NCBI GenBank assembly: GCA_025923195.1
Contig: JAICGJ010000023.1
Location: forward strand, 1-43,346
Length of the DNA: 43,346 nt
Reading direction: 5' to 3'
DNA from: Chryseolinea sp.
GTDB taxonomy: Bacteria > Bacteroidota > Bacteroidia > Cytophagales > Cyclobacteriaceae
Shown here: positions 1 to 43,346 of the stretch, piece by piece
Position numbering within the stretch: position 1 is the first letter of the stretch
Layout: each line of letters opens with the position of its first letter
Notes under the pieces: model-generated
Seen by the model: the letters and a program-made list of their open reading frames with translations, nothing else
What the model was told of the DNA's origin: nothing
Databases searched by the model: none
Program-made: the position numbers and the translations under genes

Positions 1-74
1 CATTCGGTCGAAGTACAGGGAGATTCACCGAAATATTCTGCACAGAACAGTTACCATTTCAGGGGTAGAACGGC

Positions 75-878
75 CTAAATATCTGAACGTTTCAATTTAA
101 GATAGCTCATATAATTGAAGAAAATTGTCCACGCTACGACAGTAATTATCGAACTCAGGGCAACATAATCCTGAATTTCCTGGAATGCATATCGAGGCAA
201 TGGGAACATAATCAAATTCCAGATAGACTTCATCGGAAAATAGAGCACCAACTCTGGAACAAAATCATCAATATTCGCTGTAATGATGGACTCAATCATC
301 TGCGACAGCAAAAGTAAAATGATCGTGAGGCCGGATCGCTGAACTAAAATTCCCAACATCAGAGCGTATGACAGGAAGAAAAATATTTCTAGAAAATATG
401 CCGGAAAAAATTCTAAATCCGAGAGGATCTTATCGATTTGAATGGAAGGGCTGTAGATCAACCCAGTGACTAATCCAATTATAAAAATCATTCCAACGCT
501 CATCGCGCTCAGCAGGATATTCGTCAGGATTTTTGAAATTAAAAATTCAGAACGGCTGAGGCCGTCGATGATATTCTGGCGCAGGGTTCGATACGTATAT
601 TCGTTTGTGATGGAAATGACGACCATGATCGCCAGGACGATTTTTAGCAGTCCACTGAACCAGATGAGGTTCATCCAGACATCCGGGAAATGATACAATG
701 GAATTCTTGCAATATTGAGCTTCTGCCCGAAGTCTTCAAATGTTGAGACCAGCCATTTTAGAAATTCCATTCCGCTAGCCGCACCAAAGCCTAGCGTCAA
801 AAAATACAAGCCGCACACCACCCAAAAGGTGCGATAGCTAGTAAGTTTTTTCAAGTCAATCCTTAATAAATGCAGCAT
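75..878 (-). CDS. ABC-2 type transporter permease subunit
   Basis: This is an integral membrane protein of 267 residues with about six hydrophobic segments (near residues 15-35, 70-90, 115-140, 160-180, 182-200 and 240-258). This is the layout of ABC-2 family permeases, which export drugs, lipids or polysaccharide or act in gliding and envelope functions. The segment around residues 88-110 (NEYTYRTLRQNIIDGLSRSE) resembles the conserved cytoplasmic loop of this family that contacts the ATPase. The ATG at 878 lies 3 bases after the stop of the ATP-binding gene, so the pair is almost certainly cotranscribed and translationally coupled. The substrate cannot be told from sequence. The gene ends at the left edge of the annotated region and nothing recognisable follows in bases 1-74. 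Confidence 0.85.
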   Translation of the reverse strand: MLHLLRIDLKKLTSYRTFWVVCGLYFLTLGFGAASGMEFLKWLVSTFEDFGQKLNIARIPLYHFPDVWMNLIWFSGLLKIVLAIMVVISITNEYTYRTLRQNIIDGLSRSEFLISKILTNILLSAMSVGMIFIIGLVTGLIYSPSIQIDKILSDLEFFPAYFLEIFFFLSYALMLGILVQRSGLTIILLLLSQMIESIITANIDDFVPELVLYFPMKSIWNLIMFPLPRYAFQEIQDYVALSSIITVVAWTIFFNYMSYLKLKRSDI

Positions 879-881
879 CCT

Positions 882-1799
882 TTAAGAGTTTGTCTCCGCA
901 AGTATTTCCAAAAACATCTTTTCCAGGCTTTTCTTTTTAGTCACAAGATGATCAGCCACCACACCATTTTCGAAAAGGAACCGATTGAGATCCCTTCCAT
1001 GAAAATTTTCACGAAGTGTTACCTGAAAGACTCCATTTTCCCTCGCAATGGAACTTGCACCTCCGAAGTTTTGTAATAATTCCTTGAGGCCCTCTGCGTC
1101 TGCACGAACCTCGATAGTTTCGCTGCCGCTGTTCACCTCTTCCACCGGGCCACAATGAATAAGATTTCCTTTTCTAAGGATAGCAAAATGGGAGCAAACT
1201 TTCTGCACTTCATCCAGGAGATGGCTGGCAAGAATAATAGTCTTACCGTTGGCAGCAATTTTTTTTATCAGCTCGCGGATTTCGGCAATACCCATCGGAT
1301 CAAGTCCGTTGGTGGGCTCGTCGAGAATCAACACAGTAGGATTATTTAAAAGGGCGGAGGCAATCGCTAGTCGCTGCTTCATGCCCAGTGAGTAGGTCTT
1401 GTATTTATCGTCCTTACGGTCTGTCAGCTCAACGAGTGCCAATACATTCGGTATATTCTCAGGCGGGCATTCCTTGATCATTGCATTCAATTCCAGATTT
1501 TTTTGTCCGCTCAGATAGGGATAGAAAATCGGGTGCTCCAACACCGCACCTATTTTTTTTCTGATCTGATTTGTAGGCGGTTCTCCAAACCAGCTATAAG
1601 TTCCTGAGGTCGGGTTAATAACGCTCATCAGCATGCCAAGGGTAGTTGTCTTTCCGCTTCCGTTGGGGCCCAGCATACCGAAAACCTGACCTCGTTTTAC
1701 TTCGAGGCTTAGGTTATTGACCGCCGTAAGACGTCCAAATTTCTTCGTAAGATTTGTGATCGTTAAAACCGTTTCCACTAATTTTTTATTTACTTCCAA
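882..1799 (-). CDS. ABC transporter ATP-binding protein
   Basis: A cytoplasmic ATPase of 305 residues that powers the permease encoded immediately downstream. Walker A (GPNGSGKT) is at residues 44-51, the signature motif SLGMKQ at 137-142, Walker B VLILDEP at 156-162, and the switch histidine follows in ASHLLDEV. The C-terminal 80 residues form the accessory domain seen in ABC-2-type exporter ATPases of the DrrA/CcmA class. No ATG is available at the N-terminus: the given start is TTG at 1799, and a GTG at 1778 (giving a start just before ETVLTITNLTKKFG) is an equally plausible, shorter choice. The gene begins about 30 bases after the stop of a DUF4252 gene and may share its transcript. Confidence 0.9.
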   Translation of the reverse strand: MEVNKKLVETVLTITNLTKKFGRLTAVNNLSLEVKRGQVFGMLGPNGSGKTTTLGMLMSVINPTSGTYSWFGEPPTNQIRKKIGAVLEHPIFYPYLSGQKNLELNAMIKECPPENIPNVLALVELTDRKDDKYKTYSLGMKQRLAIASALLNNPTVLILDEPTNGLDPMGIAEIRELIKKIAANGKTIILASHLLDEVQKVCSHFAILRKGNLIHCGPVEEVNSGSETIEVRADAEGLKELLQNFGGASSIARENGVFQVTLRENFHGRDLNRFLFENGVVADHLVTKKKSLEKMFLEILAETNS

Positions 1800-1831
1800 T
1801 ACGTCGGTTGTTCTATAACGGAATTACAAAA

Positions 1832-2332
1832 TTAATGATCATCGTTGGATGTAAAATCACGAATCCTTTTTCCTATCTCGGAACTTTCATCAATTGTAGT
1901 GAAGAATTTGGTTATTTTATTTAGTGGAACGCTTCCGACAATGTCTAGTACATACAGGTTTTCTTCATCATTTACCGTTACGATCATGCCCTTTTTATTC
2001 CCATCTTTCATATAGACATCAAAATTTTTCCCTTCATGGCGGCTCGTCATCATTTCCTCGAACGACTCTGCCTTATAGTCGGTAATTAGTTTCTGATAGT
2101 CTCCTTTGCCAAAATCATCTTTTTTGATCATGAGGAATTTCATCTTTTCAATGTCCTTGATGAGTTCATCAAATTCCTTGTCCTCATTCAGGTTGATCAT
2201 GCGTAAAGTGTTATTATAAAAGAAAAGCGCGAGGGATTCCTCATATTTTTTTTGAAGCTTTTCAGTTGTAATGCTTTGCGCGTGAACTCCGACCGCGATC
2301 GCTATTAGTACCAGTGTGATAATGAAACGCAT
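1832..2332 (-). CDS. DUF4252-type secreted protein (copy 1)
   Basis: A 166-residue protein beginning with a clear signal peptide (hydrophobic residues 3-16, cleavage after VHA or HAQ), so it is exported to the periplasm or outer membrane. The ATG at 2332 is preferred over an in-frame TTG at 2341. The rest is a soluble alpha/beta domain that shares its plan with the upstream neighbour: a short helical start, a KDIEKMKFLMIKKDD-like strand, a central DVYMKDGNKKGMIVTV strand pair, and a VGSVPLNKITKF motif near the end. That matches the DUF4252 family, which in Bacteroidota usually sits beside ECF sigma/anti-sigma pairs. Its biochemical role is unknown. A terminator at 2388-2409 separates it from the first copy, so it may be expressed at a lower level or with the ABC genes. 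Confidence 0.75.
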   Translation of the reverse strand: MRFIITLVLIAIAVGVHAQSITTEKLQKKYEESLALFFYNNTLRMINLNEDKEFDELIKDIEKMKFLMIKKDDFGKGDYQKLITDYKAESFEEMMTSRHEGKNFDVYMKDGNKKGMIVTVNDEENLYVLDIVGSVPLNKITKFFTTIDESSEIGKRIRDFTSNDDH

Positions 2333-2387
2333 ATTTTGCAACTAAAAATTAATCATAGATGGGTTGAAGATTTCTCCTTTCTAAAAA

Positions 2388-2409
2388 GTGAGAGGCTTTC
2401 GCCTCGCAC
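2388..2409 (-). terminator. Intrinsic terminator after the first DUF4252 gene
   Basis: Read on the minus strand, GTGCGAGGC pairs with GCCTCTCAC (one internal mismatch) around a GAAA tetraloop and is followed at once by TTTTT. It lies 12 bases after the stop codon of the DUF4252 gene at 2421-2948. This is a textbook rho-independent terminator and would attenuate transcription from the sigma-factor promoter before the second DUF4252 gene and the ABC genes. Confidence 0.7.
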
Positions 2410-2420
2410 CCGCTCATTAA

Positions 2421-2948
2421 TTAATCTTTTTTATCATGATCCATTTTCTCCAAGTGCTCAAGCCCTTTAACGTCCATTTTCCTTCCGATGCGGGCAATTT
2501 GCTTCAGATCAATTTCACCGAACAGACTCATTACCATAAATTGTTCATTTCCCCCAACCACCATCAGCAGTTCCGAAATTTTACCTGAATTCTCCTTAAT
2601 AAAAAACTTCATGTCTTTATCGTCGGTGCGAACGGCCATCAGTTCCTCATACTCCTTAATTGGAATTAGGGTGAATGCTTCTTTATATAGCGACCTTGCG
2701 CTACGAGCATCTTCTTTCGCCAGGATTTTCAGCCCTTTCAATTTACTGATAGCCTCAAGTATTTCCTTGTCTTCCGGTGTATCCGCTTCCATATTTGTAA
2801 AAAGGCCAAACATCTTACTTGATACCGTCACTGAACTGAACGATTCATCGGTTTGGTATTTGCTAAAAAACTTTGAAATGGCGTCCTGGGCAAATGCCCC
2901 ACTCACTACTACTACCATCACTACGCCCGCTGCAATAATCTTTTTCAT
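2421..2948 (-). CDS. DUF4252-type secreted protein (copy 2)
   Basis: A 175-residue exported protein. Its signal peptide (MKKIIAAGVVMVVVVSGAFA, then cleavage before QDA) is unambiguous. The mature part carries the same elements as the DUF4252 protein at 1832: an early FFSKYQ helix, a LKGLKILAKED strand, a KFFIKENSGKISELLMVVGG strand pair and FGEIDLKQIARIG near the end. It ends in a charged tail rich in Lys and Asp. The gene follows the anti-sigma-like gene by 86 bases in the same direction and is probably a target or partner of that sigma system. No enzymatic motif is visible and the function of the family is not known. Confidence 0.75.
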   Translation of the reverse strand: MKKIIAAGVVMVVVVSGAFAQDAISKFFSKYQTDESFSSVTVSSKMFGLFTNMEADTPEDKEILEAISKLKGLKILAKEDARSARSLYKEAFTLIPIKEYEELMAVRTDDKDMKFFIKENSGKISELLMVVGGNEQFMVMSLFGEIDLKQIARIGRKMDVKGLEHLEKMDHDKKD

Positions 2949-3034
2949 ATATTTTGTTTTTTTAATTCTAGGGTATATTAATTCTCTTTACTTCAAATTC
3001 TCTTCTAAAGTATCAGGCGATCGGCTCTAGTACA

Positions 3035-3526
3035 TCAGTTATCTTTTTGTATTTCTTCCTGTGCTTCGTTGAACATGTTTATTTTCCTTGCATGCTCCTC
3101 GGCGGTGCCAAAGCTTTTGGATATCATCAGCAAGGCTTTCTTCGTTTCTTCGAAAGCGAGTTCGGGGTCATCATACGTATCAACAACCTCTTGAGGTATG
3201 GTCTGCCTGACTTCGTTCCTTATAAACCAAGTGGCTGCAAATACAACGGCAAGCCCAGCTGCAATCCGCATGGAATTATACAAGAGCCTCCGGATTCTTG
3301 TCTCCTTTGGTCCATGTACTTTATACATGACCTGTCGCTCAAAGGCCACATCGTTTAGCGATTTTTTTTTGGCTTCTTCAAAGTATCGGAATAGTGCTGC
3401 CGTATCCTTCCACTGTTCTGGGATGTCATGGCCGCCAAAATATTCCCGAAGTTCTTTTTCCTCTTCGAGAGTAGTTTCGCAGTTCCAATACTTTCTCAGC
3501 AGTTCTTCTTTGTTCTTAAAGTCCAT
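3035..3526 (-). CDS. Putative membrane-bound anti-sigma factor
   Basis: A 163-residue protein with a soluble acidic/basic N-terminal domain (1-80), a single transmembrane helix (about 84-102, MRIAAGLAVVFAATWF) and a short outer domain (103-163). The start KEELLRKYWNCETTLEEEKELREYF is typical of the N-terminal segment of Bacteroidota proteins encoded just after ECF sigma genes. The ATG at 3526 overlaps the end of the sigma gene by 11 bases, so the two are translationally coupled. The inferred role is to sequester that sigma factor at the inner membrane until an envelope signal releases it. No zinc-anchoring HxxxCxxC motif is visible, so the family assignment rests on context and topology. Confidence 0.7.
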   Translation of the reverse strand: MDFKNKEELLRKYWNCETTLEEEKELREYFGGHDIPEQWKDTAALFRYFEEAKKKSLNDVAFERQVMYKVHGPKETRIRRLLYNSMRIAAGLAVVFAATWFIRNEVRQTIPQEVVDTYDDPELAFEETKKALLMISKSFGTAEEHARKINMFNEAQEEIQKDN

Positions 3527-4028
3527 ACGCGTTGATCTTGGTTATTTTTTCGCGCACTGCGTTTCTGGCCCTGAAAAGGGTGACCTTTACCTGGTTCATG
3601 TCTAACTCCAAAATTTCACAGATTTCATTGTAGCTATACCCTTCCACATCGCGAAGATGTATTACCTGACGTTGTTTTTCGGGTAAGCCGGCAATAAACC
3701 GATCAATTTGATTCATGCTTTCCTGTATTTCTGTTGACTCATGTGGTGACAAACTGTCCTGTCGGATATGGTAAACCTCTTCAATAGGTTGAGTTTGCTT
3801 CCTGCTCATCGACCGGATGCGGTCCAGCGAAAGGTTCTTAGTGATGCGCATACACCAGGCCTCCCAGTTCTGTACCTCATTCATTTGATGACGTCCGTTC
3901 CAGACCCGGATAAATACTTCCTGTACTACATCCTTAGCTTCCTCCTCATTGCCTAAAAACTTCAGGGCAAATCGATAAAGCTTGTTTTTTGCTGGTAAAA
4001 CCCGGTTTTGAAACGCTTCAAGATTCAT
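3516..4028 (-). CDS. ECF-type RNA polymerase sigma factor
   Basis: A 170-residue sigma-70 family protein of the extracytoplasmic-function type. Region 2 spans roughly residues 10-75, including the EEEAKDVVQEVFIRVWN core-binding and -10 recognition segment and the WEAWCMRITKNLSLDRIR helix. Region 4 spans roughly 105-160, with LPEKQRQVIHLRDVEGYSYNEI followed by the recognition helix MNQVKVTLFRARNAVRE. It heads a run of minus-strand genes (anti-sigma, two DUF4252 proteins, possibly the ABC pair) and probably drives some of them. A perfect 10-bp hairpin at 4061-4083 lies 32 bases upstream of the ATG and could be regulatory. No SigW-like extra domain is present. Confidence 0.92.
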   Translation of the reverse strand: MNLEAFQNRVLPAKNKLYRFALKFLGNEEEAKDVVQEVFIRVWNGRHQMNEVQNWEAWCMRITKNLSLDRIRSMSRKQTQPIEEVYHIRQDSLSPHESTEIQESMNQIDRFIAGLPEKQRQVIHLRDVEGYSYNEICEILELDMNQVKVTLFRARNAVREKITKINAYGL

Positions 4029-4060
4029 TCAGTCAAATTCAATGGCAAGACGTGAAGGTC

Positions 4061-4083
4061 GGGAGGATGTTACACATCCTCCC
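4061..4083. repeat. Perfect palindrome upstream of the sigma gene
   Basis: GGGAGGATGT and ACATCCTCCC form a perfect 10-bp inverted repeat with a 3-base loop (tac). It shares its last two bases with the REP-like palindrome at 4082-4102. It lies between the divergent sigma gene and the RAYT gene. It could be part of the REP unit (REPs often occur as paired hairpins) or an operator for the sigma gene. Confidence 0.6.
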
Positions 4084-4102
4084 GAAAGTTTTAAACTTTC
4101 GG
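4082..4102. repeat. REP-like palindrome, left of the RAYT gene
   Basis: CCGAAAGTTT and AAACTTTCGG form a perfect 10-bp stem around a single T. The same CCGAAAGTT/AACTTTCGG core recurs in the palindrome directly after the RAYT gene (4728-4768), 626 bases away. Matching palindromes on both sides of a RAYT gene are the hallmark of a REP/RAYT locus. Confidence 0.75.
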
Positions 4103-4130
4103 TAAGTTATCAGGAAAACCGTTTGGACTA

Positions 4131-4150
4131 TCGCGGAAAAAGTTTCGCGA
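4131..4150. repeat. Imperfect inverted repeat before the RAYT gene
   Basis: TCGCG at 4131-4135 pairs with CGCGA at 4146-4150. The pairing can extend through AAA/TTT if one G is bulged. It sits 30 bases before the RAYT ATG and may be a further hairpin of the REP unit or a regulatory site. Confidence 0.35.
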
Positions 4151-4180
4151 AGTCGCTAGTTTCACTCACCGTTTGTTAAA

Positions 4181-4729
4181 ATGCCTCGAGAGTTACTGGA
4201 ACCCGGTTGTGTGTATCACATCTACAATCATGCGGTAGGAAACGACAAGCTTTTCCTTTCCGAGCAAAATTATCTCTATTTTTTAAGACGTTACGAACAT
4301 TTCATCCCCGCTATTGCTGATACATTCGCCTACTGTCTAATTCCTAATCACCTTCATTTTCTGGTCGAAATAAAGCAACAGATCGATCTTCCTATGGATT
4401 CAAAATATACCGCAAGCCAATTTGCAAGTAAGCAATTCTCAAATTTGTTTAGCTCTTATGCTCAGGCATTCAATAAACAACAAATGAGAAGAGGAAATCT
4501 GTTTATGAGCAACTTCAAAAGAAGGAGAATCAACAGCGATGAGTACCTTACCAATGTCATCAAGTACATTCACCTTAATCCAGTAGCCCACGGTATGGTC
4601 AACTTTCCCTTTGAGTGGAAATTCAGCTCATACAATTCGATCTTCTCTGATTGCAAGACATTTCTCGCAAGGGAAAGGGTGCTGGCGTGGTTTGGAGGGG
4701 TGGAGGAGTTTAAACGGCAGCACTCGTAA
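4181..4729 (+). CDS. REP-associated transposase (RAYT, Y1/HUH family)
   Basis: A 182-residue single-strand DNA nuclease of the IS200/IS605-related Y1 family. The HUH motif is in IPNHLHFLVEI (His57, His59). The N-terminal GCVYHIYNHAVG strand, the central SYAQAFNKQQMRRGNLFMSNFK segment (93-113) and the helix VIKYIHLNPVAHGMV (126-140) are all typical of RAYT proteins. The catalytic tyrosine cannot be fixed by eye: Tyr93, Tyr122 and Tyr129 are candidates, and the position that seems to match the E. coli TnpA-REP tyrosine looks like Lys113. The gene is complete, stands alone, and is flanked by palindromes with a shared CCGAAAGTT core, one overlapping its stop codon. Such proteins are thought to mobilise or maintain REP sequences rather than move as classic insertion sequences. 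Confidence 0.9.
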   Translation: MPRELLEPGCVYHIYNHAVGNDKLFLSEQNYLYFLRRYEHFIPAIADTFAYCLIPNHLHFLVEIKQQIDLPMDSKYTASQFASKQFSNLFSSYAQAFNKQQMRRGNLFMSNFKRRRINSDEYLTNVIKYIHLNPVAHGMVNFPFEWKFSSYNSIFSDCKTFLARERVLAWFGGVEEFKRQHS

Positions 4730-4768
4730 GTAACTTCCCGAAAGTTTTGAACTTTCGGGAAGTTACTT
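4728..4768. repeat. REP-like 19-bp perfect hairpin; bidirectional terminator
   Basis: AAGTAACTTCCCGAAAGTT pairs perfectly with AACTTTCGGGAAGTTACTT around a TTG loop. The arms overlap the stop codons of both convergent genes (the RAYT TAA at 4727-4729 and the VWA TAA at 4763-4765). The inner core matches the palindrome at 4082-4102. It is therefore both the right-hand REP of the RAYT locus and a likely terminator for both strands. Confidence 0.8.
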
Positions 4769-7495
4769 CTTCTTCGCCTTCGCCTCGCCAATAAGTTGCA
4801 GGTCGACGTTGGCTTTTGAAATATATCGATAGTTTCCTTTTCCCAAGCCGGCTAACCTCTCCAGTGCCTTTGACGAACCAGCTCCTTTTCCAAAATTAAA
4901 AACCGTGAGAAAAATATCCTCCTTCGAAAATCTTTCAATTAAATGACGGGTTTCGTCACTCAACGCAAACTCGCCATCGGTCGCTAAAATTATTCTGTTA
5001 TTTCCGCCTCGAATATAATTTTCGTCTGCCACATCGTAGGCAAGTGTTACACCTGCATTGCCATCTGTCTTACCCGACGATTTCAAATTATTGATTGCAT
5101 CTCTTATTTTCTTCTCGTTCTTAAAGGACACTGCCTCCAGCAACGCTTTTGGCTTGCTGGAAAATGCAATTATAGAAACCTTGTCTTCCTCACGCATCAT
5201 CTCTAGCAAGTCGAGGACAGATTCCTTTAATAAAGGAAGCTTCTCAGGAGAATTCATCGAGCCGGAGACATCCAGCAACAGCACCATGTTGTTCGTAGCA
5301 TATCCCTCCATAGACCTGAGATTTTCACCTGGAGCTGAAATATAAACAGTGTCCCGTCTTTCAATGTACACAGTATCATGAAGCACCGTTGTTTTTTCGA
5401 CAACGTTGACTGGTGTTTCCGTAGTTGAAGTAACCTTGGTTTCCGGCGGTTGCGGGACCGTTGTGGCTGTCACGACCTTAGCCTGCTGATGATCATCATT
5501 TGCGACGGGAGTAGCTGCCTTCTCCTCTTTTGCGTCAGGGTATTGCACGTTGAATAGTTCGGGCTGCTTGACCGTCTTTAATAAGAGTACTTCCTTCGAC
5601 AGTTCACAAAATTTGTTGTAATCATCCACGATGTCGTTATAATGGTATACAACAGAATAATAGGGATGCTGATATCGTGTGGCTGTAGACGGCTTAACTT
5701 TTTTGAGAGCCTCGCTCAGTGACTTGGATGTCGCAGGAAGGTCCTCATAAGGCGTATAAGGACAGAGCCCGTTATTCCTGCCTATCTTTTGTATCCCTTT
5801 CATGTTTTCGTATTCCTTAGAAATTACCTCTCGAAGATTTTCATCAACCTTTGCCGTAGAAATGACAATAGTCGGATCGCTCTTATAAAAAGCCCGTGCC
5901 TTAAACACAGCCTCGTGATCCAAATCGGTCAACGTTCTCAATGCTTTTCCCGACACATACCATGAGTCAGTTTGATTTAGAGGAGCATATGAATCGTACA
6001 CCTTGCGAACATCTTCATATAAAAGCTCCTTTCGTTCATCCCAGGTGTCAAATAGAACCTTCTGCCGCTCGAGTATCTCAAAGACGTATTTCAGCCGATC
6101 CTTTTCATACCTTCTCTCTTTCGTTTCAATCTCCAAGGATGCCCCCAGATCGTCCATTTCTTTAAGAATATTCAGAATGACTTCTGCCTGATCATTTAAC
6201 GATTTGGCTATTGCCGGCGGTAACGATTTACTATCAGCCTTAGCTTTTTGAAACTGGGATAATGGCACCTGAAAGCCTTCGTAGTTGAACGCCATTCCGG
6301 CATTACGATTATACGAATCCAGTGTTTTGTAATAAGAAGCCGTGGAATTAAAACTGCTGAGCATCGATTGCAGTCTGCGGGTTTCACTCCATGATTCATT
6401 AATGAAATCAACATAATTAGAAAGCGACTCGTACACAATTCTTGATATTGGGGCTTTGACTGGCTGTACCGCAACGGGCGTCCGCGTAATATCCCTGAAC
6501 TTCTTAACTGCAATCTCTGGTTTCTCGACCATTGTCCTAATTTCAAAGGCGGGTACGTACAAGATTAATTTCAGGCCATGGTAATTATTCTGCTCGGCGT
6601 ATTGAAGAAATGTATTGTAATCCGATACTAATGTGCCATTGAAATAGTTTATCAGGCCTAGGTAAACATCATTGCTATGCTTGTCAGACTTTTTTGCTTC
6701 GAAATTGTACTCATCCAACCCGGCACGTTTGGTGCCAAGGACCGACGCTAGCGAGCTTTGAAAGCTCATCCACATGCTAGATGCCGGATACTGCAGTACC
6801 GGCTTGAATTTCTGCAAATTCTTAAGTTCGGCATCCGTCTGAAGTATGCTCTCCTCCAGTTTTTCAGTAGGCCAGCCGGTATGGACTTCTTCCTTCAGAT
6901 TAAAAGTCCACGTATCAAGTAGGCTCCGTTCCCTGGCGACCTGATCGCGCATCAGCACATCGGACTTGTGGTAAGCATTTTGAATAGCTGATGAATTGAT
7001 CTTTTTGTAAACGGATTCAAGCTCAATTTGAAGAGCATTCTGTCTTTTCCTATAGTCGGCCAGCAGCATCTGCAATTCACTGACCAAGGTTTCGGCTTTT
7101 GCAAAATTATCGCTTTTAAAATCCTCTAATTTGTGATAAGTATCAATCGTTTTGCATACGCCGTCAATCTTTTCAGCAGCAGCCCTTAATTCCTTGAGCT
7201 TATTGGTTAGTGATGTTGAAATGGGCGGGCTGAATATCTTGGTTTGTCCGATTGCTGCGTTCAAATAATAATCCTCAAGCTGGACCGGACAGCTATATCG
7301 TGGCGGCCCCCAGGAGTTCTTACGATGGATGGCGGGATAGTAATCAATGATGCTCTTGACCACTGAAGTAACTTCTTCCGCTGAATGATTGGCATACTCA
7401 ACATAACTGTTCAAGGCCTTTTGTTGGGCTGCGCTGATTTGAGAAACCGATTCGAACGAGAGTTGTAGTAAAAACAACAAGATAATTGCTCGCAT
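4763..7495 (-). CDS. Large secreted VWA-domain protein with duplicated N-terminal region
   Basis: A 910-residue exported protein (signal peptide about residues 1-20). The last 180 residues form a von Willebrand factor A domain with a complete MIDAS metal site: DVSGSM at 742-747, Thr810 in GKTDGN and Asp840 in ATDGEF. The domain should therefore bind a divalent cation and a protein ligand. Residues about 25-340 and 355-680 look like two diverged copies of one helical module: NSYVEYANHSAEEV compares with SNYVDFINESWSET, and YFNGTLVSDYNTF with HYNDIVDDYNKF. A Thr/Val/Pro-rich linker (about 685-735) joins them to the VWA domain. The partner and role are unknown. The gene ends inside the 19-bp hairpin at 4728-4768 and stands alone. 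Confidence 0.82.
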   Translation of the reverse strand: MRAIILLFLLQLSFESVSQISAAQQKALNSYVEYANHSAEEVTSVVKSIIDYYPAIHRKNSWGPPRYSCPVQLEDYYLNAAIGQTKIFSPPISTSLTNKLKELRAAAEKIDGVCKTIDTYHKLEDFKSDNFAKAETLVSELQMLLADYRKRQNALQIELESVYKKINSSAIQNAYHKSDVLMRDQVARERSLLDTWTFNLKEEVHTGWPTEKLEESILQTDAELKNLQKFKPVLQYPASSMWMSFQSSLASVLGTKRAGLDEYNFEAKKSDKHSNDVYLGLINYFNGTLVSDYNTFLQYAEQNNYHGLKLILYVPAFEIRTMVEKPEIAVKKFRDITRTPVAVQPVKAPISRIVYESLSNYVDFINESWSETRRLQSMLSSFNSTASYYKTLDSYNRNAGMAFNYEGFQVPLSQFQKAKADSKSLPPAIAKSLNDQAEVILNILKEMDDLGASLEIETKERRYEKDRLKYVFEILERQKVLFDTWDERKELLYEDVRKVYDSYAPLNQTDSWYVSGKALRTLTDLDHEAVFKARAFYKSDPTIVISTAKVDENLREVISKEYENMKGIQKIGRNNGLCPYTPYEDLPATSKSLSEALKKVKPSTATRYQHPYYSVVYHYNDIVDDYNKFCELSKEVLLLKTVKQPELFNVQYPDAKEEKAATPVANDDHQQAKVVTATTVPQPPETKVTSTTETPVNVVEKTTVLHDTVYIERRDTVYISAPGENLRSMEGYATNNMVLLLDVSGSMNSPEKLPLLKESVLDLLEMMREEDKVSIIAFSSKPKALLEAVSFKNEKKIRDAINNLKSSGKTDGNAGVTLAYDVADENYIRGGNNRIILATDGEFALSDETRHLIERFSKEDIFLTVFNFGKGAGSSKALERLAGLGKGNYRYISKANVDLQLIGEAKAKKK

Positions 7496-7520
7496 AAAGG
7501 GACTTTAGAATGAGGCTAAA

Positions 7521-7547
7521 CAAAAATAACCAAATTGAACAAATGTA
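7521..7547 (-). promoter_or_regulatory. Candidate -7 promoter elements for the VWA gene
   Basis: On the minus strand two matches to the Bacteroidota -7 consensus TAnnTTTG occur 26 and 45 bases before the ATG: TATTTTTG (7521-7528) and TACATTTG (7540-7547). No convincing TTTG -33 box lies at the right distance from either, so this is a weak call. Confidence 0.3.
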
Positions 7548-7588
7548 TTCTTGATGCAAGAATGCAGGATGGCTCCAAAGTCCAGGTT

Positions 7589-8110
7589 TCACAAAAATCG
7601 CTCTCCGGCCTCTTTCCAGTTGTTTAACCTTTGAAATGTGTTGATGTGCAAATTGTGCGGGGCAGAAAAAATGAACTTTTCGCCATTAAATGTTTCAAGG
7701 TTATAAGGGAGATCATCAATCATATAATCGCCGTGGACAACGGCTTTGCTTCCACAAAAGACGATCTGTTTCCAGTGAAGAAATGGGAAATGTTCCCCAA
7801 GCCATTTCAATTTCTCTGATAGTGATTGGGGAAACTCAAGCGCTGCAGACACGATATACAATTCATATTTTTTGTTCAGCTTTTCCACAATCTCCTGACT
7901 TCCTTCATTGGGTTGCATTGTCTGAAAAAAAGTTTCACGGAACGGGAATTGCTGAATGATGTCATGGTGATTTGGAAAGCCAAGTCCCTCTTCCTGGTGA
8001 TTGAGACTTTCGCGCGTAACACGCACACCGAATTCTCTTTCATAAAAATTGATGAACTGGCCCGTAGCATCGGCAATCACGTCATCCATATCAACAATCA
8101 ATCGTTTCAT
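7589..8110 (-). CDS. 5'(3')-deoxyribonucleotidase (NT5C family, HAD superfamily)
   Basis: A cytoplasmic HAD-fold phosphatase of 173 residues, predicted to dephosphorylate nucleoside monophosphates in pyrimidine salvage. The nucleophile and acid/base are Asp7 and Asp9 in IVDMDDVIAD. Motif II is the VSAA at the end of KYELYIVSAA, and the metal-binding aspartates are in GDYMIDDLPYN. The length matches the short bacterial NT5C proteins. The ATG at 8110 is used; a TTG one codon upstream is unnecessary. It is divergent from the DUF2007 gene 50 bases away and is followed by the VWA gene after 93 bases. Substrate specificity cannot be told from sequence. Confidence 0.85.
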   Translation of the reverse strand: MKRLIVDMDDVIADATGQFINFYEREFGVRVTRESLNHQEEGLGFPNHHDIIQQFPFRETFFQTMQPNEGSQEIVEKLNKKYELYIVSAALEFPQSLSEKLKWLGEHFPFLHWKQIVFCGSKAVVHGDYMIDDLPYNLETFNGEKFIFSAPHNLHINTFQRLNNWKEAGERFL

Positions 8111-8160
8111 CAAATGGTTTTTAGTATATTACAAATATGTGAAAAGTAATTTCCTGGAGA

Positions 8161-8571
8161 ATGGGAGAGCGCGATGAAATTATAGTTTTTAAGCAATTTG
8201 AAACAACTATTGAAGCCAATATTGTCAAGGCGAAACTGGATGCTTATGGTATCCCGTGTTTTCTAACGGAGGAAAATATGACAAATTTGTATCCTGGTGC
8301 CAGCAGTTTGATGAATTTTAATGTGCGACTCCATTTGTTTGCTTATGATCTTGAAAGGGCAAAGCAAGTTATGGAGGAAAATCATCTGGAGCTGAACGAT
8401 GAGACCACAGTGAAGTGCCCTCGCTGCAAATCAAGAAATATCGAGCGGGATTTTCCAAAGAAATTATCGCTCACCTTTGGGTCTACGCTTAGCGTGCTTT
8501 TTTTTGGGATTTTTTTTCCCCACAAGAAGGTATTTAGGTGCTTAGAATGTGAATATGAGTTTAATGATTGA
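8161..8571 (+). CDS. DUF2007 domain protein with zinc ribbon
   Basis: A 136-residue protein. Residues 5-75 match the DUF2007 (putative signal-transducing, PII-like fold) pattern: VFKQFETTIEANIVKAKLDAYGIPCFL, then an ERAKQVMEE helix. The tail holds two CxxC pairs (CPRCKSRN and CLECEYEF) that would form a zinc ribbon, with a hydrophobic hairpin between them (LTFGSTLSVLFFGIFF) that may dip into the membrane. It precedes the SLOG-like gene by 46 bases in the same direction. The molecular function of the family is not established. Confidence 0.75.
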   Translation: MGERDEIIVFKQFETTIEANIVKAKLDAYGIPCFLTEENMTNLYPGASSLMNFNVRLHLFAYDLERAKQVMEENHLELNDETTVKCPRCKSRNIERDFPKKLSLTFGSTLSVLFFGIFFPHKKVFRCLECEYEFND

Positions 8572-8617
8572 CCAAATTTGTTAGTATCCAACGGCAAATT
8601 ATCTTGCAGACTGAATC

Positions 8618-9148
8618 ATGAATATGCTACAGAAGATTGTCATCGGAGTAATGGGCCCCGGAGAAAACGCCTCTCCTGACGAAAACGAAATGGCGTATGA
8701 ACTTGGCAAAGAAATCGCCAAACAGGGATGGGTCACATTGACAGGCGGAAGAAGCTTTGGCATAATGGATGCCGCCCTTAAGGGAGCCGTCGAGGCGGGT
8801 GGCCTTACAATTGGCATTGTACCGGGCGATAACGATAAGAACTCGTCGGACCATGCTCAGATAAAAATTGTAACCAGCATGGGAAGTGGCAGGAACTACA
8901 TCAGTGTTTTGACTAGCCATGTTCTTGTTGTCCTGGGAATGGCATCAGGAACAGCCTCGGAAGTAGCCCTTGCCCTGAAGTCCCGCAAAAAAGTTATTCT
9001 TCTGAATCAGGACGAAATAACAATTCGCTTCTTCAAAAATTTAGGCTCTTATAATGTAATTGTCACGAAGACCGTAACAGAAACAATACAAAATATCAAG
9101 CAATACGTGGGAATGAATCAGGGAGTTGAAATCCCCGACGAATCTTGA
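8618..9148 (+). CDS. SLOG/LOG-like nucleotide-binding protein (TIGR00725 type)
   Basis: A 176-residue Rossmann-like protein of the DprA/LOG-related superfamily. It shows IGVMGPGE at 9-16, GGRSFGIMDAA at 43-53 and GMASGTASEVALAL at 107-120, the last being a variant of the PGGxGTxxE motif of cytokinin-activating LOG phosphoribohydrolases. Residues Arg92 and Glu115 would fit the nucleotide site. Members of this subgroup are generally annotated only as putative lysine-decarboxylase-like or LOG-like proteins, so the substrate is open. It converges with the aldo/keto reductase gene, with 12 bases between stops and no obvious terminator hairpin. Confidence 0.8.
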   Translation: MNMLQKIVIGVMGPGENASPDENEMAYELGKEIAKQGWVTLTGGRSFGIMDAALKGAVEAGGLTIGIVPGDNDKNSSDHAQIKIVTSMGSGRNYISVLTSHVLVVLGMASGTASEVALALKSRKKVILLNQDEITIRFFKNLGSYNVIVTKTVTETIQNIKQYVGMNQGVEIPDES

Positions 9149-9160
9149 TCTTGTGCCAGG

Positions 9161-10156
9161 CTAATCCACTAACATCAACTCCTCAGCTTGTTTTCTTATG
9201 GTCTTAATGTCCTCATCTGTAAGCTTAAAAGAAAGTGAACCAACATTTTCTCTCACTTGCTTTTCGTCCCTGGCGCCAACCAGTACGCAATCCATCCCTG
9301 GCTGCCTCGTCGTCCAGTTGATTACCAGTTGACCCAGCGAAACGCCATAGCCATCTGCTATGTGTTTAATTTTTTGCAAAAACGCGTTGGTGCGATCAAT
9401 ATTCTCAGGCTTGTAATACTTATTGTTTTCCCGTGTATCCCCCGCATTGAACTTATGATCGCGTTTGATTTTTCCTGTGAGCAAGCCACGCTGGAGCGGG
9501 CTGTACGGAAGAATGCTCATCCGTTTCGCAAGCGCCTGTGGCAGGATATCCTTTTCAATATTCCGGTGTATCAGGCTATAGGGCACCTGGTTGGAAACAA
9601 TTTTTACCGTCTTCAATGCCTCGTCAACTTGACTGACGTTATAGTTGCAGACGCCCGCGGCCCGGATTTTTCCCTGCTCAAGAAGTTTGGCGATTGCTTC
9701 CATCGTTTCACTTATCGGCGTGGTCCCGTCGGGCCAATGAATTTGCAGCAAGTCAAGATAATCTGTTTGCAACCGTCGAAGGCTATCTTCGCAATCCTTC
9801 AATACGGCTTCCCTACCTGAATACTTATAAACTTTTAACGGTTTTCCGTTATTGTCTACGGTATCAAAATAGTATTCTCCCTTGGCCGTCCGCCAATTCA
9901 TGCCATATTTGGTGAGAATCTGGTATTTATCTCGGGCTATACCCTTTAACGCCTGGCCTACCAGTTCTTCGCTCTTTCCAAATCCATAAATAGGAGCTGT
10001 GTCGATGGTTGTGATTCCCAAATCCAAAGAAGCGTTGATAGCTTTGATAGCTGCGCTCTCTTCCGCCCCTCCCCACATCCAACCACCGATGGCCCACGCG
10101 CCGAATGCGATGGGAGTAACTGTTACCTCTGAGTCACCGAGTCTTTTGAATTCCAT
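9161..10156 (-). CDS. Aldo/keto reductase
   Basis: A 331-residue NADPH-dependent oxidoreductase with a TIM-barrel fold. The catalytic tetrad is visible: Asp52 and Tyr57 in IDTAPIYGFGKSEE, Lys83 in ILTKYG and His140 in LLQIHWPD. The C-terminal coenzyme site shows as GARDEKQVRENVGS. It resembles the Tas/YajO-like bacterial AKRs that act on sugars or small aldehydes. It follows the PHP-type hydrolase gene by 59 bases on the same strand and may be the last gene of a CHAT-PHP-AKR transcript. The physiological substrate is unknown. Confidence 0.9.
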   Translation of the reverse strand: MEFKRLGDSEVTVTPIAFGAWAIGGWMWGGAEESAAIKAINASLDLGITTIDTAPIYGFGKSEELVGQALKGIARDKYQILTKYGMNWRTAKGEYYFDTVDNNGKPLKVYKYSGREAVLKDCEDSLRRLQTDYLDLLQIHWPDGTTPISETMEAIAKLLEQGKIRAAGVCNYNVSQVDEALKTVKIVSNQVPYSLIHRNIEKDILPQALAKRMSILPYSPLQRGLLTGKIKRDHKFNAGDTRENNKYYKPENIDRTNAFLQKIKHIADGYGVSLGQLVINWTTRQPGMDCVLVGARDEKQVRENVGSLSFKLTDEDIKTIRKQAEELMLVD

Positions 10157-10215
10157 TGTAGTAATTGATCAGAAAACAAGAATATTAATTAAAACGGGAT
10201 TTATGAAACCATTTT

Positions 10216-11412
10216 TTACTTCGCGGTATTTCCATTGAGGACTGGTTGCGTCCATGCAGTTTCAAAGTCGCCTTCCTTGAATGGGTTTTCCTTGTAGCGA
10301 GAAGAGATTATTTTTGCTCTGACGTAAGTATCGCCTTTCTTAAAAGTATAATGTGCCTTATTCCCTTTGACCTCCCGCAGTAAGACGGGTTTCATCGAAT
10401 CCGCTTTTGCGCCGAAGAATTTGATCGTATAGGTAACTCCCTGCTGTTGTTTTACCTCAACGGAGAGCTTTTTTTTAGCGAAAACTATGTCGGCCAGTTC
10501 GACTCCTGTCGTCGAATAAAAATCGCCGTTCTCCATGGCCTCTACTATAGCGGACGCCGTTAATTCACGCGCCTTCACCATGACATAGCCACGTCCGGGA
10601 TTGCTATCACGAACACTATAACTTAAGTAGTTATGCGCATCATCAGTGGCCAGTCCGTAAATTAACGGTTTGTTTTTCTTAATGCCGTCCATTAACAATT
10701 TGTCCCACATTTCTTCGGTTCCTGGTCGTAAGGAATCTCCATAATTATATACCATCGGGTGTCCGTTGTAAACTTCAAAAAATCTTTCTCCATTTAATTT
10801 CATCATATCTTCCAGGGAAATGCCCCACATGAAATTCGGGTGGTTGATATGTGCAAACATAGGTTGCGCTGTCCGCGAGCGTTGCTCATAGACTGCATCA
10901 AGATTATTCTGCATTACCTCAGCAACACTATTCCCTCCTTGCGGAAGAATTAATTCTTTGATATTAATTGCTCCCATGTGAACAGGCTTCTTTTCATACC
11001 TATCCGAAATTTCCTCTGCCTGCATGATTAGAAATTTCCCCTTCTCTTCGAACAACGGCCTGTACTCCTCCAGGGTCTTTAATTTTACTTTTATGCGGCT
11101 GGCAGAGTCGACATAATTGACCCATTCCTCGCTATATTTTTTTAAGTATTCCCTGAATCTTTTTTCATGCGACGGAAATGCGGGGATCAACTTCCACTTT
11201 TCACCTTCTGCCAGAATATTGTGATCCGAAAGACAAACGAAATGATAGCCATGGTTTTTATACCAGTCCATGATCATTTCGGGAAAGTCATCGCCGTCGC
11301 TCCAGTAAGAATGCGTATGGGTGTTTCCCTTGAACCAAGTGAGGGTTTCATTTGCTTGTGCGTGGGCCTCCTTAAGAAAGGGCAGAATCAGAAGAAATAA
11401 GAATAGTCGCAT
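10216..11412 (-). CDS. PHP-domain (CehA/McbA-like) metallohydrolase, exported
   Basis: A 398-residue protein with a signal peptide (about residues 1-19, cleavage near AHAQA). The PHP metal-binding pattern is clear: GNTHTHSYWSDG (His32, His34, Asp39), LSDHN (Asp63, His64), HINHPNF in the middle and a late TDDAHNY. This is the CehA/McbA-like branch, whose members cleave phosphoesters or carbamates, usually with metal ions at the active site. The last 110 residues look like a small beta-rich domain (VELADIVFAKKKLSVEVKQQ). The gene starts 27 bases after the TPR-CHAT stop, suggesting cotranscription. The substrate is unknown. Confidence 0.82.
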   Translation of the reverse strand: MRLFLFLLILPFLKEAHAQANETLTWFKGNTHTHSYWSDGDDFPEMIMDWYKNHGYHFVCLSDHNILAEGEKWKLIPAFPSHEKRFREYLKKYSEEWVNYVDSASRIKVKLKTLEEYRPLFEEKGKFLIMQAEEISDRYEKKPVHMGAINIKELILPQGGNSVAEVMQNNLDAVYEQRSRTAQPMFAHINHPNFMWGISLEDMMKLNGERFFEVYNGHPMVYNYGDSLRPGTEEMWDKLLMDGIKKNKPLIYGLATDDAHNYLSYSVRDSNPGRGYVMVKARELTASAIVEAMENGDFYSTTGVELADIVFAKKKLSVEVKQQQGVTYTIKFFGAKADSMKPVLLREVKGNKAHYTFKKGDTYVRAKIISSRYKENPFKEGDFETAWTQPVLNGNTAK

Positions 11413-11439
11413 AGGAGTGGATCCGTCATCAATAATCGC

Positions 11440-14289
11440 TCACATTCCCATCATCACAAAGGCACCCCAATAATACGGCTCTTTATATTTTGCCATTAAC
11501 TGCAGTTGTGCCTGTTTAAACGCTTTTTGCTTGTTACCTAACTTGATCCAATTCGTGTAGAAATTCGACATGAGCTGCTGGGTGGCAGCGTCATCGACTT
11601 TCCACAAGCTCATGATGAGGGCATCTGCGCCTGCCACAAGGAACGCGCGTTGAAGCCCATACACGCCTTCTCCGGCTTTGATATCTCCCAAACCTGTTTC
11701 ACAAGCGCTTAGGATAATAAGGTCAGTTCCTTCCAAGTCTAGATTCATGGCTTCGTAAGCTGTCAGAATTCCATTATCGTTACTCTCGAGATTTGGCATT
11801 CTCTTCCCACTAACCGTCGTGCCTGCGCCCGCCAGCATCAGTCCGGAACGCAGCAATGGGTTATCATTTGCATTTTCAAGCGAAACACCGAATGCGGATC
11901 CCATATTTTCAACGTCCTGCAAAAAGTAACCATGGGTTGCGATGTGCATCAACGTCGGACCTTTAATTGATTTAAGGTTTGCTTCCGTTGCGAGTTTTTG
12001 AGTAAACTGTTTTACCTGGTAACCTGAAGCTTTCAATACCTTTGACACACCGTCAATTTCAACTTTTGTACCTGGCAAAACGGCGATATCGCCAGGACCG
12101 TAATCAGGGAATCCCAATAACGTGGCATTCTTCTTAAGCACCTTCGGTTTTTTTGCCTTTAATGAAATCAGGTCTTTGGAGTTTCCGATGGTAACAATGT
12201 CGAACTGGCTGATGACATAATTTCCATCGGGTTTCTTTAGCGTGTTTAGGTTAATCTGATTATACGTTCCGTCAGGAGAAATATAAATCAATTTCTTCCC
12301 TCCAAGCTCCGCTTCGATGGGTGACCAGAACTGTTGATACGAATATTCGTCTGCAATTCGTTGTTGGATTGCATTTCTATAAAATTTGGAATACCGGGTG
12401 TCTAATTGTTGTCCATTTTCAAGGAGCACTAGCTTGGGAACTTCCGTCGACTTGGTTAGAACTAAGGCTGCGTATTTCGAGTCCGTTGTGAATGCCTGAT
12501 CAAATTTTTTAACGTGAATAATTTCCACAACGGCTTCTGCATCAGTAAGCAGATTCTTGATCTGCTTGAAACTCAGCTTTTGCGTGGAGTATCCCGCGGA
12601 AAACGCTGCTGATTTTGATGAAAGACTCTTTTCCATCGTGTTTGCAGCAGCCTCTAACGAATCCAGGTTTATCTCCTGTACCTTTAATTCGTCCTTTGAA
12701 TAAGCATAGAGGCGCGCCAGGGTTTCCTTTTGATCGAGCCAGGTAAGATAATCCTTTATAAGCGGAGCATCCTTACTGGAAAGGATGGCCTGCTTTACCT
12801 TGTTGGTCGAATTTAGAAGCAAGGCCTTCGTTGCAATCTGGTAATCGTACAAATCCTGAATTACCTCCGGATTTTGAGTGCTGGCCTCTATCGCAAAATT
12901 GTAGAAGCGTTGGAAACGCGGCGACAGAACATCCCAGTATTTTGTCTTCTCCGCTTCGCTCATCGGTGGAAAATACTCGTTGATAAAGTTGAGCGACTTA
13001 TTCATGACCTCTGCATACAAGGGAAGTGCTTTATCCCATGAAGCTTTCTTCCAGTGCAATATTGCTAGGTCCTCCTGAGAGTGAACGTAATGTGGATGGT
13101 TCTTCCCTAAGGTTGATTCCCTGACTTTTAATGCTTTTTCCAGCAGTGGCTCTGCCTCCGCATACCTTGCCTTATAGCGATAAAAATTTCCCAAATCGCT
13201 GGTCGCCCTTGCAAAAGCAGGATTGTCCTCGCCAAAGCTTGATTTATAAATGGCTGCGGACCTCTTTAACAATTCCTCCACTTTGTCTTCCTTGTTCATT
13301 ACCATATAGAGGGCAGCCTGGTTGTTGAGCATGCTGGCGTAGTCGGGATTATTCTTACCCAACCGCTTTTCCATTCCCAGATAGATCGCTTCAGCCTCAT
13401 TATATTTTCCCATCTGCCGGTACAGAAGGGCCTGGTTCGACAAAAACTTCAAATGATTTTTCGACTTGTTATTCTGCAATTTTTCCGCAATGCTGATCGC
13501 CTGTTTTAGTGCGGCATCCGCTTCCTCATACCTGCCAATGGTTTGAAAAAGCATTGCCTGATTGTTCAATGCAATGGCATATGTCATCGTAGACAGCAAA
13601 TCGTTCTTTTTTATAATCGAAATGGCCGACTCAAAATCCTTTTCAGCTTCATTATATTGAGCGAGATTATACTTTAACACCCCATAGTTATTAAGCGAGG
13701 CAGCGACACTCGTGTTGTCGGGTCCAAACTTGTCCTGCCTTAATTTAAGAGCCTGGGCAGTGAACTCCTCGGCCTGCGTATACCGCCCCATAGTGGCGTA
13801 GAGCAACCCCTGATTAGAAATGGTTTTCAGGTAGCCCATTTCCTGCTGCAAGGAATCTTTTTCGTAAAGTGTTTTAGCTATTGCAAACTTTTTTTCAGCC
13901 AGGGCAAATTTAGAATTCGCGTAGAGAACTTCTCCTAAATCAAGTTGGAAGCGTGCTTTGTCTTTGTTTGATACTTCTGCATTTTTTACAAATCCAGCGC
14001 CCATGCTCAATACAGAAGTTACTTTGGCCTGGCCCTCTCCTTTTTCCTTAACGTCAAATAATCCGGAATTATCACTTAGGAGGATGGCATAGTCAAAGTC
14101 CGTTGAATCAAACTCTGCGCGCGCCTTTTCCATGTCACCCATAACAGAGTTCATGATTTTTTCGCGATTCTCTTTTGTGGTGAGCTTACCCACGGTTTTC
14201 TTGCCAAGATCTTTGAAAACCTGAGCGTGCAATTGACATGACAGACTCAAAAGCAAAAAGAAACCTAGACGACCAGCTAACACATTCAT
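11440..14289 (-). CDS. Exported TPR protein with C-terminal CHAT protease domain
   Basis: A 949-residue protein with a signal peptide (about 1-23) and roughly ten tetratricopeptide repeats between residues 120 and 430, several of the form YNEAEKDFESAISI. A helical linker follows, and then a CHAT domain (about 660-949). CHAT is a caspase-like cysteine peptidase fold. Both catalytic residues are present: His786 in HIATHGYF and Cys863 in ILSACETGLG. The end motif SLWKVDDAATQQLMSNFY is also typical. The domain is predicted active and, given the signal peptide, periplasmic or surface-located. Its target is unknown. It lies upstream of the PHP hydrolase and aldo/keto reductase on the same strand. 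There is no CRISPR or gasdermin gene nearby. Confidence 0.88.
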   Translation of the reverse strand: MNVLAGRLGFFLLLSLSCQLHAQVFKDLGKKTVGKLTTKENREKIMNSVMGDMEKARAEFDSTDFDYAILLSDNSGLFDVKEKGEGQAKVTSVLSMGAGFVKNAEVSNKDKARFQLDLGEVLYANSKFALAEKKFAIAKTLYEKDSLQQEMGYLKTISNQGLLYATMGRYTQAEEFTAQALKLRQDKFGPDNTSVAASLNNYGVLKYNLAQYNEAEKDFESAISIIKKNDLLSTMTYAIALNNQAMLFQTIGRYEEADAALKQAISIAEKLQNNKSKNHLKFLSNQALLYRQMGKYNEAEAIYLGMEKRLGKNNPDYASMLNNQAALYMVMNKEDKVEELLKRSAAIYKSSFGEDNPAFARATSDLGNFYRYKARYAEAEPLLEKALKVRESTLGKNHPHYVHSQEDLAILHWKKASWDKALPLYAEVMNKSLNFINEYFPPMSEAEKTKYWDVLSPRFQRFYNFAIEASTQNPEVIQDLYDYQIATKALLLNSTNKVKQAILSSKDAPLIKDYLTWLDQKETLARLYAYSKDELKVQEINLDSLEAAANTMEKSLSSKSAAFSAGYSTQKLSFKQIKNLLTDAEAVVEIIHVKKFDQAFTTDSKYAALVLTKSTEVPKLVLLENGQQLDTRYSKFYRNAIQQRIADEYSYQQFWSPIEAELGGKKLIYISPDGTYNQINLNTLKKPDGNYVISQFDIVTIGNSKDLISLKAKKPKVLKKNATLLGFPDYGPGDIAVLPGTKVEIDGVSKVLKASGYQVKQFTQKLATEANLKSIKGPTLMHIATHGYFLQDVENMGSAFGVSLENANDNPLLRSGLMLAGAGTTVSGKRMPNLESNDNGILTAYEAMNLDLEGTDLIILSACETGLGDIKAGEGVYGLQRAFLVAGADALIMSLWKVDDAATQQLMSNFYTNWIKLGNKQKAFKQAQLQLMAKYKEPYYWGAFVMMGM

Positions 14290-14314
14290 GGCTCTTTTTA
14301 AATTTTAGAGATAT

Positions 14315-14322
14315 CAAATTTA
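14315..14322 (-). promoter_or_regulatory. Candidate -7 promoter element for the TPR-CHAT gene
   Basis: TAAATTTG on the minus strand matches the Bacteroidota TAnnTTTG consensus and lies 26 bases before the ATG. The best upstream partner (TTTA, 23 bases away) is poor, so the call is tentative. Confidence 0.3.
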
Positions 14323-14400
14323 CTCTAAAAGCTGACCGGGCGTTCTAAAAATGGAAAAATTTACCGCCAATTATCAGGTATTAGCCGGGGTGTCCGTTAT

Positions 14401-15324
14401 TTAAAAAGAATCGCTCTCCCGGTACGCTTTTATCAGCGCCAGCTCGCCCTCTTTCCCGGGTTTTGCATTCCCGTGTTCCATGCCCATTATTCCGCGATAC
14501 CCTTTGTCGTAGATGTATTTAAAGATGTTTTTATAGTTGATCTCCCCGGAAGTCGGTTCCTTGCGCCCTGGGTTATCCCCTATCTGGAAGTAGGCAATTT
14601 CATTCCAGCATTTTTCAATGTTGGGAATGATGTTTCCTTCATTGCGTTGCATATGGTAAATGTCAAATAGAATCTTGCAGGAAGGGCTATTGACCGCCCT
14701 GCATATTTCGTAGGTCTGATCCGAGTAACGAAGGAAGAGTTCGGGTGTATCACTTAACGGTTCAAGCACCATGATCAGCCCATGAGGTTCGAATATTTCG
14801 GCTCCCATGCGCAATGCATCGATCACATTCCCGGTTTGTATACCGATAGGCAGGCTGCGTTCATAAAATCCAGGCACGACAGTCATCCATTTGGCATTGA
14901 CCCGCTTGGCTAATTCGACAGATTGTTTACAGGTCTTCACAAAATTGTCCTTAAATTCCGGCTTGCCGGTAGTAAGCGATATCTTCCAGTTATCGCCGCC
15001 GTCGACTACAAAAACCCCCATTGTCATTCCCAGCTGGGATAACGTAGCGGCTATTCTATCTTGCTCTTCCTTCGGGCGCTTAAGCATTCCGTTGTCCTCT
15101 ATTCCGCGGAATCCCTGAGCATGCATGAACTTTATCTGCTCCACAAAATCTTTGCCTGCATGGCCTGCAAACATCCCATCGTGAGGGGCATAATTGAGTT
15201 TAAAAGTTTGCTGCGGCAAAAGGGGGGCCGCGGATGCCTGTCCTGTGGAGGCAAATGCGCTGCTTAATGCGACCGTTGACGCAGTGGCAGTCAAGCCGTG
15301 TTGAAGAAAATTCCTTCTTTTCAT
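14401..15324 (-). CDS. TIM-barrel sugar isomerase/epimerase-like protein (hydroxypyruvate isomerase type)
   Basis: A 307-residue protein of the xylose-isomerase-like TIM-barrel superfamily. Metal-binding residues typical of hydroxypyruvate isomerase-like proteins are in MVLEPLSD, KILFDIYHMQ, YFQIGDNPGR and GIMGMEHG. The start at 15324 is chosen because it gives a twin-arginine signal (KRRNFLQHGL, then a hydrophobic Ala/Thr/Ser stretch). An upstream in-frame start at 15516 would run back into the Gfo/Idh gene and through a terminator, so it is rejected. Tat export suggests a folded, metal-loaded periplasmic enzyme. The Gfo/Idh gene upstream carries the same type of signal, so the two probably act on the same sugar-derived substrate. 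Confidence 0.85.
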   Translation of the reverse strand: MKRRNFLQHGLTATASTVALSSAFASTGQASAAPLLPQQTFKLNYAPHDGMFAGHAGKDFVEQIKFMHAQGFRGIEDNGMLKRPKEEQDRIAATLSQLGMTMGVFVVDGGDNWKISLTTGKPEFKDNFVKTCKQSVELAKRVNAKWMTVVPGFYERSLPIGIQTGNVIDALRMGAEIFEPHGLIMVLEPLSDTPELFLRYSDQTYEICRAVNSPSCKILFDIYHMQRNEGNIIPNIEKCWNEIAYFQIGDNPGRKEPTSGEINYKNIFKYIYDKGYRGIMGMEHGNAKPGKEGELALIKAYRESDSF

Positions 15325-15390
15325 GTGGATGGTGTTGAAATGTTGTGGTTCGAAGAAGTATTGAAGGGGCTCGAGCCAGAGCAATAAGTA

Positions 15391-15427
15391 AAAGTCATCG
15401 GGTAAGCACAAGCTACCCGATGACTTT
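15391..15427 (-). terminator. Strong hairpin terminator between the Gfo/Idh and TIM-barrel genes
   Basis: AAAGTCATCGGGTA and TACCCGATGACTTT form a perfect 14-bp stem with a 9-base loop. On the minus strand it begins 4 bases after the Gfo/Idh stop codon, and the stem runs directly into TTTTACTTATT. This is a good intrinsic terminator, leaving the TIM-barrel gene either on its own promoter or fed by readthrough. Confidence 0.75.
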
Positions 15428-15431
15428 ACTG

Positions 15432-16769
15432 TTATGAAAAGTATTTTGTTAAGCCCGGTGTGGCGATTGGATAATTGCCATTGGCATCTGGCATAACTGG
15501 AGGATTGGCATCCCATGCAAACTTCGCAGGCATAATGTTAAGGCCTGAATTCATCACTTTGTCCCACTCCATCACTTCGCCGGAGTAGGTCGCCATTCTT
15601 CCCATAATTGCAGTCATTGTGGCTTTCGCGCCATTCTCCGCATCAGAGAATTTGAATTCACCCTTAGCGATAGAAGCGAATAACTCATCATGCTCCGTCT
15701 GATAAGGATTGTTCTCGAGGGCCTTATCGTACTGATACAATGTCTTTCCCTTATTAACGATCTGGGCGGCCCCGCACTTGACAACACCCTTCGTCCCGAC
15801 GATCATTTCATCTACTATTGCGTAGGTGCCCTTGATATGGCGGCATTGGCTGTTCATGATGCTACCATCTGCATAATGGAATTCAACAAAGTGATGATCA
15901 TAGATTTCTCCAAACTCTTTTCCGGTGCGGACTTGTCTGCCACCCATGCCCTGTGCCTTTACAGGATACGCTCCTTTGAACCAGTTCATCACGTCAATAT
16001 TGTGAATATGCTGCTCGTTAATATGGTCGCCGCATAGCCAATTGAAATAATACCAGTTTCTCATCTGGTATTCCATTTCCGTTTGTCCTTTCTCTCGCAT
16101 CTTTACCCACACTCCATCATTGTTCCACCATACCTGACCGGACGTGATTTCGCCTATCATTCCATCCTGTGAGCGTTTGTATAATTCGCGATAAGAATTC
16201 TGATAGTGGCGTTGTAATCCAACGACCACGTTAAGCTTCTTTTGTTTTGCGATTTCAGCTGTCTCTAATACTTTTTTTACGCCTGCTGGATCTGTAGCAA
16301 CAGGTTTTTCCATAAATACATGCTTACCCTGTTTGATCGCTTCGGCAAAATGAATGGGACGGAACCCCGGAGGCGTCGTGAGAATGATAACGTCCGCTAG
16401 TGGAATCGCTTTTAAATAGCCATCAAAGCCTACAAATTTGGTAGCTTCTGTCACAGCGACTTTCGCCTTTACATTTCCCTCTTCATTGTCCTCGGAGGTT
16501 AATGCGTTGAAGCACTCGTCCAGTCTGTCGCGGAAGGCATCGGCCATTGCCACGAGCTTCACGTTTTGTTTTGTCAGCAATGCCTGCATGGCTGCTCCTG
16601 TACCACGTCCACCACAACCAATTACAGCAACTTTAATCGCATCATCGACGGATGTAAAATAGCCTGCATTGGACACCAGTGGCGCCGCCATAAGACCTCC
16701 CGCAAGCAGTGAGGTTTGTTTTACAAACTCTCTGCGTGAAGTCTTGCTTGTTTCGTTTGTTGATTTCAT
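15432..16769 (-). CDS. Gfo/Idh/MocA family oxidoreductase, Tat-exported
   Basis: A 445-residue NAD(P)-dependent dehydrogenase. The N-terminus carries a twin-arginine signal (SRREFVK at 11-17 followed by SLLAGGLMAAPLVS). The Rossmann motif is VAVIGCGGRGTG (47-58), and the conserved EKPVATD is at 154-160. The C-terminal substrate domain includes GDHINEQHIHNIDVMNWF, with the usual catalytic histidines. Bacteroidota carry many such Tat-exported Gfo/Idh proteins, often in sugar catabolic loci, but this one has no glycoside hydrolase or SusCD genes beside it. The FGE-like gene lies 55 bases upstream on the same strand. Confidence 0.9.
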   Translation of the reverse strand: MKSTNETSKTSRREFVKQTSLLAGGLMAAPLVSNAGYFTSVDDAIKVAVIGCGGRGTGAAMQALLTKQNVKLVAMADAFRDRLDECFNALTSEDNEEGNVKAKVAVTEATKFVGFDGYLKAIPLADVIILTTPPGFRPIHFAEAIKQGKHVFMEKPVATDPAGVKKVLETAEIAKQKKLNVVVGLQRHYQNSYRELYKRSQDGMIGEITSGQVWWNNDGVWVKMREKGQTEMEYQMRNWYYFNWLCGDHINEQHIHNIDVMNWFKGAYPVKAQGMGGRQVRTGKEFGEIYDHHFVEFHYADGSIMNSQCRHIKGTYAIVDEMIVGTKGVVKCGAAQIVNKGKTLYQYDKALENNPYQTEHDELFASIAKGEFKFSDAENGAKATMTAIMGRMATYSGEVMEWDKVMNSGLNIMPAKFAWDANPPVMPDANGNYPIATPGLTKYFS

Positions 16770-16824
16770 AGGGCAATTAGTTATGATAAACGTTATCTAG
16801 ATATTGAAATTATTTCTTACAAAG

Positions 16825-17784
16825 TCACTTTAAATACTGCGCAAAAAACTTTTCGATCTCTGCCTCTGACGGCTTAACCGCCGGTCTCACCAACCGAAAG
16901 CCAACCGTCATACCATCGGTAAGCCACCACCTGCTCTTCGGAATTTGCGGATCACGCTTATTCCAATCTGTTAATGACGCAATGCGATTGGCGCACCTGC
17001 AATCCTTGGCTTCTGAAAGATACGACCCTCCTCTAACAACCCTCGGATATCGAGAGCCTGGCTGCACCAATGGATCTTTGCCTTTCTCAGGTAGCTTCTC
17101 ATAAGCGGTAGCTTCATATTGGTCAAGCGTCCATTCGCTAAGGTTGCCTTGCATATCATATAAACCCCAGGCGTTGGGTTTCAACTGGCCCACCTTCTGG
17201 AATTTGTTCTGGCTATTTTCTTTAAAGTAAGCATATTCCTTCAAACGTTGAGGACTTTTATCATTCAAATATGCGGCATTCGTTCCTGCCCGGCAGGCGT
17301 ATTCCCACTCCGCCTCGGTGGGCAGCCGATAAAAAACCCCTGTTTTTTCGTATAGCCATTTACAATACATGATGGCGGCTGCCTGACTCATGCTGTTGGT
17401 AGGCTGTCGTGGATCACGACCCATCCCCCAGGTGAGGTCAATGTATTGAGCCGTAGGTCGCGAAACAGCATCCACGGCAATGGCCTTTGTCTGAGGTACA
17501 TCCACACTCTTAAAGAAAACATCCCATTCACCAAATGTTACCTCGTGTTCCGCAATCCAGAATTCTGAAATGCTTACTTCTTTTTGTGGCCCCTCATCTT
17601 CCTCGCGCCCAGCTTCATTGGGAGGACTTCCAATGGTGAATACCCCAGCCCGTATGGGGATCATCTTAAATTTTATGGTGGATCCGGGCAGAGCCTGCTC
17701 ATACGGCTTGAGATTCTGAGATATAACCTTAAGGGGTGCGTAGAGTAAAATAACAAGAATAGCTGTCCAATTCAAATGCCTCAT
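16825..17784 (-). CDS. FGE-sulfatase (SUMF1-like) domain protein
   Basis: A 319-residue protein with a probable signal peptide (1-22) and a full-length formylglycine-generating-enzyme-like fold: FTIGSPPNEAGREEDEGP, YRLPTEAEWEYACRAG, LYDMQGNLSEWTLD, RVVRGGSYLSE and VGFRLVRP. True aerobic FGEs have two active-site cysteines after RGGSYL and a GFRC ending. Here the sequence reads SYLSEAKDCRC and GFRLV, so at least the first cysteine is Ser and the last is Leu. No sulfatase gene is nearby. It is therefore more likely a structural or ligand-binding relative, such as the GldJ/GldK-like or sugar-binding FGE-fold proteins, than a sulfatase activator. It may share a transcript with the Gfo/Idh gene. 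Confidence 0.82.
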   Translation of the reverse strand: MRHLNWTAILVILLYAPLKVISQNLKPYEQALPGSTIKFKMIPIRAGVFTIGSPPNEAGREEDEGPQKEVSISEFWIAEHEVTFGEWDVFFKSVDVPQTKAIAVDAVSRPTAQYIDLTWGMGRDPRQPTNSMSQAAAIMYCKWLYEKTGVFYRLPTEAEWEYACRAGTNAAYLNDKSPQRLKEYAYFKENSQNKFQKVGQLKPNAWGLYDMQGNLSEWTLDQYEATAYEKLPEKGKDPLVQPGSRYPRVVRGGSYLSEAKDCRCANRIASLTDWNKRDPQIPKSRWWLTDGMTVGFRLVRPAVKPSEAEIEKFFAQYLK

Positions 17785-17857
17785 TCAATCAAAATTTAAA
17801 GGTAGGGAAATGCACTTCTTATGGCAACACGTTCTGTCTGGGAAATAGTGCTTCGAC

Positions 17858-19048
17858 TCATTTCCTGCGAAGGAGCGCCATGTAAAATCCATCAAATCCA
17901 TCGGAAGGCCAGCAATATTTTTGATCCACAAACTCAAATGCATCTCCATTTCGCTTCAGGAAGGTATCAACCTGATTTTCATTCTCAGAAGGCAGAATGC
18001 TGCACGTAGAGTACGCCACAAGCCCATCCTTTTTGACCATGTTGCAATAATCTTGCAGAATATGTTGTTGAAGTTCCTTGACATTACCAATAAACTCGGG
18101 TGATAGTTTCCATTTGGCATCGGGATTTCGTTTTAAGACACCTAAGCCGGAACAGGGAACGTCGAGCAGAAGGCGATCAGCAGATCCCTCCAACCGTTTG
18201 ATAGTCTTGGAAGACTCAATAACCCGGGTTTCCAAGTTGTTCACGCCGGCCCTGCGCGCTCGCTTTTGCAGTTCTTCCAGTTTAACACCCTCGACATCCA
18301 TGGATATAATGCGTCCCTTGTTATTCATTAATGATGCGAGATGGAGCGTCTTTCCTCCAGCACCGGCGCAGGCATCGATCACCCGCATGCCCGGAGCCAC
18401 GCGCAGAAACGGTGCAACTGCCTGGGATGCGGCATCTTGAACCTCAAAAAGTCCGTCTTTAAAGGCGGGGGTCCGAAAAATATTCTGCCGTTCCTTAAGC
18501 ACAAGTGCGAGCGGAAAATCAGGTACGTAATCCGTTTCCACATCGGCCTCCCGCAACAGACTCTGCAGCTCTTTAACCGAAATCTTCAAGGTATTTACTC
18601 GTAGCACTACGCGAGCCTCCTCATTGAGAGCGTGAAGTTCCTTTTCCCATCGTTTTCCTAATTCCGCCTCACCAAGTGTGTCAAGCCAGTCAGGAATAGA
18701 TTCACGAAATCTTCGGATAGATTTCATTTTTACGCTGCGCTCAACGATCCTTTTTTCGGACAGTTCTTTAAACTCCGTCCAGGATGGCAAAGGTATTTCA
18801 TTGAGCACACACCATCCGCCCAGCAACTTCCAATAGTCGCCATCAGCCGCTTCAGTAATATTTTGCAGAAAGCGATACCACCGAACAATATCGTAAGTGG
18901 TCTCCGCGATGAAACGGCGGTCTCGCGCTCCCCATTTTGGATTCTGTTTTAGAACTTTTTCAATTACTTTGTCTGCGTACCTGTTTTGTTCAAAGATCAT
19001 TTCCAGCGCACTGATTACAGCCCGCGCAAGATTTACGTAAAGTTTCAT
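17858..19048 (-). CDS. RsmB/NOP2-type RNA (cytosine-5-)-methyltransferase
   Basis: A 396-residue SAM-dependent methyltransferase that would modify cytosine in 16S rRNA or tRNA. Residues 1-75 are a NusB-like helical domain. The SAM loop DACAGAGGKT is at 225-234. The two catalytic cysteines are Cys299 in DVPCSGLG and Cys349 in YSTCSILPSENE. The fold matches RsmB/RsmF, but the exact target base cannot be assigned from sequence, so no symbol is given. It starts at ATG 19048, just 18 bases from the edge of a heptad repeat array (19066-19128) on its upstream side. Confidence 0.88.
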   Translation of the reverse strand: MKLYVNLARAVISALEMIFEQNRYADKVIEKVLKQNPKWGARDRRFIAETTYDIVRWYRFLQNITEAADGDYWKLLGGWCVLNEIPLPSWTEFKELSEKRIVERSVKMKSIRRFRESIPDWLDTLGEAELGKRWEKELHALNEEARVVLRVNTLKISVKELQSLLREADVETDYVPDFPLALVLKERQNIFRTPAFKDGLFEVQDAASQAVAPFLRVAPGMRVIDACAGAGGKTLHLASLMNNKGRIISMDVEGVKLEELQKRARRAGVNNLETRVIESSKTIKRLEGSADRLLLDVPCSGLGVLKRNPDAKWKLSPEFIGNVKELQQHILQDYCNMVKKDGLVAYSTCSILPSENENQVDTFLKRNGDAFEFVDQKYCWPSDGFDGFYMALLRRK

Positions 19049-19065
19049 GGAGGGCGAAGATAGCC

Positions 19066-19247
19066 GTTATCAGGTAATAGTTATCCGTTATCCGTTATCC
19101 GTTAATAGTTAGTAGTTAATAGTTAATAGTGGTAATAGTATAGTGCTGCGAACTTTCAAGAACCGTATGACACACCCCCTCACACTCCCACGATTAACTA
19201 ATAACGGATAACTATTAACTAATAACTGATAACTATTAACTGCTAAC
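19066..19247. repeat. Inverted pair of 7-base-period GTTAnnn arrays
   Basis: Nine consecutive 7-base units (19066-19128) start GTTA (one is GGTA), including three identical GTTATCC and three GTTAATA. A second array of eight units (19192-19247) has the form nnnTAAC, the same word on the opposite strand. A 63-base spacer (19129-19191) separates them. The array occupies the region between the RsmB-like gene (minus) and plsC (plus), and no gene was found inside it. The two arms could pair as a long imperfect hairpin. Confidence 0.85.
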
Positions 19248-19307
19248 GGCAGGCCTTGCATGTTCATCAAACTTTAAGAACTTTCGCGAAATTTTTATTG
19301 TCAGGTT

Positions 19308-20045
19308 TTGAAGATTGTCAATTGGATCCTGCTCAAGTTATATGCCTTTTGGGTATTTCTTGTGTTTACAATATTTATGATTGTCCTGCTGCCCGGTATT
19401 ATACTTCCATTTATCATCGGGGGAAAAGTGAGTTGGATCGGAGGAAAGTTTCTCTGGATTTGGTCGTGGATATTCAGTATGCTAACCTTTATCCGTTATG
19501 ACTTTTATGGAAGAGAGAATTTTCGCAAAGGTCAATCTTATATTTACGTAAGCAACCACACCTCGTTCCTCGATATTCCGGGACTTTGGATGATCATTCC
19601 AGGTGAAAAGAAACCTCTTGCAAAAAAAGAGCTGCTGAAAATTCCCGTATTCGGATGGATAGCAAGATCTGCGGCTGTCATCGTGGATCGATCAAGCGGT
19701 GAAAGCAGAAAGAAGAGTTTGGATTCGCTAAAAAAAACGTTAGCTGACGGGACCTCGATTTTGCTCTTTGCAGAGGGAACGCAAAACCGTTCGAAAGAAG
19801 TTCTTCAACCCTTTAAGGACGGCGCATTTCGACTTGCAATCGACACCCAGCAGCCCATTTTACCTATGGTAGTCGTTGGGGCTGGCCCGCTTATGCCCCC
19901 AGGAACAATTCGGTTGAAACCGGGACGGATAAAGGTAATTGTTGCACCAGAGATCCCGACCAAAGGATTGACATCTGAAGATCAGGCGCGCTTGAAGCAG
20001 GTAACTTTTTCCACGATGAAAAAAATGATCACCGACAACACCTGA
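19308..20045 (+). CDS. plsC: 1-acyl-sn-glycerol-3-phosphate acyltransferase
   Basis: A 245-residue inner-membrane acyltransferase that adds the second acyl chain to lysophosphatidic acid, making phosphatidic acid for phospholipids. The catalytic HxxxxD is His84 to Asp89 in SNHTSFLD. The glycerol-phosphate site FAEGTQNRS is at 154-162, and PMVVVG and PPGTIRLKPGRI follow. Two hydrophobic segments at the N-terminus (about 10-37 and 48-62) anchor it. The start is TTG at 19308; the first in-frame ATG would remove the first anchor. It converges with the haloperoxidase-like gene and both end at a shared hairpin. Confidence 0.88.
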   Translation: MKIVNWILLKLYAFWVFLVFTIFMIVLLPGIILPFIIGGKVSWIGGKFLWIWSWIFSMLTFIRYDFYGRENFRKGQSYIYVSNHTSFLDIPGLWMIIPGEKKPLAKKELLKIPVFGWIARSAAVIVDRSSGESRKKSLDSLKKTLADGTSILLFAEGTQNRSKEVLQPFKDGAFRLAIDTQQPILPMVVVGAGPLMPPGTIRLKPGRIKVIVAPEIPTKGLTSEDQARLKQVTFSTMKKMITDNT

Positions 20046-20180
20046 TTGCACCGCTTGGCAAAAAAAAAAACCTGACAACACCTATGAAAACTCAAATGAA
20101 AAATCCTGAGGTGAGGACAAGTGATCTTCTATCCGACGGCAAAACGGCAGCTGTTTTGTATTGATTAAGTCCAAGATTTC

Positions 20181-20216
20181 CTGTTGCCAGCATGGCTGAA
20201 TCCATGCTGGCAACAG
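20181..20216. terminator. Bidirectional terminator hairpin
   Basis: CTGTTGCCAGCATGG and CCATGCTGGCAACAG form a perfect 15-bp stem with a 6-base loop. It lies in the 229-base gap between the convergent plsC and haloperoxidase-like genes. There is no long T-run on either side, so termination may need a factor, but the position fits a shared terminator. The rest of the gap shows no gene apart from an unsupported 26-codon ORF. Confidence 0.6.
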
Positions 20217-20274
20217 AAGTAAAATCATTACCCATAACTTTTTTTCAAACGTTGCTTGCAAGCATATATTCGCT

Positions 20275-21843
20275 TCAATCAGCCCCGTCGTTCATGGCTT
20301 TTGCCAATGTGTATGCAGCTACATCCTTTCCCTGCTGGATCCCAACCTCCGCATCAAAGCGATAATGTATGCCCGCATATATTCGTGATTCTGCCGCCTC
20401 CTTGGCCCAAGCTTCACATAGTGAAGCTTCGTTCGGATATAGGTATGACAAAATCTCGGCAGCTGCCGATGAGAAAGTGCTATGGCCCGAAGTGTAACTC
20501 GGGAAGTTGGGCGTACCCAGTATAGTCTTGAAACCGGGAATGGCCTGAATAGGACGCGGATAGTGATAGAAATACTTGGCATCCCAACAGCTTATGCCTG
20601 CATCCATCACCGCCATGTTCATATATGCAAACGTACGCGCGGACCTCAACGGGTTTTCTTTGTATTTTATGATAAAGTCTTTTGCAAATTTATTCCAGTG
20701 ACCAGGAGGAGTATAGGAGCCCAATCCATCCGACCACCAATTGGCGATTTTCCTCTTTTCTTCCGTCATGTTGTCCTGGAGGTGTTGCAATTCGTTCACC
20801 GCCTCCACGAATTCCGCTGAACCAATTGCGGGTGGCGGGCCTGGTCTCACGTCGGCTACATTTGGTACGCTCCACATCCTCACGTTACAAAACAGCGGGG
20901 CAAGTCCCACTGGACGCGGCGGTATTTCCAGATTTTGCCAATACCATCCGAACCGGTCAATGGCAGATTGCTTGATGGAATCCGATACAGGCTTAGGACA
21001 TTGGGCTTTGCTCATCCCATCTTTTGAAGCCCGGGCAAGTGCGACTTTTGCGATCTCCGCTCCTAGAAATTCCCCGGCAACTATGTCGCTTTCGACATTG
21101 GAACCTGACCATAAAAGGCTACCTAAATGTTCTGCGGCCCTCTCCTCCAGGTAAGTCTTCTCCAGCGGAAACATCGCGGATAAAATTGCCTTTGATGACG
21201 CAGCTATAACAGCGCCGTCAGACGGGTATGAAGGGAGCATTGTTTCAGCGTAAGCTGTTTCAATGGCGTCATCGTTCTGATAGGGCGCAAGTCGGTTGAA
21301 CTGATACTTATAGTGCCACGCGCTTATCAATCCGTCAAATTGCGCCACACTCAAATACGCAAGCATTCTGCTCGTGTAAGCTGGGTGGGCAAACGGAAAA
21401 GGTGATGGACCCTCTGGCGTAGCTGGATTGGGAAGCGTGTAGGTCCCATCAGGATTTGGTCCAGGGATGAGGTTGTATTTGGCAGCCAATTCCAAAGCTA
21501 TTTCATTCCACCTGATGATGGGATTATTGGTCCAGTAAGAAACTGCATTCTTTTGACCATCGTTAAGGTTCGAGATAGTCGTTTTCAGAGAGGCTAATTC
21601 AGCCTGGTAGGCCTGACTACCTACGTCTTCGGGTGCCGTAATCGTTATTTGATTGGGTGATGTCAATAACACAGGTGTCCAAGCGCCTCCATCTTCATCC
21701 AGTTTGTTATAGTCGTAAGCTGAATAATTCGCGTACCTGGGAAGATCGCTGTCACAAGATGCTACCAGGAGCATGCACCAACAGGCGCAGATTGAAAAAA
21801 TAAGTATATTCTTTTTCATAGTAGTCATTTTCATAGTTTCCAT
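20275..21843 (-). CDS. Vanadium-dependent haloperoxidase/PAP2-type lipoprotein
   Basis: A 522-residue exported protein of the vanadium haloperoxidase/acid phosphatase superfamily. All three active-site motifs are present: KYFYHYPRP (Lys423 to Arg430), SYTSGHSTF (Ser452, Gly453, His454) and SRIYAGIHYRFD (Arg487, His493, Asp497). It could therefore bind vanadate or phosphate and act as a peroxidase or phosphatase. The N-terminus has a hydrophobic segment ending in LLVASC, a lipobox with Cys30, so it is a lipoprotein. In-frame ATGs at codons 5 and 9 (MKKNIL) are alternative starts. The first ATG is only 2 bases after the stop of the outer-membrane barrel gene, so the two are coupled. Confidence 0.87.
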   Translation of the reverse strand: METMKMTTMKKNILIFSICACWCMLLVASCDSDLPRYANYSAYDYNKLDEDGGAWTPVLLTSPNQITITAPEDVGSQAYQAELASLKTTISNLNDGQKNAVSYWTNNPIIRWNEIALELAAKYNLIPGPNPDGTYTLPNPATPEGPSPFPFAHPAYTSRMLAYLSVAQFDGLISAWHYKYQFNRLAPYQNDDAIETAYAETMLPSYPSDGAVIAASSKAILSAMFPLEKTYLEERAAEHLGSLLWSGSNVESDIVAGEFLGAEIAKVALARASKDGMSKAQCPKPVSDSIKQSAIDRFGWYWQNLEIPPRPVGLAPLFCNVRMWSVPNVADVRPGPPPAIGSAEFVEAVNELQHLQDNMTEEKRKIANWWSDGLGSYTPPGHWNKFAKDFIIKYKENPLRSARTFAYMNMAVMDAGISCWDAKYFYHYPRPIQAIPGFKTILGTPNFPSYTSGHSTFSSAAAEILSYLYPNEASLCEAWAKEAAESRIYAGIHYRFDAEVGIQQGKDVAAYTLAKAMNDGAD

Positions 21844-21845
21844 CG

Positions 21846-22769
21846 TTATATACCAAATTGGTATGTTAGTCCACCGCCAATATTTGTGGATTTGCCAATA
21901 TTCCTACCATTAACCATTTGAGAGTAGTACGCTAGGACACCTAGTCCCTTTACTGGCTTAATGAAATATTGTGTCGAAAAAATTATCTGGCCGAAGTCGA
22001 CCTCATTTGTCGGCTGGGCAGCATTGTATTTACGAATGTCGTCGCCGCTGGTAGAATTTTGGGCATAGTAACTTCCTTCAAGCTTGAGTGAACTATCCAA
22101 AAGCCACCACCCTATTACGCCGTTGAATTCCCATGCATCAGGCACATCCATCCAGTCTGTGTAGTAACTTCCGTTAGCATAATAATAATCGCGTTCCACC
22201 CTGGTTTCGCCTCTGAAGTAATATCCACTGGCAACACGGGCATAGAGGCCGATGTCCAGCTTATATTGAATAATTCCGCGTATACTCAGCTCGTTAGTAC
22301 CGTTTCCGATGCTATAAGGCCGGTAATCTGACAAATAGTTGGTTAGCGGAGTAGCATAACCAACCGCCCCAAGCGCGGCCAGTCGGCCTTTACCGAGCTC
22401 CTTGTTGATGATCTCATACTTTAGTGCAAACCCTAGGTCTTGAAAACCCTCGGCGCCCTCCAATAGCCCTCCGTTAGGCTCGCTGGACTCAGTCTTAATA
22501 TATGGAACGGAAAAATAGAAATTCAGCTTGTCGTGCAAACCCACAGCAACCATTGGCGCTATTGTGTGCCTAGACACTTCGGCGATAGTCTGATTTTCCC
22601 GTAGATAACTTCCTTCCCAGTATTCGTCGAACTTTCCATAATCATAGATAACTGCGATACATAGTTCCTTCTGTTTCATCATTATCGCATCGAACGGGGT
22701 TTGTGCATGGACAAAGCCCGCCATGCAGAGAAATGCGAATAGGCAGATTAAATTGGTAAAATTTTTCAT
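21846..22769 (-). CDS. Outer-membrane beta-barrel protein (unassigned)
   Basis: A 307-residue protein with a signal peptide ending at VHAQ (about residue 23). The mature part alternates hydrophobic and polar residues rich in Tyr, Gly and Asn in repeated 10-residue strands (for example KLNFYFSVPYIKT, LGVLAYYSQMVNG) and ends with GGGLTYQFGI, the terminal Phe-type strand of outer-membrane barrels. It resembles the transporter/porin-like proteins often annotated as phenol-degradation MetA-like. The gene is directly upstream of, and coupled to, the haloperoxidase-like lipoprotein, so it may be its partner for substrate passage or assembly. The family could not be named with certainty. Confidence 0.75.
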   Translation of the reverse strand: MKNFTNLICLFAFLCMAGFVHAQTPFDAIMMKQKELCIAVIYDYGKFDEYWEGSYLRENQTIAEVSRHTIAPMVAVGLHDKLNFYFSVPYIKTESSEPNGGLLEGAEGFQDLGFALKYEIINKELGKGRLAALGAVGYATPLTNYLSDYRPYSIGNGTNELSIRGIIQYKLDIGLYARVASGYYFRGETRVERDYYYANGSYYTDWMDVPDAWEFNGVIGWWLLDSSLKLEGSYYAQNSTSGDDIRKYNAAQPTNEVDFGQIIFSTQYFIKPVKGLGVLAYYSQMVNGRNIGKSTNIGGGLTYQFGI

Positions 22770-22950
22770 TGAAATTTTAGTGTTTCACTGACGTTGTTGT
22801 AGAATAATGCGCACGACTATCCCACTGACGTCATGGTTGAGAAATTTGGTTTAGAATAATTGGTAGCATACTTCACTTTGTCTGATGAGGCAAAGCGAGC
22901 AACGAATGGAATACACCTTCAGAATAAAAGAAATCTAAAGATATAGCGCA

Positions 22951-23490
22951 TTACGACTGAGGCGGTGGCGTAAAGACCAGTAGCGATCTGTTTTGGAAAT
23001 GATCGTCAGTAGGAGCAGCCAAGACCGCATAATTCCAGCCGTCTGATGCTGAAGAAACCTCAATAGTGGTTGGCAAAAAGTCTTTAATAAAGCTTACAAA
23101 GGACTTGGCTGTATTCTTAGTCTGCGCTGGCTTGTCGGTAAATGTTTTTACATAGTCACCAAGGGCCTTGTGGATCCGGTTGCTTGAATGGTCTTTAATA
23201 CAGGTTATAAACAGCGTATCGTTCGTTAATTTCTGACTGACAAGCCTGTAAAACTCTCCATCGTATTCGATCTCGCCGTCGACCCGTTCATATTCAGAGC
23301 TGTTAAGCTGATACGGAATTACAAACGGGACTTTTAATGTGACTATTTCCTCTTGCGAATATTGATTATTATCCAGTCGCTTAACCAACTCAAGGGTGGT
23401 TTTATATCGCAATCCTTCTAACAGTCCATAGAATCCTAATGCATTAAAGAGCAGCAGGAAGACTAACAGTATTGCAATAAATTTTTTCAC
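22951..23490 (-). CDS. Small membrane-anchored protein of unknown function
   Basis: A 179-residue protein with one N-terminal membrane segment (KKFIAILLVFLLLFNALGFYG) and a mostly beta outer domain that includes EIEYDGEFYRLVSQKLTNDTLFITCIKD and a lysine-rich helix before the end. Proteins with this plan (short hydrophobic start, then an E(Y/F)-DGEFY-like strand) are, from memory, common and uncharacterised in Bacteroidota. GTG at 23490 is chosen as start because it puts the membrane segment first; an upstream in-frame TTG at 23538 would add 16 residues. It follows rsmG by 102 bases on the same strand. The 181-base gap to the barrel gene holds no gene. Confidence 0.6.
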   Translation of the reverse strand: MKKFIAILLVFLLLFNALGFYGLLEGLRYKTTLELVKRLDNNQYSQEEIVTLKVPFVIPYQLNSSEYERVDGEIEYDGEFYRLVSQKLTNDTLFITCIKDHSSNRIHKALGDYVKTFTDKPAQTKNTAKSFVSFIKDFLPTTIEVSSASDGWNYAVLAAPTDDHFQNRSLLVFTPPPQS

Positions 23491-23592
23491 AGCCTCGCGG
23501 AACAGAGCATAGGTATGAAAAAAAATCCTGAAAATCAATTCCTATTGAAGCGGAATGGGTTACACATGGAGGTCGGGGAACTTATCAAATAG

Positions 23593-24222
23593 TTAAAGAG
23601 GGATATAGACGATCTTCTTGGTCTGAAAAAAATCCTCCTTAAAATAATCCGATAGCTCGAACAGCTGATATGGTTTTTTTAGTTGGGCAAGTTCGTCGGT
23701 CAAATCACCGCCTTTGAGGTAGAGGATCCCATTGTACAGTTCATGGGTCGACTTCTTTTTTATCCTTTTATGAACCCATCCATAAAAAGCTTTCAGGTGT
23801 GTTACCGCGCGGCTAACTATAAAATCATACTCCTCTTTTATTTGCTCTGCGCGGATCTGCTCGGCCTTTACATTCTTCAGTCCTAACGAAGTCGCAACGT
23901 TGTTAACGACCGTGATCTTTTTCCCAATGGAATCAACCAAATGAAAGTGAGTCTCGGGAAAAAATATAGCTAGGGGAATTCCTGGAAAGCCACCCCCCGT
24001 TCCAACGTCCAGGACTTTCGATCCTGGTTTAAAAGAAATTACTTTGGCTATGCCCAGCGAGTGCAAAACATGATTAACGTACAGGTTGTCGATATCCTTT
24101 CGGGAGATAACATTGATTTTGTCATTCCAGCCTTTGTAAAGTCCGTAAAGTTCCGAGAATTGAGTTTTTTGTAAAGGGGACAGATCGTGAAAGTAATGAA
24201 GTATCAACTCAGAATTTTCCAA
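23593..24222 (-). CDS. rsmG: 16S rRNA (guanine527-N7)-methyltransferase RsmG
   Basis: A 209-residue cytoplasmic methyltransferase that makes m7G527 in 16S rRNA. The SAM-binding motif LDVGTGGGFPGIPLAI is at 71-86. The family's conserved start (ELILHYFHDLSPLQKTQF), NVISRKDIDNLYVNHVLHSL and SRAVTHL segments are all present. The start codon is TTG at 24222, as family N-termini begin ME-x-ILxYF. That codon lies inside a period-8 repeat array (24213-24260), so the repeat contributes the start and the first residues. It follows the ECF sigma gene by 40 bases. Confidence 0.93.
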   Translation of the reverse strand: MENSELILHYFHDLSPLQKTQFSELYGLYKGWNDKINVISRKDIDNLYVNHVLHSLGIAKVISFKPGSKVLDVGTGGGFPGIPLAIFFPETHFHLVDSIGKKITVVNNVATSLGLKNVKAEQIRAEQIKEEYDFIVSRAVTHLKAFYGWVHKRIKKKSTHELYNGILYLKGGDLTDELAQLKKPYQLFELSDYFKEDFFQTKKIVYIPL

Positions 24223-24260
24223 CCTTGCAATTTTGTAATTTTTGAATCTTGCAATTTCCC
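24213..24260. repeat. Period-8 word array at the rsmG start
   Basis: Six consecutive 8-base units on the plus strand each begin AA and have TT centrally (consensus AATnTTnn), for example AATTTTCC, AACCTTGC, AATTTTGT and AATCTTGC. The array fills the gap between the sigma-factor stop and rsmG and includes the rsmG start codon. Confidence 0.7.
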
Positions 24261-24262
24261 GA

Positions 24263-24871
24263 TCATATATGATCCCGCTTATTCTTCACCATCTCGAACA
24301 TGAGTTCACGAGCGCGGTGAAGCTGCGCTTTTACAGTGCCAAGGGGGGCATCAAGCTCGACGGCGATTTCCTCGTACGATAACTCATGAAAATAGCGTAG
24401 GCGTACAAGCTTTTGATACTTAGGAGGTAGTTTATCTACAAAAACCTGAATCAGCTCTGATTTTTGCATTCGAATGGTCTCTTCCTGTGGATCTAAATTT
24501 TCATCTTCCACATCAATCGACACAGCCTGACCATCGTCATCCGTAAAAGTATTTTCAATACTTAACGTGTTCAGCTTTTTCTTGCGAATAAAGTCAATCG
24601 TATTGTTGGTCGCTATTCTAAATAGCCAGGTGCTGAACGTAAAGTCTTTCTTAAATCGATGCAGGCTCCGGAAAGATTTGGCAAATGATTCGATAGTCAG
24701 ATCTTCCGCGTCGTCGACATTGCGAACCATCTTCAGAATCATGTGGTATACAGGACGCTTATATCGTTGAAGAAGTCTAGCATAGGCTTTGTCATCACCG
24801 CCAACTGCCATATCAATCAACTTAAAATCCTCCAGTGCCTTGGACGAAAACCTGTTTTCTAATTCTTCCAT
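24263..24871 (-). CDS. ECF-type RNA polymerase sigma factor (second)
   Basis: A 202-residue sigma-70 family protein. Region 2 (about 25-95) shows YKRPVYHMILKMVRNVDDAEDL, the FAKSFRSLHRFK helix and TWLFRIATNNTIDFIRK. Region 4 (about 145-195) shows LPPKYQKLVRLRYFHELSYEEI and a recognition helix in GTVKAQLHRARELM. An acidic linker (TDDDGQAVSIDVEDEN) joins them. The ATG at 24871 is chosen because homology begins there; a start at 24955 would place 28 unrelated residues within the glycosyltransferase frame. It overlaps the glycosyltransferase stop by 13 bases, implying coupling. No anti-sigma gene is beside it. Confidence 0.88.
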   Translation of the reverse strand: MEELENRFSSKALEDFKLIDMAVGGDDKAYARLLQRYKRPVYHMILKMVRNVDDAEDLTIESFAKSFRSLHRFKKDFTFSTWLFRIATNNTIDFIRKKKLNTLSIENTFTDDDGQAVSIDVEDENLDPQEETIRMQKSELIQVFVDKLPPKYQKLVRLRYFHELSYEEIAVELDAPLGTVKAQLHRARELMFEMVKNKRDHI

Positions 24872-25959
24872 CGTACTTTTTTTGTAGCCAAAGCCTTTAT
24901 GCCGGTGACAAGATAATAAAAGGCATAAATAAAATCTAAAAGAGGCACCGCCCACAGTTCAACCTTCTGATGGAGTTTTTTTGCGGCAATACTTACCGTG
25001 AACAAAACAAGAATCAGCCTTAAGATCAACAGTCCCGCGATGAGATATGGCAAGTTTGACAAAATAGCCAAGGCAATACCCAGGAACCAGGTGAGAATCC
25101 AGGACAAACTAAACAATCCTAACATCATACGGTGGCCAAATCTGTAATACTTTCCTACCGACAAATGCCTTACCTTTTGATCAAAGAAACTTCGGAAGGA
25201 AGTTTTCGGCTTTGATCTCATGATAGAATCTGCCTCTATGCAGACTGTCGTGTTGGCATTCCCGGCATGTTGGTTCACAAACAGGTCATCGTCCCCGCCG
25301 GTAACCTTGATGAAATTATTGAAACCCTTTTCCTCTAGAAATTTTGACCTGCGATATGAAAGATTTCTACCCACACCCATATACGGAATGCCCAGCAATG
25401 CAAACGAGATATATTGTATACCGGAAATTAAAGTTTCGAACCTAATAAAAGTATTTAGCATTCCAGGCCTTTCCTCATACGGAGAGAACCCCAGCACAAA
25501 TTGTGTAGTCTGGCTGAAATGCTTGGCGAAAGAACTGATCCAATTCTTGCTGTCAGGGCGGCAGTCTGAATCTGTAAGCAACAGCCATTCGTATTTGGCA
25601 GCTTTGATTCCCAGCGTAAGTGCGTATTTTTTTGCATTAAAAAGTTGAGGGGTTCGATTCACGTGCACCATCCGAAGTCTGTGGTCCTTGGCAGTCTCCT
25701 GAAGCAATAAGTCAAACGTGCCATCATTTGAACGGTCATCCACTATTATTATTTCAAATTCAGGGTGATTTTGAGACAGCAAAAGCGGAATTAAATCTCT
25801 TAAATTTTGTTCTTCATCATGGGCGCAGACAATAACCGAAACAGGTAAGGATTGTATGGCTTTCTGCTTTGGGGTCTTCGAAAGTGCAACGGTATAAATG
25901 AAGAAGTAAACAAGTTGAATACCAACAACGGTAAAGAAAATAATATGTAGAACTTCCAA
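24859..25959 (-). CDS. Family 2 glycosyltransferase, membrane
   Basis: A 366-residue inverting glycosyltransferase with a GT-A domain facing the cytoplasm. An N-terminal membrane helix (about 4-25) precedes it, and three C-terminal helices (about 280-345) follow. VSVIVCAHDEEQNL opens the domain, VDDRSNDG is at 73-80, and the metal-binding D-S-D is at 130-132. TGGDDDLFVNQ and KVRHLSVGKYY match the catalytic acid and the QxxRW-like region of processive or membrane GT2 enzymes. The product (polysaccharide or glycolipid) is unknown. The start is TTG at 25959. A candidate promoter lies 20-27 bases upstream and the sigma gene overlaps its end. Confidence 0.87.
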   Translation of the reverse strand: MEVLHIIFFTVVGIQLVYFFIYTVALSKTPKQKAIQSLPVSVIVCAHDEEQNLRDLIPLLLSQNHPEFEIIIVDDRSNDGTFDLLLQETAKDHRLRMVHVNRTPQLFNAKKYALTLGIKAAKYEWLLLTDSDCRPDSKNWISSFAKHFSQTTQFVLGFSPYEERPGMLNTFIRFETLISGIQYISFALLGIPYMGVGRNLSYRRSKFLEEKGFNNFIKVTGGDDDLFVNQHAGNANTTVCIEADSIMRSKPKTSFRSFFDQKVRHLSVGKYYRFGHRMMLGLFSLSWILTWFLGIALAILSNLPYLIAGLLILRLILVLFTVSIAAKKLHQKVELWAVPLLDFIYAFYYLVTGIKALATKKVRWKN

Positions 25960-25978
25960 AGACGCGGGGATTTTCAGA

Positions 25979-25986
25979 CAAATATA
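25979..25986 (-). promoter_or_regulatory. Candidate -7 promoter element for the glycosyltransferase operon
   Basis: TATATTTG on the minus strand exactly matches TAnnTTTG. TTTA, one base off the -33 box TTTG, lies 18 bases further upstream (26005-26008). The predicted transcript would start a few bases before the TTG at 25959. Confidence 0.4.
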
Positions 25987-26201
25987 TAGCTCGCGAAGAA
26001 GGATTAAAGAACTTTTAGACCAAACTCATCATAGATAAGGGCTTGTTGGTCGTTTCCCGCGTTGATTGGACATCCGCTCATAGAACCAGTCTTTTATCGC
26101 TTACTAGTCAAAAACAATAGAAATGGGCTAAAAATCGGATGATTGACAATGTTTGCGTGAACATAAACCATGTGCTCGAAAACATGTTGAATTTTAAACA
26201 T

Positions 26202-26226
26202 ATTTATTTTCATTTTGAAAATAAAT
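26202..26226. promoter_or_regulatory. Palindrome just upstream of the LacI-family gene
   Basis: ATTTATTTTCA and TGAAAATAAAT are perfect 11-bp inverted repeats separated by TTT, 17 bases before the ATG. LacI-family regulators bind palindromes and often control themselves, so this may be the operator. The very AT-rich sequence could alternatively reflect a promoter. A small AACATGTT palindrome (26181-26188) is next to it. The 284-base gap on this side of the glycosyltransferase gene holds no gene. Confidence 0.45.
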
Positions 26227-26243
26227 TTTTATTGCTTTGAACC

Positions 26244-27311
26244 ATGGAATTAGGGAAGAACATCAGAATTAAAGATATCGCCAAACTAGCCGGCGTATCG
26301 GTTGGCACAGTAGACCGGGTAATCCATAATCGCGGACGCGTATCACAAGAAGCGCTTAAAAAAGTTACGTCGGTGATGGAGCAGATTGATTATAAGCCAA
26401 ACTTGATTGCGCGGACTTTGGGTTCAAATAAAAATTACAGGATCGCTGCCATCATCCCCAACCCGGAACAGGATCCTTACTGGTCGCAATCAAACCTGGG
26501 TATCCGACAAGCAGAATCTGAATGGACCCAATACGGAATTAACATCGATTTGCACGTTTTCGACCTGTTTAACAAGGATTCTTTCCATTCTACAGCTCAG
26601 GAGGCAATTGCCAACAAGCCCGACGGTATGGTTATCGCGCCGATTTTCTATCACGAAGCGCTGCCAGTGTTTGAGATGCTGAAGAAGGAGCAGATACCCT
26701 ATGTGCTCTTTAATACCAACATCCCCGAAGCGTCGCCGCTTAGTTTTATCGGACAAAACCTCTATCAGAGCGGTAAAGTAGCGGCTCAGCTATTGCATTT
26801 CGGCCAAAAAAATCCCGGCACTTTTGCTGTTTTACATATCGACGAAGACATTCACGATTCCCTTCACTTACTGGAAAAGGAAAGAGGTTTTCGAGAATAT
26901 TTTAACTCCAATGGTAAGGCTAAATTCGATATTGTTGCCTTCAACCTCAATCCTAAAGACAGTTCATTCGAGAAGCAGTTGACCGATCTGATTCATAACG
27001 AAAATCTTAAAGGGATCTTTGTTTCGACATCAAATGGCTCTGCATTAGCGGCTAGCTTTCTGGAAAAACAAGGTAAGAAAGACATTCGCCTCATCGGCTA
27101 TGACTTGCTCGATGAGAATCTAAAATATCTGAAAGCAGGAACCATTGACTTTCTCATCCACCAAAATCCTAAACGCCAGGCATTCCTAGGAATTAGTCAC
27201 CTTGTGAATCACCTGATGTTCAAAAAGTCAATGCCTCAACAAGAGCTATTCCCCCTTGAGGTAATAACAGAACAGAACCTCGGTTCTTACCTGAACTCCG
27301 GACTTCACTAA
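26244..27311 (+). CDS. LacI-family transcriptional regulator
   Basis: A 355-residue regulator. The N-terminal helix-turn-helix, IRIKDIAKLAGVSVGTVDRV with the hinge KPNLIARTLGS, occupies residues 8-60. A periplasmic-binding-protein-like effector domain follows (IAAIIPNPEQDPYW to the end). The effector is probably a sugar, but no transporter or catabolic gene is adjacent to show which. It is followed by an inverted heptad-repeat array and then tgt. Autoregulation through the palindrome at 26202-26226 is possible. Confidence 0.9.
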   Translation: MELGKNIRIKDIAKLAGVSVGTVDRVIHNRGRVSQEALKKVTSVMEQIDYKPNLIARTLGSNKNYRIAAIIPNPEQDPYWSQSNLGIRQAESEWTQYGINIDLHVFDLFNKDSFHSTAQEAIANKPDGMVIAPIFYHEALPVFEMLKKEQIPYVLFNTNIPEASPLSFIGQNLYQSGKVAAQLLHFGQKNPGTFAVLHIDEDIHDSLHLLEKERGFREYFNSNGKAKFDIVAFNLNPKDSSFEKQLTDLIHNENLKGIFVSTSNGSALAASFLEKQGKKDIRLIGYDLLDENLKYLKAGTIDFLIHQNPKRQAFLGISHLVNHLMFKKSMPQQELFPLEVITEQNLGSYLNSGLH

Positions 27312-27321
27312 TGTGGAATTT

Positions 27322-27411
27322 TAGATTGCAGATTGCAGATTGTAGATTGAGCAAGCGAATTCAGCTTGTACGCACCCAATCGTCAATCTAAAATCGTCAA
27401 TCGTCAATTGA
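27322..27411. repeat. Inverted pair of 7-base-period ATTG-core arrays
   Basis: Four 7-base units (27322-27349) have the form nAGATTG. A second array of five units (27377-27411) has the form CAATnnn (one reads AAAT), the same core on the other strand. ATTTTAGATTG (27318-27328) and CAATCTAAAAT (27384-27394) are exact reverse complements. The whole 102-base gap between the LacI gene and the tgt ATG (27414) is taken up by this structure. Confidence 0.75.
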
Positions 27412-27413
27412 AG

Positions 27414-28544
27414 ATGCAATTCCAACTTACTTCTACTGATGCTAAATCAGGAGCGCGGGCAGGCCTTATCACAACCAGCCATGGAGAAATTCACACGCCG
27501 ATATTTATGCCGGTGGGCACTGCTGGCTCCGTTAAGGCTATACATCAACGAGAGTTGGAGAATGACATTCACGCAGAAATAATTCTGGGCAACACCTACC
27601 ACCTGTATTTGCGTCCAGGGATAGAGTTGCTCCGGAGGGCCGGTGGCCTGCATAAATTTACAGGATGGAGCAGACCGATTTTAACTGACAGCGGCGGATA
27701 TCAAGTATACTCCCTCGGCGCTAACCGGAAAATTACAGAAGACTGTGTACTCTTTAAGTCTCACATCGATGGTTCGAGTCACTCGTTTTCACCTGAAAAT
27801 GTTATGGATATCCAACGTCAAATTGGTGCTGACATCATCATGGCATTTGACGAGTGCACGCCCTTTCCGTGTGACTATGAATACGCTAAAAACTCGATGG
27901 GTCTCACCCACCGCTGGCTGAACCGTTGTATTAACCGTGTAGCATCTACAGAATCTCCATATGGTTTCGAGCAGGCGTTATTTCCTATAGTCCAAGGCAG
28001 CGTCTTCCAGGACTTACGGAAGGAATCAGCTGACTATATCGCTGCGCGGAATCAGCCGGGCAATGCGATCGGTGGGCTGTCGGTGGGTGAGCCACACGAA
28101 GATATGTACGCAATGACAAGTCTCGTGTGCAGTATCTTACCCAAAGACAAACCCCGTTACCTCATGGGCGTTGGAACACCAGAAAATATTCTGGAGTGCA
28201 TTTCGCTGGGAATCGACATGTTCGATTGCGTGATGCCTACGCGCAATGCACGAAATGGAATGTTATTCACCACCGATGGCGTTATTAATATCAGGAATGA
28301 AAAGTGGAAAGATGACTTATCACCAATCGATGCCCAGCTTGGGGGATATGTCAGCACCGTTCATTCCAAAGCATATTTGCGCCATCTCATTATTAATAAG
28401 GAAATTTTAGGCGCACAAATTGCTTCGCTTCAGAACCTGACGTTTTATCTCTGGTTAGTAAAAGAAGCGAGAAAGCAAATTATTGGAGGTACCTTTGCAT
28501 CCTGGAAGGATAGCATGGTTAGAAAAGTAAGTCGGCGGCTATAG
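27414..28544 (+). CDS. tgt: tRNA-guanine transglycosylase (queuine/preQ1 tRNA-ribosyltransferase)
   Basis: A 376-residue enzyme that swaps guanine at tRNA position 34 for preQ1 in queuosine synthesis. Asp92 in TDSGGYQVYSL and the nucleophile Asp271 in DMFDCVMPTRNARNG are present, as is GGLSVGEPHEDMY. The ATG at 27414 matches the family start; a longer start at 27366 reads through the repeat array. The usual zinc site (CxCxxC before YLRHL) is missing: the segment around 303-320 (SPIDAQLGGYVSTVHSKA) has no cysteine. From memory, other Bacteroidota Tgt proteins share this loss. It starts a plus-strand run with the LptG/F gene (26 bases) and the EamA gene. Confidence 0.95.
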   Translation: MQFQLTSTDAKSGARAGLITTSHGEIHTPIFMPVGTAGSVKAIHQRELENDIHAEIILGNTYHLYLRPGIELLRRAGGLHKFTGWSRPILTDSGGYQVYSLGANRKITEDCVLFKSHIDGSSHSFSPENVMDIQRQIGADIIMAFDECTPFPCDYEYAKNSMGLTHRWLNRCINRVASTESPYGFEQALFPIVQGSVFQDLRKESADYIAARNQPGNAIGGLSVGEPHEDMYAMTSLVCSILPKDKPRYLMGVGTPENILECISLGIDMFDCVMPTRNARNGMLFTTDGVINIRNEKWKDDLSPIDAQLGGYVSTVHSKAYLRHLIINKEILGAQIASLQNLTFYLWLVKEARKQIIGGTFASWKDSMVRKVSRRL

Positions 28545-28570
28545 GACAGAATCCATTTCAACCCCGGATC

Positions 28571-29707
28571 ATGAGAATTCTCGACAAGTATATTCTGAAA
28601 ACATTTCTCGTCACATTTTTCTTTGTGGTGCTGATACTCCTTTCGGTAATAACTGTTATTGACCTCACGGATAAGATGGACAAATTTGCCAAAGCTAATT
28701 TGAAGGTCGCTGAGATTGTCGGGTATTACCTCGATTACATACCATGGATTGGAAGTCTGTTAACGCCAATCACAATCTTTATTGCAGCCGTGTATGTGTG
28801 CTCACGGATGGCGGCTCATACCGAGGTGATTGCCATGTTAAGTGCTGGCGTGAGTTTCAAGCGAATGCTTGTTCCTTATTTTATCGGTGCTTCGTTAGTC
28901 GGAGTCATCAGCTTTGTCCTGAACGGTTGGATCATTCCGAATTCAAATAAGTCAAGGCTTGCCTTTGAGATGCAATACTTCAAAACCAAATATTACTTCG
29001 AAAAGCAAAACATTCATATCCAGGTTGCGTCCGATACCTACCTGTACATGAAAAGTTATAACAACAACAATGAAACCGGCTATCACTTTACACTAGAGAA
29101 ATTCGACGATAACAGGCTCGTTGAAAAACTTACCGCAAATCGCATTATATGGGATTCGACGAAAATGAAATGGACATTGCGCGATTGGACGTTAAAAAAA
29201 GTTGATGGAATTTTTGAGACCCCTAAGCGACCAGAAGCCATTCCCGCTCTTGAAGTTTCAAAGGTTGCTGCGGCTAAAGAAGTCATTCAAACAGGCACGG
29301 CCCTTGACACTGCCCTGGTAATCCATCCGAAGGAATTCGAAAGCGACTATCGAAAATATGATGGTTTGACCTTGAATGAATTAGATGAGCAGATCCGAAC
29401 GCTGCGTGCAAGGGGTTCAACCGGAATAGAACTTTATGAAGTTGAAAAATATACGCGTTACACGTCCCCTGTAACAATTTTCATACTTGTATTTATGGGA
29501 GTAATCGTATCTGCACGTAAAAGCCGCGGAGGCACCGGTCTGCAGATAGCCCTGGGGTTCTTACTCTCCTTTGTCTTCATTTTGTTTTATACGCTGTTCA
29601 GAACATTTGCTGAAAATGGGTCTCTTCCCCCTGCAATCTCCGTGTGGATACCCAATATTGTTTTTGGTATCATATCCATTGGAATGTACAAATACGTGCC
29701 GCGCTAA
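28571..29707 (+). CDS. LptF/LptG (YjgP/YjgQ) family lipopolysaccharide export permease
   Basis: A 378-residue inner-membrane protein of the LptBFGC transporter that extracts lipopolysaccharide. It opens with MRILDKYILKTFLVTFFFVVL, the family's conserved start. Three N-terminal membrane helices lie in about 12-125, a periplasmic jellyroll in about 130-290, and C-terminal helices in about 300-378 (SPVTIFILVFMGVIVSARK and following). LptG is the more likely paralogue in this context, but LptF cannot be excluded, so no symbol is given. It lies 26 bases after tgt and overlaps the start of the EamA gene by one base (TAATG). Confidence 0.88.
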   Translation: MRILDKYILKTFLVTFFFVVLILLSVITVIDLTDKMDKFAKANLKVAEIVGYYLDYIPWIGSLLTPITIFIAAVYVCSRMAAHTEVIAMLSAGVSFKRMLVPYFIGASLVGVISFVLNGWIIPNSNKSRLAFEMQYFKTKYYFEKQNIHIQVASDTYLYMKSYNNNNETGYHFTLEKFDDNRLVEKLTANRIIWDSTKMKWTLRDWTLKKVDGIFETPKRPEAIPALEVSKVAAAKEVIQTGTALDTALVIHPKEFESDYRKYDGLTLNELDEQIRTLRARGSTGIELYEVEKYTRYTSPVTIFILVFMGVIVSARKSRGGTGLQIALGFLLSFVFILFYTLFRTFAENGSLPPAISVWIPNIVFGIISIGMYKYVPR

Positions 29708-30609
29708 TGGTCACACGCGCTGATTATTTCAAATTGCATTTCTTAGTTTTCTTATGGGGATTTTCCGGAATTCTTGGAAAGTTAGTTTCAATCCCTGCCT
29801 ACGAAATGGTGTTTTACAGATCGCTGTTATCTGCCGTTGGGATGGCTCTTGTCATAGTTGCTCTCCGCCAAGGTTTTTCAGTTACTAGAAGGCAGCTTGT
29901 TAATCTGATGTTGATCGGCGGGATTGTGGGTGTGCACTGGGTAGCATTTTTTGAGTCTGCCAGGGTATCAAATGTTTCCGTAAGCCTGGTAGGCTTTGCA
30001 ACTAATTCACTATGGACCGCCATCCTGGATCCACTATTTCAGAAGAGGCCTATAAAGAAATTTGAGCTCATTCTCGGCTGTATAGTGATCTTAGGTTTAT
30101 ACATTATTTTCTCCTTTGACTTCCATTATCCACTGGGTCTAACGCTAGGTGTAGCGGCCGGATTTACCTCAGCACTGTTTGCAAGCTTTAATTCCCGTCT
30201 GGTGAAAACCGTTCCGGCTTTTACCATTACATTTTATGAAATGGCAGGTGCATTCCTGACGCTAGCGGTTTTTTTACCCGTTTACAAATGGATGTTGGCA
30301 GAGAATGCTTCATTAAACCTGGTTCCTACCGGTATGGACTGGATTTACATGATAATACTCGCCGGTGTCTGTTCTGTCTATGCTTATACAGCTGCCGTGG
30401 AATTAATGAAAAAAATAAGCGTATTTCTGATTCAATTAACTTTAAATCTGGAACCTGTCTATGGGATAATCATGGCTGTAATAATTTTTGGATCGGAAGA
30501 AAAGATGGGCTTAAATTTTTATGTTGGAACGCTTACCATTTTAAGCGCAGTGTTGGTCTATCCTTATCTGAAGAAAAAATACAGTAAGCAGATCACCCTT
30601 CATCCTTAA
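29707..30609 (+). CDS. EamA-family (DMT superfamily) transporter
   Basis: A 300-residue inner-membrane protein with about ten transmembrane helices in two similar halves (two EamA domains), a member of the drug/metabolite transporter superfamily. The ATG at 29707 shares its first base with the LptG/F stop (TAATG), so translation is coupled; an in-frame start at 29644 lies wholly inside the LptG/F gene. The family exports amino acids, nucleotide sugars or other metabolites, and the substrate here is unknown. Its stop codon overlaps the ispE stop by three bases on the opposite strand. Confidence 0.87.
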   Translation: MVTRADYFKLHFLVFLWGFSGILGKLVSIPAYEMVFYRSLLSAVGMALVIVALRQGFSVTRRQLVNLMLIGGIVGVHWVAFFESARVSNVSVSLVGFATNSLWTAILDPLFQKRPIKKFELILGCIVILGLYIIFSFDFHYPLGLTLGVAAGFTSALFASFNSRLVKTVPAFTITFYEMAGAFLTLAVFLPVYKWMLAENASLNLVPTGMDWIYMIILAGVCSVYAYTAAVELMKKISVFLIQLTLNLEPVYGIIMAVIIFGSEEKMGLNFYVGTLTILSAVLVYPYLKKKYSKQITLHP

Positions 30610-31418
30610 TCCATGAAGCCGCTCCAGTACACGGCTCCTGGAAACTGGGCAGAGATGTCAACTTCAGATTCAAATATACCGACGAGCGCAGAGCCTGATC
30701 CAGTCATTGTAACATAAGTTGCACCCAAGTTGTAGAGCCTCTCCTTTAGTATTTTTAAGACTGGGTATTTTTTAAAAACGGGTTCTTCAAAATCGTTTTT
30801 CAAGAAATCTTTCCATTGTGCGATGGGATGCCTCAGCAATATTTCCCGAATGCCGTGTTGTGACATTTGAGGTACAATTCCCTCGAAGGCGTCTTTTGTG
30901 GAGACATGTATTTCCGGTTTTACGATGACCATGAATTTATCCTTTAACGTAAGTGAAATTCCAGTAAGAATTTCCCCGCGGCCTGAGCCAATCATGACGC
31001 TATCCTGAATAAAATAAGCGCAATCACTGCCGAGCTTAGCAGCATAATCCATCAGCCGCTCCTGACCAATCTGCAAGGAAAATATCGAATCTAATAAGCG
31101 GAGAGTATGAGCACCATCAGACGATCCTCCCCCTAATCCGGCACCAGACGGAATAATTTTATGTAAATGGATTCTTACAGGGTTTAGATTGAAGTCCTTT
31201 TCCAGAATTCGATAAGCCTTGACGCAAAGATTTTCTTCTGTGTTGCCTGGGATAGCGGTGCCAGTTGTAGTAAAAGTGAATTCATCTCCCGGGATAATCT
31301 CGAGCACGTCGGTCCAGGGCACAGGATAAAAGCAGGTTTCCAGATTGTGATATCCGTCAGGTCTCTTGGACCGGACCGACAATCCCAGGTTAATTTTACA
31401 GAAGGGAAAGACTACCAC
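30606..31418 (-). CDS. ispE: 4-diphosphocytidyl-2-C-methyl-D-erythritol kinase
   Basis: A 270-residue cytoplasmic GHMP kinase that phosphorylates CDP-methylerythritol in the MEP isoprenoid pathway. FCKINLGLSV carries the catalytic Lys8, the ATP loop PSGAGLGGGSSDGA is at 90-103, Asp132 in LGSDCAYF is the base, and TGSGSALVG closes the fold. The start is GTG at 31418, since VVFPFCKINLG is the family N-terminus. It converges with the EamA gene, with overlapping stop codons. It is on the same strand as fabI, separated by 81 bases that contain a heptad repeat. Confidence 0.94.
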   Translation of the reverse strand: MVVFPFCKINLGLSVRSKRPDGYHNLETCFYPVPWTDVLEIIPGDEFTFTTTGTAIPGNTEENLCVKAYRILEKDFNLNPVRIHLHKIIPSGAGLGGGSSDGAHTLRLLDSIFSLQIGQERLMDYAAKLGSDCAYFIQDSVMIGSGRGEILTGISLTLKDKFMVIVKPEIHVSTKDAFEGIVPQMSQHGIREILLRHPIAQWKDFLKNDFEEPVFKKYPVLKILKERLYNLGATYVTMTGSGSALVGIFESEVDISAQFPGAVYWSGFMD

Positions 31419-31423
31419 GGACT

Positions 31424-31458
31424 AAGTTTCAGGTTTCAAATTTGAATTTTGAGGTTTC
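31424..31458. repeat. Five-unit 7-base-period array
   Basis: Five consecutive 7-base units (AAGTTTC, AGGTTTC, AAATTTG, AATTTTG, AGGTTTC) occupy much of the 81-base gap between fabI and ispE. The consensus is ARRTTTS with one deviation. There is no inverted partner array. Confidence 0.65.
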
Positions 31459-31499
31459 AGCTGCTGATCTCGCCCGTAGCTTTGAGGTGGAATAGCTCT

Positions 31500-32312
31500 T
31501 TACTTGGAAAGCCGGTCGATAAGCTCTTGGGTAATGCCGGATGAAGAGAACCCACCATCATGCATTAGGTTTTGCATAGTCACCATCCGGGTGTAATCTG
31601 AAAACAATACCGCAATGAAATTGGCGCAATCCTCCGCTGAAGCATTTCCGAGCGGTGACATCATTTGCGCATAGTCAAAGAAAACGTCAAATCCCGATAT
31701 ACCTGCCCCAGCCGTTGTCCTCGTAGGAGATTGAGAAATGGTATTGACTCTAACCTTTTTAAGCTTAGCAAACCGTGCACCATAACTTCTTGCGATAGAC
31801 TCCAGCATAGCTTTGGCTTGCGCCATATCGGTGTAATCGGGATATGACCGTTGTGATGCAATATAACTTAACGCTACAATTGAGCCCCATTCATTCATAG
31901 CGTCCAGTTTCTCTGCGGTTTGTAAGATCTTATGGAAAGACAATGCAGAGATGTCCAGCGTTTTTAAATACCAGTCGTAGTTCATGTCACCATACTCCTT
32001 GCCCTTTCTGATATTTGGGCTCATGCCAATGGAGTGAAGTACAAAATCCAGCTTCCCCCCCAGGACTTCCAGGGATTTCGCAAACAGGTTATTCAATTCC
32101 TGTTCGGAAGTAGCGTCGGCTGGTATTACTTGTGCGTTGCACTCACGGGCAAGCTCATTGATTTTCCCTAACCGCAACGCTATTGGAGCATTTGTTAAGG
32201 TAAATACACCCCCTTCATCCCTTATCCGAAGCGCCGTTTTCCAGGCGATTGAGTTTTCGTCCAGGGCACCGAACAGGATGCCACGCTTTCCTTTCAATAA
32301 GTTATTACCCAT
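31500..32312 (-). CDS. fabI: Enoyl-[acyl-carrier-protein] reductase (NADH), FabI
   Basis: A 270-residue cytoplasmic enzyme that performs the last reduction of the fatty-acid elongation cycle. The catalytic Tyr160 and Lys167 (YTDMAQAK, the Y-x6-K motif) follow the FabI pattern, with LSYIASQRSYPD before them. The GALDENSIAW segment at 15-24 binds NAD. The ATG at 32312 is preferred over a TTG at 32321. It is the target of triclosan-type inhibitors in other bacteria. It is divergent from the zinc-ribbon membrane gene, with a 267-base gap in which no gene was seen. Confidence 0.95.
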   Translation of the reverse strand: MGNNLLKGKRGILFGALDENSIAWKTALRIRDEGGVFTLTNAPIALRLGKINELARECNAQVIPADATSEQELNNLFAKSLEVLGGKLDFVLHSIGMSPNIRKGKEYGDMNYDWYLKTLDISALSFHKILQTAEKLDAMNEWGSIVALSYIASQRSYPDYTDMAQAKAMLESIARSYGARFAKLKKVRVNTISQSPTRTTAGAGISGFDVFFDYAQMMSPLGNASAEDCANFIAVLFSDYTRMVTMQNLMHDGGFSSSGITQELIDRLSK

Positions 32313-32579
32313 GTTTATCAAATGTAAAAGTGAAGTAAAGTCAAGGCCACAATAATACGAATCTTGCCGGATTAGCCCAGCATTAAACGATTTGGGATTT
32401 GTCTCGCGGTCAGATACGACTGGATGTCTGCTAGGCAGGTTGCATTTAAAAATTGTTATCAGAATCGATTTTCATAATGATATTTCCTTTGTTCCATCCC
32501 GAAAAAAAGAATGCGGCAACGCTAGCAAGGACATAGGAAAATCGGTATATTTCCCTAACCCTTAAAAATTTGATCACAT

Positions 32580-33317
32580 ATGGAAACCACGTCAACGTTC
32601 TTTAGCGCGTGGGACCAATACATGTATGTCGGTGCAGCCGCTTGTGTAGTGTTGGGTGTATTGATCCTATTATATCATGAGTTTAAAGTTTTAAAGCTAA
32701 AAGACTACAAGGAAAAATACGATTACGTAAACCTCTACGAGATCAAGTATTTTTGGTATGCCATCATTGCCTTTATCGGCGCTGCCGCCTTTTATGCTAA
32801 CAGCCTTGCCACCAATAAGATTTTAATGGAGGGTATCCGCTGGTTCTATGTTCGTATATTCATTACCGCCAGTTTTGCCGTCATAGCTTATAATGCATTC
32901 TACAGCCTTGTAAGGATCTACTATCCGAGGCAGTTGGAAAAAAGGCTTATGAAGCTCAGGAATGCACCCAGGGTTTCACCCGAGGGAAACGTCATGCGCA
33001 AACTCACCGAATCTGAGGAAGAACACCATTTAGAAGATGTAATGAAGCGCGAAGGGAATGTTCACTCAATCGATTATGATATCTGGCTGGATGAGAAGAC
33101 GGGGTTCAAGAAGATCGAAAAATATCCTGCTTATCAGCATGTGGAGGAATGTTCTGAATGCGGTTTCTTTACTATGAAAATAAAAGAAGAAGAGATTGAA
33201 GAAGCACCTACATTAGACGAGCAGGGATTGCTCCTAAAACATTACGAGTGCAGCTATTGCGGCCACAGGGAGCAACGGGAAATTGTTGTGGCGAAACTTT
33301 CTGCCAACGTAGCTTAA
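32580..33317 (+). CDS. Membrane protein with C-terminal zinc ribbon, function unknown
   Basis: A 245-residue protein not recognised as any named family. It has three hydrophobic segments (about 15-32, 57-75 and 88-108), then a charged cytoplasmic part, and then two CxxC pairs (ECSECGFFTM and ECSYCGHREQ) about 35 residues apart that would bind one zinc. Between the pairs is an acidic run (KEEEIEEAPTLDEQG). The protein could sense or bind a ligand or RNA at the membrane, but nothing identifies a role. A hairpin follows the gene and ends just before murI. Confidence 0.7.
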   Translation: METTSTFFSAWDQYMYVGAAACVVLGVLILLYHEFKVLKLKDYKEKYDYVNLYEIKYFWYAIIAFIGAAAFYANSLATNKILMEGIRWFYVRIFITASFAVIAYNAFYSLVRIYYPRQLEKRLMKLRNAPRVSPEGNVMRKLTESEEEHHLEDVMKREGNVHSIDYDIWLDEKTGFKKIEKYPAYQHVEECSECGFFTMKIKEEEIEEAPTLDEQGLLLKHYECSYCGHREQREIVVAKLSANVA

Positions 33318-33347
33318 AATAAAACTTTCCGAAGTGAGTTATTTAAC

Positions 33348-33373
33348 GCCCGCAAACTATATTCGCGGGCTTT
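33348..33373 (+). terminator. Hairpin between the zinc-ribbon gene and murI
   Basis: GCCCGC and GCGGGC form a perfect 6-bp GC stem with an 11-base loop, followed by TTT. It sits 31 bases after the upstream stop codon, and its T-run touches the murI ATG at 33374. It may terminate the upstream transcript or fold in the murI leader. Confidence 0.5.
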
Positions 33374-34189
33374 ATGGCATTATTACCTTCACAACCCATC
33401 GGTGTGTTCGACAGTGGCATCGGTGGACTCACAGTAGCCCATGCTATACGCCAATTGCTTCCGTTTGAAAGCATGATTTATTTCGGCGACACTGCCCACC
33501 TTCCATATGGCGATAAATCAGAGGCTGCGATCCAGGCATACTCGGTAAAAATTGCCGACATCTTAGTGCGCAAAGGCTGTAAAGTAATTGTAATTGCCTG
33601 TAATTCGGCCTCTTCGGCAGCCTACGAATTGCTGACTGAATATGTGCGAAAGGATATTCATATCATCAATGTGATCGACCCTATGGTGGACCTCGTATTG
33701 CAGCAATTTCCAGGCAAGCGTGTGGGCCTAATCGGGACGAAAAGGACCGTCCAATCCGATGTTTATTCGCGTAAGATAAACGAAGGTAAAAAAGGAATTC
33801 ATCTTCATTCCCTAGCCACCCCGCTGTTAGCCCCTATGATCGAGGAGGGTTTCTTCAACAATCAGATCAGTCACGAGATTATTGCGCAATATTTATCGGA
33901 TGAATCCCTGAAGGACATAGACGCATTGATTCTGGCTTGCACCCATTACCCGCTAATTAAAAACGAGATCCGGTCGCTGTACGACGATAAAGTTACGATC
34001 CTGGATTCATCAGAAGTGATCGCAAAAGCCCTAAAGCAACACCTCGAAGACGAGCGTCTGTTAAGTGACCTCTACTCGTCCCCGGTGGATCATTTCCTGG
34101 TTTCGGATTACACAGACTCTTTTGAAGCATCGGCAAGAATGTTCTTTCACCAAGCCGTTCACCTGGAGCGGCATTCTTTATGGAACTAA
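33374..34189 (+). CDS. murI: Glutamate racemase
   Basis: A 271-residue cytoplasmic enzyme that makes D-glutamate for peptidoglycan. Both catalytic cysteines are present: Cys76 in IACNSASS and Cys189 in LACTHYPL, with His191 next to the second. Asp13-Ser14 in FDSGIGGLT and YFGDTAHLPYG are family hallmarks. A GC hairpin ends 3 bases before the ATG. It is followed by nuoH after 21 bases, so the nuoH-N operon may be read from the murI promoter. It is normally an essential enzyme. Confidence 0.95.
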   Translation: MALLPSQPIGVFDSGIGGLTVAHAIRQLLPFESMIYFGDTAHLPYGDKSEAAIQAYSVKIADILVRKGCKVIVIACNSASSAAYELLTEYVRKDIHIINVIDPMVDLVLQQFPGKRVGLIGTKRTVQSDVYSRKINEGKKGIHLHSLATPLLAPMIEEGFFNNQISHEIIAQYLSDESLKDIDALILACTHYPLIKNEIRSLYDDKVTILDSSEVIAKALKQHLEDERLLSDLYSSPVDHFLVSDYTDSFEASARMFFHQAVHLERHSLWN

Positions 34190-34210
34190 TATATTGGTGA
34201 TGTACCGTTT

Positions 34211-35368
34211 TTGCTGAAACAACAGAAATCGACACAAATAATTTTCTCAATTTGGCAAACTAAACATGGAATTATTATTTATCCATTGACAACGCTGGTC
34301 TTTATATTGCCGTTCTTGTTGCTTTATACCGTTGTAGCCATCTATGCAGAACGTAAAATTTCAGCCTTTATTCAGGATCGACTAGGGCCCATGGAAGTGG
34401 GTTATTATGGCGTGGCCCAAACAATTGCAGACCTGCTGAAACTCTTACAGAAGGAAGATATAACCCCCGCCAAGTCGCAGTCGCATCTGTTTAAACTTGC
34501 TCCGTTAATCATATTCACGTCGGTATTTGCGGGTTTTGCCGTATTGCCTTTATCAGCGTCATGGTCGGGCGCCAGCTTCTCGTCCGCTGTATTCTTCCTG
34601 CTTGCCGTTATTTCACTTGATGTAATCGGTATTGTTGCGGCAGGGTGGAGTTCAAACAACAAATACAGTATGATTGGTACAATGCGTTCCGCAGCGCAGA
34701 TCATTTCATACGAAGTTCCCTTGGGACTCAGCGTCTTGTGCGTGTGTATGATTTGTCAGTCACTTGACCTTCAGGAAATATCCTTCCAGCAAAGTATATA
34801 TTACCACGAGCCACAATATTTGTTTGGTATACAATCCTGGAACGTGGAGGTCGGTTCTATAGGGGGATTTCTGACGTGGAATATCTTCAGAATGCCTCTT
34901 CTGGCGGGAGCCTGGATAATTTTCTTTATTGCTTCACTTGCAGAATGTAATCGCGCTCCCTTTGATTTGCCGGAGGCAGAGTCTGAGTTGGTGGCCGGTT
35001 TTCAAACAGAATATTCGGGCTTCCGATGGGCCGTGATCATGTTGGCAGAATACGGGATGATGCTACTTGTCAGTATCCTGGGGGCTGTCTTATTTTTTGG
35101 AAGTTGGAACACGCCCTTGCCCAACATGGGCTCCCTGGAATTAGCGAAATGGACAACGGGAGCGCCAGGTACAACTGCTTCAACTCTTTGGGGTATTTTT
35201 TGGCTTATGAGCAAATCATGGGTTCTGGTATCATTGCAGATGTGGGTTCGTTGGACTTATCCTCGCCTTAGGGTCGATCAACTGATGAACTTGTCCTGGA
35301 AATATTTAACACCATTAGCCTTAGGGCTCGTAATTCTATGCGGAGTTTGGAAAGTTATTTTTATATAA
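34211..35368 (+). CDS. nuoH: NADH-quinone oxidoreductase subunit H
   Basis: A 385-residue membrane subunit of complex I that helps form the quinone-binding cavity. AERKISAFIQDRLGP, SYEVPLGLSV and ECNRAPFDLPEAESELVAGFQTEYSG are the conserved loops, and about eight membrane helices are present. The start is uncertain: no ATG exists before residue 61. TTG at 34211 and TTG at 34286 are in frame. An ATG at 34266 in another frame would read MELLFI before an early stop and would join this frame if one base were restored. nuoA-G are not upstream. The C-terminal end overlaps the start of the histidine kinase gene. Confidence 0.93.
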   Translation: MLKQQKSTQIIFSIWQTKHGIIIYPLTTLVFILPFLLLYTVVAIYAERKISAFIQDRLGPMEVGYYGVAQTIADLLKLLQKEDITPAKSQSHLFKLAPLIIFTSVFAGFAVLPLSASWSGASFSSAVFFLLAVISLDVIGIVAAGWSSNNKYSMIGTMRSAAQIISYEVPLGLSVLCVCMICQSLDLQEISFQQSIYYHEPQYLFGIQSWNVEVGSIGGFLTWNIFRMPLLAGAWIIFFIASLAECNRAPFDLPEAESELVAGFQTEYSGFRWAVIMLAEYGMMLLVSILGAVLFFGSWNTPLPNMGSLELAKWTTGAPGTTASTLWGIFWLMSKSWVLVSLQMWVRWTYPRLRVDQLMNLSWKYLTPLALGLVILCGVWKVIFI

Positions 35369-37401
35369 ACGCAGGGCGTTACTTCTACCTGTTACTCTGT
35401 TTTGCGCTAGTAACTTTTCAGTCTCAAGCTCAACCTAGAATCGACAGTCTTCAAGCGATCCTGCAGAATAATCTGCCGGACTCAACGCGTACAAAAGTTC
35501 TTGTGGCACTTTCGGAAGAGTATAAATACCAGGACGTTAACAAGAGCCGGGCACTTAGTGAAGAGGCCATATCCCTTGCTGAAAATGTGAATCTTCCAAG
35601 TCTTAAATGCCTTGCGTACAAAAGTATGGGCGCCGTGTACCGCGTGAGTGGTGACTACAGTTCCGCCCTCCGACTCGATAACATGGCACTCGAATCCAGT
35701 TTGCTCGCAAATGACAGTTCCATGATTGCACGGGCCTACAATAATGTGGCACATGATTATCATGACCTCGGCGAGTACGATGAAAGCTATTATTATTTTA
35801 CGCAGGGATACAAGTTCGCCAAGGCGGCCAAAGATTCCTTCACAATGGCTGTTACTATCCATAATGTCGGCCGCGTTTTTAAGGAACTTGGTCAATACAA
35901 CCGGGCGCTTGATCACTTGCAGATCTCTCAAAAAATGAGCAGGCAGATCCACGACGCAGAAGGCGAGCCCTATTCCCTCGATGAGATCGGAGACGTGCTA
36001 TTGCGTCAAGGAAGTTATGACTCGGCATTAAGTACACTTTACAAATCTTTAAAGGAAAGCCGCAAGTTGAATCTCACCGGTCTGTTGCCTAAATCCATGA
36101 GTAGCATTGCCAAAACCTATATGCAGAAGGGTGACTTTGATGCGGCCTTAAAATATTATGACACAACGTATACGCTGTACTCAAAAAACAAAGACAACTA
36201 TGGAATTGCCGAGGTCGAACTCGGGCGAGGAGTGGTTTACCAAAAGCAAGAGCGATATGATGAAGCTCTCGAGTATGTTACAAAGAGTCTCAACCTGGCT
36301 CAAAAATTAAACGCTCGTATTCTTGAAATACAATGCTTTAGCCAGCTGTCTTCGCTATGGGAAATGAAGGGTGATTATAGGAAATCGTTGCAATATTTTA
36401 AGCGGTTCAAACAATTGGAAGATACGCTGTTCAGTCAGGACATGCAGGCCAAGCTCCTCCGCGACCAGATAAGGTTTGAAACCGAATCCAAAGACTCGCA
36501 AATTGCGGCCTTGAGCCAACAGCAATCAACAACAGAGGATGCCCTCAAGAGGCAGGAGTTTGTGCGCAATGTGCTCGTCGTAATTGTCGTGCTAAGTGCG
36601 ATCCTGCTTGTTAGTGTATACCGCAGCGGGCAGCGGCGACGTGAAATCAATATGCTACTGCTTCGCCATCAACAAGAAACGGAAAAGCGCAGCGAGGAAC
36701 TTGAACGTCTCAACCAGGTCAAGGATAAATTCTTCTCAATCATCTCGCACGATCTCCGTTCGCCCATTAACGCACTCTCGGGACTACTGGATCTTCTGGA
36801 TAAGGGTGCTGTCGGTCCGGACGAATTACCCAAGCACATTAGGGAGCTCAAAACGCGATTCAATCATACACGAGCACTTCTTAATAACTTGCTGGATTGG
36901 ACCTTGCTGCAAATGGACAAACTAAATTTGCAAAAGGGTAAGATAGACTTGAAAAAACTGGTAGATGAGAACATACAATTGTTGGGCGAGACACCAGGCA
37001 AAGAAATCAAACTGATCAATGAGGTAGAACCCAATTCGATCGGACTTGCCGACTCTAACACCATCAACCTTGTCATCAGAAACCTAATTACCAATGCCAT
37101 TAAGTTTACAAACGACAAAGGTGAAGTAAGGATAGCAGCTATACCCCGAGAGAATGAATGGGTTGTATCCGTCAAAGATAATGGCGTAGGTATGCCTACC
37201 GAAGTGCTTCGAATTTTGTTTGATAAAACCTCACCTTACACTACCCGTGGAACTGCCAACGAAAAGGGTACAGGACTGGGGCTAATATTGTGCAAAGAAT
37301 TTGTGGAAAAAAATGGAGGAAGGATCTGGGTGGAGAGTGCCGAGGATTATGGAAGCACGTTCTATTTCACGCTGCCCAAAGCCGAAGTATCCGCTGCATA
37401 A
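35338..37401 (+). CDS. Periplasmic-TPR sensor histidine kinase
   Basis: A 687-residue membrane sensor kinase. A signal peptide (to about residue 31) leads into a periplasmic domain of about eight TPR repeats (40-370). A coiled coil follows, then one transmembrane helix (about 412-430). The cytoplasmic side has a HisKA domain with phospho-acceptor His471 in SHDLRSPINAL, and an HATPase with N-box Asn582/Asn586, DNGVGM at 614-619 and GTGLGL at 644-649. No receiver domain is fused and no response regulator is adjacent. The ATG at 35338 overlaps nuoH by 31 bases and the gene sits between nuoH and nuoI, so it is probably cotranscribed with complex I. Its ligand and partner are unknown. Confidence 0.92.
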   Translation: MRSLESYFYINAGRYFYLLLCFALVTFQSQAQPRIDSLQAILQNNLPDSTRTKVLVALSEEYKYQDVNKSRALSEEAISLAENVNLPSLKCLAYKSMGAVYRVSGDYSSALRLDNMALESSLLANDSSMIARAYNNVAHDYHDLGEYDESYYYFTQGYKFAKAAKDSFTMAVTIHNVGRVFKELGQYNRALDHLQISQKMSRQIHDAEGEPYSLDEIGDVLLRQGSYDSALSTLYKSLKESRKLNLTGLLPKSMSSIAKTYMQKGDFDAALKYYDTTYTLYSKNKDNYGIAEVELGRGVVYQKQERYDEALEYVTKSLNLAQKLNARILEIQCFSQLSSLWEMKGDYRKSLQYFKRFKQLEDTLFSQDMQAKLLRDQIRFETESKDSQIAALSQQQSTTEDALKRQEFVRNVLVVIVVLSAILLVSVYRSGQRRREINMLLLRHQQETEKRSEELERLNQVKDKFFSIISHDLRSPINALSGLLDLLDKGAVGPDELPKHIRELKTRFNHTRALLNNLLDWTLLQMDKLNLQKGKIDLKKLVDENIQLLGETPGKEIKLINEVEPNSIGLADSNTINLVIRNLITNAIKFTNDKGEVRIAAIPRENEWVVSVKDNGVGMPTEVLRILFDKTSPYTTRGTANEKGTGLGLILCKEFVEKNGGRIWVESAEDYGSTFYFTLPKAEVSAA

Positions 37402-37480
37402 GGCTCGAGGCATCCTTCCCTCACGAATTATTGTTTGAAATTACCCGTTACAACTTTTTCCATCCTATTTTTGTGGCAGC

Positions 37481-38164
37481 ATGGAAAGGCCGCAAAAAAA
37501 ATCATCGTATATCAATAATATCGCACGCACTATCCGCTCGCTATGGACCGGCTTGCGAATTACCATGACTCATCTGTTAAAATCCAGGAGAACACAAGCG
37601 GTACGCGCCATTTCCGAATATAACTATTTTGATGGTAGGACGGGGATAGCAACAATTCAGTATCCTTATGAAATGCAACCGGTGCCAGATATAGGTCGAT
37701 ACCGCCTTCACAATGAAATTGATGATTGCATCGTCTGTGATAAGTGTGCTAAAATCTGTCCGGTGAATTGCATCGACATTGTACCTATCAAAGCCACAGA
37801 GGAGATAGGAAAAACTTCTGACGGAACGCCAAAACGGATCTACGCTGCAACGTTTGATATCGACATGGGCAAATGTTGTTTCTGCGGTCTGTGCACTACA
37901 GTATGTCCTACCGAATGCCTCACCATGACAAAAGTGTATGATTTCAGCGTGACGGATATCCGGGAACACAACTTCGCATTCGCCGAGATGAGTGAAGAAG
38001 AAATTGCAGATAAGAAAAAGAAACTGGAAGATTACCAGAAGAGCAAAGTTTCAACTATCCCGGTACGAGGGGAAACCGATGAAAAGAAACCCGCAGCTCC
38101 AAAACCTTCATTCAAGCCGAAGATAAAACCACCCGGACCACCCAGCCAACCTCCTGCCTCATGA
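37481..38164 (+). CDS. nuoI: NADH-quinone oxidoreductase subunit I
   Basis: A 227-residue peripheral-arm subunit of complex I with two [4Fe-4S] clusters (N6a and N6b). The cysteine sets CxxCxxCxxxCP are at 83-93 and 122-132. The C-terminal 70 residues form a Lys/Pro-rich tail (KKPAAPKPSFKPKIKPPGPP) longer than in E. coli NuoI. The ATG at 37481 follows the kinase stop by 79 bases, the largest gap within the operon. Its stop overlaps the nuoJ start by four bases (ATGA). Confidence 0.96.
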   Translation: MERPQKKSSYINNIARTIRSLWTGLRITMTHLLKSRRTQAVRAISEYNYFDGRTGIATIQYPYEMQPVPDIGRYRLHNEIDDCIVCDKCAKICPVNCIDIVPIKATEEIGKTSDGTPKRIYAATFDIDMGKCCFCGLCTTVCPTECLTMTKVYDFSVTDIREHNFAFAEMSEEEIADKKKKLEDYQKSKVSTIPVRGETDEKKPAAPKPSFKPKIKPPGPPSQPPAS

Positions 38165-38685
38165 CCACTGCGACGTTTATGTTATACTTCTTTGAAGCAA
38201 TCACTGCGGCGGCGGCAATTGCGCTTGTATTAGTACGGAATGTTTTCTATGGAGCCTTGTTGCTAATTGTGTGCCTTCTTGGTCTTGCAGGAATTTATGT
38301 GCTTGCTTTTGCAGAGTTTGTGGCTGTTACACAAATCCTTATTTACGCCGGAGGAATTCTAGTTATAATAATCTTTGGAATCATGCTCACCACAAGGATC
38401 GCTGACAAGCCCCTAAAGGTTGAACATGCAAATATCTTTTCAGGACTTCTGCTAGCGGGGGGCTGCTTCAGCCTTCTTGCCTATGTCCTTACTAAAGAAT
38501 CTTTTCTCCAAACGACTGTCTCAACTCAAGTTGATCGTTTTAGCCACGTTAATACGATTGGCATCTCCCTTCTTACTACCTACATGCTACCTTTTGAAAT
38601 TGCGGGATTGCTCCTGCTCATCGCCCTTGTCGCTGCGTCTGTAATTGCTTCTACGTCCAAATCAAAAAGTGATGTTCCCCACTGA
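38161..38685 (+). CDS. nuoJ: NADH-quinone oxidoreductase subunit J
   Basis: A 174-residue membrane subunit with five predicted helices. The family's FVAVTQILIYAGGILVIIIFGIML segment, including the pi-bulge helix region, is present at about 55-78. Start and stop overlap nuoI (4 bases) and nuoK (14 bases). Confidence 0.93.
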   Translation: MTTATFMLYFFEAITAAAAIALVLVRNVFYGALLLIVCLLGLAGIYVLAFAEFVAVTQILIYAGGILVIIIFGIMLTTRIADKPLKVEHANIFSGLLLAGGCFSLLAYVLTKESFLQTTVSTQVDRFSHVNTIGISLLTTYMLPFEIAGLLLLIALVAASVIASTSKSKSDVPH

Positions 38686-38977
38686 GCACCTCTTGATACT
38701 CGGGGCATTTCTTTTTTCCCTAGGACTGTTAGTTATTATAACCAAACGAAATACTATTATGGTATTGATGGGAATTGAGCTGATGTTAAATGCTTCAAAC
38801 CTCAACCTCGTAGCCTTCAATTTATTTAATCCTGGATCGGTTGACGGGCAGATGTTTGTATTGTTTGTTATTATCGTTGCAGTCAGTGAAGCAGCGGTGG
38901 GCCTTGCTATTGTCCTACAGGTCTACCAATATTTTCGAACTTCGGTAACCGATTCCATAAATGAAATAAGTGAATAA
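38672..38977 (+). CDS. nuoK: NADH-quinone oxidoreductase subunit K
   Basis: A 101-residue membrane subunit with three helices. The proton-channel glutamates lie in MGIELMLNASNLNLVAF and in the VSEAAVGLAIVLQ segment. The ATG at 38672 gives the usual family length; an upstream in-frame codon at 38645 would add nine residues. It overlaps the end of nuoJ by 14 bases. Confidence 0.93.
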   Translation: MFPTEHLLILGAFLFSLGLLVIITKRNTIMVLMGIELMLNASNLNLVAFNLFNPGSVDGQMFVLFVIIVAVSEAAVGLAIVLQVYQYFRTSVTDSINEISE

Positions 38978-38979
38978 AT

Positions 38980-40905
38980 TTGCAGACTGAATTTTCATAT
39001 CCCCTGCCATTTGAAATTTGCTTATATGCAGCAGTGGCCATGCCGTTGGTTTCGTTCCTCCTCTCGTTTGTTATATCAGAAAAATATTCCTGGATCGTAT
39101 CATTTACAGCACCTTTCCTGCTTCTTTTAGGCGCATTATGTGCTGCCTTCGTATTTTTCTATCTGCCGGCAGATCAGCATTATCTTCGCGAAGTTTTGTG
39201 GTTCAAAGTATCAGATCACGCGATTAGTGGCGGCCTATTCGTCAACAATCTTTCCGGAACAATGTTGCTGGTCGTAAACTTCATTTCCTTTCTGGTCCAT
39301 GTCTACTCGGTCGGCTATATGGCAGGAGATTCCAGTATCAGAAGGTATTTTGCAATGCTTGGTCTATTTACATTCGCCATGCTGGTCATTGTGCTGGCCG
39401 ACAATTTACTTCTGCTGTTTGTCGGATGGGAGCTTGTGGGCTTTTCATCCTATATGTTAATTGGTCATTGGAAGGAAAAACCTCAGGCGGCGACAGCCGC
39501 TAAAAAAGCCTTTATTTTTAATCGGATCGGAGATGCTGGATTCCTGGTGGGACTAATGATCCTGTGGGCTCTCCATGGTTCGTTCAACATTAACGATTGG
39601 AGTTCGCCACATGCTCCAACTCCCTGGCAAACCGCCGCATCGCTTTGTATTTTTTGCGGAGTGATCGGCAAGTCTGCTCAATTTCCTTTGCTGAGTTGGC
39701 TGCCTGATGCAATGGAGGGCCCCACACCAGTATCCGCGTTGATCCACGCGGCCACTATGGTTGCAGCCGGCGTATACCTGGTCATCAGAATATTTAATCT
39801 CTTCACGCCTGCCTCCCTCGACATCGTGGCCATTGTAGGGACTACAACGGCATCAATAGGCGCATTGGCAGCGTTGGGTCAGAATGACATAAAGAGAATT
39901 CTTGCCTATTCAACAATTTCTCAGCTTGGATTTATGGTAACAGCACTGGGCACAGGGCGCCCCGATGCCGCACTGCTCCATTTGTTCACCCATGCGTTCT
40001 TCAAGGCGGGGCTTTTTCTCGCAGCAGGGTCGATCATACAGTCCCTCCATCAGGCGCAACAGCAGGCACACACGCACTTCGACGTCCAGGACATCCGGAA
40101 CTTAGGTGGGCTTAGAAAAAAATTACCGATGGTGTTTCTTGTTTTTATCATATCTGGCAGTTCCTTAGCCGGGCTCCCCTTATTCTCGGGATTTTTATCA
40201 AAAGATGCCATCCTCACCGGAATTGTTTCATGGGCTGGAGGGTCAGTTTCTTGGAAGTGGTTTCTTGCGGCAATATTGGTTGGAGTGAGTTTTATAACCG
40301 TAATGTATACGTTCAGAATGATCTGGACCATTTTTTTTGGAGATGAAAAAAGGACTGATGGCCTCTCCATCATCGAATCACCAATCGTGATGAAAGCTCC
40401 CATCATTGTTTTAGCACTTTGCTCGCTTTGGATAATTATATCATGGAATCCGTTCATGCACACCCGTTGGACAAGTCCTGGTCTTGAACACCATTGGGGT
40501 GTAACTACTTTCTCAATTATTTGGGTTGTCGCAGCATTCGGCGTGGCATATATCCTTCGCGACAAATCGTTTCAAGCCCGGATCTTACAGAAGGGATTTT
40601 ATCTGGACCAATATTATCAGGCGATCACAACAAATATTGGTCTTAAGATGACGCAGCTAACAGCATGGATTGATCGCGATTGTATTGATGGACTTATCCA
40701 CGCAACAGCATATGCTCAAGTGTTGATCGCGCATGTTACCGGGTGGATAGACCGGGCGCTGGTGGATGGAACGGTAAATGGTCTGGTCAGTTTTGTGAGA
40801 GGTGTGGGCACAGTTACCCGATCATTCCAGGATGGGAAAATTCAGCTTTATATTTTCTGGTCAGTATTTACAATCATTATTTTTCTAATTTGGGCGATGC
40901 TTTAA
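38980..40905 (+). CDS. nuoL: NADH-quinone oxidoreductase subunit L
   Basis: A 641-residue antiporter-like proton-pumping subunit at the distal end of the membrane arm, with about 16 helices including the long C-terminal lateral helix. The conserved glutamate is in VGWELVGFSSYML and the lysine in GKSAQFPLLSWLPDAMEGPTP. ALIHAATMVAAGVYL and NDIKRILAYSTISQLGFM follow. The start is TTG at 38980, two bases after the nuoK stop; the first in-frame ATG would cut into the first helix. Confidence 0.95.
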   Translation: MQTEFSYPLPFEICLYAAVAMPLVSFLLSFVISEKYSWIVSFTAPFLLLLGALCAAFVFFYLPADQHYLREVLWFKVSDHAISGGLFVNNLSGTMLLVVNFISFLVHVYSVGYMAGDSSIRRYFAMLGLFTFAMLVIVLADNLLLLFVGWELVGFSSYMLIGHWKEKPQAATAAKKAFIFNRIGDAGFLVGLMILWALHGSFNINDWSSPHAPTPWQTAASLCIFCGVIGKSAQFPLLSWLPDAMEGPTPVSALIHAATMVAAGVYLVIRIFNLFTPASLDIVAIVGTTTASIGALAALGQNDIKRILAYSTISQLGFMVTALGTGRPDAALLHLFTHAFFKAGLFLAAGSIIQSLHQAQQQAHTHFDVQDIRNLGGLRKKLPMVFLVFIISGSSLAGLPLFSGFLSKDAILTGIVSWAGGSVSWKWFLAAILVGVSFITVMYTFRMIWTIFFGDEKRTDGLSIIESPIVMKAPIIVLALCSLWIIISWNPFMHTRWTSPGLEHHWGVTTFSIIWVVAAFGVAYILRDKSFQARILQKGFYLDQYYQAITTNIGLKMTQLTAWIDRDCIDGLIHATAYAQVLIAHVTGWIDRALVDGTVNGLVSFVRGVGTVTRSFQDGKIQLYIFWSVFTIIIFLIWAML

Positions 40906-40940
40906 AAATGACACAGCGGCTTGACTAACGAATACCATTG

Positions 40941-42554
40941 ATGCAGCAATACTTGATTTCATTTTTAATATTCAGTCCCCTCGTTGCCGCGTTTGTCGCA
41001 CTTCTTTTGCCAGCTAAGCATGTAAGCTCGTTTCGATATCTGACGCTTCTGACAAATGTTATTCAGATCCTGGTCCTTATTCTTATGTTGTTGTCGTACG
41101 ACAACTCTAAAGCAATTCAATTCGTGGAACAACAACCATGGATAACGCTGAACCTCGGGACGTGGGGAATATTAAAGGCAACCTATTTTGTCGGACTTGA
41201 CGGGCTAAGCCTGCCGCTCATCGTTCTTTCTGTATTTATCCTGTGCATCGCTACTATCTCTTCGTGGACTGTAAATCAAAATGTCAAAGGATATTTTATA
41301 CTTCTGCTGATCCTGAACGCTTCCATCTTGGGCAGCTTCACTGCGCTGGATTTCTTACTGTTCTACCTCTTCTTCGAATTCATGTTGCTACCAATGTTCT
41401 TTCTCATTGCCATCTGGGGCGGACCAAGAAGAGAATACGCTTCCATTAAGTTTTTTCTCTATACTTTGCTGGGGTCGATCTTCATATTGATCGTGATGAT
41501 AGGACTATACATTTCCGTTCACGATCCTAATGCTTCGGGCGTCTTGGTTCATACATTCAACTTACTTTACATGACGGAGCCAAGCAATTTTATTTCAAAC
41601 ACCATACTCGACCCGAACAATCCATGGATGATAGGCCCTTACAATGGGAGACTCTGGGCATTCCTCCTGCTATTTGTGGGCTTTGCCATTAAATTACCCA
41701 TGGTACCGCTACATACTTGGCTACCCGACGCTCACGTCGAAGCATCGACTCCGATTTCCGTAATACTGGCTGCCCTGCTCTTAAAAATTGGTGGATATGG
41801 GTTGGCGCGAATTGCATTACCTGTCTTTCCCGAAGCTGCACTTTATTTTGGATGGTTGGTCGGTCTAATGGGTGTGATCTCTATAATCTATGGTGCCTTA
41901 AATGCCATGTCCAGCAAGGATCTGAAACGGCTTATAGCATATTCTTCGGTGTCGCATATGGGTTTTGTTTTGTTGGGGCTGGCATCCTTGACTACGGAAG
42001 GTGTCACGGGGTCGGTATATCAAATGTTTAGTCATGGAATTATCTCAGCAATGTTATTCCTTATCGCCGGTGTTTTATACGATCGTACACAAGACCGGAT
42101 GATAAATACTTATTCAGGACTGTCGCTGAAAATGAAATCCTTTACGACGATGGTCTTGATCGCGTTTTTTGCTTCCCTTGGATTGCCTGGCTTTTCGGGC
42201 TTCATCGCTGAAATACTTGTATTTCTCGGAGCATTCCGTTCCAATAGCGCCACGGGTATCCTGCCCGAAAGTTTTGCCATCATTGCAACGCTCGGCTTGA
42301 TACTTGGCGCTGCTTACTATCTGTGGACGCTTCAGCGGATGTTCTTCGGTCCCTTCAATGTAAAGGGCCATATTTCGGAGGACCAGATATTCGATCTTAA
42401 CACAAGGGAATTGTGCATGCTTGTGCCACTCGCAGCCGCTACGTTGGGATTTGGCATTTTTCCACAACCATTGCTTGCTATTATCGACCCTTTTGCCAAA
42501 TACCTTACTGAGTTTGTACTAACAACCGGCAAAAATCTAACATTAAACCTATAA
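40941..42554 (+). CDS. nuoM: NADH-quinone oxidoreductase subunit M
   Basis: A 537-residue antiporter-like proton-pumping subunit with about 14 helices. The key glutamate lies in FFEFMLLPMFFLIAIWGG and the lysine in AIKLPMVPLHTWLPDAHVE. SSKDLKRLIAYSSVSHMGFV is also family-typical. The ATG at 40941 is one codon after an in-frame TTG. It follows nuoL by 35 bases. Confidence 0.95.
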   Translation: MQQYLISFLIFSPLVAAFVALLLPAKHVSSFRYLTLLTNVIQILVLILMLLSYDNSKAIQFVEQQPWITLNLGTWGILKATYFVGLDGLSLPLIVLSVFILCIATISSWTVNQNVKGYFILLLILNASILGSFTALDFLLFYLFFEFMLLPMFFLIAIWGGPRREYASIKFFLYTLLGSIFILIVMIGLYISVHDPNASGVLVHTFNLLYMTEPSNFISNTILDPNNPWMIGPYNGRLWAFLLLFVGFAIKLPMVPLHTWLPDAHVEASTPISVILAALLLKIGGYGLARIALPVFPEAALYFGWLVGLMGVISIIYGALNAMSSKDLKRLIAYSSVSHMGFVLLGLASLTTEGVTGSVYQMFSHGIISAMLFLIAGVLYDRTQDRMINTYSGLSLKMKSFTTMVLIAFFASLGLPGFSGFIAEILVFLGAFRSNSATGILPESFAIIATLGLILGAAYYLWTLQRMFFGPFNVKGHISEDQIFDLNTRELCMLVPLAAATLGFGIFPQPLLAIIDPFAKYLTEFVLTTGKNLTLNL

Positions 42555-42557
42555 TCC

Positions 42558-43346
42558 GTGACAGGTTTAACCGAGCAGTTGGAATTGATCCGGATGAGTT
42601 TCGCGTATTTCATCCCCGAGACGATTTTGTCTTCAGCCATCATTGTCCTGCTCGTTGTGGGTTTGATAAGAAAAGATGCGGCGACACTCCTGACCACCTT
42701 ATCAATCACAACATTTTTGATGTCGCTTATTGTACACGTTGTCTATTGGTCAGTCTACAGCTCTCCTCAGAATATTTTCAATGGCATGCTGCGGAGCGAC
42801 AACTTTTCGGCCTACTTGAAGATATTGATTGACATTGCCGGCTTGTTGACGGTATTAATGACATGGAGATATCAAAAGCAACAACATCTTTCTGAATACT
42901 ATGCTTTAGTACTAACGGTTGGCTTGGGCGCACACTTGCTGGTGATGAGCATCAACCTTGTAACCGTCTTCATTTCCCTCGAATTAATCTCAATTGCCTC
43001 GTATGCGCTCACAGGTTTTTCGTTTTCAAAGCAGGGTGCGGAAGGAAGTCAGAAGTATTTTCTTTTTGGCTCCACTGCCTCTGCTGTGATGCTCTACGGT
43101 TTTACACTCATTTACGGGCTAACGGGAACTTTTGATTTTTCGTCAACAGGTTTTGCGAATGCTTTGATCAACAAACAATCAGGCCTTTTCCTGTTGGCTG
43201 GGTCTATGTCACTGGCAGGTTTCCTCTATAAGATGGCAGCGGCCCCATTACATCCATGGGCTCCCGACGTATATGAAGCTGCTCCAATGCCGATAGTTGC
43301 CTTCTTCTCTGTGGTACCGAAACTGGCCGGCGTGGGTGTGATCACC
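42558..43346 (+). CDS. nuoN: NADH-quinone oxidoreductase subunit N (partial, runs off the right edge)
   Basis: An open frame of 263 codons begins with GTG at 42558, three bases after the nuoM stop, and continues to the last base. The segment KMAAAPLHPWAPDVYEAAP is the NuoN hallmark. VTVFISLELISIASYALTGF holds the conserved glutamate, and the frame shows regular membrane helices throughout. The C-terminal half of the subunit is outside the window. An in-frame ATG at 42594 is an alternative start, but the GTG fits the close operon spacing. Confidence 0.9.
   Translation, partial: MTGLTEQLELIRMSFAYFIPETILSSAIIVLLVVGLIRKDAATLLTTLSITTFLMSLIVHVVYWSVYSSPQNIFNGMLRSDNFSAYLKILIDIAGLLTVLMTWRYQKQQHLSEYYALVLTVGLGAHLLVMSINLVTVFISLELISIASYALTGFSFSKQGAEGSQKYFLFGSTASAVMLYGFTLIYGLTGTFDFSSTGFANALINKQSGLFLLAGSMSLAGFLYKMAAAPLHPWAPDVYEAAPMPIVAFFSVVPKLAGVGVIT

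Follow-up and report, generated by a model that had tools for sequence, protein, structure and literature searches.

From its sequence, the gap between an rsmB-like gene and plsC in this Chryseolinea sp. seems to hold one copy of a non-coding hairpin repeat that is scattered through the genome and has arms of seven-base words. We give about an even chance to the reading that positions 19066-19247 are a partly eroded copy of a dispersed, non-coding, MITE-like inverted-repeat element whose arms are heptad satellites. The window referred to below is the whole 43,346-nt stretch of DNA analysed (contig JAICGJ010000023.1, positions 1 to 43,346).

A heptad hairpin between the rsmB-like and plsC genes

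The left arm (19066-19128, + strand) is a run of nine in-phase heptads, eight of them with a GTTA core, and the right arm (19192-19247) consists of eight GTTAnnn heptads on the - strand. A 63-base spacer, or loop, separates the two (19129-19191). The preliminary description had nine GTTAnnn heptads facing eight nnnTAAC heptads across this spacer; array, spacer and counts hold, but the second word of the left arm, GGTAATA, breaks the core. At the inner end of the right arm, a G-rich, heptad-phased stretch common to other GTTA arms reads GTGGGAGTGTGAGGGGGTGTGTC on the - strand (19169-19191) and is almost absent at the left inner end. Self-matches at lag 7 numbered 44/56 in the left and 36/49 in the right arm. 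The window's intergenic DNA, put through 200 Markov shuffles, gave 30 and 28 at best, so that each arm exceeded all 200. The arm pair folds as RNA at -48.6 kcal/mol compared with a shuffle mean of -29.8 (z -4.6), and none of 200 shuffles was as good.

The flanking genes are divergent and encode an RsmB/F-type rRNA methyltransferase (17858-19048, - strand, Pfam PF01189) and a PlsC-type acyltransferase (19308-20045, + strand, Pfam PF01553). On the rsmB side the array starts 17 nt from the start codon; on the plsC side it stops a few bases short of an upstream stretch that G004, a congener in the same genus, also has. Together with its G-rich inner end, the right arm matches two other loci, L143 (77 nt, 83%) and L141 (57 nt, 89%). 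Because most loops are unshared, what assigns this copy to the element is its pair of arms and, on the right, the G-rich inner end, rather than a body. The orthologous G004 gap (L132, against window 19049-19307) is longer, at 604 nt, and by eye contains an extra open frame of ~ 100 codons. Another extra congener frame was seen at L162:10169-10718, where this genome has a heptad array (L188:7283-7668). The idea that arrays mark sites of gene loss was rejected, as the G004 gap was > 300 bp longer in 3 of the 12 array gaps mappable to that genome and in 6 of 57 others (P 0.18).

Three further window loci had been described as sharing the design, and this stands for one of them. At 27322-27411, GATTGCA words (left arm, 27318-27352, + strand) face CAATCGT words as read on the + strand (right arm, 27377-27411, - strand), recognised by lag-7 runs and by a fold with z -3.3 that 1 of 200 shuffles equalled. 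The GTTTCAR heptads at 31424-31458 (+ strand) form a single run, with 20/28 matches at lag 7 against a shuffle maximum of 19, and we did not detect a second array beside it. The locus at 24213-24260 is a weaker case, a AATTTTGC-like run with 26/40 matches at an 8-base lag (shuffle maximum 24). It was not recovered by the lag scan, its 8-base lag being the earlier reader's choice, it overlaps ORF calls at both edges, and it is probably something different from the heptad arrays.

Heptad arrays in the genome, genus and family

Searching the genome (6.57 Mb in 379 contigs, ~ 25% of it covered by the stretches examined) with the pattern GTTANNNGTTANNNGTTANNNGTTA gave 198 + 155 matches, compared with 7 + 9 for the reversed pattern (353 versus 16; these are overlapping 25-mers, not arrays). 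In five other genomes of the genus the pattern had 0, 3, 0, 0 and 0 matches. A strict word-free scan at lags 4-12 of 835 kb of the genome's own stretches, 232 kb of which had been chosen for GTTA arrays, found 51 lag-7 arrays, all 51 intergenic; Markov shuffles yielded none. The nearest other short lag, 8, gave 8 arrays, and 400 kb of congener DNA contained a single lag-7 array, which was non-intergenic. At a looser threshold, an array-blind sample of 68 stretches (1.36 Mb, picked by contig number and position) had 47 arrays, 40 of them intergenic, against 2 in 400 kb of the congeners. This sample avoids the 12 earlier stretches (232 kb) taken for GTTA arrays, owing to which GTTA arrays are under-sampled in the array-blind set and over-sampled in pooled counts.

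By manual reading, the array words of this genome include GTTAWYM, GGTATAR, GTCSATR, AAAGCNN, GTTTSAR, CAGCTKA, GATTACC and GTAAGTR. Long hairpins come from several of the word families, as in the regions L188:11884-12050 (-73.8 kcal/mol) and L217:11172-11387 (-95.7 kcal/mol). Among 31 neighbouring array pairs of any word, 23 were inverted, 4 direct and 4 neither. The preliminary description is thus borne out where it proposed genome-wide, phase-locked arrays, mainly of period 7, with an intergenic bias, different core words and inverted arms.

We also recorded several local arrangements. At L270:2285-2687 (contig C295), 5 or 6 tandem units of ~ 60 nt, each containing GTCSACR heptads, lead into an array of ACTTACC heptads; a Y1 transposase gene lies ~ 1.5 kb away. 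At L191:3781-4133 (contig C37), a CAGCTKA heptad array occurs twice, together with its neighbour sequence, at a distance of ~ 215 nt, and by eye the copies seem to differ by one heptad. A Cobalamin riboswitch (RF00174, 103 bits) lies at L142:14988-15200.

Across the family, the GTTA pattern occurred in 55 of 148 genomes, the backward word in 54 and either in 73; this control is strict, since some genomes use the backward word, ATTG, in heptads of their own. Stretches from some relatives, mostly chosen for hits, show vocabularies of their own, and in one relative (G047) the word class shifts along one array without loss of phase. Three G047 sites (L228:6006-6108, 7846-7917 and 8570-8651) drift from GGATGAA through GTGAATA and GTTAAGA to GTTAAGC in constant 7-base phase, the neighbouring sites having the same word order. 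Another relative (G023, L232 and L233) carries several copies of a different interspersed intergenic repeat (CCTTGATTGAAACAAAATGACC...) near ATTG heptad arrays.

Arms, shared body and possible origins

The words of the GTTA arms follow a rule: in 43 arrays, 204 of the 232 words fit GTTA-W-Y-M, whose eight possible forms are all present, although the constancy of the core is partly built in because words were scored on runs found by GTTA. Within an arm, GTTATCC sits further out (mean relative position 0.32, n = 60) than GTTAATA/GTTATTA, which tend to the inner end (0.62, n = 69; P 3e-7, with the caveat that words of one array are not independent). These words have no G run, whereas the inner stem is G-rich: the 25 inner bases were strongly G-rich in 18 of 40 arms, the outer ones in 4 of 40. 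The inner end often continues in phase into GTGGGTGTG..., and the GTTANNNGTTANNNGTGRGNGTG junction was found at 25 places as against none for the backward control; at least one of these 25, on C295, is probably something else, a joining with another array.

GTTA arms face inward: the order +,- was seen in 13 pairs no more than 400 bp apart and the order -,+ in one neighbouring pair. The G-richer strand was the 5′ arm in 14 of the 23 inverted pairs of any word and the opposite held in 2, the other 7 being mixed; outside the GTTA family (13 pairs) the counts were 8 versus 2. Single arrays had their G-rich 5′ end nearer the gene in 14 of 21 cases, which is not significant. Word use was no more alike within a pair of arms than between pairs (0.409 versus 0.414, P 0.53, 13 pairs), and local copying between paired arms was therefore rejected for want of excess similarity.

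A body is shared by few copies. The 133-nt loop of the copy on contig C5 recurs in full length at C37 (88%), in part at C93 (two matches, 83% over 69 nt and 90% over 30 nt) and as one 30-nt match at C266. The C5, C37 and C93 copies agree from heptads through body to heptads, similarity stops within the heptads, and the flanks differ; the three body copies, in part for C93, sit between different, unrelated genes. They are the only three found among hundreds of array matches. When loops were compared in the examined stretches, 3 of 21 were matched elsewhere, each in word-like sequence, and the C5-type body had no match in 2.04 Mb from other genomes. By eye, no target-site duplication is visible at the ends of the three fuller copies, whose arm ends vary.

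The C93 version (L275, C93:22801-23591) and the C266 version (L280, C266:1-500) have the same uvrA-like 3′ flank, identical at 193 of 197 positions, and the words of their uvrA-flank arms agree in order. The C266 body is reversed relative to that of C93 (59/59 identical). The C266 arm counts 15 seven-base steps, as many as the left (6) and right (9) arms of C93 have together, and three bases differ. Judged by these two sequences, the difference suggests that inverted heptad arms recombined and that copy number changed in 7-base steps; the pair could also be a strain mixture or an assembly chimera. The uvrA-like flank would carry either an invertible intergenic hairpin or a mixture of strains. 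In other family genomes, 2 of 9 indels between 11 close copies were of 7 bases, too few to judge by.

On the reading of the locus as a copy of a dispersed element, each copy would run from (GTTAWYM)n through a G-rich stem, which in the best copies reads GTGGGTGTGRG..GGGTGTGTCGCTCGATT, to a central body, beyond which stem and heptads return in reverse. Copies would have spread by transposition or by copying along some other route. Their heptad ends may then lengthen or shorten in 7-base units, by slippage or by unequal exchange, and their words may drift inside the W-Y-M code; recombination between the inverted arms could flip the body. Selection would mainly purge copies that intrude on genes or promoters, and the element would thus be selfish or neutral, not regulatory. 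The other heptad words may have arisen where this satellite process worked on further intergenic inverted repeats, of which some would be ancestral. The inward-facing GTTA arms are terminal inverted repeats as in a MITE, and dispersed copies at unrelated sites are seen for C5, C37 and partly C93 and presumed for the 19066-19247 locus. Transposase involvement is possible. A search of the Y1 family found no link to the arrays: four Y1 genes are present, none flanked by a GTTA hairpin within the 1.5-4 kb examined and one with other heptads 1.5 kb away. A higher number of Y1 transposases was rejected as the distinguishing trait, congeners having 1, 2, 3, 2 and 4.

A tentative and broader possibility is a word-independent process of 7-base amplification in this family of Bacteroidota. 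It would produce inverted, phase-locked heptad arms at many intergenic sites, with a genome-specific, rule-bound vocabulary (here GTTA-W-Y-M) and, irrespective of the word, a tendency for the G-richer strand to form the 5′ arm. Such a process would bloom in single species, its period being set by a cellular machine and not by the sequence. Slippage as the maker of the arrays is plausible, with indirect evidence from the C93/C266 pair. Its purest form, in which short ancestral hairpins or word pairs were expanded at each site by 7-base slippage without a mobile element, seems unlikely to account for the arrays. It draws on the orthologous gaps of G004. At L149:12271 this genome has long arms where the G004 gap has a two-heptad GTTA hairpin and an eight-T run, and GTTA pairs at 7-base spacing are mildly in excess between G004 genes (13 versus 2-11 at other spacings). 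A GGTATAG hairpin occupies a gap that lacks arms in G004; its loop resembles that gap and thus seems to enclose ancestral gap DNA and not an element body, and a terminator-like stem may remain as a remnant at the site. When 14-mers of each array were compared with the orthologous G004 gap as a test for seeds, three of the 10 gaps gave a closer match than shuffles did (P 0.015, 0.010 and 0.005), although in one of these (27311) the match is partly ordinary flank; the combined P was 0.006, compared with 0.84 for mismatched gaps. Seed tests, L149:12271 and the GGTATAG gap together suggest that some arrays of the wider heptad set grew out of ancestral seeds. However, the 19066-19247 locus showed no seed (P 0.905), nor did five others of the 10 gaps (P 0.195 to 0.92; another gave 0.075), and the lack of likeness in word use within arm pairs also speaks against growth in place. 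The in-phase GTGGGTG junction and the shared body of the GTTA copies need copying between sites, and growth in place alone therefore fits some of the other words but not these.

We consider it improbable that the hairpins serve as transcription terminators or 3′-end stabilisers of the flanking genes. In the array-blind sample and the window, arrays lay nearer to 3′ than to 5′ gene ends as called by a crude longest-ORF caller (median 13 versus 57 nt, P 0.016), but this difference was absent in the stretches chosen for GTTA (2 versus 22 nt, P 0.71). Convergent gaps were slightly in excess (6 versus 3.3 expected, P 0.10), yet orientation did not deviate significantly from the length-weighted expectation (divergent gaps, 6 versus 7.9). 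The T run at the L149:12271 seed would suit a terminator, whereas the 19066-19247 locus occupies a divergent gap and has no T run after its arms. There is little to recommend the arrays as multi-site platforms for a DNA- or RNA-binding protein reading GTTA every 7 bases, three words making two turns of DNA. The core is constant while the remainder varies in a rule-bound way, and the part of PMC4679880 on TAACTGA repeats proposes a protein-binding role for them; against this, one genome has many unrelated core words, some words vary inside the core, and congeners live without arrays. The reverse-transcriptase origin put forward in the preliminary description, with a telomerase-like or other enzyme writing words from an RNA template, can almost be dismissed. 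Templated slippage would look similar, in that core and phase stay constant and the remainder varies, but this is a resemblance only. RVT_1 (PF00078) has no match in this genome, which makes such an enzyme unlikely, and none in array-rich G047, while the almost array-free congeners G001 and G002 do have RVT_1 matches.

Two losses of repair functions were rejected as causes. SbcD (TIGR00619), taken as a marker for loss of SbcCD and hence hairpin tolerance, had no match in this genome, but also none in G001, G003 and G004. It passes the cut-off in 70 of the 148 family genomes; at least 20 GTTA + ATTG matches were present in 14 genomes with SbcD and 11 without (P 0.38), and with at least 1 match the tendency was opposite (41 with versus 32 without, P 0.048). 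Mismatch-repair loss does not apply, as MutS1 is present in 6 of 6 genomes of the genus.

Significance and known systems

The genus offers a sharp contrast, one species having hundreds of pattern matches and five sister genomes 0 or 3, to which the several word families in one genome and the apparent isomer pair at one locus add. Contrast and isomer pair together make slippage, recombination and transposition separable by resequencing of strains. The repeat may also help to ask why bacteria favour seven-base repeats; as to why heptads dominate the longer simple repeats of bacteria, passages of PMC4679880 and PMC4692102 quote a polymerase-footprint idea. If the convergent polarity found here and in Xanthomonas is general, it would point to a mechanism common across phyla.

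The GTTA words look like the ends of one interspersed element, which goes half way towards the refutation set out in the preliminary description (words that are parts of one known mobile element), but no known element of this kind was found: Rfam gave no match at the GTTA elements, and the literature searched yielded no description. REP/BIME elements, associated with Y1 (RAYT) transposases, are multi-copy intergenic palindromes, often in inverted pairs. Unlike in that system, none of the four Y1 genes here is flanked by a GTTA hairpin, and five congeners also have Y1 genes (1-4). BrickBuilt of Porphyromonas gingivalis, as the relevant text of PMC4596501 describes it, is an intergenic MITE-like element with a tandem repeat and ~ 19 copies per genome. 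It shares with the GTTA element a Bacteroidota host, intergenic location, MITE-like form and an included tandem repeat, but has a 23-base repeat in its middle and short inverted ends, whereas here the tandem repeat constitutes the inverted ends.

The P6b stem of the Nostoc tRNA-Leu intron contains degenerate heptanucleotide repeats (Costa et al. 2002, as cited in a passage of PMC3488679). As here, heptads line both sides of a hairpin whose length is set by repeat number, but those of Nostoc are confined to one intron and the present arrays are interspersed between genes. TAACTGA heptads are known from Beggiatoaceae, Cyanobacteria and five Bacteroidetes according to the portion of PMC4679880 that deals with them. 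They belong to one word family with the arrays here, since TAACTGA reads GTTATCA on the other strand, and they are intergenic, mix heptamers and are patchy in Bacteroidetes. In the Beggiatoaceae genome described there, the repeats are direct, mostly point to a start codon and include one inverted case, whereas here inverted pairs prevail. GTTATCA is, moreover, a minor word here (8 of 232), and the inverted arms occur at both gene ends.

A further close parallel is the GGGAATC/(GGGANTN)n heptads of Xanthomonas, which, in the sections of PMC4692102 on these repeats, have period 7 with positions 1-4 and 6 conserved and the rest varying, are 89-93% intergenic and near ORFs, and include 70 and 75 cases of two nearby repeats in convergent orientation. 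The same sections report no mobile body. The arrays described here have in common with them the period, a partly conserved word, the intergenic bias and convergent inverted pairs. Where Xanthomonas has one word of G-quadruplex type, this genome combines GTTA words, in which no G run occurs, with several other word families. The present repeat is further set apart by a shared body, a shared G-rich stem and its being nearly absent from the sister species. The proposal of a new class therefore fails, since both the TAACTGA heptads (PMC4679880) and drifting heptads in convergent inverted pairs (PMC4692102) are already known. What is new here is the presence of several vocabularies in one genome, the bloom in one species and the shared body.
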